Positions 1-64,000 of a stretch of 64,000 nucleotides of DNA are shown piece by piece; positions within the stretch are counted from its first letter, which is position 1; each line of letters begins with the position of its first letter. Source of the stretch: Pirellulales bacterium (GTDB taxonomy: Bacteria; Planctomycetota; Planctomycetia; Pirellulales; JACPPG01); the NCBI GenBank assembly GCA_036490175.1, contig DASXEJ010000238.1, positions 1-64,000 on the forward strand, read 5' to 3'. Both the position numbers and the translations under genes were made by a program. Below the pieces are notes generated by a model that saw only the letters and a program-made list of their open reading frames with translations, did not search any database and was not told where the DNA came from.

Positions 1-1299
1 GACTTCCTGCGAAAGATCGGTCGATAGATACTTCAGATTGGCAGCCACTTCACCCGGCAGCGCGACAATGGCAGGTTGAAAGAAGTCGCTAGCCAGCGGC
101 AACTCGGGCAATGTCGACGACGGAGTGCCATTGTTGTTGAGGAACTCGACATCGTCATCAAGCAACGTGTGCAGACGGAACGCAGCGCTGGCGAATTCCA
201 CGTCAATGGACGGATTAACTTTGGCGTTGTAGCCGCGATAGTTCGTCAGCGCGTTGTTGCCCATCATGGCCGGCAGATACTCGTTGTACGTGATCGATTG
301 GATCTCGCCGATCACGATTTGACGAGCCCCGTTATACAACTGCTGGTCAGTCCACGTGGGATGCTGCTTGGCGAGGAGATTCGCCTGGTAATTGTGCTCA
401 CGAACGAACAACGTCGTGATGTTGGAAAGTTCGACGTTCTCGTTGGCGCGCACGTCGCCGGCCGCGAATAAACTGCTTTCCGGCACGCCGATGTTATCGG
501 CCATGTTCAAGCCCATCGTATTGTAGGGCAGCAGATCGCCGGCCGATGTCTTGAGTTGGCCGCCGGAAAAGGTGCGCAAAGCGGCGGCCGTCGTGGCGTT
601 GCTGCCGTAAATCATCGAGCCGTCAATGAACGACGTGTCCTGGTTGACGAACTGAGCAGGATTCGAAGTACTGGTGCCGGTTCCCGGCGCAATCTGGCTG
701 CGGTCGAAGGCGATCGATAGATTGCCCTGACCGGTCGGATCGAACGTGGGATCGCCGGATGGGACGGGAATGTTCATCGCCACGTCGCCGCTTTCGGTCA
801 AATCGATGTCGTGGTCGATGAACTGACCCCAGGCGTACACCCAGTCCGACATAGCGGTATTGTTGTCCAGATCCTGCTCGACGCCATTGACATCCTGATT
901 GGCGATCAAATTCGAAATCGCTCGTGCCGAAGGAAGGTTCGGTCCGTTTGGAGCGGAAATACCGTCGGCGAAATTCGCCGACGTGAGTCGCGCAAAATCC
1001 GAGTTCGCGGCGCCGAGAGTCGGGTGGGCGATGTTGTTGCCGAAGCCGTTAATCGGCTCGACACCTTGTGATCCAACAACTCCCGTACTCGAGGTTGGCG
1101 CAGGCGCGACCGATGCGGAGTTGCCGGCCGTGGCGGCGCTGGACAGGCCATCGCCGCTCGACGTGGAGAGATCGTCTCCTGTCGTCGCGGCCAAGAGGCT
1201 CTGCAGCACGTTGGCATCGGTGCCGCCGACCGCGAGATCGGCCGCCATTAGCACACGGCTTTCGAGGAGTTCGATAGATAGCTTCAGATGCTTTCTCAT
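1..1299 (-). CDS. Animal-type heme peroxidase (5' part; runs off the left edge)
   Basis: The first 433 codons are visible and the reading frame is still open at base 1, so the C-terminus is missing. The protein belongs to the animal heme peroxidase superfamily, which oxidises substrates with hydrogen peroxide at a bound heme. Visible family landmarks are the distal-histidine motif GQFIDHD (His163), the catalytic arginine in GDVRANE (Arg284), REHN at 300-303 and the proximal-histidine motif FRLHTLL (His377). The N-terminus carries LESRVLMA at residues 12-19, a motif seen at the start of many large secreted planctomycete proteins, so export or surface location is inferred. The ATG at 1299 puts this motif at its usual place. 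All the active-site residues expected in this part are intact. The substrate cannot be told from the sequence. Confidence 0.9.
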   Translation of the reverse strand, partial: MRKHLKLSIELLESRVLMAADLAVGGTDANVLQSLLAATTGDDLSTSSGDGLSSAATAGNSASVAPAPTSSTGVVGSQGVEPINGFGNNIAHPTLGAANSDFARLTSANFADGISAPNGPNLPSARAISNLIANQDVNGVEQDLDNNTAMSDWVYAWGQFIDHDIDLTESGDVAMNIPVPSGDPTFDPTGQGNLSIAFDRSQIAPGTGTSTSNPAQFVNQDTSFIDGSMIYGSNATTAAALRTFSGGQLKTSAGDLLPYNTMGLNMADNIGVPESSLFAAGDVRANENVELSNITTLFVREHNYQANLLAKQHPTWTDQQLYNGARQIVIGEIQSITYNEYLPAMMGNNALTNYRGYNAKVNPSIDVEFASAAFRLHTLLDDDVEFLNNNGTPSSTLPELPLASDFFQPAIVALPGEVAANLKYLSTDLSQEV

Positions 1300-1695
1300 G
1301 GTGATCCCTCAGTTCAGATAGAGCCCCTGAATTGAGGATTTTGCGAGCAGCCTGCTCACAACAAGGGACGAACGCCCGATGGCGTTTACTGGCCCGCCGA
1401 TCAATGGAGAATCGCCGGGCTGGCGCTGCGACACACGCGGGCGTTACCTGGAGACTTGGACCTGCCCCAATAAGGGCAGAGGGGGGCTTGGCCCGCACAA
1501 AAAGGCCCTTGATAGGCCATGTGCGCGCATAACACCACACAGGTTTGGTCGTGGTGACCCGATCGTGAACAACGATCGGATTTTTAGAAATGTCGGTCTT
1601 TTGCTGCTTCACGCCAGTGTCTAGGCCGCGACTCAACCGACCAGCCCGGTCCAAGTTGAGTTGCACCGCAAGCAGTGATGCACGGCCTACTGCGG

Positions 1696-1723
1696 ATCAT
1701 ACTGGCACATTGGTTCTTGTCAA
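1696..1723 (-). promoter_or_regulatory. Candidate sigma-70 promoter for the peroxidase gene
   Basis: Read on the minus strand there is a perfect -35 box TTGACA (1723-1718), a 16-base spacer and a -10 box TATGAT (1701-1696). It points toward the peroxidase start about 390 bases downstream. The match is seen directly; promoter activity is inferred. Confidence 0.5.
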
Positions 1724-1822
1724 GGAATTTGCGCGCCAAATGCAGCTACTGCCCAATGACTACTCAGAAGCACTAGGGTGTTTACTCTATGCGGCTAGGC
1801 TTCGGCGGCACGATGCCAGCGC

Positions 1823-1859
1823 AAAAAAACCGCCCGCGCCATCGAGTGGCGCGGGCGGT
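1823..1859 (-). terminator. Rho-independent terminator of the porin gene
   Basis: A 13-bp GC-rich stem closes a 5-base loop and is followed on the minus strand by a run of T. It lies about 30 bases past the stop codon of the BBP2-type porin gene, where a terminator is expected. Confidence 0.85.
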
Positions 1860-1888
1860 ATATGGCATGCACAGAGTGCTTTTTCGCG

Positions 1889-3340
1889 TTAGTAGATCAA
1901 CGTCACGTCCGTGCCCCAGATGAACTGCTGGCTGCGTGTGCCGCTGTCATACGGGAGCTGGCCGGCCGAGTTGCGGCCACCGTTGTACCAGTCCCAACGC
2001 AGGTTGGGCCGGATCAATAGGTTCTGGCTGCCACCCGGGCGCCATTGCGGACCCCACGTGGTTTCGCAGAAGTTGCCTGCGAAGCCCGGGCCGACGGCGT
2101 TGCCGCTGCCATTGGGATTAAACACAGACGGCACCGCGGCACCGACGCGGAAGCCTTCTTCGTCGCGGAACCACTCGTAGCTGGCACCCCAGGTCCACGC
2201 GTCGTTCACTTTATAGAACAGATACTGGTTCAAGCCGTACCAACGAGCGGTGCGGGTTCCAGCGCCGAACGCGGCACCTTGCACGCCCAAGTCGCTCTGC
2301 GCGACCCAGGTCAGCTTGTCGGTGATCGGCTTGGAATAAACCAAGGTTTGCAAGAATCGCGAGGTGTACACGCGACCGCCGACAGGAGGGTCAATGCCGC
2401 TCGAGTTGGCGTCTGGCTCATGGCTTTGCACCCAAACCCACGCCAGCGAGTCTTTATTGTCGCCGGTCCAAGTCGCCGTGGCCAAAGATCCAAGGTGCGG
2501 GTTGGCGTTGCTGAAGTTGTCCCAACCACGCGTGAAACCGCCGCCTAAGGTCCAATGCTCATTGGCCGTCCAAGTGGCCAACATGCCAGTGTGAGTGAAC
2601 GGCTCGCCGTATTGGAACGTGTAAGGCAGCGTGTTGAAGAAGTTGTTGATCGTCGGCACGACAAAGTAGCCTACCGGCGAGTAGAAGTGACCCAACTTGA
2701 CTTTCAAGTTGTTGTAGGCCACTTCACCGTAGAACTGTGGAATCGCCAAACCCATGTAAGGGTTGTTGGGCGTGTTGATCTTGTTTTCCAGCCCGGCTTC
2801 CGTCGTGAAACGATAGTCGGTACCGTACAGCAAGTCGACGCGACCACCAAGATCCCAGCCGTCGCCACCCGTGTTGGTCGGGCGATCGAAGAACAAATAC
2901 TGCTGATTCAACTGATACTGGTTGGACTGATCGGTCCAAGTCACTGGACCGTTGAAGCGATCCGCTGGATTGCTGGTATTCCAGGTGAAGCTTTGGGTCG
3001 TCCAGCCGCCGATGTTCAAGCCCCACTTCTTGGTGAAGCAGCACTCGAACAAGTGGCACATCTCCGGTGCGGCATCGTCTGCGGCGGCGCCGGCGCAGCC
3101 AGATTCTTCGCCGCAGCCATTCTTCTCGGCGCAGCCGTTTTTGTCGCAACTGCCACCGGTGGGCGCCGCGGGGGCGGGTTCCTTGGCGGCAGCATCGGGT
3201 TCCTGAGCGTAGTAGCTGTCGTACTCGTATGCTGATTGCCGCGCCGGCGTCGAAGCCGATGTCGGCTGCTGCGCATAGGCCTGGCCTCCAGCCAGCAGGC
3301 CGGCAATGGCTATCGCCATCGCTCGTTTGGTAAACCTCAT
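1889..3340 (-). CDS. BBP2/OmpL-like outer-membrane beta-barrel porin with cysteine-rich N-terminal linker
   Basis: This is a 483-residue outer-membrane protein. It has a signal peptide (cut likely after AYA at residue 23), a low-complexity linker and then a long barrel region rich in aromatic beta-strands. The repeated features TKKWGLNIGGW, YFFDRP-like and WGASYEWFRDEEG patterns resemble the putative beta-barrel porin-2 (OmpL-like) family. Such proteins are thought to form diffusion channels. The linker is odd: cysteines stand at 65, 70, 76, 82, 95, 100 and 101, several in a repeated NGC/SGC pattern. I chose the ATG at 3340 because GGAG lies 8 bases upstream; a GTG three codons earlier overlaps that site. 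A terminator follows at 1823-1859, so the gene is probably transcribed alone. Confidence 0.8.
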   Translation of the reverse strand: MRFTKRAMAIAIAGLLAGGQAYAQQPTSASTPARQSAYEYDSYYAQEPDAAAKEPAPAAPTGGSCDKNGCAEKNGCGEESGCAGAAADDAAPEMCHLFECCFTKKWGLNIGGWTTQSFTWNTSNPADRFNGPVTWTDQSNQYQLNQQYLFFDRPTNTGGDGWDLGGRVDLLYGTDYRFTTEAGLENKINTPNNPYMGLAIPQFYGEVAYNNLKVKLGHFYSPVGYFVVPTINNFFNTLPYTFQYGEPFTHTGMLATWTANEHWTLGGGFTRGWDNFSNANPHLGSLATATWTGDNKDSLAWVWVQSHEPDANSSGIDPPVGGRVYTSRFLQTLVYSKPITDKLTWVAQSDLGVQGAAFGAGTRTARWYGLNQYLFYKVNDAWTWGASYEWFRDEEGFRVGAAVPSVFNPNGSGNAVGPGFAGNFCETTWGPQWRPGGSQNLLIRPNLRWDWYNGGRNSAGQLPYDSGTRSQQFIWGTDVTLIY

Positions 3341-3789
3341 GACCAACACTCCGTTATTCCTGGGGTTAGGAGAAAAAGCAGGTGCCCGCCTGACTTCCTG
3401 CTAGATCACAAATCCGTTAGTCGTTCATCGTTCACAGGGCACGACCATGCGCGCCGAGTCTGCCGACAATTCTGCTATCGGTAGCCCCAGCGTGATAAGT
3501 TGACGGCGAATCGATCACATCCGCTTGGCGATACAGCACTTACGTCGAGGGTGTGGTAAACTCTAACGGTCGCGTGAAGTCTCGCGACGTGCTGTCACCA
3601 ATCGAGAGAGGGGGAGGGTGGAAAACAGCGCTTTGCGCCGTGGCTGGACCGGACGTGCGCGGGCACTGGAAGAGAGCGCGCGACCTCACCTACGCGTGGA
3701 ACGCGCAGCAAAGATTCTCGCACTCCGAACGAACCCACATTAGATTGAGTTATCAGGTGGTGCCGACTCACGCCGGGAGGTCAAGCGAA
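3341..3789. other. Divergent intergenic region
   Basis: This 449-base gap separates the leftward porin gene from a small rightward membrane-protein gene and should hold both promoters. I found no clear -35/-10 pair and no RNA element. The rightward frame of the next gene stays open through much of it, but there is no ribosome binding site before the ATG at 3790. Confidence 0.4.
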
Positions 3790-4062
3790 ATGCGCCAGAT
3801 TTCATTTAGCGACTCGTTGCTGCAACTACTGGATCACCACAACTTTTTACCGGCAGCCGGAATGCTGGTGGGCGTCGTAGCCATCGTGGCGATGACGACG
3901 GCGATCATCGTGGTGACGAAGCTCGTGCTTTCGCATCGCCAGCGGATCGCGATGATCGCCCGCGGCATCCACCCCGACGCGCTGTACACGGAAATGATCG
4001 AAGAGCCGACGTCGTCACCGGGTGCTCGACCAACCGCATTGCCGAACCACGGCGAATCCTGA
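3790..4062 (+). CDS. Small single-span membrane protein (DUF6249-like layout)
   Basis: A 90-residue protein with one hydrophobic span at about residues 22-45, followed by a basic stretch ending in RIAMIARGIHPDALY and a polar tail. Short proteins with one span and an IxxGxxP motif are common in bacteria and are often filed under DUF6249; this is a layout match, not a firm family call. GGGAGG stands about 9 bases before the ATG at 3790, which fixes the start, although the frame is open further upstream. A protein with the same layout is encoded at 41373-41660. Function unknown. Confidence 0.6.
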   Translation: MRQISFSDSLLQLLDHHNFLPAAGMLVGVVAIVAMTTAIIVVTKLVLSHRQRIAMIARGIHPDALYTEMIEEPTSSPGARPTALPNHGES

Positions 4063-4236
4063 AGCCCCGCCTCCCCAATTTTCTGCAAGTATGGCCCCGG
4101 GGATTGCCGAACGAAGCGGCAGGCTGATTTCGTGCGGCGCAAAGCGCGATGCGAAAGCGAACGTTGCACATATACAAGCTGGCTGTTGCCCCGCTTGCCA
4201 CCTTGGCCCAACCGAACGTTCAGCAGCGGGAGGCGT

Positions 4237-6825
4237 TCAATCGGGCACTAGCCCCTGCTCGTCGTCAACGTCGAGGTCGACAGACGGCTGCGTCGGCTTG
4301 CGCGATGCGTTCCTGCGATGCGTCGAAACGTGTACACCCTGCGCATCGATCGCCGCCGTGACGGCCCCTGTTTGCGAGGTATTGAGTACCGTGGCGCCGC
4401 GCTGGCTATAAGCAGCGGCAACCTGAGGACGCGTCGAACGATTATCGCCGCTGATGACCACCCAGTCGGGCGTGGTCCAGGCGGCAAACCCAGGGGGATC
4501 GCTGCGCGTGCTGCCATGATGAGGCGCCAGCACGATGTCGCAGTCCAAGGGGATCTCGGCCAAAAGCTCGTCAAGTCCGGGGGATTCCAGGTCGCCAGGC
4601 AGCAGTAGCCGGCGTCCACGGTACTCGATCTTTAGCACGATGCTGTTGGAATTATCACTACCCAGTGTGCCCCGGCGCGGCGGGTGCAAAACTTCGATTC
4701 GGCACTCGGGCGTAGTCCGCAGGCGATCTCCAGCGAAGATTTCTCGCATCGGCACACCGGCGCGCTCGATGGCGTGCCGCAGTGTTTCAGTGGCGGCCGA
4801 CTGCGCGTCGAACATGACTGGCGAAACATACACGACCCCCACGCTGAAACGCCGTAGCAACTCGGGCAACGCGTTGTAATGATCAACGTCGGAGTGTGAA
4901 ATGATGACAGCGTCGATGTGCGTTCGGCCGCGCGACCAAAGAAACGACGATACCGATCGCGCCGCCGCGGTGGGCGAGCCAAGCTGGCCAGCATCGTAGA
5001 GCAGCGTTGTGCCGTCGGGCAATTCCAGCACCGTGGCGCAGCCGTGTCCAACCGACAAGAACGTGCAGTCGACAGCCGGGCGCGGAGAGCTTTCAATGCG
5101 CGCGACAAATAGCCCGATCGCCGTCCAGCCGGCTAGTATGCCAAGGCACCAGCGACGTGGCGGACGCAGGCGCGCGCTCGCGGCCCAAACGGCCAAAGTG
5201 CCGTAGCCGCCGACGAGCCACCACCACGAAGGACCTGGCAGCCAAACATGGCTTAATGGAATGTGGTCGCAGGCCGCGATCGATTTCGAGACGATCGCCA
5301 ATGAACCTTCGCAGACCCAGGCAAGTGGTATCGACAGCGGCCAGATCAACCAGCCAAACGTCACCAGCACGAAGCCCGCGATCAAGCCCACCGAGATCGG
5401 CAGTGTCAGCAGCGGCGTCAACCATAGCGCCGCGGGCGAGACGATGTGAAATCGTGCCAAGACAAGTGGTAGCGAAACCAGCCAGACGCCCGCTGTTATG
5501 AGCAAGAATCGTCTCGTGGATCTCCCGAAACTGTGCAAGGCGCGCACCATCCAGGGGCGCGACTCGGCAATCAGCCGTTCGAGTGGGTCGACAGTGGGGC
5601 GTCGTGCCAGTCTTGGACCGACCCACGCCAAGGTCGCCACGGCCAAGAACGACAATTGCGGGCCGATGCGAAACAGGTCGGCCGGATTCATCGCCACGAC
5701 GACCAAGGCCGACGCGGCCAGTAGATTGAAAGGAGAGACAGGTCGACCGGTATAGATCGCGGCGCACACGAGCCAGACCATGACGGTGGCCCGAATCGCC
5801 GCTGGCTCAGCGTCGATCACCAGTGCATACAGCGCCGTTATGAGAGCCACCGCCACCAGTGCAGGTTGTCGGCGCCAAAAACCGAGTTCCAAGCCGCGGA
5901 ACAGCACCAAGGCCAATAGCCCGACGTGCAACCCTGATATCGAGAGCAAATGCACGGTGCCCGTTTCGTAGAACTGCCGAGTGGCCTCACCGTCGAGCTC
6001 TTCGCGCTCGCCGAGTATCAGCGCCAGAGCGAGCCCCGACTGGGCGCGGTCAACGCTTGACCACAGCGCATTGTCGCCGGCGCTGCGCAGACGGTCCCAC
6101 CATCGCACGGGCTGCCACCACGATCCGCGCTCGATCGATTTCACGCATTCCGGATGATCCGTGACGAGCCGGCACAGGTGGCGGTCTGCGCGGAGGTGGT
6201 CGGCAAAGTCGAACTCTCCTGGATTCATCGGGCCGCGCGGCGCACGCAATTGGCCGAAGATCTGCAAACGGTCACCGGCCGCCACGCCCAGCAATTGTCC
6301 GTCGACGTCGAGCGTTACGCTGCCCGAGGCGGATTCCCAGCGATCAGAATTGCGCACGGCTGTTACTTGCAGCGCGAGCCTGGTGCGTTCCGCCGTGGTG
6401 ATCGGCCGCAGCGGATCGAATTGCGGGGCGGGAATACGCCGCGGACCGCGCCGGACGACCGCTTCGAGGCACACCGGCTGTGCCGCTTCGGTGGCAAAGA
6501 CGCCCAAATCGTCGGTGGGAAAGAGCGACCAGCTTGCCTCGTGCCAGGCGGCGCCAGTTGCCGCCAGGCACAGCAGCAACGGAAGATTTCCCCGCGCCGC
6601 GCCGTTGCCCAGCCAGGTCAAAAACCAGCAGGACCACAGGCCTGCCGCCAGAATCCACCAGAAGACCATCCGGGCCGGCAAGTAGCGATCGAGCACGATG
6701 CCCGCGCAGACCGCCGCGGCCACAACGACCAAGGGCTGATAGCCAGGTTGCCTGGTAGCTTCGACATTTATTGCGGTCGCATCCAAATGCGCTGCCCTCG
6801 CGCCGGATTCCAGCGTTTGTGCCAA
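4237..6825 (-). CDS. comEC: ComEC/Rec2-family DNA internalisation protein
   Basis: An 862-residue polytopic membrane protein with the three-part ComEC layout. There is an N-terminal membrane and soluble region, a central competence domain of many spans (including LLSISGLHVGLLAL, the family signature near residues 290-305) and a C-terminal metallo-beta-lactamase-like domain. The last domain shows VGHGCATVLELPDG, HSDVDHYNAL and APHHGS, the expected metal-binding motifs. ComEC forms the inner-membrane channel for single-stranded DNA uptake. Length matches the family. The start is uncertain: the TTG at 6825 gives the longest plausible N-terminus, but no strong ribosome binding site is seen and in-frame TTG/GTG codons follow. 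No other competence gene lies nearby. Confidence 0.85.
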   Translation of the reverse strand: MAQTLESGARAAHLDATAINVEATRQPGYQPLVVVAAAVCAGIVLDRYLPARMVFWWILAAGLWSCWFLTWLGNGAARGNLPLLLCLAATGAAWHEASWSLFPTDDLGVFATEAAQPVCLEAVVRRGPRRIPAPQFDPLRPITTAERTRLALQVTAVRNSDRWESASGSVTLDVDGQLLGVAAGDRLQIFGQLRAPRGPMNPGEFDFADHLRADRHLCRLVTDHPECVKSIERGSWWQPVRWWDRLRSAGDNALWSSVDRAQSGLALALILGEREELDGEATRQFYETGTVHLLSISGLHVGLLALVLFRGLELGFWRRQPALVAVALITALYALVIDAEPAAIRATVMVWLVCAAIYTGRPVSPFNLLAASALVVVAMNPADLFRIGPQLSFLAVATLAWVGPRLARRPTVDPLERLIAESRPWMVRALHSFGRSTRRFLLITAGVWLVSLPLVLARFHIVSPAALWLTPLLTLPISVGLIAGFVLVTFGWLIWPLSIPLAWVCEGSLAIVSKSIAACDHIPLSHVWLPGPSWWWLVGGYGTLAVWAASARLRPPRRWCLGILAGWTAIGLFVARIESSPRPAVDCTFLSVGHGCATVLELPDGTTLLYDAGQLGSPTAAARSVSSFLWSRGRTHIDAVIISHSDVDHYNALPELLRRFSVGVVYVSPVMFDAQSAATETLRHAIERAGVPMREIFAGDRLRTTPECRIEVLHPPRRGTLGSDNSNSIVLKIEYRGRRLLLPGDLESPGLDELLAEIPLDCDIVLAPHHGSTRSDPPGFAAWTTPDWVVISGDNRSTRPQVAAAYSQRGATVLNTSQTGAVTAAIDAQGVHVSTHRRNASRKPTQPSVDLDVDDEQGLVPD

Positions 6826-6941
6826 TCAGCGTCACTGTAGGCTACTGCACAGGCTGAGACCAGCATTTTCCGCTGCCAGTAGCGGCGATGTGCGCATGTT
6901 GGTGATTTGGGCAAAGCTCGGCATCGGACCGCTCGATTCCC

Positions 6942-6970
6942 TTGGCGACTATCGCGCCGATCGGTTATCT
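6942..6970 (+). promoter_or_regulatory. Candidate promoter for the S9 peptidase gene
   Basis: TTGGCG and TTATCT are separated by 17 bases, about 80 bases before the start codon of the peptidase. The match to consensus is partial, so this is only a candidate. Confidence 0.3.
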
Positions 6971-7048
6971 TGCGGCGCGTGGGGAGCGGACGTGAGTGCA
7001 CCTGATGAGCGGCGGTGGTTTTACACCTCGACTAGGGGAGACGGATCG

Positions 7049-9244
7049 ATGAAGCGTGCTTGGACGAATTGGCTAACGGCGGGATTGTTGCTAGTGGCGT
7101 TGCAGGGCTGTAATCCGGCTGTGGAAAAGTCCAAGAAACCCACTGGCGCGGCCACGGGCGCGACGGAAGAAATCGCGCCGCCGGTGCAAAAGTCGGTTGC
7201 GACCGAGCCCGCGGTGACGACGCAGGCCGTCGCCGATGGGGCCGCAGCGCCGAGCACTGCCACGGCCAAAGATGCCGCCGCCACTCCCAGCTACTTGGCC
7301 GACGTGCCGTTGATCCCACGCACGGCGCTGTTCGGCAATCCCGAAAAATCCAGCCCGCGTCTAAGTTCCGACGGCAAGCGACTAGCCTATCTGGCGCCGG
7401 TCGACGGTGTCATGAACGTGTGGGTCGGTCCGACCGACGATCCGGCGGCGGCCAAGCCAGTCAGCCAGGACAAGAAACGGGGCATACGCGCCTACTTCTG
7501 GGCCTATACGAACAACCACGTCCTTTATATCCAAGATCAAGACGGCGACGAAAACTGGCACGTCTATGCCGTGAACCTAGCGGACAACACCACCAAGGAT
7601 CTCACGCCGCTGGCGAACGTTGCGGCACAAATCGAAGAAGTCAGCGATCGCGTGCCGGACGAAATCTTGATCGGGCTCAACGATCGCAACGAGCAACTGC
7701 ACGACATCTATCGCGTAAACATCACCACCGGTGAACGCAAGCTGGTCGAGGAGAACAAGCAAGGTTTCTCGGGCTACCTGACCGACGACGACTTGAAGGT
7801 CCGTTTCGCCATGCAGTATCTGCCCGATGGGAGCAGCGTCGTTCTGCAACCGAACGGCGGGGGAGGTTGGGACGATTTCTTGAAAATCCCCATGGCGGAC
7901 ACGCTGACGACCTCTCCGGCTGGCTTCGATAAATCGGGCAACGTGCTGTACTTCATCGACAGTCGCGATCGCAATACGGGTGCCTTGACGGCGATCGACC
8001 TTAAGTCAGGCAAGCAAAATGTCTTGGCCGAGAATTCCAAGGCCGACGTGGGCGGCGTGATTGCACATCCCACGGAGAAGACGATTCAGGCCGTGGCGTT
8101 CAACTATGCGCGAAAAGAGTGGCAGATTCTTGATCCTACGATCAAGCCCGATCTCGTCTACCTGGCCACCGTGAGCCGTGGCGATGTCGAGGTGACCAGC
8201 CGCACGCTGGACGACAAGTTATGGACCGTGGCGTATCTCTGCGACGACGGGCCGGTACGCTACTATTTGTACGATCACGAACAGAAGAAGGCCCGTTTCT
8301 TGTTTGCCAACCGCAAAGACTTGGACGGCTTGCCACTCGTGAAAATGCACGACGTGGTTGTGAAAGCCCGCGACGGTCTGGAATTGGTCTGCTACCTGTC
8401 TTTGCCGATGGGGACCGATAAGGACGGCGATGGGCGTCCCAGCGTGCCGCTGCCCATGGTGCTCGATGTGCATGGTGGCCCTTGGGGACGAGACGATTGG
8501 GGATATGACGCCGGTCATCAATTGTGGGCCAATCGTGGCTACGCAGTGCTAAGCGTCAACTTCCGCGGCTCGACCGGTTTTGGCAAGGACTTCGTCAATG
8601 CCGGCAACAAGGAATGGTCTGGCAAGATGCACACCGACTTGTTGGATGCCGTGGAATGGGCCACGAATGGCAAGATCGCCGACCCGAAACGAATCGCCAT
8701 CACAGGTGGCAGTTACGGCGGCTACGCCACGCTGGTAGGCATGACCATGACACCCGATGTGTTCGCCTGCGGGATCGATATCGTTGGGCCTTCGAGCATC
8801 ATTACCCTGCTGCAATCCATTCCGCCCTATTGGCAGCCGCAGGTGCAAATGTTCAAGGATCGCGTCGGCGACTTCACCACGGATGAAGGGCGCGAGATGC
8901 TCACCAAACAGTCGCCGTTATCACACGTGGCGAATATCAAGCGGCCGCTCTTGATCGGCCAGGGGGCCAAAGACCCGCGCGTGAAGCAGGCCGAGGCCGA
9001 TCAGATCGTGAAAGCCATGGAAGAGAACAAGATTCCCGTGACCTATGTGCTTTACCCCGACGAAGGGCACGGCTTTGCGCGGCCAGAGAATCGGCTATCG
9101 TTCTATGCCGTGAGCGAAGCCTTCCTGGCCGAACATCTGGGCGGACGCTATGAACCCATCGGCAAGGCATTCGCTGGTTCGAGCATTACCGTGCCAGCGG
9201 GTGCGAACGAGGTGCCGGGGTTGGCGCAGTCTTTGCCAAAGTGA
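7049..9244 (+). CDS. S9-family prolyl oligopeptidase-type lipoprotein
   Basis: A 731-residue exported serine peptidase. The N-terminus is a lipoprotein signal with lipobox LQGC (Cys21), so it is probably anchored to a membrane. A low-complexity Ala/Thr linker follows, then a beta-propeller region of about 350 residues (for example KRLAYLAPVDGVMNVWVG), then the alpha/beta-hydrolase domain. The catalytic triad is visible as GGSYGGYA (Ser near 555), GAKDPRV (Asp) and DEGHGF (His). Family members cleave oligopeptides, often dipeptidyl or acylaminoacyl substrates. GGGGAG lies about 9 bases before the ATG at 7049; the frame is open upstream, but only this start gives a signal peptide. Confidence 0.88.
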   Translation: MKRAWTNWLTAGLLLVALQGCNPAVEKSKKPTGAATGATEEIAPPVQKSVATEPAVTTQAVADGAAAPSTATAKDAAATPSYLADVPLIPRTALFGNPEKSSPRLSSDGKRLAYLAPVDGVMNVWVGPTDDPAAAKPVSQDKKRGIRAYFWAYTNNHVLYIQDQDGDENWHVYAVNLADNTTKDLTPLANVAAQIEEVSDRVPDEILIGLNDRNEQLHDIYRVNITTGERKLVEENKQGFSGYLTDDDLKVRFAMQYLPDGSSVVLQPNGGGGWDDFLKIPMADTLTTSPAGFDKSGNVLYFIDSRDRNTGALTAIDLKSGKQNVLAENSKADVGGVIAHPTEKTIQAVAFNYARKEWQILDPTIKPDLVYLATVSRGDVEVTSRTLDDKLWTVAYLCDDGPVRYYLYDHEQKKARFLFANRKDLDGLPLVKMHDVVVKARDGLELVCYLSLPMGTDKDGDGRPSVPLPMVLDVHGGPWGRDDWGYDAGHQLWANRGYAVLSVNFRGSTGFGKDFVNAGNKEWSGKMHTDLLDAVEWATNGKIADPKRIAITGGSYGGYATLVGMTMTPDVFACGIDIVGPSSIITLLQSIPPYWQPQVQMFKDRVGDFTTDEGREMLTKQSPLSHVANIKRPLLIGQGAKDPRVKQAEADQIVKAMEENKIPVTYVLYPDEGHGFARPENRLSFYAVSEAFLAEHLGGRYEPIGKAFAGSSITVPAGANEVPGLAQSLPK

Positions 9245-9281
9245 TTCGCCTCGAAAGAAGAGATCCGGCGTAGCCCGCTTG

Positions 9282-11354
9282 TTATTCTGTCCAACGGTCG
9301 AACGCGGCCGTAACGGCTGCCACGCCCGCGATGGGCTCTTGGCAGGCAAAGTGCTCGCAAACAAACAGTCTCGGCCCGCGCTCGGGATTGGAATGCTTGG
9401 AAGATTCTTTCCCAGCGAACATGGAATCTAAACAAGGCGACTCGTTCTTTGCAGGGCGCGTTGCGATCACTTTGTTGGGCCAGAAGCGGCGCCGGAGATC
9501 GTTGATTAGGGTAGCAAGGTCTGCCTCGTCCTCTCCTGGCAGCAGCACTAGCTCCGGCGTCGGTCCCAGGTGGAAGTCGAGCGCCAGCAGCATCTGCCCC
9601 GCCGCCATCGGATGCTGCTGCATCAGGCCGGCGAACAGCCGTAGCGTTTCGTCGGCTGCGGACTGATAATCACTCCGTCCCGTGAGTTTTCCCAGCCTTG
9701 ACAGGACGGTCACAGCCATCGCCGTGGCGCTGGGGGTAGAACTATCTTGTACGTCCTTGGGGCGCGCGACGAGTGTTTCGTGGTCGTCGGAGGTGTAGAA
9801 AAAACCTCCCTGGTCGTGGTCGGCGAAGTGCGACAGAATCGTGTCGGCAAGCGTGCTGGCGGCGACGATCCACGACTCGTCGAAATCGGCTTCGTAGAGC
9901 GTGATCAGTGCGTCGGCCAGGCAGGCATAGTCGTCCAGATATGCATCAAAACGGGACTGGCCAGCGCGATAGGCGTGCAGCAGGCGTCCGTCGTCTTTGC
10001 GCATCCGCGCGAGAATGAATTGCGCCGCTTTAGCCGCCGCGGCCACGTACCGCGGCGCGCCGAGCACGCTGCCAGCTTGTGCCATCGCGGCAATCATCAG
10101 ACCGTTCCAACTCACAAGCACCTTGTCGTCTAGCCCCGGCGGAATCCGCTTTGCGCGGACAGCCAGCAGCTTGGCGCGGCTCTCGGCCAGCTCCGCGTCT
10201 AGTTCCTGCGGCTTGCGACCGAGCACTTGCGCACATTGCTCGATCGATTTGGGGAGGTTCAGAATGTTCGCGTGCTCGAAGTTGCCGACTTCGGTGACAT
10301 CGTAGACGTAGCAAAATGTCTTGGCCTTTGCTGCGCCCAACACGTGTTCGACTTCGCCGGGCGTCCAAACGTAGAACTTGCCCTCTTCGCCTTCGCTGTC
10401 GGCATCGAGCGTGCTGTAGAACCCACCGTCGGCATCACACATATCGCTGAGCACATAGTCGAGCGTTTCGCGCACGACCCGTTCGTAGCGGCGCTCGCCC
10501 GTTGCTTGGAAGGCCTCCAAGTAGCAAGTCGCCAGCAGCGCATTGTCGTAGAGCATCTTCTCGAAGTGGGGCACTAGCCAACGATCGTCGACCGAGTAGC
10601 GGTGGAAACCGCCGCCCAGATGATCGTAAATGCCGCCGGCAGCCATTTTGTCGAGCGTGGTTCGTACCATGTCGAGCGTGCTGTCTTGGCGATCGTGCCG
10701 CCAGAGACGCAGCAGCAGGCGCAGTTCGAGCGGATGGGGGAACTTGGGCGCACCGCCGAATCCACCGTTATGCGGATCGAAAATGCGCTCGATCGAGCGG
10801 CGGGCGTTGCCAAATAGTGCCCGCGTGGGAGCATCTGCCTCGGGCGTGAGGTGGCCCATCGACGTTATCTGCTCGGTTAGTCTTCCGGCTGCCGAAAGAA
10901 CTTCGGCGCGGCGATTACGCCAGGCATCGGCCACGGCCGACAGCACCTGGTCGAACCCCGGCATGCCCATCTTTGCATGGGGCGGGAAATACGTGCCGCC
11001 ATAGAAAGGCTGCAATTGCGGCGTAAGAAATACCGACATGGGCCAACCGCCGCGCCCTGTAAGCATTTGCACGGCGCTCATGTAAATCTGATCGAGATCC
11101 GGCCGTTCCTCACGATCCACTTTGATGGCGACGAAATCTTTGTTTAGCTGCGTGGCAATATTGGCGTCTTCGAAGCTCTCGTGCTCCATGACGTGACACC
11201 AATGGCAAGCCGAGTAGCCGATCGATAGAAAAATCGGCATCTCCTCGCGCACTGCCTTGGCGAGTGCCTCGACGCCCCAGGGAAACCAATCGACAGGATT
11301 CGAGGCGTGTTGCAACAGGTACGGACTGGTCTCGTGGGCCAGACGGTTGGGCAT
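9282..11354 (-). CDS. YyaL/SPATA20-type thioredoxin-fold protein (DUF255)
   Basis: A 690-residue cytosolic protein with an N-terminal thioredoxin-like DUF255 domain and a large C-terminal alpha/alpha barrel similar to glycoside-hydrolase toroids. The start [15 protein letters not shown], the redox motif [13 protein letters not shown] and [15 protein letters not shown] are hallmarks of the family. The barrel carries [17 protein letters not shown] and [11 protein letters not shown]. The family is widespread, but its biochemical role is not settled. I chose the ATG at 11354 because GAGG stands 8 bases before it and the protein then begins at the conserved first motif. It is read toward the S9 peptidase gene, with 37 bases between the two stops. 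Confidence 0.9.
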
Positions 11355-11425
11355 CGCGGGGACCTCGGCATTCGTGCGTTTAGTCGCAACCGAGCATGCG
11401 CGATGATGCACAGGCTCGGCAGCGC

Positions 11426-12226
11426 CTATTTGAACGAATGCGTGGCGTCTGGGTAAGTGCCGTCGCGCACCTCTTGGCGATACCGAGTGGCAGCCTCTTG
11501 AATGTCGCGTGCCAGATTTGCATAAGACTTGACGAAGCGCGGCAGGTAGCCGTCGGTTATGCCCAGCATGTCATTGACGACCAGCACTTGGCCGTCGCAG
11601 CCGGGCCCGGCACCAATGCCGATCGTGGGAATCGAAAGAGTTTCCGTAATCCGCTTTGCCACCGCGGTAGGAATGCATTCCAGCAGCACCGCAAACGCAC
11701 CGGCTTCCTGCGCGGCCTGAGCATCGGCCAGCAGCCTCTCTTCGTCGCGTTGCACCTTGTAGCCGCCTAGCACATGGACACTTTGCGGACGCAGCCCGCA
11801 ATGCGCCATGACAGGAATGCCGGCCGAGACCATGGCGGCAATCGTGTCGGCCTGCTCCGCCCCCCCCTCCAGCTTCACAGCCTGGCAGCGCGTCTCTTTG
11901 AGGATCCGACCGGCCACGTCGATTGCCTTACAGGCTCCCAAATGGCAAGTTGGGAAAGGCATATCGACCACCACCAGGGCATGCCGGACGGCCCGTCCGA
12001 CCATTTCCGCATGATAGATCATCTGGTCGAGGGTGACGGGCAGCGTATTGGTATGCCCCTGTACGACCATCGACAGGCTGTCGCCGACGAGGATTCCGTC
12101 CGCGCCGGCCGCGTCGAGCAAGCGGGCCATGGTGAAATCGTAGGCGGTCAGCATGGCGATTTTCTGACCGGCGGCCTTCATGGCCGCGAATTGGGGCACC
12201 GTGATCGGGCCTTCCTGCTTTGTCAT
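11426..12226 (-). CDS. panB: 3-methyl-2-oxobutanoate hydroxymethyltransferase (PanB)
   Basis: A 266-residue enzyme, the usual family length. It transfers a hydroxymethyl group from 5,10-methylenetetrahydrofolate to 2-oxoisovalerate, the first step of pantothenate synthesis, in the cytosol. Conserved motifs include [28 protein letters not shown] (metal-binding Asp), [29 protein letters not shown] (catalytic Glu) and [17 protein letters not shown]. The ATG at 12226 gives the normal N-terminus [10 protein letters not shown]; the frame is open 28 codons further, but that extension looks unlike the family. It lies in the same direction as the YyaL-type gene, 71 bases upstream of it. No panC neighbour is present. 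Confidence 0.95.
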
Positions 12227-12565
12227 GGAAAGGGAACCTGAAGGTCGGGGCGTGCGACAGGAGAACGAGGGCGTTGGCAGGTCGCGGTGGGCACCGCAGA
12301 TTTGCCGCAAGCATTGTTACCGTGGGGGTCTAGGCTGACAACCGCGGCAACCCCGGGTTGGCCACGGACCACCGGGCAACTGGCGGCGCCTGCGGTTCTG
12401 GGTGCCCAGCCTGGCACCACAAGCATACGTTCCGCTAGCGCGTCAGGTCGGGCCCGTTAGGCAGCAAACAGTTGGCGATTGACGAGGTACACGATATCGT
12501 AGAAGCAGGGCCGACCAAACCGCGGACCCTAGCGGCCGCAGAGCGGAATGGAGAGGCGGAAAATC
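12227..12565. other. Intergenic region between panB and a secreted-protein gene
   Basis: No gene is seen. The stretch is GC-rich and includes a short inverted pair, GGTGCC and GGCACC, separated by six bases near 12400-12417, which could form a small hairpin. It should carry the divergent promoters of panB and the following gene, but none matches consensus well. Confidence 0.35.
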
Positions 12566-13351
12566 ATGGGACGAGTTTCGACGGGGACGTTTTTGACGTG
12601 CATAGTCGCGTCGCTTGCGCCGGGGGATCGGTCCGCCTGGGCGCAGTACGGCAACAACCCACGGCAAGCGCAGCAGGTGCAGCAAACGTTGCAAGCGCGC
12701 TATCAGCAACTGCCGATTGTGGATCTAAAAGGGAAGGTCGAAAAGGTTGATGCGGAAGGCCTTGATATCAAATGTGACGGACGGTCATACCTGCTGCAGA
12801 TCGCGCAGGATTACACGCGTGTCGTCTGCAATGGCACGGCCGAACGCGATTACCTGAAGCCCGGCGTGATGGTGCGCTTCGAGGGGGATTTCGATAGGAA
12901 GATGCAGACCAAGACTCCCATCGAGGAGCTATACGTCGTGACTCCCTCGGAAACTGCGCAGCCCGGCATTCATTCCGACGAGCCGGGCGAAGAAGACCAG
13001 CCGCGCGCTAAGCAGAAGGGCGCTATCGAAACACTGGTGGTTGTGGGCACAATCAAGCTGTTCAAAGATAATCAGCTGCAAGTTGTCGCGGATGGCAAAT
13101 CCATCAAGGTCGAATTGGCCGAGGATGCCGAGATCAAAGTCGAAGTCGACGACTACACGCTGGCCGTGGCCGGGGATGAGATCACGGTGCGCGGACGCAC
13201 GGCGCAACCGCCACAAGGACAGCAGGCTGGTCACGTGTATGGCGAGGAAGTGACGATTACACTTTCCGAGCCGCTGGAAGCATCGGCCAAAGCGCCGGCA
13301 AAAAAGAAAAAGGCTTCCAAGGCGAAGACGGTCAAACGGGCCAGCAACTAG
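12566..13351 (+). CDS. Secreted protein of unknown function with two OB-like strand repeats
   Basis: A 261-residue protein that I do not recognise as a named family. Residues 1-27 look like an export signal ending near SAWAQ. Two similar units follow: KGKVEKVDAEGLDIKCDG at 55-72 and VVGTIKLFKDNQLQVVADG at 159-177. Each is followed by strands of the kind seen in small barrel folds. The C-terminus (242-260) is rich in lysine and alanine. GGAGAGG stands about 9 bases before the ATG at 12566; an ATG six codons earlier lies before that site and is less likely. The gene ends in CTAG, whose last three bases are its stop while the first three are the stop of the convergent DUF4404 gene. Confidence 0.7.
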   Translation: MGRVSTGTFLTCIVASLAPGDRSAWAQYGNNPRQAQQVQQTLQARYQQLPIVDLKGKVEKVDAEGLDIKCDGRSYLLQIAQDYTRVVCNGTAERDYLKPGVMVRFEGDFDRKMQTKTPIEELYVVTPSETAQPGIHSDEPGEEDQPRAKQKGAIETLVVVGTIKLFKDNQLQVVADGKSIKVELAEDAEIKVEVDDYTLAVAGDEITVRGRTAQPPQGQQAGHVYGEEVTITLSEPLEASAKAPAKKKKASKAKTVKRASN

Positions 13352-13647
13352 ATCCCCATTCGTCCTAGTGCGTCGATGACGCTGCCGACGACGCCGGCTA
13401 GCGTAGGATGCACTGCCTGGAACTCCTGTTCGGCGTTGGCCAACTGCCGCACGATCGAGTCGTGCCGTGCGCCGCTGGGCCCCGGCTGTAAGCCCCCCGC
13501 GGAAGCCGTTTCACCCAGTAAGGAATGGATGTCCTGGACGATCCGCTGCAGTACTGTGCGGGTCTCGGCACTAATGTCGGGAGTGCTGCGCAATTGCTCG
13601 TGCAAGCGGGCCAGCGTCTCACGCAAATCGTTCGACATCTCGGGCAT
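13348..13647 (-). CDS. DUF4404 family protein
   Basis: A 99-residue, mainly helical protein. It shows LRETLARLHEQLRSTP near the start and a C-terminal stretch ending VIDALGRMGI, which match the DUF4404 pattern of a coiled region followed by a conserved final helix ending in GI. No function is established for the family. The ATG at 13647 follows GGAGAGG with short spacing; a second ATG three codons on (13638) is an alternative. Its stop codon shares bases with the stop of the gene on the opposite strand, so the two genes converge with no space between them. Confidence 0.75.
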   Translation of the reverse strand: MPEMSNDLRETLARLHEQLRSTPDISAETRTVLQRIVQDIHSLLGETASAGGLQPGPSGARHDSIVRQLANAEQEFQAVHPTLAGVVGSVIDALGRMGI

Positions 13648-13868
13648 TTGCCTCTCCGTTTCCAATCGCGCGCTCGCGCCGGTTTGACGTGCAAGGAATC
13701 GTTTGACGATCGGCCGGCTCGCTACCGGTTGTTGGATAGTTCGAGAAGGGCCGCCACGGCTCGCGGATAGTTCTGCTGGCAAAGATACGGCCTTGGGGCG
13801 TGGCGAACAAGAGCCGCGACGGGCCAGGAACGCGACCGGCCAAGACGCTCCTGCGGTTCCAGTTAGTC

Positions 13869-13898
13869 TTGGCCGAAATCCGGGCGAATGCCTATAAT
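13869..13898 (+). promoter_or_regulatory. Candidate promoter for the DUF4254 gene
   Basis: TTGGCC and a perfect TATAAT stand 18 bases apart, about 115 bases before the start codon. The rest of the 13648-14012 gap holds no gene that I can support. Confidence 0.45.
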
Positions 13899-14012
13899 CC
13901 GCCCTTTCAGACTGCCGCTGTGATCCGCGCTCGGGTCATTGCTAAATGGCGCCGCTTGGGCCGGGCACAGTAGTGCGTCTGCTTCGCTGTTCTCGAAAGC
14001 AAGGAATGCGAC

Positions 14013-14615
14013 ATGATCCCGGTACAGGATGTCCTCGACCTGCACTCTAGCACTGTGGCCCTCTGGCATCAGCAAGAAGTTCGCAATCCGTACCACGGAA
14101 TGCTGCAGGTCGTGTGCGAACAACACAAGTTCAACTTTTTGTTGTGGCACGAAGAGGATGTCGCCCGCAGCCCCGAGGTCAGCGACCAGCGCATTGCCGA
14201 AGTGAAGCGGGCCATCGATCGATACAATCAGCAGCGCAACGACTACATCGAGCGGATCGACGCTTTCCTTATCGACTGGTTGGCGCGGGACGGGATCGCT
14301 CCACAAAAGGGGGCGCGCCTGAATACCGAGACGCCAGGCAGCTCGATCGATCGCCTGTCGATCTTGTCCTTGCGAATTTATCACCTGCAAGAACAGGTCG
14401 ATCGAACGGACGCCACGGCCGAGCACAAGCAGAAGGCCGCCGATCGGCTCGCGATCTGTCAGACTCAGCGGGCAGACCTTTCTGGCGCTCTGGAAGAGCT
14501 ATTGGCCGACATTACCAGTGGCCGAAAACGGCTGCAGCTGTATCGCCAGCTGAAGATGTACAACGACCCGACGATGAATCCGTACTTGTACGGCGTGCCG
14601 CAGAAGGTGGCCTAG
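14013..14615 (+). CDS. DUF4254 domain-containing protein
   Basis: A 200-residue, mostly helical protein. The N-terminal part LWHQQEVRNPYHGMLQVVC, the FNFLLWHEEDVARSP segment and the RYNQQRNDYIERID segment match DUF4254, a family of unknown function seen in Bacteroidetes and planctomycetes. A long helical pair follows at about residues 110-190. AAGGA lies 7 bases before the ATG. In other genomes the family often sits beside glycosyltransferase family 9 genes, and here such a gene follows convergently. A role in envelope polysaccharide synthesis is therefore possible but only inferred. Confidence 0.8.
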   Translation: MIPVQDVLDLHSSTVALWHQQEVRNPYHGMLQVVCEQHKFNFLLWHEEDVARSPEVSDQRIAEVKRAIDRYNQQRNDYIERIDAFLIDWLARDGIAPQKGARLNTETPGSSIDRLSILSLRIYHLQEQVDRTDATAEHKQKAADRLAICQTQRADLSGALEELLADITSGRKRLQLYRQLKMYNDPTMNPYLYGVPQKVA

Positions 14616-14669
14616 ATTTGCCTGTGTTGCGGCACCGTGTGCGAAATGGCTCGCGCTCGCCGCGGAACT

Positions 14670-15701
14670 TCACGCGGCTTTGACGCGAAGCCCAAGAATC
14701 TGATTGCACGCCTGGACCACGTCTTCGACCGTGATGGCCAGCATCGACTCGGGCCCGGCCGTGCGTCGGCTGCGGCTATTGCCCGAAAGGCACATTTTCT
14801 GCACGACGGCGTGCCCTGCGCCGTAGGGGCCATTGCGCTCGGCCGGCATCGGTCCGAACAGGGCCACGCAGGGAGTGTTCACGGCGGCCGCCATATGCAG
14901 GGGTCCCGTGTCACTGCCGACGAATAGTCGCGCGCGACGCAGCAACGCAACCAACTCCGTCAGCGATGTGGTGGGTGCCATGCGGGCGTGCCCTTCGGAG
15001 GCCGCGACAATGGTCTCGGCCATGTTCTTTTCTTGCCCACCCGCCCATACCACCAGGCTGGGCAGACCACGATTATGTCCCAAGTAGCGCGCGACCGCCG
15101 CGAAGCGTTCCGGCGGCCACAGCTTCGACGGCCAGCCTGCTCCGGGATTGACGATTGCAAATCCAGCCGTTAGATCGGCGGCCGCGATCATCTCGCGGGT
15201 TCGCGCATCCTCAACGGCTTTCTGCGGTAGGCCGAAACGGACTTGCGGTGCAGTAATGCCAAGCGGCGTTAATAACTCCAGATTGCGATCGACGATGTGG
15301 CTCGACCGCGGCTCGATTAGCTCTGTGTTTATCCACGGACTCAGCTCGCGGCCATCGACGCCCGAGAGACCGATCCGCCGTGACGCGCCCGACAGCCAGG
15401 CGGCGATGGCACTTTTCGTCAGGCCCTGTACGTCGATCGCTACGTCAAAGCGCAGCTGTCGCAGCCTCTGCCGCAATTGCCACACGGTGCGTGGTGACTT
15501 CAACCAGCCGCGGGGCACGATGATTAGCTCATCTAGCGCTGCATGGTCGCTCAATAAACTCCCTGATCGGCCTTCGACGACCCAGCTGATAAACGCCGTA
15601 GGCAAACGATCCCGCAGCGCCGTCAGCACCGGCATCGCGTGGATGCAGTCGCCAATGGCACTGAGGCGAACGATCAGGATGCGTGGGTTGCCATCGAGCA
15701 T
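14670..15701 (-). CDS. Glycosyltransferase family 9 (heptosyltransferase-like)
   Basis: A 343-residue cytosolic sugar transferase with two Rossmann-like halves. The N-terminal ILIVRLSAIGDCIHAMPVL is the family signature. The C-terminal half has GAGWPSKLWPPERFA and FVGSDTGPLHMAAAVN, which form the nucleotide-sugar site in ADP-heptose:LPS heptosyltransferases. It probably adds a heptose or related sugar to lipopolysaccharide core. The ATG at 15701 has GAGG 9 bases upstream and starts just before the first strand; the upstream extension of the frame is not protein-like. It converges with the DUF4254 gene. Confidence 0.9.
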   Translation of the reverse strand: MLDGNPRILIVRLSAIGDCIHAMPVLTALRDRLPTAFISWVVEGRSGSLLSDHAALDELIIVPRGWLKSPRTVWQLRQRLRQLRFDVAIDVQGLTKSAIAAWLSGASRRIGLSGVDGRELSPWINTELIEPRSSHIVDRNLELLTPLGITAPQVRFGLPQKAVEDARTREMIAAADLTAGFAIVNPGAGWPSKLWPPERFAAVARYLGHNRGLPSLVVWAGGQEKNMAETIVAASEGHARMAPTTSLTELVALLRRARLFVGSDTGPLHMAAAVNTPCVALFGPMPAERNGPYGAGHAVVQKMCLSGNSRSRRTAGPESMLAITVEDVVQACNQILGLRVKAA

Positions 15702-15978
15702 TATGAGCGTCCTCGCGTGTGGACGTCGCAGGGGACCTGGGGGAGCCAAGCGGGGGATCATAGTCCGCTGGGCGGTCAACGACCAATAGAGCTTTGCCCC
15801 CCGGCTGCGGTGCAAATACTGGGAGAAATGGCGTCTCGGCGCTGGACCCTCGGACCCGACATTTCAGGGTCCGGCAGGGGCAACAGGGCGACCATTCTGG
15901 TCGCGTCGGGAGGTTCCTTGGTATAGTGTTCGCTGGGCGTTTCAGTTGGGAACCACATCAAACGAAGGCACTTGAATC

Positions 15979-16983
15979 GTGAAGCGATACTTCCTGGTAC
16001 TTTTCGTGTCGGTTTTGCTGTCCTCTGGGATGTCAAGGGCGGCGGCCCTACCTCCGCCGCGAGAGGGCGAAGTCCGCTTCGAGCTAACGGACAAGGACGC
16101 GACGGTGCCCGAACTGTTCCGGATGGAGCCGCATTCGTTCAAGTTCCACCAGGAATTCCAAAAGACAGCGTCGACGGCCATGCAGATATCGCTGGTCACG
16201 TTCCCTTCGCCGGTCGAAACGGCCCACGTCGAGAACAATACGGTCCATTGCGAATACTTTCGCCCCTTGTCGCCGGGCAAGCATCCGGCAGTCGTCGTCC
16301 TGCACATCTTGGGTGGGGATTTTGAATTGTCTCGGCTGTTCTGTCGGCAGCTGGCACAGAACGGCGTGGCGGCGCTCTTCTTGAAGCTGCCGTATTACGG
16401 CGAACGTCGGCCGGCCGGCAAAGATGTACGCATGATCTCCGAAGATCCGCATATGACGATAGCCAACATGCGTCAGGGCATACTCGATATTCGTCAGGCC
16501 GCTGCATGGTTAGCCGGTCAGGACGAGATCGACGAAAATCAATTGGGAATCTTCGGCATCAGTTTGGGCGGCATCACGAGTGCCCTGGCATCGACCGCCG
16601 AGCCACGATTTCAAAAAATCTGCCTGATGTTAGCCGGAGGCGACATGGCCAAAATCGCCTGGGAGTCTCCCGAGTTAGGCGATTTGCGGGCGCGCTGGGG
16701 CGCGCGCGGCGGCAGCAAGGAAGAGTTCTATCAGCTGCTCAAGCAGATCGACCCCGTGACCTATGGCGATCGGGTGCGTGGTAGAAAGATTCTCATGCTC
16801 AACGCCAGCAACGACGAAGTGATACCCAAAGTATGCACGGAATCGTTATGGCATGCCTTTGGCGAGCCCGAGATCGTATGGTTTGACGCCGGGCACTACT
16901 CGGCAATTCGCTATATCTTCGATGCGCTAGGCCGGGTAGCGAAATTCTTTCAGCCCGAGCCTGTCGCGACGGTCGGCAAGTAA
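15979..16983 (+). CDS. Exported alpha/beta hydrolase
   Basis: A 334-residue protein with a signal peptide (residues 1 to about 23, ending SRAAA) and an alpha/beta-hydrolase fold. The nucleophile elbow is GISLGG, and the likely acid and base are in NASNDEVIP and DAGHYSA. An oxyanion-loop candidate is VVVLHILGGDF. The layout resembles ABHD18-like and acetyl-xylan-esterase-like secreted hydrolases, but the substrate cannot be assigned. The start at 15979 places the signal peptide correctly. It is followed 43 bases later by the HisA-like gene in the same direction. Confidence 0.8.
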   Translation: MKRYFLVLFVSVLLSSGMSRAAALPPPREGEVRFELTDKDATVPELFRMEPHSFKFHQEFQKTASTAMQISLVTFPSPVETAHVENNTVHCEYFRPLSPGKHPAVVVLHILGGDFELSRLFCRQLAQNGVAALFLKLPYYGERRPAGKDVRMISEDPHMTIANMRQGILDIRQAAAWLAGQDEIDENQLGIFGISLGGITSALASTAEPRFQKICLMLAGGDMAKIAWESPELGDLRARWGARGGSKEEFYQLLKQIDPVTYGDRVRGRKILMLNASNDEVIPKVCTESLWHAFGEPEIVWFDAGHYSAIRYIFDALGRVAKFFQPEPVATVGK

Positions 16984-17026
16984 CCGCTTTACATCGACGT
17001 AGATTCACGCCGTTGAACGGTGCGTT

Positions 17027-17779
17027 TTGTCCTATCTACCCGTGCGCATCATTCCCGTCATCGACTTGCTAGGAGGCGTGGTCGTACGAGGGGTGGCTGG
17101 CCGGCGGAGCGAATACCGGCCGCTGGTGAGTTCGCTCTGTTCATCGGCTGAACCAGCCGAGGTTGCGCGAGCGCTATTCGATAACTTCGGCCTGCCCGAG
17201 TTGTACGTGGCCGACCTCGACGCCATCGGTGGGGCCGAACCAGCCTGGCGCATCTACGAAGAGCTAAGCGCTAGCGGTGCGAAATTGCTCGTCGACGCGG
17301 GAGTGACCGACGTGCACCGGGCCGCGACGCTCTCGCAGTCTCTCGTAGGGTCAGTACCTTTGGCAGGCGTTATCGTGGGCTTGGAGAGTATTGCCGCGCC
17401 GGAACTACTGCGGGAACTAGTTGCTATCGTGGGCAGCGAGCGATTCATCTTCAGCGTCGATCTGAAGCAGGGTCGACCGATCGCGCGTGCCGCGGAATGG
17501 CAGAATGCACTGCCAGAGGAGATTGCGGCTGCTGCGATTGCTGCCGGAGCACGCCGGTTGATCGTGCTGGATCTGGCCGATGTGGGAGTCGGTGGCGGGG
17601 TTGGCACATTGGCGCTGTGCCGGCAACTGCGTGCGGCTCACCCGCAGTGCGAGTTGATTGCCGGAGGCGGCGTGCGTGGTCCTGCCGACCTGGACGCGAT
17701 GAGAGAGGCCGGTTGCGACGCGGCGCTGGTGGCGTCGGCGTTGCACGACGGACGGATCACGACGAATGACGTGCGATGA
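17027..17779 (+). CDS. HisA/HisF-related TIM-barrel protein
   Basis: A 250-residue beta/alpha barrel. IIPVIDLLGGVVVRGVAG at the start matches the first strand of HisA. Later elements are LYVADLDAIGG, LLVDAGVTD, FSVDLKQGRPI, LIVLDLADVGVGGG and ELIAGGGVRGPADL, the last forming the phosphate-binding end. The pattern fits the HisA/HisF-like paralog family known from methanogens and from bacteria that use tetrahydromethanopterin, rather than true HisA. No his genes are nearby. The product may act in C1-cofactor synthesis; that is inference. The start is uncertain: TTG at 17027 or GTG at 17042, neither with a clear ribosome binding site. Confidence 0.75.
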   Translation: MSYLPVRIIPVIDLLGGVVVRGVAGRRSEYRPLVSSLCSSAEPAEVARALFDNFGLPELYVADLDAIGGAEPAWRIYEELSASGAKLLVDAGVTDVHRAATLSQSLVGSVPLAGVIVGLESIAAPELLRELVAIVGSERFIFSVDLKQGRPIARAAEWQNALPEEIAAAAIAAGARRLIVLDLADVGVGGGVGTLALCRQLRAAHPQCELIAGGGVRGPADLDAMREAGCDAALVASALHDGRITTNDVR

Positions 17780-17868
17780 CTGCGCAATGATGAGCGATAC
17801 GGCAGATCTGGCCGTGGGTGACGCGAATGCGGCGTATCCCCATTCACCGTTGCGACATTATCCCACAC

Positions 17869-18648
17869 CTACTGCCATTTGGGTGGGCGCTTTTCGAGAA
17901 ATGCGGCCAGCCCCTCGGCAGCCGCTTCTGTAGTGCGCGAGGTAGCGCTCGCGGCTGCACCTGCCGTCAACAATGTCTGCAGGTTTTCGCCGATCGTCTC
18001 ATTCAGCAATTGCTTAGTGAGTTGCAACGACTCGGGAGCGCACGCGGCACACTCACCGGCAATTTCCGTCGCTGCCGGCCAGACGAGGTCGGCCGGCGCC
18101 AGACGATGATACACGCCAATGCGATGCGCTTCCTGGGCATCGATCAGGCTGCCCGTGAGCAACAGGTGAGCTGCTTGCCCGGCGCCAATGCGGAAGACCA
18201 ACAGCGGGGCGACTAGCCCTGCGACGATGCCGCGACGTGCTTCCGGGAATCCAAAGCGGGCATCGTTCGCTGCCAGCACGATATCGCAGGCCAATACCAG
18301 TCCCGCGCCCCCTGCCACTGCCGCGCCGTTGACGGCGGCAATCAGCGGCTTCGGAAACCGTAGCATCGTCTCGATAAGTTCCAAGTATTGCGTGGCGTCT
18401 TCGCGCCACTGGGCGCGTGGATCCTCGCTTTGCTTGGTCTCGTGCATTTCGGCCAGGTCCATTCCAGCGCAGAATGACGTTCCCGCCCCGGTCAATACCA
18501 CGGCGCGAACGCGCCGCTCTTGATGAAGGTCCGACAGCGCCTGCATCAGCGCGGCGATCGTTTCCCGCGACAGCGCATTGCGCCGCTCGGGTCGATTGAG
18601 AATGATCGTGCCTGTCGAGCCGTGCACGTTGATGCGTACGAGAGACAT
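17869..18648 (-). CDS. Enoyl-CoA hydratase/isomerase family protein (methylglutaconyl-CoA hydratase-like)
   Basis: A 259-residue crotonase-fold enzyme. The two oxyanion-hole segments are SFCAGMDLAEM and NGAAVAGGAGLVLACD, and the catalytic region is FGFPEARRGIVAG. Members add water to, or isomerise, enoyl-CoA thioesters. It lies 103 bases downstream of an acyl-CoA carboxylase beta subunit of the methylcrotonyl-CoA type in the same direction. The pair matches LiuB/LiuC of leucine breakdown, so 3-methylglutaconyl-CoA is the best substrate guess. The ATG at 18648 begins the normal N-terminus. Confidence 0.85.
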   Translation of the reverse strand: MSLVRINVHGSTGTIILNRPERRNALSRETIAALMQALSDLHQERRVRAVVLTGAGTSFCAGMDLAEMHETKQSEDPRAQWREDATQYLELIETMLRFPKPLIAAVNGAAVAGGAGLVLACDIVLAANDARFGFPEARRGIVAGLVAPLLVFRIGAGQAAHLLLTGSLIDAQEAHRIGVYHRLAPADLVWPAATEIAGECAACAPESLQLTKQLLNETIGENLQTLLTAGAAASATSRTTEAAAEGLAAFLEKRPPKWQ

Positions 18649-18751
18649 GTTGCGCTTAAGAGTGAGTGGTCAGTGGCTGTTTGTCGAGAAGGCCCGCAGT
18701 GGAGGGACGTCGTTCACTCCTCGTTCGGCGCTTGTTCTGTCGCGCGCCGTT

Positions 18752-20386
18752 TCAAACCTGGTATACGCCGACGCGGAAGGGCTCGTCGCTGGCGTGCCGG
18801 GTGGCAATTTCCAGGGCGAAGACCAATTCGTCGCGGGTCTGCGCCGGGTCGATGATCCGGTCGACCCAGCCGCGCGCCGCACCATAGCGAGGATCCATCT
18901 GCCGGTCGTAATCCCCTTTGACCTTATCACGCAGGGCTGCCAATTCTGCCGAGTCGACGGCATGTCCTTGGCGCTCGAGGCTCTTGACCATCACGTCCAA
19001 CAAGGTGTTGGTGGCCTGCTCGCCTCCCATAACGGCGCAGCGCGACGAAGGCCACGCTAGAACCAGACGCGGATCGAAAGCCTTTCCGCACATGGCGTAG
19101 TTGCCGGCTCCAAAAGAACCACCCACCAGTAGCGTGAGCTTGGGCACACGGCTGTTGGCAATGGCATTCACGAGCTTGGCGCCGGCCTTGATGATGCCAT
19201 CGCGTTCACTAGCTTTACCCACCATGAAGCCATTTACGTCCTGCAGGAACAAGATCGGCAACCAATCCTGGTTGCAGTTCATGACAAACCGCGCTGCCTT
19301 TTCCGCGCTGTCGACGTACAGCACGCCCCCGAATTGAATCGGTCCGTCGGCCGGCCGGATCTGATGGTGCTGATTGGCGACGATACCGACCGGAAAGCCT
19401 CCCAGCCGGGCGGTGCCACATACCAGTGACTGACCGTACTCTGGCTTGTATTCGTCGAACGTGCCCGCATCGAGCATACAAGCCAGCACGTCGCGCACTT
19501 CATAGTCGCGGCGCGGATTGCCGCTGACCAACTCGTAAATATCCTCAGGGGGTCGCGCAGGCGCCGTCGCGGCGAATCGTGCGAACGGGGCAGGGGGGGT
19601 AGCCGAATCGGGATGCACAGCGCCGACCAGCCGGCGCAGCCGCTCCAGGCAGGCATGGTCGTCGGGATCGCGGTAGTCGATCGTGCCGCTGACTTGCGCG
19701 TGCATTTCCGCGCCACCCAACTCCTCGCTGTCCACCACTTGCCCGATGGCGCTGCGCACCAGGGCCGGTCCGGCCAGATACAAGCCCGACCCGTCTGTCA
19801 TCAGCAGCTTGTCGCACAAGACGGGCAGATAGCCTCCGCCGGCGACGCAGTTGCCCATGATCGCCGCGATCTGACCGAGTCCGGCGGCGGACATCACAGC
19901 GTTGTTGCGAAAGATGCGGCCAAAGTCGTCTTCGTCGGGAAACACGTCTTCTTGCAACGGTAGAAAAACACCCGCCGAATCGACCAGGTAGACCAAAGGC
20001 AATCGATTCTGGAATGCGACCCTCTGAGCCCGCAATACTTTCTTGGCGGTGGCCGGGAAGAACGCCCCAGCTTTTACGGTGGCGTCATTAGCGATGATCA
20101 TGTGCCGGCGGCCGGCGATGGTGCCCACTCCGCAAATCACCCCAGCGGCCGGGGCGCCGCCCCACTCGGTGTACATTTCCCAACCGGCCCACAGGCCGAT
20201 TTCAAAAAACCGGGTGTCCGGGTCGACGAGCAGATCGATTCGCTCGCGGGCTGTGAGACGCCCTTTTTCATGCTGCCGCTGGATGGCTTTTCGACCCCCT
20301 CCCAGCGCGATTTCGACTTCCTGCTGGTGGATGCTGGCGGCTAGTTCGGCCAGGTCGTGGGGCTCTCCGGCGGTCGTCGTGGGCAT
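18752..20386 (-). CDS. Acyl-CoA carboxylase beta subunit (methylcrotonyl-CoA carboxylase-like carboxyltransferase)
   Basis: A 544-residue carboxyltransferase subunit that moves CO2 from carboxybiotin to an acyl-CoA. It has two crotonase-like halves. The N-terminal half shows GRLTARERIDLLVD and LPLVYLVDSAGVFLPLQEDVFP. The C-terminal half has the stretch GGSFGAGNYAMCGKAFDPR followed by WPSSRCAVMGGEQA, which is much closer to methylcrotonyl-CoA than to propionyl-CoA carboxylase. The partner biotin carboxylase/BCCP subunit is not in the window. An enoyl-CoA hydratase gene follows. The ATG at 20386 is the first plausible start. A role in leucine or isovalerate use is inferred. Confidence 0.88.
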   Translation of the reverse strand: MPTTTAGEPHDLAELAASIHQQEVEIALGGGRKAIQRQHEKGRLTARERIDLLVDPDTRFFEIGLWAGWEMYTEWGGAPAAGVICGVGTIAGRRHMIIANDATVKAGAFFPATAKKVLRAQRVAFQNRLPLVYLVDSAGVFLPLQEDVFPDEDDFGRIFRNNAVMSAAGLGQIAAIMGNCVAGGGYLPVLCDKLLMTDGSGLYLAGPALVRSAIGQVVDSEELGGAEMHAQVSGTIDYRDPDDHACLERLRRLVGAVHPDSATPPAPFARFAATAPARPPEDIYELVSGNPRRDYEVRDVLACMLDAGTFDEYKPEYGQSLVCGTARLGGFPVGIVANQHHQIRPADGPIQFGGVLYVDSAEKAARFVMNCNQDWLPILFLQDVNGFMVGKASERDGIIKAGAKLVNAIANSRVPKLTLLVGGSFGAGNYAMCGKAFDPRLVLAWPSSRCAVMGGEQATNTLLDVMVKSLERQGHAVDSAELAALRDKVKGDYDRQMDPRYGAARGWVDRIIDPAQTRDELVFALEIATRHASDEPFRVGVYQV

Positions 20387-20759
20387 GGACGGTGCGTTCT
20401 CTGTCGGCGGGAATGGCCAGGAAATGGCGGGATCGCTGCGCGCCGCCCTTGCAAAGCATCATAGCAGGCGACTGCCGAGGTCAAAGCGCGACCACCACCG
20501 CGTGAGCCTTACGTTTCCCAAACGCAACGGCCGCGCTTCGTGAAATGTTGCAATGATTCACCACCGCCCTGAGTCATCGGCCGTCCGCCGGTCCTCTGGA
20601 CTATGCGTTAGTGCTTTCCGAATAATGCTTTAGACGAGCCTGCCGCTTCGTTGCCGGAGTCCTTGGCACTGCGCGTGCTTACTAAGCCCACGCACCCATC
20701 GCGGCCTCACATCTTCGGTCGTAATCAGCGACTCCGGCGATCTCAAGAAGGAATGCACC
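20387..20759. other. Divergent intergenic region before the primary sigma factor gene
   Basis: These 373 bases separate the carboxylase gene from rpoD and contain no supported gene. Promoters for both must lie here, but I saw no pair matching consensus at both boxes. The part nearest rpoD includes AAGGA, which serves its TTG start. Confidence 0.4.
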
Positions 20760-22403
20760 TTGCGCAAGCCCGCCCGTAAATCCGTCGTTCGTGGAAAAAC
20801 CGTCGCATCGAAGCACACTGCAATTAGCCGTGGGCGAACAGGCCGAGGACCGGGCCGCCCGGGCCGGCCCAGCCGTCCGCTGGACGCACGTGACGAGCTG
20901 CCCGAGGAGCCTGAAGCAGTCGTCGAAGACGACGATTTCGAAGCCGCCGACGAGCCCGAGGTGGCCGAAGACGAGGCGGAAGAAGTGGCGGAAGTCGACG
21001 TCGAAACCGGCTCCGGCGACCGCATCGACGATCCGATCCGGATCTATCTGATGCAAATGGGCGAGATACCGCTTTTGACGCGCGAGCAAGAGATCGCGGC
21101 CGCCAAGCAGATTGAGTTCACGCGTACGCGATTCCGCGACAACATGCTGGCCAACGACTATGTGCTGCAAGGCGCTGTCACGCTTTTGAAGAAAGTGCGC
21201 AACGGCGAGCTGCGGCTCGACCGAACCGTGGAAGTCTCTGTCACCGACGCGACCGAGAAGAAGCAGATCCTGTCGCTATTGACTCCGAACCTGAACACGC
21301 TCGACCATTTGCTACGGCAGAACGTCAACGACTTTCGCGTGGCGATCTCGAAGAGCCGTCCCAAGGTCGAGCGGCGTGCCGCCTGGCGCCGGCTGGTGCT
21401 CCGCCGACGCAAAGCCGTGCGGCTGGTCGAAGAATTGAATCTGCGGACACAGCGTTTGCAGCCGGTGATGGACCAGATCGTCGAGATCTCGAAGCGGATG
21501 GATATGCTACGCGAGCAGATTAAAGAGCTGCGTGGCCATGGCCCGGCGAGCGAAGTTGCGCAGAAGCTCCGCCGCGAGCTGCACTACTTGATGCGAATCA
21601 CGCTGGAGAGCCCCGCCACCCTGGCGCGGCGAATCAGCCAGACGCTGGATTATCAATCGCGTTACGACGCAGCCAAGCGGGTGCTGTCGGCCGGCAATCT
21701 GCGGCTGGTGGTATCGATCGCCAAACGCTATCGCAACCGTGGTCTGAGCTTTCTGGATTTGATCCAGGAAGGAAACACGGGCTTGATGCGGGCCGTCGAT
21801 AAGTTCGAGCATGCTCGCGGCTATAAGTTCTCGACCTACGCCACATGGTGGATTCGCCAGGCGATCACCCGGGCCATTGCCGATCAGAGCCGTACGATCC
21901 GCATGCCCGTACACATGATCGAAACGATGAGCCGGGTGCGGATTGTCGCCCGCGAGCTGGTGCAGGAAACCGGGCGCGAGCCGACGGTCGAAGAAGTGGC
22001 CTTCGCGGCCAAGCTGTCGCTGGAAGAGGCAGCCTGCGTGCTGAAGATGACACGGCACCCCCTGTCGCTCGATCAACCGGTCGGTGACCACGACGACAGC
22101 TTCTTCGGCGAGTTCGTGCAAGACCATCGCGAGGACGATCCTTTGGCGGAAATGAGCCAAGACGCACTCAAGCAGCGGATCGCCACCGTGCTCGAAGAGC
22201 TGAACTATCGCGAGCGAGAAATCCTGCGACTGCGGTACGGCCTGGCCGACGGCTATTCGTACACGCTGGAAGAGGTCGGCCAGATCTTTTCGGTAACCCG
22301 CGAACGCGTTCGCCAAATCGAGGCCAAGGCGGTTCGCAAGCTGCAACATCCGATGCGTTGCAAAGCACTGTCGGGCTTCGTTGATGAAGCGGAAAGTGCC
22401 TAA
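20760..22403 (+). CDS. rpoD: Primary RNA polymerase sigma factor (RpoD/SigA)
   Basis: A 547-residue group-1 sigma factor. Residues 23-40 are basic and contain GRP-type repeats that resemble an AT-hook; 44-82 are strongly acidic. Region 1.2 is at 91-120 ([20 protein letters not shown]). A helical non-conserved insert runs from 125 to 300. Region 2 is at 305-385 with [17 protein letters not shown] and [10 protein letters not shown]. Region 3 is at 390-450. Region 4 at 475-535 has the helix-turn-helix [20 protein letters not shown]. The start is a TTG at 20760, with AAGGA 7 bases upstream; no ATG in frame precedes region 1.2 more plausibly. It recognises housekeeping promoters. A terminator follows. 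Confidence 0.95.
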
Positions 22404-22472
22404 GCGAGAATCGGCGGGGATAGGGCAGCGCGAAATTCAACAAAGATATAAAGCGCACGGTGCTTGCGCGAC

Positions 22473-22506
22473 GAGCCGTCAGCTTCGGTTGGCGGCTCTT
22501 TTTTTT
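22473..22506 (+). terminator. Rho-independent terminator of rpoD
   Basis: An 11-bp stem (with a G-T pair) around a TTCG loop is followed by eight T residues. It lies about 70 bases past the rpoD stop codon. Confidence 0.9.
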
Positions 22507-22553
22507 GCGCTCTACGACAGGCGGCGTGCATTGCGGCCAGAGGAACTTTTGCC

Positions 22554-22603
22554 GCCAAAATAAAACGACGGCCGCATGCGGCGGCCTGCCCCAGCCGCCG
22601 CAT
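22554..22603 (-). terminator. Candidate terminator of the PEP-CTERM locus
   Basis: A perfect 10-bp stem (22576-22585 with 22594-22603) and an 8-base loop are followed, on the minus strand, by a T-rich stretch about ten bases later. It lies about 175 bases past the fourth PEP-CTERM segment. The gap between stem and T-run lowers confidence. Confidence 0.4.
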
Positions 22604-22777
22604 ACGCCCGTTCCCCATGTCCCCGCATGATGTCCCCAGCAAGACACTCTTTCGGCGCCACTGGCGGGGAGCCTAAAAAGAGCCGCGCGCGGGGTCAATA
22701 GTAGGAAACCACCCCGACCAGGAATTAGAACGATGGCCATGTTGTCGTGAATGGTTCGTCGCTGGATCGCTTACCAG

Positions 22778-22897
22778 TTAGGTGTTCTCGAGATTGGTCC
22801 CCTCTTTGCGCGGGCCATGTCGGTATCGCGCGCCAAAAGCCATGCAGCAGCCAATGAATGTCAGCAGCAATGTCGACGGCTCGGGCACGGCCGTTAG
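22778..22897 (-). pseudogene. Orphan fourth PEP-CTERM anchor in frame behind a stop codon
   Basis: Directly after the TGA that ends the large PEP-CTERM frame, the same reading frame continues. It encodes a short linker, VPEPSTLLLTFIGCCMAFGA, and a basic tail ending in TNLENT and a TAA stop. This is a complete PEP-CTERM sorting signal (PEP motif, hydrophobic span, basic end) with no protein in front of it. It could be the remains of a fourth tandem gene. It could also be the normal end of the preceding frame, reached only if the TGA is read through or is a sequence error. The segment itself is seen directly; its history is inferred. Confidence 0.65.
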
Positions 22898-25800
22898 TCA
22901 AGCATCGCCCGCATGTTGGATACGCGATTGCCCACGGCAGGCCGGAGCGAGCTGGCGGAAGGCCCGCACGTTGCTAAGCATCAATCCCTGCCGTCGCAAT
23001 TTCCGCACGGCTGCGATTGCCACGACGCAAGCCCCACAAAACGCCAGTGCGATCGACGATGGCTCGGGAAGCATGATTTGGTTCGTGGCAAAATCCAAAT
23101 GCGCACCCGGGTCGATATTGGGATTGCCTCCCATCACGTTGTAGGTGTCGCCACCGATGGCGATGAAAGTGCCCGCCGGATTAGGAATGGCGATATTCCC
23201 CGTTGCGACAATTTGGGCGAGCGGAATGTCAAGCACACCATTAATGAACGTATTCGCCAGAGGGGGCTGGTCCAAAAAAGTAAACGGAAATGGCCCAATC
23301 CCAGCGGTAATGGACATCGTGTCTCCTATGGTGCCATTTGGCGGCCCAAAACTAAGCGAGAGCGGTCGAAACAGGTAGCCAGTAGCACCGACGTTGTTGG
23401 TGGGACCGAGGGTGTAGACGCCGCTGCCGTCGGCGGCGGGGTTCGTAGTTACGACGCCGTCGTCGCCATTGCTGTCAATCGCACCCATCAGGGTGCCGGT
23501 GCCGCTGCTATAAAACCAACTGTCCTGATAAAGGGCCCTGACACCAGCCGTGCCGAGCGTGGCATTCGTGGGTGGTCCGCCATTGGTAGCGACCGAGTTC
23601 TGAATAAACGACGACTGCACGGTTTGGATGTCGCTAGCAGAGGTGCGCTTGAGTGGTCCGCCACCTCCACCCTCAAAGGTCAGGCCCTGGACGAAAAGCT
23701 GGACGTCTGACCCCGCCGACACGTCGGCGGCCGTCACTTGTACGCCAATCGTGAAGACTTTTGCGCCGGCCAATGCCGTAGTGTTCGTAGCCATGACGAC
23801 GAGCTTGGCTGCTTGGCTGCTATCGGCAACCGTGAGAGCTATTACGACCCCGACGACAATCGCTCCGGCGATCACGCGGGCGCCTCCAAAGTGCCTGATC
23901 GTCGGACAATAACGACGTCTAACCCAGCACTCTCCGAACAGCGCGAGCGCGGCCAGCGCGGCGAGAGCAAACGTCGACGGTTCGGGAACCGGCGCGACTG
24001 AAGGGACGATCGACATCAAGAAAATCCCATTTTGTCCATAGACCTGAGCCAGGATCGTCCTCGCTCCGGTGACGGGATCAACTCGAAAGATACTCGGAGA
24101 GCCGCTGAAACCGGTGACGATCAGATCACCGTCGGATTCCATTTTGATAGAGCCAATAGCAGTATAGGCGGTGTCGAACGCAGGACCCGTTCCCAAGTAC
24201 TGGTTAGGTGCGATGAATCCAGAAAGCGGCATGCTAAGCCCGGTGGCTGGATCGTACGTGCTTACAAGACCGTTAGCAGTATTATTCATTGCATACACGA
24301 GCGAACCGCTTGGTTGCAGAGCGAATACGGTATATGCGTCGATGGGACTTAAAGTCGGAGTGGCAACTCCGGTCGTAAGATTAACGCTATAAAGACCGCC
24401 ATTTGATCCTGCGGCAACGAAGACGTTGCCAGAAGGACTTTCAGCTATGCCGAAAACTGGACCCGAAACTGGCAGGTTGAACGTTCCGCTTGTAAGTACT
24501 GTCGTCGCAAGTGGACTTCCAGAAGAGGCATCAAACTCCGTAATCCTCGCCGATAGATTGCCGATCAACGGCGGGATGCCTTCCCCCACCAAAATATTTC
24601 CATTCGCGCTCATGGCGATACTTTCTGGATAGGCGAGGTTGCCTACCAAGACAGTGCGATTCCCCGTCGAGGCATCGATCCGGATTAGCTCGCCGGTGGA
24701 CGGATTTCCGGACGTCGCGCTTGGGATTACGGAAAAGATGTCTCCTTGTGCATCCGTGGTCATAGCGATGACCGCCTGCAGCGATGGTCCCGTGCCGTGA
24801 GAGTCGTCGGCGAGAATCGTACGAACGCCGGTCGTGGGATCGATGCGATAGAGCGTACCGCTATCGGTCTCAAGCGCCACGATGTCTCCGGCACTGAGTG
24901 TCGCGGCATGAACTTGCGCCGCACCAAGTGATGTCAGCGCGGTGCAAATGATTGCGCCGACTGATACGAAACGAGCGTCAACCATCGACAGGTTCACCGC
25001 GCGGCGACGACGAAATGCGATCCATGCCGTAGTGACGCCACAAAGTGCCAGGATCCAGGTCGCAGGCTCGGGTACCAGTGCCCCCGGCACGGTCAAGCTG
25101 AATACCGTGCCAGCGCCAAAGACGCCGCCGCCTGACGTTGTGCCGTATAGCGTGTCGCCGACAAGAGTCAAACCACCTTGTGGGTACGCGCCATCGCTGT
25201 TGACAAAAGAGTGCTCGATGCGGAAATCGGAGCCATCGAGATTTACCGAAAAGATGTTGCCATACTCTAAAGCTGGGCCGCCATAATACGTTGTTCCATA
25301 AAGCCGCGATCCGACGAGCGTTAGGCCGGCACCAGGGTTCGCTCCGTCAGGGCCTGTGCCCGAGAAGGAGTACAGCGACTGGATGTTCGATCCGTCGAGG
25401 TTCATCGAAAAAAGCGCGCCGTTCGCATTGCCTGGGAAGGACAGTCCAGCGGGGGCGACTCCATAGAAGTTCGAACCGGCGATCGTCAGATTGAATGTCG
25501 CGGCAAACAAATTGACGCCCAAAGCGGCAATGTCGCTGGAAACCGATCCGCCGGAAAAGTCATGGACCGTGTGATAGTTCGATCCGTCGGCGTTTATGGA
25601 ATTGAGCGTCGCGATGTTGGAATGAGCGACGCCGCTTTGTATAGAGAATGCGCCCGGCAAAGGGCCTCCAAGCAGTGTCGATCCGATGGAAAGGGCGCCC
25701 GACTTATTGCCGTTGTCGAAGTCGTCATCGAAGCTGTGAATGTTCTGATAGTTTGAGCCATTGGCATTGATGGAAAATACGGTCCCGTAGCCATAGCCCC

Positions 25801-26290
25801 GATTAACAACACCGACGTCAGTGCTGGTGACGCCATAAAGTGTCGAACCAATCGCGCTAAGTCCCGTCAGCGGAGTCGATCCGGGTAGCGCGCCGAAGGA
25901 GTATAGATTGTTAAAGCTCGAGCCATCCGTGCTCAGGGAGTAGATCGTCCCTTCGCCGGCCGGCCCGCCGGCCTGGGTTGTGCCATAGAGTGTCGAACCG
26001 ATGGCAACCAGGTTCGTATTGGGAGTTTTTCCTCCAATACTGCCGCCGGTGAAGCTGTAGAGGCTTTGGAAATCGTCAGCGCGTGCCGGCGCAAGCCCAG
26101 AGAATTGGGTCGCCGTCAGCAGCACGGCGCAAAGCAGGCTGGCGACTCGACGGGGTATCGAGCGCATGCCGCGCAAATCAATTAGCGATGCACAGTCCGC
26201 GCCGACTTTGTTCCCAACTCGCGCGCGCCCATTGCCCAATCGCGAAACGTGACCACACGATTGACCGACGAAACTGACTAAACATGACAT
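22898..26290 (-). CDS. Triple PEP-CTERM fusion: three exported, exosortase-sorted proteins in one frame
   Basis: This is one 1,130-residue open frame. Cassette 1 (1-435) has a signal peptide near 43-71, about eight repeats ending in GTVFSL/GTIYSL (the choice-of-anchor type known from Verrucomicrobia), then VPEP at 406-409, a hydrophobic span and RRRR. Cassette 2 (436-793) restarts with a signal peptide ending QVHAA, a YRIDPTTG-type propeller-like region, VPEP at 768-771, a span and RRR. Cassette 3 (about 806-1102) has a signal-like hydrophobic start, a unique domain, LPEP at 1074-1077, a span and RKLRR. PEP-CTERM anchors are cut by exosortase in the inner membrane. The ATG at 26290 has GAGGA 8 bases upstream. 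The order could be three fused genes, a true polyprotein, or lost stop codons. No exosortase gene is in the window. Confidence 0.8.
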   Translation of the reverse strand: MSCLVSFVGQSCGHVSRLGNGRARVGNKVGADCASLIDLRGMRSIPRRVASLLCAVLLTATQFSGLAPARADDFQSLYSFTGGSIGGKTPNTNLVAIGSTLYGTTQAGGPAGEGTIYSLSTDGSSFNNLYSFGALPGSTPLTGLSAIGSTLYGVTSTDVGVVNRGYGYGTVFSINANGSNYQNIHSFDDDFDNGNKSGALSIGSTLLGGPLPGAFSIQSGVAHSNIATLNSINADGSNYHTVHDFSGGSVSSDIAALGVNLFAATFNLTIAGSNFYGVAPAGLSFPGNANGALFSMNLDGSNIQSLYSFSGTGPDGANPGAGLTLVGSRLYGTTYYGGPALEYGNIFSVNLDGSDFRIEHSFVNSDGAYPQGGLTLVGDTLYGTTSGGGVFGAGTVFSLTVPGALVPEPATWILALCGVTTAWIAFRRRRAVNLSMVDARFVSVGAIICTALTSLGAAQVHAATLSAGDIVALETDSGTLYRIDPTTGVRTILADDSHGTGPSLQAVIAMTTDAQGDIFSVIPSATSGNPSTGELIRIDASTGNRTVLVGNLAYPESIAMSANGNILVGEGIPPLIGNLSARITEFDASSGSPLATTVLTSGTFNLPVSGPVFGIAESPSGNVFVAAGSNGGLYSVNLTTGVATPTLSPIDAYTVFALQPSGSLVYAMNNTANGLVSTYDPATGLSMPLSGFIAPNQYLGTGPAFDTAYTAIGSIKMESDGDLIVTGFSGSPSIFRVDPVTGARTILAQVYGQNGIFLMSIVPSVAPVPEPSTFALAALAALALFGECWVRRRYCPTIRHFGGARVIAGAIVVGVVIALTVADSSQAAKLVVMATNTTALAGAKVFTIGVQVTAADVSAGSDVQLFVQGLTFEGGGGGPLKRTSASDIQTVQSSFIQNSVATNGGPPTNATLGTAGVRALYQDSWFYSSGTGTLMGAIDSNGDDGVVTTNPAADGSGVYTLGPTNNVGATGYLFRPLSLSFGPPNGTIGDTMSITAGIGPFPFTFLDQPPLANTFINGVLDIPLAQIVATGNIAIPNPAGTFIAIGGDTYNVMGGNPNIDPGAHLDFATNQIMLPEPSSIALAFCGACVVAIAAVRKLRRQGLMLSNVRAFRQLAPACRGQSRIQHAGDA
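23873..23887 (-). promoter_or_regulatory. Internal ribosome binding site and GTG start inside the PEP-CTERM frame
   Basis: Within the large frame, GGAGG (23887-23883) stands exactly 7 bases before an in-frame GTG (23875-23873), which begins the hydrophobic export-like segment of cassette 3. This spacing is ideal for independent translation of the third protein. It supports the view that cassette 3 was, or still is, a separate gene. Confidence 0.55.
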
Positions 26291-26588
26291 GGTATAAGTC
26301 CTCTTTTATGCCTCGATTTTTCCCTAGTTGCCGGTAATCCCGGCCGGCTAGAGCCATCGGCCCGTGACGCTTTGTCGAGGGGGCGATGGCTGTGCCGGCA
26401 ACCGGCCTGCGCATGAGCGCGAATACGAAAACGATGAAAGAAATCAATAACCACGCGAACATGATCAGATAATCCTCAGGAATCTTGGCCGCGCGACCGT
26501 AAACGTCACGCGGCTGCGGTACTGGATTCACGCCGTGGGCCGAGCGAAATAACGCCAGACCGACAAGCGCAAAAAAAGAGACGGTCAC
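26178..26588 (-). CDS. Possible small membrane protein upstream of the PEP-CTERM frame
   Basis: A possible 136-residue frame starting with GTG at 26588. It has two hydrophobic segments, at about 3-18 and 41-59 (YLIMFAWLLISFIVFVF), followed by a basic stretch. It overlaps the start of the PEP-CTERM frame by 113 bases in another phase. There is no clear ribosome binding site and no family match, and the last third looks non-coding. It may be a short gene truncated by a frameshift, or chance. Confidence 0.25.
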   Translation of the reverse strand: MTVSFFALVGLALFRSAHGVNPVPQPRDVYGRAAKIPEDYLIMFAWLLISFIVFVFALMRRPVAGTAIAPSTKRHGPMALAGRDYRQLGKNRGIKEDLYHVMFSQFRRSIVWSRFAIGQWARASWEQSRRGLCIAN

Positions 26589-26688
26589 TAGGTCGCCCAG
26601 CGAGCCCTTGTGCCGTCGAATAGAATTTAAATCACTAGCCGCCCCGACGTGGTGTCAGCAGCGGAGCGCCTCTTCTCCGCTATCGCGG

Positions 26689-26718
26689 ATTATAGTGGTA
26701 CTGACAATCGCGTGTCAA
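26689..26718 (-). promoter_or_regulatory. Consensus sigma-70 promoter of the PEP-CTERM locus
   Basis: On the minus strand TTGACA (26718-26713) and TATAAT (26694-26689), both perfect, are 18 bases apart. It is the best promoter match in the window, and it points to the PEP-CTERM frame about 390 bases downstream and to the possible small gene before it. Confidence 0.75.
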
Positions 26719-26882
26719 GTAAAATTCCGCGTATTGTGCGATGATAGTGGCGCGGACCGTTCGGCGGGCGATTGACGGAACGCGCAAGTAGGGGTGGAAA
26801 ACCACCATTCAATCTTGCTTTATGTTCATAGCGTAGGTGGTCGCGATACGTGTGGCGACTCGGCGGCAGGAAACGCTTGTGG

Positions 26883-26912
26883 TTAGACCATATTCCGGTG
26901 TCTATCTATATT
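26883..26912 (+). promoter_or_regulatory. Candidate promoter of the ethanolamine permease gene
   Basis: TTAGAC and TATATT are 18 bases apart, about 38 bases before the TTG start codon. Together with the leftward promoter at 26689-26718 it makes the 26589-26950 gap a divergent control region with no gene in it. Confidence 0.45.
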
Positions 26913-26950
26913 AAGCCGGCCGATTGGCCGATCCGCTCTGGGAGAGTTCC

Positions 26951-28393
26951 TTGACACAAACGCCCCACGATACCAGTCCCGCGCATCTGAAGAGATCGCT
27001 GGGGCCCATTACGCTATGGGGGTTGGGGGTCGGCTATGTCATCTCCGGCGATTACTTTGGCTGGAATCTGGGGCTGGCTGCCGGCGGAAGCTATGGGCTG
27101 TTGGCCGCGTTTGTGCTGATGACTGTGATGGCCGTCTCGTTCGTTTTCAGCTACACCGAGATGGCATGTGCCATTCCTCGCGCCGGAGGCGTTTTTGTCT
27201 ATGCCACGCGTGGGCTGGGGGTCACGGCAGGATTTCTCGGCGGCACGGCGCAAGCAATCGAATTCGTATTTGCCCCGCCGGCCATCGCCATGGCCATCGG
27301 CACGTATGCGGCCACCTGGGTGCCGGGCATCGACCGGCGCCACGTGGCACTGTTGGCCTATGTTGTCTTCACGGCCTTGAACATCTGGGGCGTGCAGCAA
27401 GCTGCGATTTTCGAACTCTGCGTGACGGTGCTGGCCGTGTGCGGAATCCTGCTGTTTGCGGGCGTCGTGCTGCCGCACTTCGACTCAGCAAACTTTGCGG
27501 CCAACGCATTGCCGCACGGCATGGGAGGAATTCTTGCGGCAATTCCCTTCGCCGTATGGTTTTATCTGGCGATCGAAGGAGTGGCGAACGCTGCCGAGGA
27601 AGCCCGCCATCCGCAGCGCGACGTGGCACTGGGTTTTGGCTCGGCGATCGTCACGTTGGTCGTGCTCGGCAGCATCGTTTTGGCGGCGTGCGTGGGCGTA
27701 GGCGGTTGGGAGCGTGCCGTGTTCGAGACACGGGATTTGACCGCCGACGGCCACGGTGGGCTGGCGATCGCCGCCGATGCAACGCCGGCTGACAACCCAC
27801 TGTTGCTGGCCGCGGCGCAGGTGATCTCGCGCGATTCGCGCATGTATCACGTGCTGGTGGGAATTGGGCTGCTGGGATTTGTGGCCTCGTTCAATGGCAT
27901 TCTCTTGATTACAGGGCGTGCTTTGTTCGACATGGGGCGCGTGGGCTTCTTGCCCCATGCACTGGGGCGAGCGCATCCACGGACAGGGACGCCCGTTGCG
28001 GCGCTGTTGGCGAATATGGCGGCCGGCGCGACGGCCATCTATTGCCTCGATACGGGAGGGCTCATTACGCTCAGCGCGATGGGAGCCGTGACGTTATACA
28101 TCATCTCGATGCTAGCGCTGTTCGCCCTACGGCGGCGGGAGCCGGAACTGGTACGCCCCTATCGCGCGCCCTTTTATCCTGTGCTGCCGCTAATGGCGCT
28201 GGGTTTGGCGACGCTCGCGTTGGCAACGATGCTTTACGGCAACTTCAACAAAGTCGACGCGGCCAATTCCTTCGAGCGATGGATCAGCGTGTGGTACGCC
28301 GGCATATTGGCGCTTGCTTTGGTGTATTTTGTATTGATCGTGCGACCGCGACTTTCGCCGGCGGATCTCGCGCACCTGCGAAATGTAGCATGA
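26951..28393 (+). CDS. Ethanolamine permease (APC superfamily)
   Basis: A 480-residue inner-membrane transporter with about twelve spans. The N-terminal LGPITLWGLGVGYVISGDYF and the stretches CAIPRAGGVFVYATRGLG and IEFVFAPPAIAMAIGTYA closely follow the ethanolamine permease type rather than general amino-acid permeases. EutB and EutC genes lie downstream in the same direction, which supports ethanolamine uptake. The start chosen is the TTG at 26951, because GGAGAG lies 4-8 bases before it; a TTG nine codons upstream is the alternative. A small gene on the other strand separates it from eutB. Confidence 0.88.
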   Translation: MTQTPHDTSPAHLKRSLGPITLWGLGVGYVISGDYFGWNLGLAAGGSYGLLAAFVLMTVMAVSFVFSYTEMACAIPRAGGVFVYATRGLGVTAGFLGGTAQAIEFVFAPPAIAMAIGTYAATWVPGIDRRHVALLAYVVFTALNIWGVQQAAIFELCVTVLAVCGILLFAGVVLPHFDSANFAANALPHGMGGILAAIPFAVWFYLAIEGVANAAEEARHPQRDVALGFGSAIVTLVVLGSIVLAACVGVGGWERAVFETRDLTADGHGGLAIAADATPADNPLLLAAAQVISRDSRMYHVLVGIGLLGFVASFNGILLITGRALFDMGRVGFLPHALGRAHPRTGTPVAALLANMAAGATAIYCLDTGGLITLSAMGAVTLYIISMLALFALRRREPELVRPYRAPFYPVLPLMALGLATLALATMLYGNFNKVDAANSFERWISVWYAGILALALVYFVLIVRPRLSPADLAHLRNVA

Positions 28394-28465
28394 TCAAGAG
28401 GCCGCGGCGACAGCCGGCCAGGACGCGATACCGGCAATTCAACACGATATCGCATGCGGATCAGG

Positions 28466-28783
28466 CTACGGCCGCCAGGCGGTGTTACCCTCTTTTTCTT
28501 CAATGGCACGCTCCACCAGCCCGCGACCTGAAAAATAGGCGGTGCGAGCTTCGGCCTCTTCTGCGGCCGTGATTTGTCCCGCATCGTAGCCGGCCTTCAC
28601 CACTCGCCAATCGCGAAGTGCGACGTTGCGGGCTTCGACCAAGCGCGCGATGTGGCGCGTATGTTCGCGCTGGCGATCCATATCGCGCCAAGCCAAAAGT
28701 AAAAGCGCGAAGAAGAACGTCAACACGAACCACGAGCGCAGTTGAAAAGTCCAGGAAAAACGCTGCTGTGCGATGATGATCAT
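28466..28783 (-). CDS. Small single-span membrane protein, unknown
   Basis: A 105-residue protein with a hydrophobic span at about residues 18-33 (WFVLTFFFALLLLAW) followed by a helical, charged region (QREHTRHIARLVEARNVAL). It resembles no family that I can name. It is read against the surrounding ethanolamine genes and lies between the permease and eutB. The ATG at 28783 has only a weak AGG upstream. It is coding-like but unproven. Confidence 0.5.
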   Translation of the reverse strand: MIIIAQQRFSWTFQLRSWFVLTFFFALLLLAWRDMDRQREHTRHIARLVEARNVALRDWRVVKAGYDAGQITAAEEAEARTAYFSGRGLVERAIEEKEGNTAWRP

Positions 28784-29065
28784 GGCGGGGCCTGGCAGCG
28801 GCCGGTGGATGTTTCTGACTTAAGTATGTAACGGAAAACGCCTGGCATGCCAACAGTGCGCGGGCTAGACGTGGCCTGAACGACCGGGAATCGGCTATCC
28901 GATGGTGGGTTGCCGCCCGATTGAGCTAAACTAAGAGAGCGATCGCGGGTGCCTGTTGGCAATCTCGGGCGGTATCCAGCGATTCGGCGAAATTGCCCTG
29001 ACACGCATTGCTTGCCCCGGGATTTCGCCATTGCGTGGGAACACAGGCGCGTTTCCTGGCAGAGT

Positions 29066-30451
29066 ATGAAATACAACCTCTCACTCGGAAATCGTGGTTA
29101 CGCGTTCGCCGATTTGAAAACGCTCATGGCGAAAGCTTCGCCAGCGCGCAGCGGTGATGTGCTGGCCGGAGTCGCCGCCGCCAGCGCGGAAGAACGCGTG
29201 GCCGCGCAAACGCTACTGGCCGATGTGCCGCTGACGCGATTCCTCGAGGAACCGCTCGTGCCCTACGAGGCCGACGAAGTAACGCGGTTGATCTTCGACA
29301 CGCACGATCGTGCGGCATTCGCACCGGTAGCCGATCTGACGGTGGGGCAATTTCGCGATTGGCTCCTGTCGTACGAGGTTGACGGCGATACGCTATCGGC
29401 GCTCGCCTTGGGATTGATGCCCGAGATGGTTGCCGCGGTCAGCAAGCTAATGCGCAATCAGGATCTGGTGCTGGTTGCCAGCAAGCGACGCGTGGTGACG
29501 CGCTTCCGCGATACGATCGGTCTCCCGGGGCGTATGTCGGTCCGATTACAGCCCAATCACCCGACCGACGACCGCCGAGGCATCGCGGCGTCGATTCTGG
29601 ATGGGCTGTGCTACGGGTGCGGAGACGCGGTGATTGGCATCAATCCTGCCAGCGACAATATGCCGGTGACGATCGATCTGCTGCGTCTGATCGACGAAAT
29701 GATCCAGACTCACAACATCCCCACGCAATCGTGCGTGCTGGCCCACGTGACAATCCAGTTGGCCGCGATCGAGCGGGGCGCACCCGTGGACCTGGTGTTT
29801 CAGTCGATTGCTGGCACCGAATCGACGAACAAAAGTTTCGGGATCAACCTCGCACTGCTGGCGGAAGCTAACGAGGCCGCGCGGAGCTTGGGCCGTGGAA
29901 CCGTCGGCCAGAATGTGATGTACTTTGAAACCGGGCAGGGCTCGTGCCTGTCCGCCGGTGGACATCATGACGTCGATCAGCAGACGCTCGAGGCCAGGGC
30001 CTACGGCGTGGCGCGACGGTTCGAGCCGTTGTTGGTGAACACGGTCGTGGGTTTCATCGGGCCAGAATACCTTTTCGATGGCAAGCAAATCATTCGCGCC
30101 GGGCTCGAAGATCATTTTTGCGGCAAATTGTTAGGCGTGCCAATGGGCTGCGACGTGTGCTACACCAATCATGCCGAAGCCGATCAGGACGATATGGACA
30201 CGCTACTGACGTTGTTAGGCGTGGCCGGTTGCAATTACATCATGGGAGTGCCCGGCGCCGACGATGTGATGCTGAATTACCAGTCGACGTCGTTTCACGA
30301 CAGCCATTACCTAAGGCAAGTGCTCGGCCTTCGCCCGGCACCGGAGTTCGAGGCCTGGCTCGACCAGTTGGGTGTAACCGATGGCCATAACCGCCTGCTA
30401 CCAGTCAGCGAACGGCACCGCCTGCTGACCGAAGTGCGATCGATCGGGTGA
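29066..30451 (+). CDS. eutB: Ethanolamine ammonia-lyase large subunit (EutB)
   Basis: A 461-residue subunit of the adenosylcobalamin-dependent enzyme that splits ethanolamine into acetaldehyde and ammonia. Family segments include GNRGYAFADLKTLMAKASP, IQPNHPTDDR-like (LQPNHPTDDRRGIAASILD), CYGCGDAVIGINPASDN, SIAGTESTNKSFGINLALL, MYFETGQGSCLSAG and PMGCDVCYTNHAEADQDD. Length matches the usual 450-460. The ATG at 29066 begins the normal N-terminus; the frame is open upstream, but that part is not conserved. The gene for the small subunit follows after 46 bases. No microcompartment shell or reactivase (eutA) gene is visible, as in organisms that use EutBC in the open cytosol. Confidence 0.96.
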   Translation: MKYNLSLGNRGYAFADLKTLMAKASPARSGDVLAGVAAASAEERVAAQTLLADVPLTRFLEEPLVPYEADEVTRLIFDTHDRAAFAPVADLTVGQFRDWLLSYEVDGDTLSALALGLMPEMVAAVSKLMRNQDLVLVASKRRVVTRFRDTIGLPGRMSVRLQPNHPTDDRRGIAASILDGLCYGCGDAVIGINPASDNMPVTIDLLRLIDEMIQTHNIPTQSCVLAHVTIQLAAIERGAPVDLVFQSIAGTESTNKSFGINLALLAEANEAARSLGRGTVGQNVMYFETGQGSCLSAGGHHDVDQQTLEARAYGVARRFEPLLVNTVVGFIGPEYLFDGKQIIRAGLEDHFCGKLLGVPMGCDVCYTNHAEADQDDMDTLLTLLGVAGCNYIMGVPGADDVMLNYQSTSFHDSHYLRQVLGLRPAPEFEAWLDQLGVTDGHNRLLPVSERHRLLTEVRSIG

Positions 30452-30497
30452 CGGCTGCCGGCCGAGACGTTTTTCGTTGCTAGCGGAGTTTCTGAAC

Positions 30498-31421
30498 TTG
30501 TCGCGTGAATCACTTACACTTCCAGACGCCTGGTTGCGGCTGCGCCAATTCACGCCGGCCCGGATTGCGCTCGGGCGGGTCGGTGGTAGCGTACCCACGT
30601 CGGAGTTGCTCGATTTTCAACTTGCACATGCCCGCGCCCGCGATGCCGTGCACGCGCCATTCGATATCGAGGCGCTAGCGGCACGGATTGCCGAGCTCGG
30701 CACTTCGACAATATGCGTCAGAAGCGCGGCAGCCGATCGGGAAACATTTCTGAAACGACCGGACTTGGGACGGCGCCTTGATGCGCCGGGGCGCGCGGCA
30801 CTGGAGCTTGCCGCGGCCGCAGTCGGGCCTTGTGAGGCGCTGCCGGCAGTGACGGCGTGTCAGGAGCTTTCGAACTACGATGCGGCGCAGGCCGATCTGG
30901 CGATTATCGTCTCCGACGGTCTTTCGGCGCTCGCCGTTCAACGGCAGGTTGTGCCGCTGCTCGAGGCGTGGTTCCCGTTATTGCGCGCCGAACGAAGGCG
31001 GGTGGCCCCGGTGGTGCTGGTCGAGCGCGGCCGCGTCGCCGTTCAGGACGAGGTGGGGCAATTGCTCAACGCCCGCGTGGCGGTAATCCTGGTGGGCGAG
31101 CGCCCAGGATTGGGTTCGCCGGATAGTTTGGGTGCGTACCTCGTACACGATCCGCGCGCGGGCTTGACGGACGCCGATCGTAATTGTGTATCGAACATCC
31201 GTCCGCAAGGTTTGCCGCCCGCTGCCGCGGCGTTGAAGCTGCATTATTTAATGAGCGAAGCCATCGCCAGACGCACAAGCGGCGTAATGCTCAAGGACGA
31301 GAGCCTGTCGATCTCGCGGATCGACGATGTTTCGCCCCCAGGCGCAGCGCAACTCAGTGCACCCTCTGCGGCCGCAGTTGCGCAAAACCCGGCGGGTTCC
31401 GCGGGTCCTGTAGCTCAGTAG
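30498..31421 (+). CDS. eutC: Ethanolamine ammonia-lyase small subunit (EutC)
   Basis: A 307-residue partner of EutB that helps bind cobalamin. Conserved pieces are TPARIALGRVGGSVPTSELLDFQLAHARARDAVH (read in parts), DLAIIVSDGLSALAV, ERGRVAVQDEVG, VAVILVGERPGLGSPDSLGAYL and NCVSNIRPQGL. The TTG at 30498 was chosen because GGAG stands 9 bases upstream; an earlier TTG at 30477 has no such site. The C-terminal 35 residues are an Ala/Pro-rich tail not typical of the family. It ends the ethanolamine cluster, and glgX converges from the other side. Confidence 0.94.
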   Translation: MSRESLTLPDAWLRLRQFTPARIALGRVGGSVPTSELLDFQLAHARARDAVHAPFDIEALAARIAELGTSTICVRSAAADRETFLKRPDLGRRLDAPGRAALELAAAAVGPCEALPAVTACQELSNYDAAQADLAIIVSDGLSALAVQRQVVPLLEAWFPLLRAERRRVAPVVLVERGRVAVQDEVGQLLNARVAVILVGERPGLGSPDSLGAYLVHDPRAGLTDADRNCVSNIRPQGLPPAAAALKLHYLMSEAIARRTSGVMLKDESLSISRIDDVSPPGAAQLSAPSAAAVAQNPAGSAGPVAQ

Positions 31422-31503
31422 ACGCCCGACGATCGCCTGTCGCCGATCGCTACTTTGACGGTGCTGCTGGCGCACATTCCTCGGCCTGGTCGTCGAGTCT
31501 TGT

Positions 31504-33651
31504 TCAAATCGTTCGCTCGGGTGCATCATTCGCCGAACGAAACAGTGCCAGCGAGCACGCTTCGAGCGGATACTTGCCGTCCGATTCCGGTTTCCATTCG
31601 ACGTCGAGCCGTGCCGTATCGAAGACCAATTCCCAAGGGTTCGTGCTACCGCTGGGCGGCAACACGAACGAGATATCGTGAGTATGGTCGGCATTGAATA
31701 ACACCAGCATGGTATCGCCGCAAATTGTCTCGCCGTGCGCATCGACGTCAATCGACTGGCCGAAAAGTTGCACGCCCAGACAGCGGACGAAGGGCGCATG
31801 CCAGGCTTCGTCGGACATTTCCTTGCCGGTCGGATCGAGCCAGGCGATCTCACGCGCCTCGACCCCCTTGAGCGCGCGTCCGTGGAAGAATCGCCGGCGA
31901 TGAAAGACCGGCTGGTCGTGAAAGACCTTGATGACGCGCCGCAGAAAGTCGAGTTGCGTCTGCTGTTCTGAGTTTAATTTCCAATTGAGCCAGGTCAGCT
32001 CGTTATCCTGGCAATAGGTGTTGTTATTTCCTAGTTGTGTGTGGCCGATTTCATCTCCGCCGAGCAGCATGGGAACGCCCTGCGAGAGCAGCACCGTCGC
32101 CAGAAAGGCCCGCTGCTTCTTGGCACGCAGCGCCAGTACCGCCGGCTGGTCAGTGGGCCCCTCGACGCCACAGTTCCAACTAATATTGTCATTGGCACCG
32201 TCGCGATTGTCTTCGCCGTTGGCTTCGTTGTGTTTATGGTCGTAGCTAACCAGGTCAGCCAGCGTAAATCCGTCGTGACAGGTCACGAAATTGATGCTGG
32301 CGTGCGGCCGCCGACTGCTCCATTCGTACAGGTCGCTCGAGCCGCAAAAGCGCGTGGCAAATTCCGAAGCGACGCCTCCGTCTCCTTTCCAGAAATGGCG
32401 GATGCAATCTCTGTACTTGCCGTTCCATTCGGACCATAACGCCGGAAAGTTGCCCACCTGGTAGCCCCCTTCACCCAGGTCCCAGGGCTCGGCGATCAAC
32501 TTCACCTGCGAAATGACCGGATCCTGGTGAACGATGTCGAAAAAGGCTCCCAGCTTGTCGACTTCGTGCAATTCGCGGGCGAGCGTGCTGGCCAGATCGA
32601 AGCGGAAGCCGTCGATGTGCATGTCCAGCACCCAGTAACGGAGGCTGTCCATGATGAGCTGCAGCACACGCGGATTCCGCATGGAAAACGTGTTACCGCA
32701 GCCGGTGTAGTCGACATAGTATCGGCGATCCTCTTGCGAGAGTCGGTAATACGACGCGTTGTCGATACCGCGGAAGGAGAGGGTCGGCCCCATCTGGTTG
32801 CCTTCGGCGGTGTGGTTGTAGACCACGTCGAGAATCACTTCGATGCCCGCCGAATGGAAATTGCGGACCATCGTCTTGAACTCGCGCACCGAATCGACAC
32901 CACTGCCCGTGGCCGCATAGCTGTGCTCAGGGGCGAAGAACCCCAGGGTGTTGTAACCCCAGTAATTCACCAGACCGTTCTCGACAAGGTGGCGGTCGTC
33001 GACGTGTTCATGCACGGGCAACAGCTCGACCGCCGTAATGCCCAGCTCCTTGAAATATCGAATCGACGCCTCGGCGCCGAGTCCGGCGTAGGTGCCGCGC
33101 AACTTTTCAGGCACCTCGGGATGTAGTTTGGTAAATCCTTTGACGTGTACTTCGTAGATGAGGGTCTTGTTCCAAGGGGTCTGCGGCCGACGGTCGTCTC
33201 CCCAAGTAAAAGCCTCGTCAATCACCGCGGCCAAGGGAGCGAAGGCGGCATTGTCGCGCTCGTCGAACGAGAGGTCTGCCGCCGGATCGCCTACCTTGTA
33301 CGCCCACATTTCATCCGTCCAATGTGTTTCGCGCGCGACGGACTTCGCATAGGGGTCGAGCAGGATTTTATGCGGGTTGAAGCGATGTCCTTCTTCCGGC
33401 TTATAAGGGCCATAGACGCGATAACCATACACCTGGCCAGGCAGCACGTCGGGTAGATAGCCGTGCCAAACCATATCCGTGCTGTCGGGTAGAACGACTC
33501 GACACGCTTCCTGCGTGGCATCGGCTGAATCAAACAGGCAAAGTTCAACCTTCTCGGCATTTTCCGAGTACAGGGCAAAGTTTGTGCCTTGGCCGTCCCA
33601 GCTCGCTCCGAGCGGATAGGGACGGCCTGGCCAAATACGTGGTGCAGTCAT
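31504..33651 (-). CDS. glgX: Glycogen debranching enzyme (GlgX)
   Basis: A 715-residue alpha-amylase-family (GH13) enzyme that removes alpha-1,6 branches from phosphorylase-trimmed glycogen. An N-terminal carbohydrate-binding-like domain ([20 protein letters not shown]) precedes the barrel. The barrel shows [15 protein letters not shown]-type region 1, DGFRFDLAS at 347-355 with the nucleophile Asp352, IAEPWD with acid/base Glu388, and [10 protein letters not shown] as region 4. AAGGA lies 9 bases before the ATG at 33651. Length and motifs match isoamylase-type GlgX. Two AI-2E-type permease genes lie upstream in the same direction, but nothing ties them functionally. Confidence 0.95.
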
Positions 33652-33711
33652 GCGTATAGTTCCTTGACTTCTTCAGCGAGTCGCCGATTGGCATACAGAG
33701 GAGACGGACGC

Positions 33712-35013
33712 TTACGTGGATTCACTGCTCGCGGTGGCTGTCAGATCGAGTTCGTCGCGTGCCCGATCGACGAGCGATCCCAGCCGCTCGACAACGGATT
33801 TGGTCTCTTCGCGCAGCCCTTCGGTATCGGCCATGCGCGCCCGCAGCGTTGCCAGCCGACCGGCCAGTGCGCGGGGCGAGATTTCGACTTCGGCGGCAGC
33901 CGCGGCACGTTGTGCCAAATACTGGCCGCCCAAGATTTGCACGGCAGCGGCCACAGGCGGAGCGATCAGCAGACCGAAGAAGCCTAGCCAATCCACCATG
34001 CCGACCGCGACCAGGACCAGCAAGATCGGATTGTAACGCTTGCGGCGGAACAACCGCGGCTCGACCAACCATTCCAATAGCATCAACACCAGCAGCGTGT
34101 AAAGTGCCGCGGCCAAGAGAGTCACAATCGTCCCTTGTCCACCGGCAAGCAGGAACCGCGGCAACCAAATGGCAGTAACCGATATCATGGCCAAGGGTGC
34201 GCCAATCCACGGTATTAACCACGCCAGCGCCCCCACCGCGGCGGATAAGATCGGATAGGGCTGTCGAAAAACCGAGAAACCAATTCCCAACATGATGCCT
34301 GCGGCAAGACTTTGCACCACTTCGCGCTGCAGATAGGCGCCCGTTGCCTGCTCGACGGCACGCCAGGTATCGCGCGCGCGCTGTCGACGGTCGACGTCGA
34401 GCAACGATAACCACAGTCGCTCGAAATGGATCCGGTCAATGCTCCAGTACAGACTGAGCACGACAATGATCAATACATTCAAAATCGTGCCGAAGAAGCC
34501 CCAGGTGGCGCCCAGCACCGTATGCACCGCGCGGGGCGTCCACCAGGCATCGGAAGACGGCTGCGCGGGCTCAGTGGCATCGTCTTCGCGAGGCGCATCG
34601 GCCTCTACCGGAACCGTCTCTGCCGCGCGCAACGAGACGCGTTGCAAATCGTCCCAGGAAGGTAGGCTGCGAGCAAGCGCCCGCTGCACGGCGTTTCCCT
34701 GCGGCCAGGTTTGAGCAACGTCTTGATAAGCGCTCTTAAAATCGCCCGCAAACTCCTGCACGTTGGCCGCCAAAGGAAAGGCAAGCGCCAAGGCCAGGGC
34801 GACAAACGCGACCACGCATCCTAGATAGGTCACAGCCAGCGCTAACGACTTGGGCAAGCCCCAGCGGTGCAACTGCTCGATGGCCGGTCGCAGCGCGGCC
34901 GATGTGCCCAGCGATAGAAAGAAAATGAGCACGGCGCTGCGCAATTCCCACGTCATAGCCAGTGCGGCCAGGGTGGCGAGTACCAATGCGGTGCCGACGG
35001 CCAATTGTCTCAT
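33712..35013 (-). CDS. AI-2E family transporter (first of a tandem pair by position)
   Basis: A 433-residue membrane protein with about eight spans. The central soluble segment and the C-terminal ALAWLIPWIGAPLAMISV and PILLVLVAVGMVDWLGFFGL match the PerM/AI-2E permease family. The C-terminus is a charged helical tail. The family name comes from one member linked to autoinducer-2; most others probably carry ions or small solutes, so no substrate is given. Its ATG at 35013 overlaps the TGA of the upstream paralog by four bases (ATGA), so the two are translationally coupled. Confidence 0.88.
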   Translation of the reverse strand: MRQLAVGTALVLATLAALAMTWELRSAVLIFFLSLGTSAALRPAIEQLHRWGLPKSLALAVTYLGCVVAFVALALALAFPLAANVQEFAGDFKSAYQDVAQTWPQGNAVQRALARSLPSWDDLQRVSLRAAETVPVEADAPREDDATEPAQPSSDAWWTPRAVHTVLGATWGFFGTILNVLIIVVLSLYWSIDRIHFERLWLSLLDVDRRQRARDTWRAVEQATGAYLQREVVQSLAAGIMLGIGFSVFRQPYPILSAAVGALAWLIPWIGAPLAMISVTAIWLPRFLLAGGQGTIVTLLAAALYTLLVLMLLEWLVEPRLFRRKRYNPILLVLVAVGMVDWLGFFGLLIAPPVAAAVQILGGQYLAQRAAAAAEVEISPRALAGRLATLRARMADTEGLREETKSVVERLGSLVDRARDELDLTATASSEST

Positions 35014-36287
35014 CGCGAGGGCTCCACAGCCGGCTCGAGTGAATTCGCCGTCTTGCCAAACTGGGCGAGCGCTTGATCGAGCTGCTGTGCGATCGTCTCG
35101 ATCGTTTCTTCGATGCGATCGGTGCGGGCGCTCGTAGGAGCCTCTTTGTCACGCACTTGCAGACGTATTTCTTGGACGATTTCTTGCGCTTCGAAGCGCA
35201 GCTGGCTTATGGCGTCACGACTGACGGGGCGCGCGGGCTCGAGTGCTTCGGCGCGCAGCACATAGCGATCCAGCAGTAGCTGGATGATTGCCGCCATGGG
35301 GATGGCCAGCACGGCACCCGCCAGGCCTTCGAGCGCACTAAAGCCTGCGATCGCCAGCAGCGTGACGACCGCGTTCACACCCACCGAGCGATCCATGATC
35401 CGGGGTACCAGCAGATAGTTTTCCGATTGCTGGATTACGACAGCCGCGAACAGCACCCAAGGAATCTGAGATGGATCGACCGATAGCGCCACCAGCATAG
35501 GGGCAATCGCCCCCAGCACGGGGCCAAAGACCGGTACTGCCTCGAGGATCCCGGCGACGATGGCCAATACGAGCGCATGCGGCAGCCCGATGATCAAATA
35601 GGCGATAAGCGACATCAATCCGACGGCCAGGCAAAGCAATCCCTGTCCGCGCACGTACGCGCCTACTTTCGCTTCGATCCCCTCAATCACTTCGCCGGCG
35701 TCTTGACGCTTTTCGGGCGGCAAGAATAGCAACAACGACCGCAGGGTATGATCTTCGTGGATGCTCCACAGAAAGCCTGTGAAGATCACGATCAACACGA
35801 TGGCTCCGCCCCGAATCACCAGGCCGCTATAGTTGAAAGCACGGCGCAAAGTTTGTAGCGCGCCTTCGAGGACCTCGTCCTCGCGGTCGACCCACGCAGG
35901 CTTCTCAGGAAGCCGTTCGGCCACTGTGGTTGAAATCTGACCTATCCGCTCGCGGAAGTCGCCATAACTCTCGGGCAATGTGTGCAACAATGCCTGCGTC
36001 TGGTCGACCAGCATCGGCAATCCCACCACGGCCGGCGCGACTAGGCATGTCAGTAGCAGGGAAAAGATTAGGCAGATGGCGAGATTTCGCGGCAAGCCTC
36101 GGCTGGTCAACAAGGCGACCAGGGGTTTCAGCGCCGTCGACAGTACGATCGCGATGAACAGAAAGAAAAGGACGTGCCGCGCCAGCAACAGCAACGCGAA
36201 AAAACCGCCGACCGCGCATACGACCAGTGTGCCCGCGATGATTCTTCGCGGGGGCCAGTGGCTTTCGGTTGTCGGTACCGTGGACAT
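35010..36287 (-). CDS. AI-2E family transporter (upstream member of the tandem pair)
   Basis: A 425-residue paralog of the next gene. Hydrophobic spans start at about residues 15-50 (GGFFALLLLARHVLFFLFIA), and the C-terminal half includes GILEAVPVFGPVLGAIAPML and GLAGAVLAIPMAAIIQLLLDRYVL, which are typical of the family. A 60-residue charged tail follows. The ATG at 36287 has a distant GGGGAGA. The two genes form an operon with a four-base overlap. The proteins differ clearly in sequence, so the pair is old or was assembled from two subfamilies, perhaps to form a heteromer. Confidence 0.88.
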   Translation of the reverse strand: MSTVPTTESHWPPRRIIAGTLVVCAVGGFFALLLLARHVLFFLFIAIVLSTALKPLVALLTSRGLPRNLAICLIFSLLLTCLVAPAVVGLPMLVDQTQALLHTLPESYGDFRERIGQISTTVAERLPEKPAWVDREDEVLEGALQTLRRAFNYSGLVIRGGAIVLIVIFTGFLWSIHEDHTLRSLLLFLPPEKRQDAGEVIEGIEAKVGAYVRGQGLLCLAVGLMSLIAYLIIGLPHALVLAIVAGILEAVPVFGPVLGAIAPMLVALSVDPSQIPWVLFAAVVIQQSENYLLVPRIMDRSVGVNAVVTLLAIAGFSALEGLAGAVLAIPMAAIIQLLLDRYVLRAEALEPARPVSRDAISQLRFEAQEIVQEIRLQVRDKEAPTSARTDRIEETIETIAQQLDQALAQFGKTANSLEPAVEPSR

Positions 36288-36499
36288 GGATGCGGCGATC
36301 TCCCCTGGGCAATCATAGCCCCCGCTAGCAGGCCTGGCGATGCAACTTCGTTAACCGTTTCGGGGCTATGCCCGGGCAGCGGCAGTGGCTCGACGTTCGC
36401 GGACGTTCAACGCGAAATACGTGCCGATTTTGGCAAATGCAGTCGACATGGTTGCGCGATACTAACGATTTCGAGGACGCCGGTTCTGGGCGCATGCTT

Positions 36500-37411
36500 T
36501 CAGTTTCTGGGTAGGCGTTCTTGGTATTCTGCCGAGGATATGAACCGCGATCTGCGGGTGGGCAGGACTTTCGCACCGATTTGACGGACATACGCCTGGG
36601 TTACCTCGGCACCAAAGAGAAAAATCTGCGCCGAATAATACGTCCATACTAAGACCAGTACGAAGGAGCCGGCGGCGCCATAGGCCGAGGCGATGACCAA
36701 GCGTGCCAGATACCAGCCGATCACGAATTTGCCGATCGAAAACAACACCGACGTTACTGCTGCTCCGACCCAGACATCGCGCCAGCGTACATGGACGTCT
36801 GGCAGAAATTTAAACGTCGCCGCGAATAGCATCGTAATCGCCACCAGCGACAGGCTCCAATCGAGCGACCGTAGCGTCAGGTCGGAAACCGGTAATCTGG
36901 CCTGGGCCAGGGCCACGCCGGCCGACATGGCCGAACTCGCCACCAGCGACGCCAACAGCAGCAGGCCGACCGCCGCGACCATGGCGATGCTCCATGCATA
37001 CTCGATGAACGTCGCGATCCAACCCACGCCCGGTTTGCGCTCCACTTCCCAGATAATGTCGAGCGCACCTTTGATTTGAGTAAAGACGCCCGTGGCTCCG
37101 AACCATAGCGCGAAGAAGGTCAGAGTGGTCGCCAGCGCGCCACCGCGCGGCCGGGCGGCACTGAGCACGAGATCCTCGATCGCGCGAGCGGCCTGTTCGC
37201 TGCCCAGAAATCGATTTACTTGCTCGAAGACTTCGCCTTTGGCTGCCTGCTGACCGAAAACTGATCCGGCGATGGCGATGGCGACGACCAACAGGGGCGC
37301 GATCGAAAAGATGGCGTAGTAGGCGATCGCCGCGCCGAGCCGAGGCGCATTGTGCCGCTGCCAATCCAAGGTGGCGGTCTTGAATACGTGCCAGATGGCC
37401 GCCAGCTTCAT
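36500..37411 (-). CDS. YihY/virulence factor BrkB family membrane protein
   Basis: A 303-residue inner-membrane protein with six spans. LGAAIAYYAIFSIAPLLVV, GATGVFTQIKGALDIIWEV, FKFLPDVHVRWRDVWVGA and YGAAGSFVLVLVWTYYSAQIF are conserved family stretches. The function of the family is not firmly known; it was once mistaken for ribonuclease BN. The ATG at 37411 gives the standard N-terminus and follows GAGG at short distance; the 55-codon extension upstream is not conserved. The 212 bases between it and the AI-2E pair hold no gene. Confidence 0.88.
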   Translation of the reverse strand: MKLAAIWHVFKTATLDWQRHNAPRLGAAIAYYAIFSIAPLLVVAIAIAGSVFGQQAAKGEVFEQVNRFLGSEQAARAIEDLVLSAARPRGGALATTLTFFALWFGATGVFTQIKGALDIIWEVERKPGVGWIATFIEYAWSIAMVAAVGLLLLASLVASSAMSAGVALAQARLPVSDLTLRSLDWSLSLVAITMLFAATFKFLPDVHVRWRDVWVGAAVTSVLFSIGKFVIGWYLARLVIASAYGAAGSFVLVLVWTYYSAQIFLFGAEVTQAYVRQIGAKVLPTRRSRFISSAEYQERLPRN

Positions 37412-37662
37412 GACGCCTCGTGTCGAGTGTGATGCGGGAGCTGATCGCCTTATTGGCGCGGCGACCAGTACGGCGGTACAGTCTTGGCGGTACTTTGTCA
37501 GGTCGCTGCACGGATCGGGCGGCGCGGTCGACGGTCGAAGAACAGCAGAGGGCTTTCCATCAACACGCGTCGTCACCCCCGTGAGCGGTAACCTACCACG
37601 GCCGCCCTGGATGTCGCCAGCCAGATATCGAGCGGGTCCGGTTGTTTTGATAGGAGTTCAAT

Positions 37663-38076
37663 ATGTTGACGACGGATACGCTCAGCCCGGACGATCGCGA
37701 ACGCTTGATCGCCGCATCGATCACAGCCCGACAAGGCGCCTATGCTCCGTACTCGCGATTCCTAGTTGGGGCCGCCCTCCTGACCGACGACGGCCAGGTC
37801 ATCAATGGCGCTAACGTGGAAAATGCCTCGTATGGTTTGACGATCTGCGCCGAACGCGTGGCAGTGCAAAAGGCTGTTGCCACGGGGCTGAGAGGATTTC
37901 GGGCCATCGCCATTGCCACGTCCGGAGGTGGTTCGCCCTGCGGAGCCTGCCGGCAGGTGCTGGCCGAGTTTTGCGACGACCTATTAATCCTGCTGGTTGA
38001 TGTCGATCGTGACAACGCCGTGGCCGAGGCTCGCTTGGCTGCGTTATTACCAAATTCTTTTCGGCTTCGCGATTGA
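37663..38076 (+). CDS. cdd: Cytidine deaminase
   Basis: A 137-residue zinc enzyme that converts cytidine and deoxycytidine to the uridine forms for pyrimidine salvage. The zinc site is ICAERVAV (Cys and catalytic Glu) and SPCGACRQVL (two Cys); substrate contacts are in SRFLVGAALLTDDG and NGANVENASYG. Length matches the homotetrameric type. AGGAG stands 6 bases before the ATG at 37663. It is a single gene that converges with the amine oxidase gene 24 bases away. Confidence 0.95.
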   Translation: MLTTDTLSPDDRERLIAASITARQGAYAPYSRFLVGAALLTDDGQVINGANVENASYGLTICAERVAVQKAVATGLRGFRAIAIATSGGGSPCGACRQVLAEFCDDLLILLVDVDRDNAVAEARLAALLPNSFRLRD

Positions 38077-38100
38077 TGATGAACGTTCGATCGACGTTCC

Positions 38101-39582
38101 CTAAGAGCTGACGACTCCGTCGCGGGTGGCAAGACTTCGCGCAACGGTTGCGCCCGAGTTCAGCGCGCCTTCCATGAAGCCCACGAACTTCAGGCACGCG
38201 TGCTCGCCGGCAAAATGCAGCCGATCGAGCCCTCGGGCCAGGATAGGTCCTTGCCGTGTCACTTGTCCCGGAGCGGGTGTGGAGTAGCTCCCCTGTGTCC
38301 ACTTTTGGCCGGGCCAATCGATGAATTGTGAGCGCACAAAGCTCTCTTTGAAACCGGGATAACGCGCGCCGACTTCGCTTTTCATCGTACGGTCGCGCTC
38401 GTCGGGTTTTGCGCGAGAAAAGTTGTCGGCCGCCGCGGCGCCTGCAAAGGCGACCAGAACTTGCTCGGGACCTCCGCTTTGCCCAGCCGTTGCGCTCCAC
38501 GTAAATCCGATCGGCCCGTCGCTCATACTGGAGGGAGGCAAGTCGGACTTTTCCCAGCAGGCATCACGCAGCGAAATCAGAAACTTGATGTTGTGGCCCA
38601 TCTGGGGGCGCAGCACGTCCGGCAGCAAGGGCTCGAATCGAATGGCGCCCCACGTACTAGGAGGAATGGCCAGCACCACATCGTCCGCTTCGAAGGTCTT
38701 GCCGGCCTGACATGTTACTTTCACACCGGCCCTGGCGACCCGAACGGATTCCACAGGCGAGCGTAACTGAACCGCGTCGGCGCCGATCTTTTCGGCAAGG
38801 CGACGAGCCAGTTGCTGGTTACCACCCACGCAGCGATAGACTTCGTTCTCGGTCCAATACTTTTCCAGCCCACCCCCTTTGACGCATGTCAGCATCCCCA
38901 GAAAGCTTTCGCGCTCGGTCGGCACGCCACTATAGGAAGCGAACTCGGCTTCGATGGCGCGGCGCGCGATGGGATTGATATCTTGTCGCGCGAGCCAGGC
39001 GGACATCGACAGTTCGTCGAGTGCTTGTGCGTCTGGCGCGGTCCAGGGCGCGTCGGCGTCGATCGGTCGGGCAGCGTCAGTGATCTTGCCGTAGATCTGT
39101 TCGATCTTCTGAAAAAGGGCGATCACGGCCAGCTTGCTCAGCCGTTTGCCGTCGATCACGACTGGACTGCCGAGATCGCGCGGCTCGGGAATCTCGACTA
39201 ACGGCAGGTGGAAGTTCTTGGCATACGCCAGCCAGGTGGGATGGTTCGAGCCGATGAATTCCCCGCCTGCTTCCACGGTCTTGCGCGGCACAACGTCCGT
39301 GAGTGTGTGGACTCGTCCGCCAATGCGATCGCGCGCTTCGAGCACCACGGTTTGATACCCGGCCGCATGCAATTCGTAAGCGCAAGCCAATCCTGCGAAT
39401 CCGGCTCCGATGATGATTACGCGGCGTCCCGTTTCGCCAGGTCGCCGCGCATAGGTGTTCGAGCCGCTGAGCAGCAACCCGCTAGCAGCGGCCAGAGATT
39501 GCCTGACAAACCGGCGGCGCGAGATGCTGTCAACGGGCTGTCCATAGCGGGCACGTAGCAAGCGATACAGAGAATGATTCAT
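38101..39582 (-). CDS. Tat-exported FAD-dependent amine oxidase
   Basis: A 493-residue flavoprotein. A twin-arginine signal, SRRRFVRQSLAAASGLLLSG, lies at about residues 19-38, so it is exported folded. The FAD-binding fold follows: RRVIIIGAGFAGLACAYEL with GxGxxG, then LEARDRIGGRVHTL. The C-terminus ends with a typical LHFAGEHACLKFVGFMEGAL segment. It resembles flavin monoamine oxidases; the substrate is unknown. I chose the ATG at 39582 because it places the Tat motif near the start. It diverges from the PAP2-like gene. Confidence 0.88.
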   Translation of the reverse strand: MNHSLYRLLRARYGQPVDSISRRRFVRQSLAAASGLLLSGSNTYARRPGETGRRVIIIGAGFAGLACAYELHAAGYQTVVLEARDRIGGRVHTLTDVVPRKTVEAGGEFIGSNHPTWLAYAKNFHLPLVEIPEPRDLGSPVVIDGKRLSKLAVIALFQKIEQIYGKITDAARPIDADAPWTAPDAQALDELSMSAWLARQDINPIARRAIEAEFASYSGVPTERESFLGMLTCVKGGGLEKYWTENEVYRCVGGNQQLARRLAEKIGADAVQLRSPVESVRVARAGVKVTCQAGKTFEADDVVLAIPPSTWGAIRFEPLLPDVLRPQMGHNIKFLISLRDACWEKSDLPPSSMSDGPIGFTWSATAGQSGGPEQVLVAFAGAAAADNFSRAKPDERDRTMKSEVGARYPGFKESFVRSQFIDWPGQKWTQGSYSTPAPGQVTRQGPILARGLDRLHFAGEHACLKFVGFMEGALNSGATVARSLATRDGVVSS

Positions 39583-39799
39583 GGCTGGTCTTGGCACGGA
39601 GTCGGTAATCGTCCTTTGCCCTGTCGTCAGCATAGCAATTGGGCATCCTGCGTGACTAAGGCACGGCCTGGAGGCGTGATAGCATGCCAAAGTTCTCTTG
39701 CTTTCTCGTCACTGGCAAACGGGTCCGCATTGCTGCTGTCAAGACGACCTGGGATACTTCGCCCCTCTTCTTCACCTCTATTTCTGGAGATGCAACCGC

Positions 39800-41047
39800 A
39801 TGTCTTGCGGCGCGGATCACATTGCGCTCGGAGTGCGCGCCCCGCTACCGGCGGCGGTTGTGATCTCGTGCATTCGCGTCTCCTGGCTGGCGCTCGCGCT
39901 CTTAGGCGATCCAGAGATCGCGAACGCCTGGCAGGAACCATTCTCAGGCAATCGCACGTCTGAACAGACAGAATTGAACACTTCGCCGGGTTTTACGGAA
40001 GGGTTTACGCGCCTGCCGCCCCCAGCGCCGCCAGGAGCGAGCGCGTTCATGAACCCGCCCCTGTTGGTTGTGCAGCGTTCGGATCGAATTTGGAGTCCGG
40101 AATATGTTGCCCAGCGCGTGGCGGCGGAACCCCAGCCGATTCGTCTGCCGCCGCCGACGTTCATTCCCACGCCCGATGAGCGTGCCGGCGCGGGCGCCGG
40201 TATCGCGCCCGCGGCGCCCTTCGACGAATTGGGCGGAGCGGGCACCGGATCGACAGATCCGGTGATTGGACTGGCGACTCCGCCCGAGGGACCGAAGCGG
40301 CGCGGTTTCTTCGCCAAGGTTTTTGGGCCTGGGATCGAGGCCGGTGGCGAAATGCTGTCCGACGTACGATTCGACTATGTGAATTTCTATTCGCCGCGCA
40401 GTCTATTGTGGTTGGGGGGCGGGATTGGCGTGGCGGCCATTCTGGCCAATACGTCTATCGATCAGCACGTGCGCAATTGGTATCAGGACGATGTCCGAAG
40501 TCCCACCACCGATCGAATCCATGACGATATCGCCTGGTTGGGTAACGGCGGCCTGATGCTGCCGATCTGGCTGGCCAGCGGATACCTGGTGACGCCGCTC
40601 GAAGAGTATTCGTCGGTGGCGCATGTCGTTGGCACGTGGGGCCGCAATAGCACGCGGGCTTTTCTGGTCGGCGGTCCGATGTTGCTGGCATTGCAATATG
40701 GATTGGGTGCGCACCGACCGAGCGCCGACCTGGACTCTCATTGGCACCCGTTCAAAGATAGCCACGGTGCCAGCGGCGACGCGTGGATTGGCGCGATCAG
40801 CTTTTTGACCGCCGCCAAGATGACAGACTCGAAATTGGCCAAGGTGGCCCTCTGGTCGTTGGCGCTTTTTCCGGCCTGGGGTCGCATGGATGTCGACCAG
40901 CACTATTTGTCGCAAGTCACCTTGGGCGTATGGCTCGCCGCATTATCGGTCGAAGCGGTCGACAGAACCGACCGGTCGACCAACATGTTCATCATCCCCA
41001 CGGCCGGCCCCGGCACGTTCGGCGCGACGTTTGGCGTCAGGTGGTGA
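39800..41047 (+). CDS. PAP2-superfamily-like membrane protein with altered catalytic motif
   Basis: A 415-residue protein. A signal or first span lies near residues 18-38, then a Pro-rich linker of about 120 residues, then a C-terminal membrane domain. That domain follows the PAP2 phosphatase plan: HRP in place of motif 1, HGASGDAWIGA where PSGH is usual, and GRMDVDQHYLSQ for motif 3. The His of the SGH motif is Asp here, and the motif-3 Asp is Gln, so activity is doubtful. The ATG at 39800 follows GGAG at 10 bases. PAP2 enzymes normally dephosphorylate lipid phosphates such as undecaprenyl pyrophosphate. Confidence 0.7.
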   Translation: MSCGADHIALGVRAPLPAAVVISCIRVSWLALALLGDPEIANAWQEPFSGNRTSEQTELNTSPGFTEGFTRLPPPAPPGASAFMNPPLLVVQRSDRIWSPEYVAQRVAAEPQPIRLPPPTFIPTPDERAGAGAGIAPAAPFDELGGAGTGSTDPVIGLATPPEGPKRRGFFAKVFGPGIEAGGEMLSDVRFDYVNFYSPRSLLWLGGGIGVAAILANTSIDQHVRNWYQDDVRSPTTDRIHDDIAWLGNGGLMLPIWLASGYLVTPLEEYSSVAHVVGTWGRNSTRAFLVGGPMLLALQYGLGAHRPSADLDSHWHPFKDSHGASGDAWIGAISFLTAAKMTDSKLAKVALWSLALFPAWGRMDVDQHYLSQVTLGVWLAALSVEAVDRTDRSTNMFIIPTAGPGTFGATFGVRW

Positions 41048-41372
41048 GCGTCACCGTCCTTTTGGCAGTCGTTCTTCGCCAAGACGATTTCTCTAGCCAC
41101 TAGCGTGCTCTGGGCCCACCGGCCGCTTCTTGGTGAGTTTCCAGCGTACTTTAAATCGGAAGGCGTTCGCTAAATTGGGTTGGGAGTAGCAGGCGGGCGC
41201 TTGGAATACACGCATTGGTTGCCACCGCTCCGCAATAACGCGGCTGGAGGCACGATTCGATTCCTCGCAGGCAGGACTTTTCGGATTTAGAAGGTAGAAT
41301 ATTGTCAATATCGATGCCTGGGCGGCGAAGTGCTGCTAAGAGTCGTGAAGCCCCGTCGGGAGGACCTAAATT
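41048..41372. other. Intergenic region before a small membrane-protein gene
   Basis: No gene is supported in these 325 bases. The part nearest the next gene is less GC-rich and probably holds its promoter; TAGAAT near 41293 could be a -10 box, but no matching -35 box was seen. Confidence 0.35.
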
Positions 41373-41660
41373 ATGTGGCCGCAGGTTGTTGAAACGTTGT
41401 CGCGCGACCCGGGCATTTTGTTAGGTGCCATCCTGGGCACGTTGGGAATTCTTGCCGGAACCGCCATTAGCATTACCGCCATCACGACCGATGCCTGGCG
41501 GAAGATACGGCAAACCGAAGACAACAACGCGCTCAAGCAGTCGATGCTCGATCGCGGCATGACGGCCGACGAAATCTCGACGGTCATGAAGGCCTCGCCG
41601 CAGAAGCGTGCTTCGTTCTCTTTCAATGCGGGGCGCGGTGGCGTGCGTTGCGAGGCGTAG
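41373..41660 (+). CDS. Small single-span membrane protein with RGM motif
   Basis: A 95-residue protein with one hydrophobic span at 15-38 (GILLGAILGTLGILAGTAIS), a charged helix, and ALKQSMLDRGMTADEISTVM. The last motif (acidic helix with xRGMxxDEI) is frequent in short bacterial membrane proteins of unknown role. GGGAGGA stands 8 bases before the ATG, an excellent site. The layout is the same as in the 3790-4062 protein. The frame of the following hydrolase gene starts 73 bases later, so they may be co-transcribed. Confidence 0.7.
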   Translation: MWPQVVETLSRDPGILLGAILGTLGILAGTAISITAITTDAWRKIRQTEDNNALKQSMLDRGMTADEISTVMKASPQKRASFSFNAGRGGVRCEA

Positions 41661-41733
41661 TGCATCGCACGTGGCGATTCGTCCCCCACTGGATTTCGGT
41701 TGCTGCCGCAACGTGGTTTGGGGCATCCGGTGC

Positions 41734-42597
41734 ATGGCTGCGATATCAGCGTCTGTCAGCCCGGTAGGCGTGTGGCAGAAGTTGCGATTTTTTCGCTGGT
41801 TGGCTGCCACCGGACTCGTTCTGTTATTGGTTGCCATGCTGTTTGAAGAATCGTTGATCTTCTTCCCGTCGCCATACCCCGAGGGAAACTGGCAGCCGCG
41901 ACACTTGCAGTTCGAGGACGCGTGGTTCGCCGCGGCCGACGGAACGCAACTGCACGGGTGGTATGCTCCGGTCGAGCAACCGCGCGCGCTTCTCTTGTTC
42001 GCCCATGGCAATGCCGGCAATCTAGCGCATCGGGTTGACCTGTTGCGTTACTTCCAGCAGGATTTGCGCGTGGCGGTGCTCGCCTTCGACTATCGTGGCT
42101 ATGGTCGCAGCGCCGGCAGACCGAACGAGAGCGGGGTCCTAGCCGATGCCCGTGCTGCGCGACAGTGGCTAGCTGACAGAGAACAAATCGCGCCTGAGAC
42201 GATCGTGCTGATGGGAGAAAGCATTGGCGGCGCCGTGATGGTGGATCTGGCGGCGGTCGACGGGGCACGCGGATTGATCCTGGAGAATACTTTTGCGTCG
42301 TTGCCGGATGTTGCGGCCCATCACTTTCGCTGGCTACCGGTGCGAATGCTATTGCGCACGAAGCTTGATTCCGCGGCCAAGATCGGCCGTTACCGTGGCC
42401 CGCTCCTGCAATGCCACGGCGACGCGGATATGATCGTGCCCTTCGAGCAAGGTTTGCGCCTGCACGACGCGGCGCAATCGCCCAAACGCCTGGTGGTCGT
42501 CGCCGGCGGCGATCATAACGATCCGCGTCGCCCCGAATGGCTAGCGGCGCTGGATGAGTTCTTCGACGAACTACCGCCCCCATCGGCGGCGCGCTAG
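41734..42597 (+). CDS. Membrane-anchored alpha/beta hydrolase (BEM46/ABHD13-like)
   Basis: A 287-residue protein with an N-terminal span at about 22-40 (WLAATGLVLLLVAMLF) and a hydrolase domain behind it. FFPSPYPEGNW, LLFAHGNAGNLAHR, AFDYRGYGRSAGRP, MGESIGGAVMVDLAA (nucleophile Ser), CHGDADMIVPFEQG (Asp) and GGDHND (His) follow the BEM46-like serine hydrolase pattern. The natural substrate of these proteins is unknown. The ATG at 41734 puts the span near the start; a longer N-terminus is possible but overlaps the upstream gene. Confidence 0.82.
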   Translation: MAAISASVSPVGVWQKLRFFRWLAATGLVLLLVAMLFEESLIFFPSPYPEGNWQPRHLQFEDAWFAAADGTQLHGWYAPVEQPRALLLFAHGNAGNLAHRVDLLRYFQQDLRVAVLAFDYRGYGRSAGRPNESGVLADARAARQWLADREQIAPETIVLMGESIGGAVMVDLAAVDGARGLILENTFASLPDVAAHHFRWLPVRMLLRTKLDSAAKIGRYRGPLLQCHGDADMIVPFEQGLRLHDAAQSPKRLVVVAGGDHNDPRRPEWLAALDEFFDELPPPSAAR

Positions 42598-42681
42598 CGG
42601 GCCGGCGTACCGTGACGAGTGTGACCGGCCACTTGCGGCGTTCCACGGTACTGTCGCTGTTGGGCGGTGGGATTCCGCGGG

Positions 42682-42722
42682 AAAATAAAAACGCCCACGG
42701 CGCCGAAGCGGCACGTGGGCGT
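42682..42722 (-). terminator. Rho-independent terminator of the YwqK/MORN gene
   Basis: A stem formed by ACGCCCACG and its complement, with an inner GC-rich part, is followed on the minus strand by a T-rich run. It lies just past the stop codon of the leftward gene. Confidence 0.8.
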
Positions 42723-42758
42723 TCTGTCTGTGGTTCTTGGCAGGCAAACAGCGTCGCG

Positions 42759-44102
42759 CTAGCGACGCATCGTCGGGGGCGGTATCCGGCGTGCAGTGCG
42801 TGCCTGGCGCACAGGCGGCTTTGCCGCCGAAGTCACCGGAGGCGCCGTTGGCGGAACGCTCAGCGTGGAATCGATCGAAATCGATGCGTCGGCCGCGAGC
42901 GATGACTGCCCCTCGGTGATCCGCGCCGAGTTGGCAACCTTTCCGTCCTCTTTCCACCACGTCCATTTACCAATTTCGACGCCCTTGACGAAGTCTCCGC
43001 TGACGGCCTTCTGGCCGTTTTGATGCCACCATGTCCAGGAGCCTATGCGATCGCCATTGGTGTATTGCCCTTCCACGGCCTTCTGTCCATTTTCGTGCCA
43101 CCAAGTGACATGTCCTACCGGTACATCGTTCACGTATTTGCCTTCGGTTTCCTTTTGGCCGTTCTTGTACCAGGTCGTACACAGGCCGTGCTTTTGATCT
43201 TTGCCTTCTTTTTGCGCCGTGGTCGTGACCGTACCGTTCCACCAGTCGTAATTGGTGCTTAACACCTCGCGAGCGAAGAGGTACGTTCCCTCGCTTTTCG
43301 TCTGCCCGTTGGCGTGAGTCTCGATCTTCTTCGCCAGGCGCTGGCCGTTCTGGTAAGTATCGTTCATGGTCAGGTTCTTGGCAGAGCCCCATTCCAGCCA
43401 GTGTCCGTCGAGTTGGCCGGCGGTGAAATCAAGCTCCCGCATCTTGGACCCGTTGGGGTAATACCAGGTGGATTTTCCCTGTCGTTCGCCATGCTCGAAG
43501 TTGAATTCGCTGCACTTGCGATCTCGGTTGTCGTAAATCGTCCAGGTGCCATTCAGGCGACCGTTCTCGAACGTCACTTCGCTGACAAACGGCGATTGAA
43601 ATTGCTTGTAGGGCGGCTGCGAGAACATATCTTTGCCCAGAACGAGGTGCCACCGCGTCCAGGGGCCTTGGCGTTCTCCGTAACGGTATTCGCCGCGGGC
43701 GAGCGTGCGTCCTTTTTCGTCGTACATGGTCCACTTGCCATGATTGACGTAGTTACCGCTGGCGTCCTGTACCACTTGCCGCTCGATCTTGACGGCGCGG
43801 TTCGGATAACGCTCTTGAATCAGTTCGGCTTCGTTGGAATTGTCTGGTGCGGCCGGTTGCTCTTCCGCCGCAGACGGCGCCGCGTCGACGGCGACGGGGG
43901 CCGGTTCGTCGGCCACCATGTCGGCGGGTTCGTCGGCCGTGGCGGCGGTTGGCTCGTCCGCCACTTTGGTCTCAGGTTTTTCGGCAACAGCCGTGGGAAG
44001 CGCATCTGCCGGAGTCGATCGAATCACGTCGGCACGACACGGCATCGCCAAGGGCATGCACGCCGCGACAGTCCAAAGTAGCCCTAGCGAGTGACGGACC
44101 AT
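42759..44102 (-). CDS. Exported YwqK-type MORN-variant repeat protein
   Basis: A 447-residue protein with a signal peptide (1 to about 24), an Ala/Pro/Glu linker in which ADEP recurs three times, and about ten repeats of 20-24 residues. The best copies are WWHENGQKAVEGQYTNGD and WWHQNGQKAVSGDFVKG, which share an xxGxWTWWHxNGQK core. This is the MORN-variant repeat of proteins named YwqK-family antitoxins, but most long exported forms have no toxin link. The C-terminal 50 residues are Ser/Thr/Pro-rich and basic. The ATG at 44102 gives the signal peptide. Function unknown; a repeat surface for binding is likely. Confidence 0.82.
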   Translation of the reverse strand: MVRHSLGLLWTVAACMPLAMPCRADVIRSTPADALPTAVAEKPETKVADEPTAATADEPADMVADEPAPVAVDAAPSAAEEQPAAPDNSNEAELIQERYPNRAVKIERQVVQDASGNYVNHGKWTMYDEKGRTLARGEYRYGERQGPWTRWHLVLGKDMFSQPPYKQFQSPFVSEVTFENGRLNGTWTIYDNRDRKCSEFNFEHGERQGKSTWYYPNGSKMRELDFTAGQLDGHWLEWGSAKNLTMNDTYQNGQRLAKKIETHANGQTKSEGTYLFAREVLSTNYDWWNGTVTTTAQKEGKDQKHGLCTTWYKNGQKETEGKYVNDVPVGHVTWWHENGQKAVEGQYTNGDRIGSWTWWHQNGQKAVSGDFVKGVEIGKWTWWKEDGKVANSARITEGQSSLAADASISIDSTLSVPPTAPPVTSAAKPPVRQARTARRIPPPTMRR

Positions 44103-44653
44103 AACCGGAATCCCCTATGCAAGCAGGACGGTTGGAAAAATCCACATCAATGGTGCATCTCTTGTAGGCGAATCGGTCCGAGTTGTGTGCCAAATTAAGA
44201 TTTCCTGACGAATCGTCGAGATTTCGCCTTCTGGCATATGTTGCCAGCATGCAACCGAAGGCCGCGTGAACGTGCTCAAGTGCCACGCCAGCAATTGGTT
44301 GAGTGTGGCAAGGTCTGTCCAAGGCGACCGAGCCAGGAATCGCTCGTTGGCAGCCCGCCCGTTGGGCATCGCCTGGCAACCTACTCAGCGCCCAGGCGGC
44401 CCACGGCAACAGCGATTTCTGCCTTACCGTTAAAATCTACTTGTGCGTCATAGTTGCGACTTGGCCCATTCCGGCGACCGCCGCAGGAGAGAAGCGGATG
44501 AGGGTTTTGCGACGTTCGTGGCGTGGGACTTCTGGAGCGTGACGCGCCGCGATAGCCTATGGACAGAGGAATCATCGGTCGCACGGTCCAGAGTTGGCCC
44601 TCGTCAAGCGCGAGCGCCACGATGGCCAGTAAGTCGTAAGAGGCCCAACCGCC
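44103..44653. other. Divergent intergenic region
   Basis: This 551-base gap lies between the MORN gene and algH. Frames of 70-140 codons exist on both strands, but none has a ribosome binding site, a family motif or codon use like its neighbours. I see no gene, RNA or promoter that I can support. Confidence 0.4.
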
Positions 44654-45208
44654 ATGGAATCACTTCAAGGCTTCTTGCTCGTTGCCGCGCCGGCACTGGT
44701 GGATCCGAATTTTCGCCAGACCGTAATACTGATCGTGCAGCATTCGGACGATGAAGGCGCGCTCGGTCTAGTTCTGAACCGCCAGACGAGCACCACGGTC
44801 GCGGAATTGTGGGAACGTTTGGGCCAAGAGGGAAAGGTTAATGACGGGCCGGTCAGCCTGGGGGGGCCATGCGAAGGCCCGCTCATGGCGCTGCACACCG
44901 AGAAGTCGGCGGCCGAGATCGAGGTTCTCCCTGGCTTGTATTTCAGCGCGGCGGGGGAACAGCTGCGGTCATTGGCGGTCAACTCGCAGGTCGACGTGCG
45001 ATTTTTCTTTGGCTACGCCGGCTGGGGTGCAGGCCAATTAGAAAATGAGCTCAGTAGCGGCGCTTGGCGCACGGAGCCGGCGTCGCTCAAACACATTTTT
45101 GTCGTCAACCAGCAGCTGTGGGAACGCTCGATGAGCGAAGCCGCCGGCTGGGAGGTTTTGGCCGCATTGCGGATTAAAGACATTCCCGTCGATCCGTCGC
45201 GGAATTGA
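44654..45208 (+). CDS. YqgE/AlgH family protein
   Basis: A 184-residue cytosolic protein. GFLLVAAPALVDPNFRQTVI, LIVQHSDDEGALGLVLNR, GGPCEGPLMALHT, VRFFFGYAGWGAGQLENEL and ASLKHIFV are the conserved family blocks in order. AlgH in Pseudomonas affects alginate expression, but the molecular role is not known. AGAGG lies about 10 bases before the ATG. It is a single gene converging with the amino-acid permease gene. Confidence 0.92.
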   Translation: MESLQGFLLVAAPALVDPNFRQTVILIVQHSDDEGALGLVLNRQTSTTVAELWERLGQEGKVNDGPVSLGGPCEGPLMALHTEKSAAEIEVLPGLYFSAAGEQLRSLAVNSQVDVRFFFGYAGWGAGQLENELSSGAWRTEPASLKHIFVVNQQLWERSMSEAAGWEVLAALRIKDIPVDPSRN

Positions 45209-45229
45209 GCCTCCCGCAAAGCGGTCGGC

Positions 45230-46636
45230 TTACGAGTTCTCTGCATCGAAAATCTTGGCCGCGCCATAGACCGCCATGCCGATCGCTATCAGCATCAGTC
45301 CCGTGGTGCATTCCAGCGGCGCGGCCCAAAACATGCTTGCCAGCACAAACACATAAGCGACTGCGAAGATCCCCGGCAAAACCGGGTAGCCCCACGCGCG
45401 ATAAGGGCGATCAGCCGTGGGCCGATTGCGGCGCAAAACAAACACCGAGAAGACGGCGGCCAGGTAGAAAACCGCCGCCCCAAAAATGCAATAGTCGCTC
45501 AGCACGTCATACAGACGCTTGTTGGGATCGGGATAAAGATTCCCGGCCAAGACCAGCAGTACCGACCATCCGGCCAGCGCCGCAATCGCAAGCGCCGGCG
45601 TGCCAAATCTCGGATCGATGCGGCGTAACGGGCCGAGGAAGCGACGATCTCGCGCGGCGGCAAATATCACGCGCGGTCCAGCCAGAATATTGGCGTTCAA
45701 TGCGCCAAATACCGAAATCGCGAGCATCGACAGCGTGAGTTTACCGCCGAAGTTGGGAAGCAGCTTTTCGGCAGCCAATTCTGCCGTGGCATCGGCCGTG
45801 GCAATTTCTTCCACCGGCAATGTGATGTGGTAGGCCAGATTCGCTCCGGCGTAGAGCAGGATCAGCAGCACGATTCCACCGATCAAAGCACGCGGAACAT
45901 TGCGCGCCGGCTGGTGTACTTCCTCGGCGACAATCGGCAGATTGGCCCAGCCGTCGTAGGCCCACATGATGCCCGAGACGGCCCCCCCGATTCCGGCCAG
46001 AAATCCAGCGTCCATCACGGTGGGCCACAGGTCGCCGAGTTCTACGCTTTGAGTCTCGAAGGCCATAAATGGCAAGATGGCCAGAAACGCCACGAAGCCA
46101 CACTTGATTATCGTGGTCACATTCTGCACAACCCCGCCCCAGCGAGTGCCTACGATATTCACCGCTGCCAGCAGCACGATACTGCCGACCGAAACCAGGC
46201 TATTTGTCGCCAGCCCCCATTCGCCCAGGCCCGCGATCAGCACGAGTTTGCTCAGCGCGATGGCCATCGCCGCGGCCAGCGTTGCGATGCTACCGCTGCG
46301 AACTACGCAGAATTCGGCCCAGGCCCAAGTGAACGCCCACAACGGTCCGTAGGCCTCGCGTAAGAAGAGATACGAACCGCCAGCGCGTGGAAACATGGCT
46401 GACAATTCAGCAAGCGCCAGCGCGCCGCACAGATTCACCAAGCCCAGCACGACCCACAGAGTGAGGATCAAGCCGACGTAGCCGTGAGTCGCCACGGCCA
46501 CCTGGCTTGGCTTCAAGAAGACTCCGGACCCGATGACGCTCCCCACGACCAAGGCAATCGCCGAGAATAGTCCCAAGACCGGTTGCAGCGACGTGTCGGT
46601 CGGGGATGCGCTGTCGGCGCGATTGCGAGAATCCAT
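45230..46636 (-). CDS. APC-family amino-acid permease
   Basis: A 468-residue transporter with about twelve spans. FSAIALVVGSVIGSGVFLKP is the unwound first helix that binds the amino group; AELSAMFPRAGGSYLFLREA and GIMWAYDGWANLPIVAEEVHQP are family blocks. It resembles the L-type and serine/threonine-type exchangers rather than the ethanolamine permease in this window. The substrate is not known. The ATG at 46636 gives a short polar N-terminus before the first helix. It is probably a single gene. Confidence 0.88.
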   Translation of the reverse strand: MDSRNRADSASPTDTSLQPVLGLFSAIALVVGSVIGSGVFLKPSQVAVATHGYVGLILTLWVVLGLVNLCGALALAELSAMFPRAGGSYLFLREAYGPLWAFTWAWAEFCVVRSGSIATLAAAMAIALSKLVLIAGLGEWGLATNSLVSVGSIVLLAAVNIVGTRWGGVVQNVTTIIKCGFVAFLAILPFMAFETQSVELGDLWPTVMDAGFLAGIGGAVSGIMWAYDGWANLPIVAEEVHQPARNVPRALIGGIVLLILLYAGANLAYHITLPVEEIATADATAELAAEKLLPNFGGKLTLSMLAISVFGALNANILAGPRVIFAAARDRRFLGPLRRIDPRFGTPALAIAALAGWSVLLVLAGNLYPDPNKRLYDVLSDYCIFGAAVFYLAAVFSVFVLRRNRPTADRPYRAWGYPVLPGIFAVAYVFVLASMFWAAPLECTTGLMLIAIGMAVYGAAKIFDAENS

Positions 46637-47332
46637 TGCGACTCAAAATATCGGGTCTGCGGCGGCGCAGCCAGGGCGGGTCCTGGGCCAGTTGCGAATC
46701 GCGGTCCCTGCCCAGACTGTGCACCAGCCGCTCCCTGCGGCGGTGGTGCGCAGCGAGCGCGACTTGCGTTGGGCGCCCACGCGCTGCGCGAGACTGCTTA
46801 AATAGAAATCATTTTTGAGCAGTTACCTGATCAATAATGATGCAGCGAGGCAGCTCCGATCCGTGCCGAGGGCATCACCCGGCAACTAGATGGCAATTCT
46901 TAGAAAATTGCGCAATGGCTTAAACAGAATGGTTTTATGTGCCATGAAATGCTTAGATTCGGTATTCCGTAAATCGGGGGGGTGCGAATGGCGCGGAATT
47001 CGCGGTATCTCCAACGGTGATGGATAGTTAGCGCCGCTAAGGTTTGCCTTTTTGGTATTGTGCGATTAACATGAACCAAGTATTTGGAACATAGAAGCGG
47101 CTGCCTGCGGGCCGGGATCACATCCGGTGCCGTTGGGTAAGCCGTTCGAGCGGCATGTGCAACATCCTCGTTGGCTGTTGGACATAGCAGGGATTGCAAA
47201 GGTGTTGGGCTGGGGAACGCTAATGACCTGAATGACAGCTAATCGCTTCGGCAAGCATGCGATTAGCGAGTGACGAGCATCGGGCGCGGCCGTTTGCATA
47301 CGGTTGGGCAAGGTGCAAAAGGCATTTACACG
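46637..47332. other. Long divergent intergenic region
   Basis: Nearly 700 bases separate the permease gene from the sigma-54 activator. The middle is less GC-rich than its surroundings, which fits control DNA. I searched for TGGCAC-N5-TTGC sites and found none that is convincing. No gene or structured RNA is supported. Confidence 0.45.
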
Positions 47333-48328
47333 ATGGCAAACGACAATCGATCCGCACCCACGGAAGGGGTGGATGTTCATTCTCGCGCAGCGCCCGTCGA
47401 TTGGGTCTTAGGACACAACGCGGTCGTGCGGCGCATTGCGCAACACGCCGAGCGCGTGGCTGAAGTGCATTGCAGCTGCTTGATTTGCGGCGAGACAGGC
47501 ACTGGCAAGGAACTCTGGGCCAGCCTGATTCATTCCAGTGGCCCGCGCGCCACCCGTCCGTTTATTCCTGTCAACTGCGCTGCGCTGACGCCCACTCTGG
47601 CTGAGAGTCAACTGTTCGGTCATGAACGCGGCGCGTTCACCGGAGCAGCAGGCAGTTCGCTAGGTGTGTTCCGGGCGGCACATGGCGGCGTAGTTTTTCT
47701 CGACGAAATCGGCGAGATGCCGTTGGACTTGCAGCCCAAGTTGTTGCGCGTTCTGCAAGAGCGCGAAGTAACACCGGTGGGTGCTTCGCGTCCGGTAAAG
47801 ATCGACGTGCAGGTTGTGGCGGCTACGAATCGAGACCTTGAGACGGAAGTCGCTCAGGGTCGTTTTCGCGAGGACTTGTACTACCGTCTCAACATGGTCG
47901 AACTCCGCGTGCCGCCGTTGCGGCAGCGAACCGAGGACATTCCGGAGTTCATCGACTTTTTCGCGAGCCGTTTTGCCCGTCGCTACGATCGGCCCGTGTG
48001 GCGTCCTGCGGCAGAGACCTTGCAGCAATTTTGCGAGTACCAGTGGCCGGGCAATATTCGCCAGCTGGCGCAGGTCATCGAGCAATCGTATGTGCTGGAT
48101 TGTGTACCAAGCCTTCCAGATAACTCGTCGAAGCGCGAGCTGCCGCTGACTTTGCCGTTCCTAAATCTGGAGCGGCTGCGCAATGAATCGATCCGCCAAG
48201 CGTTGCGCGTAACGCGCGGACATAAGGGGCGGGCGGCCAAGTTGCTAGGCGTGCACCCCAACACGCTGACCAGACTCTTGAGCCGTTTCGATGTGCCGGC
48301 CCACTTGCCAGAAGGGCTCGAGGCGTAG
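47333..48328 (+). CDS. Sigma-54-dependent activator without receiver domain
   Basis: A 331-residue AAA+ enhancer-binding protein. Walker A is GETGTGKE at 53-60, the sigma-54 contact loop is GAFTGA at 100-105, and Walker B is VVFLDEIGE at 120-128; VVAATNRDLE and FREDLYYRLNMVELRVPPLR follow. The C-terminal Fis-type helix-turn-helix includes GRAAKLLGVHPNTLTRLL. It lacks an N-terminal receiver, GAF or PAS domain, having only about 25 residues before the AAA+ part, so its activity must be controlled some other way. The ATG at 47333 has AAGG 10 bases upstream; a GTG 21 codons earlier is possible. Targets are unknown. Confidence 0.9.
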   Translation: MANDNRSAPTEGVDVHSRAAPVDWVLGHNAVVRRIAQHAERVAEVHCSCLICGETGTGKELWASLIHSSGPRATRPFIPVNCAALTPTLAESQLFGHERGAFTGAAGSSLGVFRAAHGGVVFLDEIGEMPLDLQPKLLRVLQEREVTPVGASRPVKIDVQVVAATNRDLETEVAQGRFREDLYYRLNMVELRVPPLRQRTEDIPEFIDFFASRFARRYDRPVWRPAAETLQQFCEYQWPGNIRQLAQVIEQSYVLDCVPSLPDNSSKRELPLTLPFLNLERLRNESIRQALRVTRGHKGRAAKLLGVHPNTLTRLLSRFDVPAHLPEGLEA

Positions 48329-48383
48329 AGTCGCTGCGCAGCGGATTGAATCCCACTCGCGGGATGAAAATCAGGAACGTGGC

Positions 48384-48542
48384 CTAGGCAGCCCGTTTGA
48401 CGTTGACGGTGCTTTCGGCGTACTCGCTCAATAGCGTGGCCAGCCGCTGCTCGAGCAAATCGAGCTGCCGCAACACTTCGTCCTGCCGCCGGTCGATATC
48501 TTTTATGGATTCGACGGCGGCCTCTTGCTCCGGTGATTTCAC
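48384..48542 (-). CDS. Small coiled-coil protein, unknown
   Basis: A 52-residue, strongly helical and charged protein, with IDRRQDEVLRQLDLLEQRLA forming heptads. GGGAG stands 8 bases before the GTG at 48542, a good site, while the frame upstream is Arg/Pro-rich and non-coding in look. It lies between the sigma-54 activator and bS21 and is read leftward. No family is recognised. Confidence 0.5.
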   Translation of the reverse strand: MKSPEQEAAVESIKDIDRRQDEVLRQLDLLEQRLATLLSEYAESTVNVKRAA

Positions 48543-48775
48543 GGCAACCACTCCCTTTCGCGGCGACGAGGGACCCCGCAACAACATCGGCTTGCGCCGC
48601 GGCACCGATCGAGTCCGGGGGTGCCGTGGTGGCCCCGCAGGATGTTCCGGCTGCGTGGAGATTGCGGGTTCGCGAAAACGAGCCGCCCGGGCCCAAACCA
48701 ATCGCCGCGGGAAAAACTAAGGATGGGGGCGCATCAGAGGTCAGGGACTCTGGGCAAAAACACCGCAAGATTGGA

Positions 48776-48805
48776 TTTACAACGCGGCCCCTGGTCAGGT
48801 AGACT
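48776..48805 (+). promoter_or_regulatory. Candidate promoter of rpsU
   Basis: TTTACA and TAGACT are 18 bases apart, about 90 bases before the bS21 start codon. The match is moderate at both boxes. Confidence 0.35.
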
Positions 48806-48894
48806 AGCCGGTTCGCCCAATGAATCGGCTAGGGCTGTTCCCCGGCCGAGGGTCCTATCGCAGATATCAAAAAGTCATAGTAAGAGGAGGACGC

Positions 48895-49092
48895 GTGGTC
48901 AAACTGAACGTTCGTGATCGAGAAAGTATCCAGGAGGCGGTTCGCCGATTCCGGAAATTGGTCGAGCGGAGTGGCATTAAGAAAGAAATGCGCCGCAAGG
49001 AATATTACGAGAAGCCGAGCGAGACGCGCCGTCGCGCACGACTACGTGCCGAGCGTCGGACTCGCCGCAATTTGCTCGGACCGACGGCCTGA
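48895..49092 (+). CDS. rpsU: Small ribosomal subunit protein bS21
   Basis: A 65-residue basic protein of the 30S subunit that helps mRNA pairing at the platform. [36 protein letters not shown] and [16 protein letters not shown] are the family blocks. The start is a GTG at 48895, 4 bases after AGGAGG; this gives the normal length, whereas the frame upstream gives an unusual 25-residue extension. It is a single gene. Confidence 0.93.
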
Positions 49093-49206
49093 TACGATTC
49101 GGGCCGATGCACAGACGCGCAATTGCTAACGCGTGTCGAGAGTGTGTTCAATGCGCCGCGCGTCTGCATATCAGAGACGTCGCAGGCCACGGTTCCTGGC
49201 GCTGGG

Positions 49207-49263
49207 AAAATAAAAAAAGGCGCAGCAGGGTCCCCTCAAGCTCCCAGCTATCCCCGCTGCGCC
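49207..49263 (-). terminator. Rho-independent terminator, leftward (meaB-nadC unit)
   Basis: GGCGCAGCAGGG pairs with CCCCGCTGCGCC across a 21-base loop and, read on the minus strand, is followed by TTTTTTTATTTT. It is 240 bases past the nadC stop codon. The T-run lies on the minus-strand side only, so it does not end rpsU. The rest of 49093-49502 holds no supported gene. Confidence 0.75.
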
Positions 49264-49502
49264 AGCGACCTGAGCCCCTCCCCAGAGCACAGGTACATTG
49301 AAACTTTAGGTCAGCGCTTCGGGCTGTCAAACATGGGTCGCGCGCTGCAGAATGCAGTCGATCTACCGTGCGACCGATCGCCCATATCATACATGGCATT
49401 TCTTCACGGCGGTTCGGTGTGCTAAAGCGCGCAGGTAATGCGCGACGGCGCACAAGCCTATCGCAAGCGACGTGAAGTGGAATGTAGATCGAGCGCTGTT
49501 CG

Positions 49503-50426
49503 CTACAGCCAGTCCAGCCCCACGTCCAGACTGGGGGCCGAGTGTGTCAGAGCTCCCACGCTGATGCGATCGACACCGGTTCGCGCAATGGCGGCCACGC
49601 TATCCAGCGTCACTCCGCCAGATGCTTCCAATTGAACTTGCGCGAAGTCTTTGTCGCGACATGCCACGGCCGCTTCCAAATCCGTGAGCGACATGTTGTC
49701 CAGGAGCACGATGTCGGGCCGCTTCGGCAGGACCTCAGCCAATTGTGCCAACGTATCAACTTCGATCTCGATCGGGATTAGCGCCGCGGCGGCCGGGGGT
49801 GCGAGACTGGCAACCACTTTTCGGCATCGATCGATAGCGCTGGAGGGCGAATAGGAACTTTCCTCGTTCGTCGCTCCCAGAGCTAAATGGTTGTCCTTGA
49901 TCAGAACTCCGTCGAACAATCCCAACCGATGGTTCCATCCGCCCCCCGCGCGAACGGCATACTTCTCGAGCCGGCGCCAGCCGGGGGTCGTTTTGCGGGT
50001 GTCGTATATTCGTGCCGATGTTTCGGCGACGGCCCTGACATAATCACCTGTAAGTGTGGCGATTCCCGATAAACGTCCGAGCAGATTCAAGGCGGTCCGC
50101 TCGGCGGTGAGCATGCTGCGGGCCGAGCCAACCAGGGTGGCAATCGCGGCGCCCGCCTCGATTGCATCCCCATCGGCCAGGACGGGCGTCCATTCCAGAT
50201 TGGCGTCGTACTCGGCCAGAGCCAGCTTCGCCGCTGGCAATCCCGCGATGACTCCCGCACGCCGGGCACGGACCACGGCGCGGCCCGGAGCCTGCTCAGG
50301 CACAAGGGCCACGGTCGTCCAATCATATAATCGACCGAGATCTTCGCGGATCGCTAACCGCACGATCTGGCGGCAGTCGTCCTCGAGTTCAGCGTCCCAG
50401 ATGATTGGGCGGTATTCTGCAGACAC
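49503..50426 (-). CDS. nadC: Nicotinate-nucleotide pyrophosphorylase (carboxylating)
   Basis: A 307-residue enzyme that makes nicotinate mononucleotide from quinolinate and PRPP in NAD synthesis. Key parts are IREDLGRLYDWTT, VIAGLPAAKLAL, ERTALNLLGRLSGIATLT, IYDTRKTTPGWRRLEKYAVRAGGG (in parts), NHRLGLFDGVLIKDNHL and IEIEVDTLAQL, then LEASGGVTLD and DRISVGALTHSAP. I chose the GTG at 50426, 17 bases past the meaB stop, with GTGAG just upstream. It is the second gene of a leftward pair with meaB, an unusual partner for NAD synthesis. Confidence 0.93.
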   Translation of the reverse strand: MSAEYRPIIWDAELEDDCRQIVRLAIREDLGRLYDWTTVALVPEQAPGRAVVRARRAGVIAGLPAAKLALAEYDANLEWTPVLADGDAIEAGAAIATLVGSARSMLTAERTALNLLGRLSGIATLTGDYVRAVAETSARIYDTRKTTPGWRRLEKYAVRAGGGWNHRLGLFDGVLIKDNHLALGATNEESSYSPSSAIDRCRKVVASLAPPAAAALIPIEIEVDTLAQLAEVLPKRPDIVLLDNMSLTDLEAAVACRDKDFAQVQLEASGGVTLDSVAAIARTGVDRISVGALTHSAPSLDVGLDWL

Positions 50427-50443
50427 GAATAGCTCACTTCCGG

Positions 50444-51187
50444 TTATCGGCCGGGGGCACCTGTCGGGCGCGCGGCGATTGTGTGCCAAAGTTCGACCAC
50501 GCCTTGCCCCGTGGCGGCAGTTACATTCAGCACGGTCACGCGCGAGTCAGCCGGACCCAGGGACAGGGCCGATACCAGCTGCTGGCGTACGCGATCGGCC
50601 CCAGGCAGATCTGATTTGTTGACCACGACCAGATCGGCCACTTCGATCAAACCGGCTTTCTCCCACTGCACTTCATCGCCGGTGTTAGGAGTGACAAGCA
50701 GCACAAGTGTATCGACAAGCTCGCGCACGGCAACTTGATCCTGGCCTACGCCCACGGTTTCGATCAGGATGCAATCAAAACCGAAGGCCGTCAGCCAATC
50801 GCGGGACTCGCGCGTGGCCGCCGAGATTCCGCCAGCGGCGCCGCGCGTCGACAGGCTGCGAAAGTAAACGCCCTCGTCGGCCGGATCGAAGTGTACGCGA
50901 ATGCGATCTCCCAACAGCGCGCCTCCGGTGACCGGGCTTTGCGGGTCCGAGGCCAACACAGCGACCGAGAGTCCCATGTCGCGCAGGTGCGTGATCAAGC
51001 ATCCGATCAGCGTGCTCTTGCCGGCGCCGCCGTTTCCCGTGATGCCGACGACATGCACAGGTGGGCGTCCCGCCTCCGGTGCAGGCAACGCAGGCGCGGA
51101 TCGAGACTCGACCAGGGTGAGGATTTCGGCCAGCGCCCGACGGTCGCGGCGAGCAAATCTTTGCAACAGTGGCGGATTCTGCGTCAT
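50444..51187 (-). CDS. meaB: MeaB-type GTPase chaperone of cobalamin-dependent acyl-CoA mutase
   Basis: A 247-residue G3E GTPase that loads and protects the B12 cofactor of methylmalonyl- or isobutyryl-CoA mutases. The P-loop is GITGNGGAGKST at 48-59, VLASDPQSPVTGGALLGDRI is the switch region, and DCILIETVGVGQDQVAV and VVVNKSDLPGAD complete the nucleotide site. The usual GxPGAGKS P-loop is changed to GNGGAGKS here; the Lys and Ser remain. The protein is shorter than many MeaB forms, which carry a longer C-terminal dimerisation arm. It diverges from the mutase gene, which supports the assignment. Confidence 0.9.
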   Translation of the reverse strand: MTQNPPLLQRFARRDRRALAEILTLVESRSAPALPAPEAGRPPVHVVGITGNGGAGKSTLIGCLITHLRDMGLSVAVLASDPQSPVTGGALLGDRIRVHFDPADEGVYFRSLSTRGAAGGISAATRESRDWLTAFGFDCILIETVGVGQDQVAVRELVDTLVLLVTPNTGDEVQWEKAGLIEVADLVVVNKSDLPGADRVRQQLVSALSLGPADSRVTVLNVTAATGQGVVELWHTIAARPTGAPGR

Positions 51188-51400
51188 CGCTTGCGATGAT
51201 ATCGGTCGCGACGTGCCGGAACAACCGCCGGCCCGTCCGCGGCGGCGCTTACTTGCCAGGCCTTTGCCGAAGTGGTGATGAAAGCATGCCGCGCCCCGCA
51301 ACCATATTGCGGTTCAAGCCCGCAGCCTCGTGCGTGCGTCACTTTGCCGCATTCCATCGAAGGGCACCGATCTTTCGACGTGGCCGTGGCTGGGGTAGAC

Positions 51401-51428
51401 TTGAGAGTTGGAATATTGGCTGTAATGC
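51401..51428 (+). promoter_or_regulatory. Candidate promoter of the acyl-CoA mutase genes
   Basis: TTGAGA and TAATGC are 16 bases apart and end about 54 bases before the mutase ATG. It lies in the divergent gap between meaB and the mutase gene. Confidence 0.4.
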
Positions 51429-51481
51429 ACAAGCTGCCGCTGACTCGTCTCGCGTCCACTTCTCACAGAGACTCTCGATCG

Positions 51482-53125
51482 ATGGTCACTGACGCCAAAC
51501 TTACGGCACGCGAGGCGTGGCAGGACGCGCTAACGGCCGCTACGGAACGCGACACCAGTCTAACCACGATCAGCAGCGAGGCGGTTGATCCGGTTTATTT
51601 GCCGGACGAGCCGACCGAAAAGTTTGAGCGCGATATTGGCTACCCCGGTCAGTATCCGTTCACCCGCGGTATTCACGCGAATCAATATCGTGGCCGGCTG
51701 TGGACGATGCGGCAGTTTGCCGGTTTCGGCACGCCGGAAGAAACCAATGCCCGCTTCCGATTCTTGCTCGACAAAGGGCAAACCGGCCTCAGCACGGCGT
51801 TCGACCTACCCACGCTGATGGGCCTGGACAGCGATCATCCCAATTCGCTCGGTGAGGTGGGCCGATTGGGCGTCGCCGTGGATACGCTGGACGACATGCA
51901 ACGGCTGTTCGCCGGCATCAACCTGGGCGATGTTTCCGTGTCGATGACCATTAACGCGCCGGCTTGTATCGTGCTGGCGTTTTACCTGGCCACGGCACGT
52001 CTGCAGGGAGTGCCTTGGACCCGCTTGCGCGGCACACTGCAGAACGACATTCTTAAAGAGTATCACGCCCAGAACGAGTTCGTCTTTCCGCCGCGCGAAA
52101 GCGTGCGGCTGGTGACCGACACGATCGAATTCTGCACCCGCGAGGTGCCGCAGTTCAATCCGGTGTCGATCTCGGGCTATCACATCCGCGAGGCGGGCAG
52201 CACGGCCGCCGAGGAATTGGCTTTCACGCTGGCCGATGGTTTTCACTACGTCGAACAGGGGATCGCCCGTGGGCTGGCCGTCGACGAATTTGCCCCGCGG
52301 TTGTCGTTCTTTTTCAACGCCCACAGCGATTTTCTCGAAGAGGTGGCCAAGTTCCGTGCCGCGCGGCGCATTTGGGCGCGGCATTTACGCGAGCGCTACG
52401 GCGCACGCGACCCCAAGAGCTGGGCGCTGCGTTTTCATGCCCAAACCTCGGGAGTCAGCCTACAAGCACAGCAACCCGAGGTGAACGTCATTCGCGTGGC
52501 GTACCAGGCGCTGGCCGCGGTCATGGGGGGCTGCCAGTCGTTGCACACCAACAGTCGGGACGAAACCCTGTCGCTGCCGACCGAGGAAGCGGTGACCATC
52601 GCGCTGCGTACGCAGCAAGTATTGGCCTTCGAGACGGGCGTCGTTAATTCCGTAGATCCGCTCGGCGGCAGCTATCAGGTCGAGGCCATGACCGATCGCA
52701 TGGAGACCGAGGCGGAGGAGATTTTTGCCCAGATCGAGCGGGCCGGCGGCGCCATCCGCGCGATCGAAGCAGGCTATTTCCGGCGACGCATTGCCGATAG
52801 CGCGTTCCGCTTTCAGAGCGAAGTCGATGTGGGCCGTAAACTGCTCGTGGGCGTAAACGCCTTCGTAGAGCCCGATGCCGTGACGATTCCCACACTGCAG
52901 ATCGACGACGAGATCGAGCGCCGACAAAAAGCGAATCTGGCGCACATCAAGGCCGCACGCAATGCAGCGAACGTCGGCGAGGCGCTCGAGCGCATCCGTG
53001 GCACTGCCGCCAGCACGCAGAACATCATGCCGGTGCTCCTGCTCGCTGCCGATCAGCACGTCACACTGGGAGAGATCGTGGCAGCATTGGCCGATGTCTT
53101 TGGCCGATATCGGCCCGGAGTATGA
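51482..53125 (+). CDS. Cobalamin-dependent acyl-CoA mutase, large subunit (MCM/ICM family)
   Basis: A 547-residue TIM-barrel subunit that rearranges the carbon skeleton of a short acyl-CoA; the B12 domain is on a separate protein, as in isobutyryl-CoA mutase. YPFTRGIHANQYRGR, TGLSTAFDLPTLMGLDSDHP, MTINAPA, QNDILKEYHAQNEFVFPP and SGYHIREAGST are conserved blocks. The Tyr that packs on the migrating group is kept (Tyr69), and so is His234. However, the position of the methylmalonyl-carboxylate-binding Arg (Arg207 in the Propionibacterium enzyme) is Gln197. Gln at this site is typical of isobutyryl- and hydroxyisobutyryl-CoA mutases. The substrate is therefore probably not methylmalonyl-CoA. The ATG at 51482 fits the family N-terminus. 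Confidence 0.9.
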   Translation: MVTDAKLTAREAWQDALTAATERDTSLTTISSEAVDPVYLPDEPTEKFERDIGYPGQYPFTRGIHANQYRGRLWTMRQFAGFGTPEETNARFRFLLDKGQTGLSTAFDLPTLMGLDSDHPNSLGEVGRLGVAVDTLDDMQRLFAGINLGDVSVSMTINAPACIVLAFYLATARLQGVPWTRLRGTLQNDILKEYHAQNEFVFPPRESVRLVTDTIEFCTREVPQFNPVSISGYHIREAGSTAAEELAFTLADGFHYVEQGIARGLAVDEFAPRLSFFFNAHSDFLEEVAKFRAARRIWARHLRERYGARDPKSWALRFHAQTSGVSLQAQQPEVNVIRVAYQALAAVMGGCQSLHTNSRDETLSLPTEEAVTIALRTQQVLAFETGVVNSVDPLGGSYQVEAMTDRMETEAEEIFAQIERAGGAIRAIEAGYFRRRIADSAFRFQSEVDVGRKLLVGVNAFVEPDAVTIPTLQIDDEIERRQKANLAHIKAARNAANVGEALERIRGTAASTQNIMPVLLLAADQHVTLGEIVAALADVFGRYRPGV

Positions 53126-53276
53126 TCCCCCGCGCATCGTGCCAGCCGTATATACAATGCCTCATGTCGAATTATCGAATGACTAGGACGCACCGCTATC
53201 GACCGCGCAATGTGAGCATTCGACATTTGTCATTCGTAGCTTTTCTCGACATTCGCCCTTCGACATTACTAGCTTT
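53126..53276. repeat. Short spacer with repeated TCGACATT units
   Basis: The gap between the two mutase subunit genes contains TCGACATT at 53220-53227, 53246-53253 and 53260-53267, plus related TCGAAT/ATTCG fragments and one inverted copy. It is less GC-rich than its surroundings. It looks like a small degenerate repeat patch of the kind scattered between genes. No gene is seen. Confidence 0.45.
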
Positions 53277-53699
53277 ATGACTCATCTGCATCCGATTCGC
53301 GTCGTGTTGGCCAAGCTCGGGCTTGATGGACATGATCGCGGCATTCAGGTCGTCGCCCGGGCCCTGCGCGATGCGGGTATGGAGGTCATCTACACAGGGC
53401 TATGGCAGACCCCCGACGCCGTGGTGCGCGCCGTCGAGGACGAAGATGCCGCCGTGCTGGGAGTCAGCTTGCTGTCCGGCGCCCATGCGACGCTGGTGCC
53501 GGTGCTGATCGACGCCTTGCGAGCCCGCGGGCTGGGGCATGTCCTGGTGATCGTCGGAGGCATCATTCCGGCGGCCGACATTCCGCGGTTGCACGCGCTG
53601 GGCGTCGCCAAGGTCTTTACGCCCGGTGCTGGCTTGACCGAGATTGCCGAATTTATTCGCGGCGCGGTGCCGCCGCCTGGCGTGTCGGCCGGGAAGTAG
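53277..53699 (+). CDS. Cobalamin-binding small subunit of acyl-CoA mutase
   Basis: A 140-residue Rossmann-like B12 domain. LGLDGHDRG contains the DxHxxG motif whose His19 replaces the dimethylbenzimidazole ligand on cobalt; LGVSLLSGAH and VIVGGIIPAADI complete the cofactor site. Together with the large subunit 151 bases upstream it forms an active mutase. Stand-alone small subunits are known for isobutyryl-CoA mutase and some archaeal methylmalonyl-CoA mutases. The ATG at 53277 has no clear ribosome binding site. Its 3' end overlaps a convergent gene by 47 bases. Confidence 0.93.
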   Translation: MTHLHPIRVVLAKLGLDGHDRGIQVVARALRDAGMEVIYTGLWQTPDAVVRAVEDEDAAVLGVSLLSGAHATLVPVLIDALRARGLGHVLVIVGGIIPAADIPRLHALGVAKVFTPGAGLTEIAEFIRGAVPPPGVSAGK

Positions 53700-54111
53700 A
53701 TGCCGCGCGAATCAGAGCCATCACCGCTCCGCGAATCCCAGGCGATAGCGACGGCCACGCCTGCGTGACGCTGGTCAACTCCACGCTGAGCTCGTAATCG
53801 GCCGAACCGGATTGCAGGAGACTGCTTTCCGTTATCAGGGCCGGCAGTGGGGAACTGCCCTGGTCGAACAGTCCTTTGCTGGGGCGGGCGTCCAGGTCGA
53901 CGGGGCTCGGGTTCACCCGTCGGGCCGACGATCGCTTGCCTGGCAATTCGCTGGCCGGCTTCGTCTGAAAGATGCGAGTTGAGCCATCAACGGATACCAC
54001 GCGCCACAGTTCGCGCGACTCGGTCTCCAATGACTCGGCCGGAGAAGACATTGATGCGTCCAAGCCCGGGGGCAATTCACCTGGATGCATACCGCTGAGA
54101 TCTTTTTCCAT
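53653..54111 (-). CDS. Planctomycete-type hypothetical protein
   Basis: A 152-residue protein of unknown function. The N-terminus is Gly/Pro-rich (MHPGELPPGLD) and the middle is polar. The end has TQAWPSLSPGIRGAVMALIRAA, a WPxLxxxIRxxxxALIRAA motif that I associate with the C-termini of many short planctomycete proteins. Its last 47 bases overlap the end of the B12-subunit gene on the other strand. The ATG at 54111 is the likeliest start. Confidence 0.45.
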   Translation of the reverse strand: MEKDLSGMHPGELPPGLDASMSSPAESLETESRELWRVVSVDGSTRIFQTKPASELPGKRSSARRVNPSPVDLDARPSKGLFDQGSSPLPALITESSLLQSGSADYELSVELTSVTQAWPSLSPGIRGAVMALIRAASTSRPTRQAAAPRRE

Positions 54112-56004
<1,893 letters not shown>

Positions 56005-56159
56005 GCAGCTTCGGCGTCGCGCGCGTCAATCTGGCCACTTTGGTAGTCGTGCTGGCCATGGCGCGATTAGATTTCACCCAGCCAGATCTCCCTCAGATAA
56101 TGGTCGCAGATAGCCGCTGTTACCAGTCGCACGGGGACCGGCTGCGCGATAGGGCCACT

Positions 56160-57245
56160 TCACCAGCCGATCCACTGGATGCCTTGAGGGGTTGCACGGA
56201 AGCGCTTGGCACGGATGCTCGATCCCGGCCCCTCTTCGTAATAGACCACCAACACCGAGCCGTCTTGCAAATTCACCATCGACGGATAGGCGCCCATGAG
56301 CGAGTCGATCCGCACCGGTGGGCTCCAGGTTTTGGCTTCATCCAGACTGTAGTTCAGGCTTGTCGCCGGTTGACGATGCCCGAGCAGGATGATTCCGTCG
56401 GCAGTGCGGTGCAGATAGGGGCAGTGGCCGAGGAATCCGATGGGCTTGGCGGTCGTCCAGGTGCGTCCATGGTCGCGTGATGCGCTCCAACACATTTGCT
56501 GGTCCCCGTCGCCGCGCAAGGCTGCGTACAGCCGGCCGTCCTTAAGCTCGATGACATCGGTTTCGGCGGCCAGCTTTTGCTCTCCTCCATCAATGTGAAC
56601 TGGCTTGAGCCACGTTTTCCCGCCATCCTCGCTGGTGGTGACGGCGCCGCCGGGCATGCCCCCTTGTTCGTGATACAGTCCGAGCACCAGATGCCCGTTG
56701 GACAGCTCTCGCATGGGGGACGAACAGTAATAGTCGCGTCCGGCGATCCCGTGCGGCGGCGACCAGGTTTGCCCTCCGTCGGCCGAGGTGACCACGAACG
56801 CGCCCAGACCAACGTGGGGTATTCCTGGCTTGTCCGGTTTGGCGAGCGAGAAGAACGTGCAAGCCAAACGGCCGTCTTTCAGTTGTGTGATCGACGGATC
56901 GCGGTCGTCATGCTCTCCGTCAAACAGGGTCTGCGACGCGCTCCAGGTCTTGCCTTCGTCGGCGCTCGTGCAGTAGCAGATGCGTCCACCGCGCGGCAAC
57001 TCGGCATTCGGCAGAGAGACATGGCCGTAGCCGGCATAAAAGACGCACATCAATTGCCCATCTTTACGGCGGCATACATCCGGAAAGGCCTCGTAGCCGC
57101 CGGCGCCTGCGTCTTGGCAGACGTGTACCGTCTGCTGGCTGTCACCGGGCGTATCGCCGGTCGCACAGGTGGCCCACCATAGCCACGCGATCGTTGCTAC
57201 CAAAACTCCCAAGAGATTCACTCGATTGTGCATGGCATATGTCAT
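56160..57245 (-). CDS. Exported sialidase-like six-bladed propeller (BNR/Asp-box)
   Basis: A 361-residue secreted protein. After a signal peptide (to about residue 33) come five Asp-box motifs: SADEGKTW, SADGGQTW, SEDGGKTW, SRDHGRTW and SLDEAKTW. These mark the blades of a sialidase-type propeller. ALPDVCRRKDGQLMCVFYAG-like and DRDPSITQLKDGRLACTFFS strands lie between them. Such planctomycete proteins may be glycoside hydrolases of GH33 type or non-catalytic homologs; I do not see enough to decide. The start is uncertain: ATG at 57245 or 57233, neither with a good ribosome binding site. Confidence 0.8.
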   Translation of the reverse strand: MTYAMHNRVNLLGVLVATIAWLWWATCATGDTPGDSQQTVHVCQDAGAGGYEAFPDVCRRKDGQLMCVFYAGYGHVSLPNAELPRGGRICYCTSADEGKTWSASQTLFDGEHDDRDPSITQLKDGRLACTFFSLAKPDKPGIPHVGLGAFVVTSADGGQTWSPPHGIAGRDYYCSSPMRELSNGHLVLGLYHEQGGMPGGAVTTSEDGGKTWLKPVHIDGGEQKLAAETDVIELKDGRLYAALRGDGDQQMCWSASRDHGRTWTTAKPIGFLGHCPYLHRTADGIILLGHRQPATSLNYSLDEAKTWSPPVRIDSLMGAYPSMVNLQDGSVLVVYYEEGPGSSIRAKRFRATPQGIQWIGW

Positions 57246-57705
57246 AGTCAGCAGTTGTTTCTGAATCAGTTCGCAATAGAAAGAAAACAACACCGCGTCG
57301 AACCCGCTAGTGGCTATCGCGGCGTGAGCCACCGGCGGCGACTAACATCGAGTGCGGCATTCGCGCGAAAACAGACAGGTCCTCTCGGCCGCGACGATTG
57401 CGGATGCATCGGACATGATCTGCGGCCGGCCCCAATTTTGCCCGAATTCGTCGAAAAAGGGGAGTGTTTTGGCATTAATAGTTCGGTACAAGTGTCGCGG
57501 CCGGACCGAGTCCGATCCCTCGTTGTGGCAGGTTGATGTTTCCTATTTCCCCTGGTCCGGCAGGATCACCTGGCAGCTTGCCTATTCTCGCCCAGGTATA
57601 AGCGTGCCGGCCCATCGAGCGCCTCCATCTACAAGGTCGCGTGGATCGCGGATACACTGGGTCGATGCCGGAGTCTAGGTAAAAACCGCCAACAGGATGA
57701 ATGAC
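57246..57705. other. Divergent intergenic region
   Basis: These 460 bases lie between the sialidase-like gene and the ThuA gene. No supported gene, terminator or promoter pair was seen; short open frames lack start signals. Confidence 0.4.
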
Positions 57706-58737
57706 GTGAAATCGCACATCTCAGCGTCTGCCGTGTTCGCCGCGATCATGTTTGGTGGGCTGATTGCCAATCATGCCAGGGCCGAGAACACGTGGGTTAC
57801 CTACGAAGGTACGGCTGGCCCGGGCAAGGGGCGCCACATCGTGCTCGTGAGCGGTGATGAGGAGTATCGCTCGGAGGAGGCACTTCCCCAGTTGGCAAAG
57901 ATTCTTGCCTTCAGGCAGGGATTCAAGTGTACAGTTTTGTTCCCTATCGACCCCGCGGATGGGACCATCAACCCTATCGTCCGCACCAACATTCCCGGAC
58001 TCGAGTCTCTGGACAATGCCGCTTTGTTGGTGCTGTTTACACGCTTCCGCGAGCTGCCTGACGATCAGATGAAGCACATCGTAGATTACGTCGACTCGGG
58101 TCGCCCCATTGTTGCGCTGCGCACGTCGACGCATGCCTTCGATAACAAGGCAAGCAAGAAATACGCCCGCTACGCCTGGCAAAGTCCTGAATGGGACGGA
58201 GGATTTGGCCGACAGGTACTGGGCGAGACCTGGATCAATCATCATGGCCAGCATGGCAAGGAAAGCACCCGGGGAATCATCGCGCCGGGCGCAGAACACA
58301 GTCCGATCTTACGGGGCATCAAAGACGGAGACATTTGGGGGACGACGGATGTGTACGGTGTTCGCTTGCCATTGCCCGGTGATTGCCAACCGCTGGTGTT
58401 GGGACAGGTGCTAACCGGCATGAACCCAGACGATCCGCCAGTGTCTGGAAAGAAAAACGATCCGATGATGCCGATTGCTTGGACCAAGACCTACTCCGCA
58501 CCGTCGGGAAAAACGTCGCGCATCTTTACCACCACGATGGGGGCATCGCAAGATTTAGTGAGCGAGGGTGTGCGGCGCATGCTCGTGAACGCCTGCTTGT
58601 GGGGAATCGGTCTTGAGGACCAGATCCCAGCCAAGACTAACGTCGAGTTGATAGGCGATTACCGGCCGCACCCCTTCGGCTTTGGCACCTTCACCAAGGG
58701 TGTGAAGCCGGCGGATCATGCCGCGAAGGGGCCGTAG
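57706..58737 (+). CDS. Exported ThuA-domain protein
   Basis: A 343-residue protein with a signal peptide ending NHARA (about residue 26) and a glutamine-amidotransferase-like ThuA domain. RHIVLVSGDEEYRSEEALPQ, LDNAALLVLFTRFRELPDD, YVDSGRPIVALRTSTHAF and GETWINHHGQHGK are typical. Secreted ThuA proteins are numerous in planctomycetes and often sit with carbohydrate-degradation genes; the biochemical role is unknown. I prefer the GTG at 57706, because AGGA is 8 bases upstream; the ATG at 57697 overlaps that site. Confidence 0.85.
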   Translation: MKSHISASAVFAAIMFGGLIANHARAENTWVTYEGTAGPGKGRHIVLVSGDEEYRSEEALPQLAKILAFRQGFKCTVLFPIDPADGTINPIVRTNIPGLESLDNAALLVLFTRFRELPDDQMKHIVDYVDSGRPIVALRTSTHAFDNKASKKYARYAWQSPEWDGGFGRQVLGETWINHHGQHGKESTRGIIAPGAEHSPILRGIKDGDIWGTTDVYGVRLPLPGDCQPLVLGQVLTGMNPDDPPVSGKKNDPMMPIAWTKTYSAPSGKTSRIFTTTMGASQDLVSEGVRRMLVNACLWGIGLEDQIPAKTNVELIGDYRPHPFGFGTFTKGVKPADHAAKGP

Positions 58738-58761
58738 TTCTGCCGGGGCGAGTTTGGGTTT

Positions 58762-59316
58762 ATGCAGCACTCCACCATCGTCCGTCCGGAACAGTCCCAG
58801 GACTTTGCCGACATCAACGAGGTTACCCGGCTGGCATTTGGTCAGGAGGCTGAGGCCCGACTGGTGCGTGAGCTTCGTGCGTGCAGTGGTTTCGATCCGC
58901 TGCTATCGCTGGTCGCGGTACGAGATCACGAATTGCTCGGTCACATCTTATTTACGCCTGTCGAGATCCAGCGCGATGGTGCGGCGCCGCTTGCCGCATT
59001 GGCATTGGCGCCGCTGTCAGTCCTGCCGCAGCATCAGCGCGCCGGCGTCGGATCGCTGCTGGTGCGCAAGGGGCTGACGGCCTGCCGGCGCCGTAGCGAG
59101 CGGCTGGTGATCGTCGTCGGGCATCCGGATTACTATCCACGATTCGGCTTTCGTCCGGCGCGCCCCTTGGGCCTCGAGGTCCCCTTCGCCGTGCCCGACG
59201 AGGCGTTCCTGGTCTGCGACCTGGCGCGCGATAGCGCCGCGGGAAATGTGCCGGAGTTGGCGCCAGATTTCGTCGTCGGCCTGGTGCAATATCCGCCCCC
59301 GTTTCTCTTGGTCTGA
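58762..59316 (+). CDS. GNAT-family N-acetyltransferase (YhbS-like)
   Basis: A 184-residue acetyltransferase. EVTRLAFGQEAEARLVRELR, LGHILFTPVEI, LAPLSVLPQHQRAGVGSLLV (acetyl-CoA pyrophosphate loop QHQRAGVG) and GHPDYYPRFGFRPA match the YhbS subgroup. The acceptor is unknown. It begins 24 bases after the ThuA gene in the same direction, so the two may be co-transcribed, though no functional link is known. Confidence 0.9.
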   Translation: MQHSTIVRPEQSQDFADINEVTRLAFGQEAEARLVRELRACSGFDPLLSLVAVRDHELLGHILFTPVEIQRDGAAPLAALALAPLSVLPQHQRAGVGSLLVRKGLTACRRRSERLVIVVGHPDYYPRFGFRPARPLGLEVPFAVPDEAFLVCDLARDSAAGNVPELAPDFVVGLVQYPPPFLLV

Positions 59317-59791
59317 GTCGACGCTCTGTCGTCAGCCGCTGTTGGAGCAACACGTCGCGAAATTGCCAGAATTCTCCAAGCCGCCTGTTCTCCGAAAAAC
59401 TTTGATTGATTTTCCGTAATCTTTTCAGGGGTGTTCTGGCCCTCCCGCTTGGGGACGCCTCGCCATGCGAGATGCAATCGCCATGGCAATCGCGTATGCA
59501 AAAGCTCCTAACACGTTTGAGCCAAACGGATCTCGCGTCCCGGGGAACAAATTACATGATTGGGTGAATGAGATGCTTGTTGCCCATGTGGAGATATAGG
59601 TTGCTTGGGTTGTTTTATTTGAATAGGAGACATGCCCCGCAGACGGCGGGTTGAACAAGCTTTGACGCGCGTTGATCATCGTTGCCAGCATGCTGCGGGA
59701 TTATCTTGCGGCCGCTGTACTTGCGCCGGCGGAATGGCCGTTGGCAATGGGGTTGGTTGTTCAACTTTGATTTGCAGGGAGGAAGATGCGT
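59317..59791. other. Intergenic region
   Basis: No gene is supported in these 475 bases. The middle is AT-richer than its surroundings and should hold the promoter of the CxxCH protein gene. A leftward frame at 59425-59691 has a hydrophobic end but no start signal. Confidence 0.4.
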
Positions 59792-61036
59792 ATGAGTCGT
59801 TTCAAAATGTCGCTCGCGGTGGCACTAGTGAACGTGCTATCGGCTTCGACGCTGTGGGCCATGATGTCGGACGAGCCTCAGGGAGATGGTCGCAAGGAGG
59901 CACTCGTCCGACTGATGCCGGCAAAGAAGGAAAGTCGGCTGCGTGATTATCTGCCGAAGGTCGCCGACGACGAGGTGCAGGCTATCTTCGCCGATCCTCA
60001 GTTGATCCTGTATACCGACAGCGAGATGCCCAAGGCCTATCAGTTTTGGGATGGTCAGATGCCTGGCGTCCATCGCGCCAGCTACAACATTTCGGCCAAT
60101 GGTGGCGAGCCGTTCGGCAACGGCAATCGCGAGTTCCCTTGGGACGGCCCGGCCGGCACTCATCGGGCCAAGAACGTCTGGGCCTTTCGCTTTCTTCGCT
60201 TGCCGCGAGATGAAGAGGGCAACGTTCTACCCGTGGTCTGGTTTCAGTCCCGCCAAAAAGGGGATGGCCAGCGCGGCTATGGGTGGCGTTTTCCGGTCGG
60301 CGCCGTGCTGGGCGAGGTGTTGATGATGCACGGCGAGGATGGCCGAGACTATTGCTTCGAGGTGCGAGTTCGCTTTCGCGAAGTCGACGATTGGGCCGTG
60401 GACGTCTTTCGCCCCTTCCCCCATTCGGAGGATCTGGTCGATCGCATCAAGGAACTACGACCCCATTGGGAGGATAAGCCGGCGCTCAAGAGCGCGGTTG
60501 CGCTGCTGTCATCCCAGGCCGAGATCCCCGAGCGGAAGCTAGCTGATAAGCATCCGCGCAAGTCGTTTCAGCAGTCGATGGGTGTCTACTTGCTCCCACC
60601 GTTGGAAGACGCCGGACTGGTCCGCGAGCTTTTGACGAAGACGACGTTCAAGTCATCGCTTGGCGAATATTGGTTCGAAGGTACCAATGGTCCTGTGGCC
60701 GCAGCCCCCACGACCGAGGCCAAATTTCATATCGTGCCAGCCAAGTACGATGCCGGATTTGTCGAGGTCGACCGCATTTCGTGCATGCGTTGCCATGAGA
60801 CTGTGAACCAACCCGTCAACAAGTTTCAGTCCGGGCGGGATTGGTACGGACGCATTCGCGGGTCGGATGGAATTTTTTCGTTTCACCCCTTTGACCCCGA
60901 TTGCATCAGCGGCAACGGCTATAGCCAGCCGGTGAGGATGCGCAACGAATTGGTGTCGGCTGGCGTGATCGAGAAGTACGACGCCAAGAAACACGATCCG
61001 CTGCGGTATGCCCAAATACCGCATCTTGTCGAATAG
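59792..61036 (+). CDS. Exported protein with a single CxxCH heme motif, unknown function
   Basis: A 414-residue protein with a signal peptide (to about residue 23). The long middle part is unlike any family that I can name. Near the C-terminus, ISCMRCHETVNQPVNKF holds one CMRCH motif, which in exported proteins usually binds c-type heme covalently; a distal ligand cannot be assigned. GGGAGG stands 9 bases before the ATG at 59792, so I prefer it over the ATG two codons earlier. A strong terminator follows, so it is a single gene. A redox role at the cell surface is inferred. Confidence 0.7.
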   Translation: MSRFKMSLAVALVNVLSASTLWAMMSDEPQGDGRKEALVRLMPAKKESRLRDYLPKVADDEVQAIFADPQLILYTDSEMPKAYQFWDGQMPGVHRASYNISANGGEPFGNGNREFPWDGPAGTHRAKNVWAFRFLRLPRDEEGNVLPVVWFQSRQKGDGQRGYGWRFPVGAVLGEVLMMHGEDGRDYCFEVRVRFREVDDWAVDVFRPFPHSEDLVDRIKELRPHWEDKPALKSAVALLSSQAEIPERKLADKHPRKSFQQSMGVYLLPPLEDAGLVRELLTKTTFKSSLGEYWFEGTNGPVAAAPTTEAKFHIVPAKYDAGFVEVDRISCMRCHETVNQPVNKFQSGRDWYGRIRGSDGIFSFHPFDPDCISGNGYSQPVRMRNELVSAGVIEKYDAKKHDPLRYAQIPHLVE

Positions 61037-61088
61037 TAAGGCCTGGCGAGTAGCAAGGTTCAGTTACAACTATCAGGGCCACTATTTT

Positions 61089-61137
61089 GGCCCGCGTCGC
61101 GTCCTCCAGTAAGGCGCGGCGCGGGCCGCTTTTTTTG
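61089..61137 (+). terminator. Rho-independent terminator of the CxxCH protein gene
   Basis: A 13-bp GC-rich stem (GGCCCGCG...) with a 14-base loop is followed by GC and seven T residues, 53 bases past the stop codon. Confidence 0.88.
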
Positions 61138-61318
61138 GAGCCCGGGCATTACTATTGCCCTCGCCCGGCGCAAGGGAGTAATCGGCCGGCCGCCCGTTGG
61201 GCGATTGGCATTGACCGTGCCATCGCGACCGGTCACCATCCGTCGCGCACACGGGTACTCCGGTCCCGGCGAGTTACGGGCTGGAAATTGCACCTTAGGC
61301 CGCGGAGCGTCCGGGCAC

Positions 61319-62203
61319 ATGGCTCGAGCCTTGATCGTTGCTGCAATCGTCACTGTCTTGGTTGGTTGGGCTGCGATCGGCACCGCCCAGACGCCAACGT
61401 CGCCGCCAGCATTCCGCTTCACCTATCGCCCGCTCGATGTGGGAGACGAAGCGCAAGAAGCGACACACTTCGTGCTTGATCTGAAAACCGTGAGGCTCCA
61501 CGACGGGCAGGTCGTCGACATCGCCGACCAGGTGATCGAGCGTGACGAAGAATCGCATGTCGTCCGGCTCCCCCCGGGATCGGGACAATCGGCCAAGGCA
61601 AAAGTTACCTATCAAGCCTCGCGGCAAACGGCCAAGGGACGCCGTGGCGTCGCCGCCGCCGAGAGCGATCGCCCGGTGGCCGGCAAAACGTACTTTGTTG
61701 CGCGCAAGGGCGAAGATTTGCAGATCGTCGACGAACAAGGCGCATCCCCGCCAAACGACGAGCACGAGATCGTGGCCCGTGCGATGGATGGCCTCGGACG
61801 AAAAAGCCCTCTAGGGACGTTCCTCAATGGCCGCACGGTGAAGATCGGCGACACCATCCGTCTGCCGGCGGAATTCACGCACAAGATGCTCGCGGGTTGG
61901 GATGAATCCCTCGCCGCGCTACCGCTCGATGTCATATTCATGGGCACTCAGCATGTCGATGGCCAGCGCTGCGCATTGTTGCACACACCGCCGGCAAGCA
62001 CGGCCAAGCCGGGGACCGAGCGGGCGCCGGTGGAAGGCAAGCTTCTCATCGAGTTCGACACCTGCCGGCTAGCAGTTATGGAACTGCGCGGCCCCGTCGC
62101 GGCAACCGAACGGCAGGGACAGCCTGGTGAGGAATTCGACGTCCGCCGCAAAGGAAAACTTCAAGTGGCGGTACACGTCGAACACCACCGCGCTGCGCGA
62201 TAG
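61319..62203 (+). CDS. Exported protein of unknown function
   Basis: A 294-residue protein with a clear signal peptide (ALIVAAIVTVLVGWAAIGTAQ). The rest is a beta-rich region with GKTYFVARKGEDLQIVDEQG, IKIGDTI-like (TVKIGDTIRLPAEFTHKML) and GKLLIEFDTCRLAVMELRGP segments. The pattern resembles planctomycete proteins that follow a lipid-barrel-like plan, but I cannot name a family. The ATG at 61319 is chosen for the signal peptide; the frame is open 38 codons further without protein character. It converges with the DUF1501 gene. Confidence 0.65.
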   Translation: MARALIVAAIVTVLVGWAAIGTAQTPTSPPAFRFTYRPLDVGDEAQEATHFVLDLKTVRLHDGQVVDIADQVIERDEESHVVRLPPGSGQSAKAKVTYQASRQTAKGRRGVAAAESDRPVAGKTYFVARKGEDLQIVDEQGASPPNDEHEIVARAMDGLGRKSPLGTFLNGRTVKIGDTIRLPAEFTHKMLAGWDESLAALPLDVIFMGTQHVDGQRCALLHTPPASTAKPGTERAPVEGKLLIEFDTCRLAVMELRGPVAATERQGQPGEEFDVRRKGKLQVAVHVEHHRAAR

Positions 62204-62264
62204 AGGGCTTTGGCGATGGTCGCGTGCTGGCTGGCAGTTCATTCTGCCGTGCAGGCCGTCCGCG

Positions 62265-63668
62265 TCAGAGAAGTTCCTCGATCGGCCGGCCATCTTCGAC
62301 GATGGGTCGCGGCCGGCCACGCAAGTCGAGATAGGCCCCGTCTAGCGGCACGCCCATATGGTGAAAGATCGTCGCGGCCAGGTCGCCTGGTGTTACCGGT
62401 CGCTCGCGGATTTGGCCGCCGTCGTGGTCGCTGGCGCCGATCACTTGCCCATGGCGGAATCCACCGCCGGCCACCGTCATCGACATCACGGGGGGCCAAT
62501 GATTGCGGCCATCGGTGCTCCCTTGCGTGCCGATTTGCGGCGTGCGGCCGAATTCTCCCATCGCTAGCACCAGCACGTCATCCAATAAACCACGGTCGCC
62601 GAGATCGGCCACCAACGTGGTCAGCAAGTGATCGAACACGGGCAATAGCGGCTTCAGGCCACTCATGATGCCGCCGTAGGGCGGAATATTATCGCCATGC
62701 GTGTCCCACGTACCGGACGAACTGTGATTACTCAGGTCGATGGTCACGAAGTTCACCCCCGCCTCGACCAACCGCCGAGCCAAGAGCGCCTGCTGGCACC
62801 AGGGATGGTCGCCGTAAAGGTCGCGCATTGGCTGTGGCTCGCGCGACAGGTCGAACACAGTTTGCGCTCGCGCCCCCACGACAATATCGACGGCCTGCTG
62901 CGAAAATCGATCGAGCGCCTGCATCGATCCCGATTGGTCCAAGTTTTCTCGCAGCCGATCGAGCTGCCCGAGCAACTCTTGGCGCGAGCCGAGCCGGCGT
63001 TGATCCAGCCCACCGGGGAGTTTGAACAGATCGCCGACGTTGGTGGCCACGAACGGATCGTACTGCTTGCCGAGGTAGCCACCCCACGCCAAATGGCTGC
63101 GGCTCTTCAAGTTCAGCGACACATACGGAGGTAAATCGGGCTCGTTTGGACCTCGAAAGCGCGCCACGAGCGAAGCAATCGCCGGATATTTGTCTCCTTC
63201 GCGATTCAACCGCGGCGCGGCCTCCGAGTTGCCCGTCTGCATTACCATGTTGGGTTCGTGGTTCGAAAACCGTGCGTCGACCGAACGGATGATCGTCATG
63301 CGGTCGAGCATGGCGGCCTGCTTCGGCAGGTGCTCGCAAATCGTCACGCCTGGCAACGCCGTAGAAATCGTGGAGAACGGTCCGCGATTTTCGCGCGGAG
63401 CCGTGGGCTTGGGATCCCAGGTATCAATGTGGCTGGGTCCGCCTGTCATCCACAGCAGAATGACGCTCTTGGCGCTGGACATACTCCGGCCCGTCGCCGC
63501 CGCCTGGGTGCGAGCCTGAATCAGCCCTGGTAGCGACAAACCAGCCAGCCCGGCCAGCGATGCCTTTAGCACACTGCGCCGATCGTAGACGACCAGCCCC
63601 TCGCGCTCGCGGGGCTGAAAGTTCGTAAAGGCGTGCGTCCCTGGTTCGTACGGCCGCGCATTTTGCAT
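62265..63668 (-). CDS. DUF1501 (sulfatase-like) protein with Tat-type signal
   Basis: A 467-residue protein of the DUF1501 family, distantly related to alkaline phosphatase/sulfatase folds and very abundant in planctomycetes. The N-terminus has DRRSVLKASLAGLAGLSLPG, a twin-arginine-type signal. SVILLWMTGGPSHIDTWDPK is the family's first motif; MGEFGRTPQIG and GRNHWPPVMSMTVAGGG are the later ones. It is usually paired with a PSD1-type (DUF1549/DUF1553) cytochrome gene; that partner is not adjacent here. The role is unknown. The ATG at 63668 was chosen to shorten an unlikely N-terminal extension. Confidence 0.92.
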   Translation of the reverse strand: MQNARPYEPGTHAFTNFQPREREGLVVYDRRSVLKASLAGLAGLSLPGLIQARTQAAATGRSMSSAKSVILLWMTGGPSHIDTWDPKPTAPRENRGPFSTISTALPGVTICEHLPKQAAMLDRMTIIRSVDARFSNHEPNMVMQTGNSEAAPRLNREGDKYPAIASLVARFRGPNEPDLPPYVSLNLKSRSHLAWGGYLGKQYDPFVATNVGDLFKLPGGLDQRRLGSRQELLGQLDRLRENLDQSGSMQALDRFSQQAVDIVVGARAQTVFDLSREPQPMRDLYGDHPWCQQALLARRLVEAGVNFVTIDLSNHSSSGTWDTHGDNIPPYGGIMSGLKPLLPVFDHLLTTLVADLGDRGLLDDVLVLAMGEFGRTPQIGTQGSTDGRNHWPPVMSMTVAGGGFRHGQVIGASDHDGGQIRERPVTPGDLAATIFHHMGVPLDGAYLDLRGRPRPIVEDGRPIEELL

Positions 63669-63862
63669 GATTTCGCTCACGGACCAACGCCGTGCCGGAT
63701 CTGAACCGCGGGCCACAAAGCGGCCGGCACTATGGCCCCATGACTATAACATGGCCCGGGACTTCTAGGTAAGCGGTGCGCGTAACCGCCGACACGGGGG
63801 GGCAATCCGCTTGCTGGCGCCGCGGCGCTTCGGTGGAAGCACCCCTCTCTGTATTTTGGCGC

Positions 63863-63904
63863 AAAAAAAGACCGCCAGGGGGGCAATGGCCTGGCGGCTT
63901 TTGA
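63863..63904. terminator. Bidirectional terminator near the right edge
   Basis: CCGCCAGG pairs with CCTGGCGG across a short loop. The stem has seven A on its left and TTTT on its right, so it can end transcripts from either side. The likely use is the gene entering from the right edge. Confidence 0.75.
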
Positions 63905-63938
63905 AGGAGTATCCGCGAAAGCGGTCTCCTTCGCCAGC

Positions 63939-64000
63939 TTAATGACTCGTCGCAAGTTCGTCGGGCTTTCCGTTCGGGAATAGCGCCAATTCTCCATGCG
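63939..64000 (-). CDS. 3' end of a gene entering from the right edge
   Basis: On the minus strand a frame enters from beyond the window and ends HGELALFPNGKPDELATSH before a TAA. It is followed within about 40 bases by the terminator at 63863-63904. Only 20 codons are visible, so no function is given. Confidence 0.35.
   Translation of the reverse strand, partial: HGELALFPNGKPDELATSH

Follow-up and report, generated by a model that had tools for sequence, protein, structure and literature searches.

The window analysed here is a 64,000-nucleotide stretch (positions 1 to 64,000 of contig DASXEJ010000238.1, assembly GCA_036490175.1) from a Pirellulales bacterium. It contains one open reading frame in which several complete PEP-CTERM units, each with a predicted signal peptide, a body and a tail, follow one another without interruption. 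In known PEP-CTERM proteins, 87% of the tails lie within 10 residues of the C-terminus, and tails far from it may be non-functional (Haft et al., 2006; PMC1569441). None of the three tails in the window frame is at the extreme C-terminus, the stop lying 724, 362 and 56 codons beyond tails 1, 2 and 3, respectively. The locus raises the question put by the first-pass annotation, namely whether such a frame encodes a membrane-threaded polyprotein that is cut at each signal and each anchor, or represents three genes whose stop codons were lost.

The features of the frame are collected in Table 1. The frame had been described as unbroken over its 1,130 codons, and it is indeed open from the ATG at 26290, which lies upstream of the unit 1 signal peptide and has a GAGGA-type ribosome binding site (RBS), to the TGA at 22898. 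The PEP motifs, previously placed at residues 406, 768 and 1074, were found at residues 407-409, 769-771 and 1075-1077, at most one residue away, and behind each, as claimed, come a hydrophobic helix and then a basic cluster (RRRR, RRR and RKLRR). The export-like segment ascribed to each unit was recovered at residues 42-71, 436-462 and 806-828, with ends of the A-x-A type (ARA, VHA and QAA); signal peptides were called from hydropathy and A-x-A by eye. The suggested check with PEP-CTERM profiles gave the same picture, PF07589 and TIGR02595 both matching tails within the window frame, and the genome scan for PEP-CTERM listed window tails at 25004 and 23927.

Table 1. Features of the three-unit PEP-CTERM frame and of the tail that follows it (window coordinates)
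Feature	Coordinates	Strand	Evidence
Three-unit PEP-CTERM ORF, 1,130 codons, single frame	22898-26290	-	Open from ATG 26290 to TGA 22898
Unit 1 signal peptide (MRSIPRR...APARA)	26078-26167	-	Hydropathy, A-x-A by eye
Unit 1 body, GloVer tandem-repeat protein	25073-26077	-	TIGR03803, E=1e-34
PEP-CTERM tail 1 (PEPATWILALCGVTTAWIAFRRRR)	25001-25072	-	TIGR02595, PF07589
Unit 2 signal peptide (MVDARF...QVHA)	24905-24985	-	Own ATG 24985, GGTGA upstream
Unit 2 body, beta-propeller-like	23987-24904	-	Weak PQQ_2/Str_synth matches
PEP-CTERM tail 2 (PEPSTFALAALAALALFGECWVRRR)	23912-23986	-	PF07589
Linker 2 (YCPTIRHFGGAR), in frame; DNA has the ancestral GGAGG RBS of the unit 3 family	23876-23911	-	Paralogues L040, L045
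Unit 3 signal peptide (VIAGAIVVGVVIALTVADSSQAA), begins at GTG 23875	23807-23875	-	
Unit 3 body, family without Pfam match	23069-23806	-	Paralogues in own genome and genus
PEP-CTERM tail 3 (PEPSSIALAFCGACVVAIAAVRKLRR)	22991-23068	-	
Fourth PEP-CTERM tail (AVPEPSTLLLTFIGCCMAFGARYRHGPRK), bodiless, same frame after one TGA	22778-22897	-	

Several paralogues of the unit 3 family were found in the window genome; AlphaFold modelled unit 3 poorly (mean pLDDT 58.9). The 3′ extension behind tail 3 showed no repeat copies in the window genome or in the G000-G004 loci compared. The fourth tail is probably the remnant of a deleted unit, such that the array would once have held a fourth unit.

A profile scan of the window genome listed about 148 PEP-CTERM matches, and three further two-tail open frames were found in this genome (L021, L022 and L023), while the same genus adds another multi-tail frame (L041). 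L021 and L041 both lack an ATG or GTG in the stretch from the first tail to the following signal peptide, indicating that the second unit could hardly be made except through read-through; joins without start codons were also seen elsewhere in the order. In L023 (2957-5281), the two-tail frame contains in its middle the debris of a different gene, in which a signal peptide runs into sequence that looks frameshifted. This debris and the tail-only remnant of the window indicate that PEP-CTERM arrays decay as well as grow. Tandem PEP-CTERM genes split by a single in-frame stop were common (for example L034, L037, L047, L064, L071). In a pentapeptide-repeat protein (L057, 29-3409, minus strand), 131 codons that include no signal peptide separate the PEP tail from the stop, a plain stop-loss extension.

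The distribution of the architecture was followed with a profile of the tail-linker-signal-peptide join, built from five joins and then from 22, with which whole genomes of the order and of the phylum were searched. This census of the Planctomycetota gave at least 47 ORFs with at least 95 tail-to-signal hinges in 31 genomes or records; of these, at least 44 ORFs have 2-10 full tails, spread over 29 genomes or records that include complete ones. The figures are lower bounds because 17 to 31 candidates were scored per genome. A plus-strand match in L094 was spurious and was taken out of the census; the internal match in L059 is spurious too. In-frame stops over the hinges of the selected ORFs are zero by construction and were not used as evidence. 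The largest arrays hold 10 (L061), 8 (L094) and 7 (L065) tails, and frames with 10, 8, 7, 6, 5 and 4 units occur among L061, L094, L065, L063, L095, L064, L080, L090 and L096. Where the contig extends far enough, the inspected arrays open with a Met-started signal peptide (L064, L065, L080). One genome (G031) carries at least eight multi-unit frames with about 43 tails (L061, L062, L063, L064, L094, L095 and L096 among its loci).

The usual hinge reads PEP-helix-RRRR-signal peptide, with a median of 7.5 residues from the basic cluster to the next hydrophobic core. This cluster seems to have two roles, closing the tail on the cytoplasmic side and giving the following signal peptide its positively charged start. 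By script count, no ATG or GTG lay between helix and core in 54 of 96 hinges. Within an array the units can be homologous, as are the FGE-like units of L065 and the similar ones of L080, or different, L061 for instance combining Laminin_G-like, F5/8-like and other units; enzymes occur among them, such as a sulfatase (L085), a GDSL hydrolase (L081) and the FGE-like units of L065. The sulfatase, with its PEP-CTERM tail, is unit 1 of a two-unit frame (L085, 7586-11311, minus strand) in G473, which belongs to another class of the phylum. PEP-CTERM units resembling FGE-sulfatase (SUMF1-like) were seen in L065, L080, L091, L092 and L093, with tandem expansion in two different families.

A three-unit frame of 1,432 codons was found in Lacipirellula limnantheis I41 (NZ_CP036339.1). 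Frames of this type are rare in that strain, with one multi-tail frame among its best 150 PEP-CTERM matches. Orthologues of the three-unit frame were sought with a search that reads through stops, so that the absence of stops at their hinges is informative. Single-frame orthologues were obtained in ten further genomes (G150, G210, G222, G142, G027, G042, G075, G162, G050 and G119), and both hinges were seen in 11 of 11 species from 7 genera, L. limnantheis included, the second hinge of G050 and G119 lying at the edge of the stretch compared. Identity was 23-65% over the hinges and mostly 40-82% over the bodies (30% for unit A of G162). The PEP motif and the basic cluster are kept in all orthologues, as is the hydrophobic core, and in nearly all an A-x-A-like site immediately precedes the conserved beginning of the following unit. 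In L. limnantheis, hinge 1 contains no ATG, GTG or TTG from the helix to past the predicted cleavage site. The conservation of this frame is the strongest evidence for a polyprotein class. Its presence in many genomes and its conservation within one orthologous group show that the architecture is not a chance occurrence.

Selection on the hinges was estimated from duplicated units. Over 48 codons of hinge, L065 gave dN/dS ratios of 0.09-0.25 and G054 mostly 0.2-0.6; ratios as high as 0.74 came from pairs that include one hinge displaced by an indel. The low ratios indicate that purifying selection acts on the hinge as protein. An exosortase was found above the TIGR02602 cut-off in 12 of 12 genomes tested, the window genome included (G000:C171, E=1.5e-42).

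Taken at roughly two chances in three (about 0.65), our main reading is that the multi-unit PEP-CTERM frames encode a membrane-threaded polyprotein that would be cut by signal peptidase and exosortase. In the window, one message frame would then code for three exosortase substrates in series. Sec export of each unit would be directed by its own signal peptide; the PEP-CTERM helix would go back into the membrane, leaving the basic cluster and the short linker in the cytoplasm, and the following signal peptide, a few residues on, would cross outward again. Cleavage would fall to signal peptidase I behind every A-x-A and to exosortase at every PEP helix, and the products would be three released surface proteins and a short two-helix hairpin left in the membrane. 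Translation through the joins, this topology, both cleavages and the equal yield of the units proposed by the first-pass annotation are predictions. We also consider it probable that Planctomycetota make surface polyproteins that are under selection and run to ten units or more; a single basic cluster would end one sorting tail on the cytoplasmic side and also begin the next signal peptide, and the cuts of exosortase and signal peptidase would alternate along the chain. Such arrays may have evolved from tandem genes, often one in-frame stop apart, through loss of the stop and subsequent loss of the internal starts, and recombination between similar hinges could add units in frame.

The other reading of the first-pass annotation was lost stop codons. 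As a rival explanation, tandem PEP-CTERM genes would have fused recently through stop loss, and no polyprotein function would be under selection; units 2 and 3 would still be made from their own ATG and GTG starts, read-through being tolerated since the signals thread correctly. Join 1 contains an ATG with GGTGA upstream and linker 2 has GGAGG seven bases before the GTG, an arrangement resembling that upstream of stand-alone unit 3 paralogues (L040, L045); the unit 3 linker matches the 5′ region of these paralogues. The frequent tandem genes one stop apart and the long extension of L057 point in the same direction, and so does the neighbourhood of the locus. The order rpoD, site, APC transporter and ammonia-lyase-like gene is common to the window, G001 and G003; in G001 the interval from rpoD to the APC transporter is free of PEP-CTERM genes, in G003 it contains a single one, which codes for an unrelated pentapeptide-repeat protein, and no orthologues of the window array were found in the sister species at the same locus. 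Three separate genes in relatives, which would have spoken against the polyprotein, were not found at this site, since G001 and G003 lack the array; the fused form is absent there as well. Across the species of the genus, this site (window 22404-26923; L205, L206) holds no PEP-CTERM gene, one or several. However, stop loss without selection leaves unexplained the arrays of 4-10 units with mostly start-less joins, the 11-species orthologue group, and the start-less joins of L021 and L041, which come from the window genome and its genus, and we regard it as unlikely. The window array itself is lineage-specific, and the fusion looks young. Because join 2 keeps the ancestral RBS and GTG of the unit 3 family, the fusion probably arose through stop loss, and units 2 and 3 may partly be made by internal initiation too. 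The polyprotein reading is well supported for the gene class, by arrays of up to 10 units, fused orthologues in 11 species and many joins without starts, while in the window both readings merge.

An uncut multi-pass protein, in which the tail and signal helices are mere membrane hairpins tethering a string of outer domains, could also be read from these frames, every hinge being a ready-made helical hairpin. However, hairpins of this kind do not account for the PEP motif and basic cluster in all orthologues and the A-x-A-like end in nearly all of them, although the helix sequence drifts, nor for the presence of exosortase and for last tails that are ordinary PEP-CTERM tails; we consider an uncut chain very improbable. 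An assembly or sequencing error that deleted the stops of the window might be suspected in an assembly of 393 contigs, but the signal peptides at both window joins are clean and in frame, and the same architecture was found at other loci and in complete or near-complete genomes (L081, L082, L083, L084, L106). The cases in complete genomes and large contigs rule out assembly error as a general cause, and for the window it is scarcely credible.

The polyprotein reading can be set beside several known systems. In viral envelope polyproteins and in Bradyrhizobium FbcH (cytochrome b/c1), signal peptidase cuts internal signals. The arrays resemble these in giving serial products from one chain with internal signals cut on the far side of the membrane, and differ in that exosortase is the proposed second cutter, the products are cellular surface proteins and there are up to 10 units. 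With ordinary PEP-CTERM/exosortase proteins they share the tail, the type of signal peptide and an exosortase in the genome; there the tail is near the C-terminus, whereas in the arrays tails are internal and repeated. In Haloferax volcanii, the archaeosortase ArtA cuts a central tripartite sorting signal of HVO_0405, which is a fusion of two formerly independent genes (PMC7157517). This case is alike in its fused genes and in an internal sorting signal cut by an exosortase-like enzyme (PMC7157517), but it concerns one internal signal in one archaeal strain and a domain fusion rather than serial units of signal peptide and tail. MXAN_5598 of Myxococcus xanthus carries an internal MYXO-CTERM, attributed to gene fusion and with processing proposed (PMC11980579). 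It likewise has an internal sorting tag, but the protease family and the tag are different, the case is single, and an outer-membrane barrel with OmpA domains lies downstream. In the open-licence literature searched, no description of serial PEP-CTERM unit arrays was found, nor anything that combined PEP-CTERM or exosortase with polyprotein.

Polyproteins are usually associated with viruses and are, to our knowledge, rare in bacteria. If these frames do form a conserved bacterial class, exosortase would be shown to cut internal signals, surface proteins would be delivered in a fixed ratio, and the poorly known exosortase reaction could be read from one precursor. The idea is already open to test, a conserved example being present in the cultured L. 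limnantheis I41. It would also follow that certain giant proteins annotated as PEP-CTERM may be several distinct proteins strung together.
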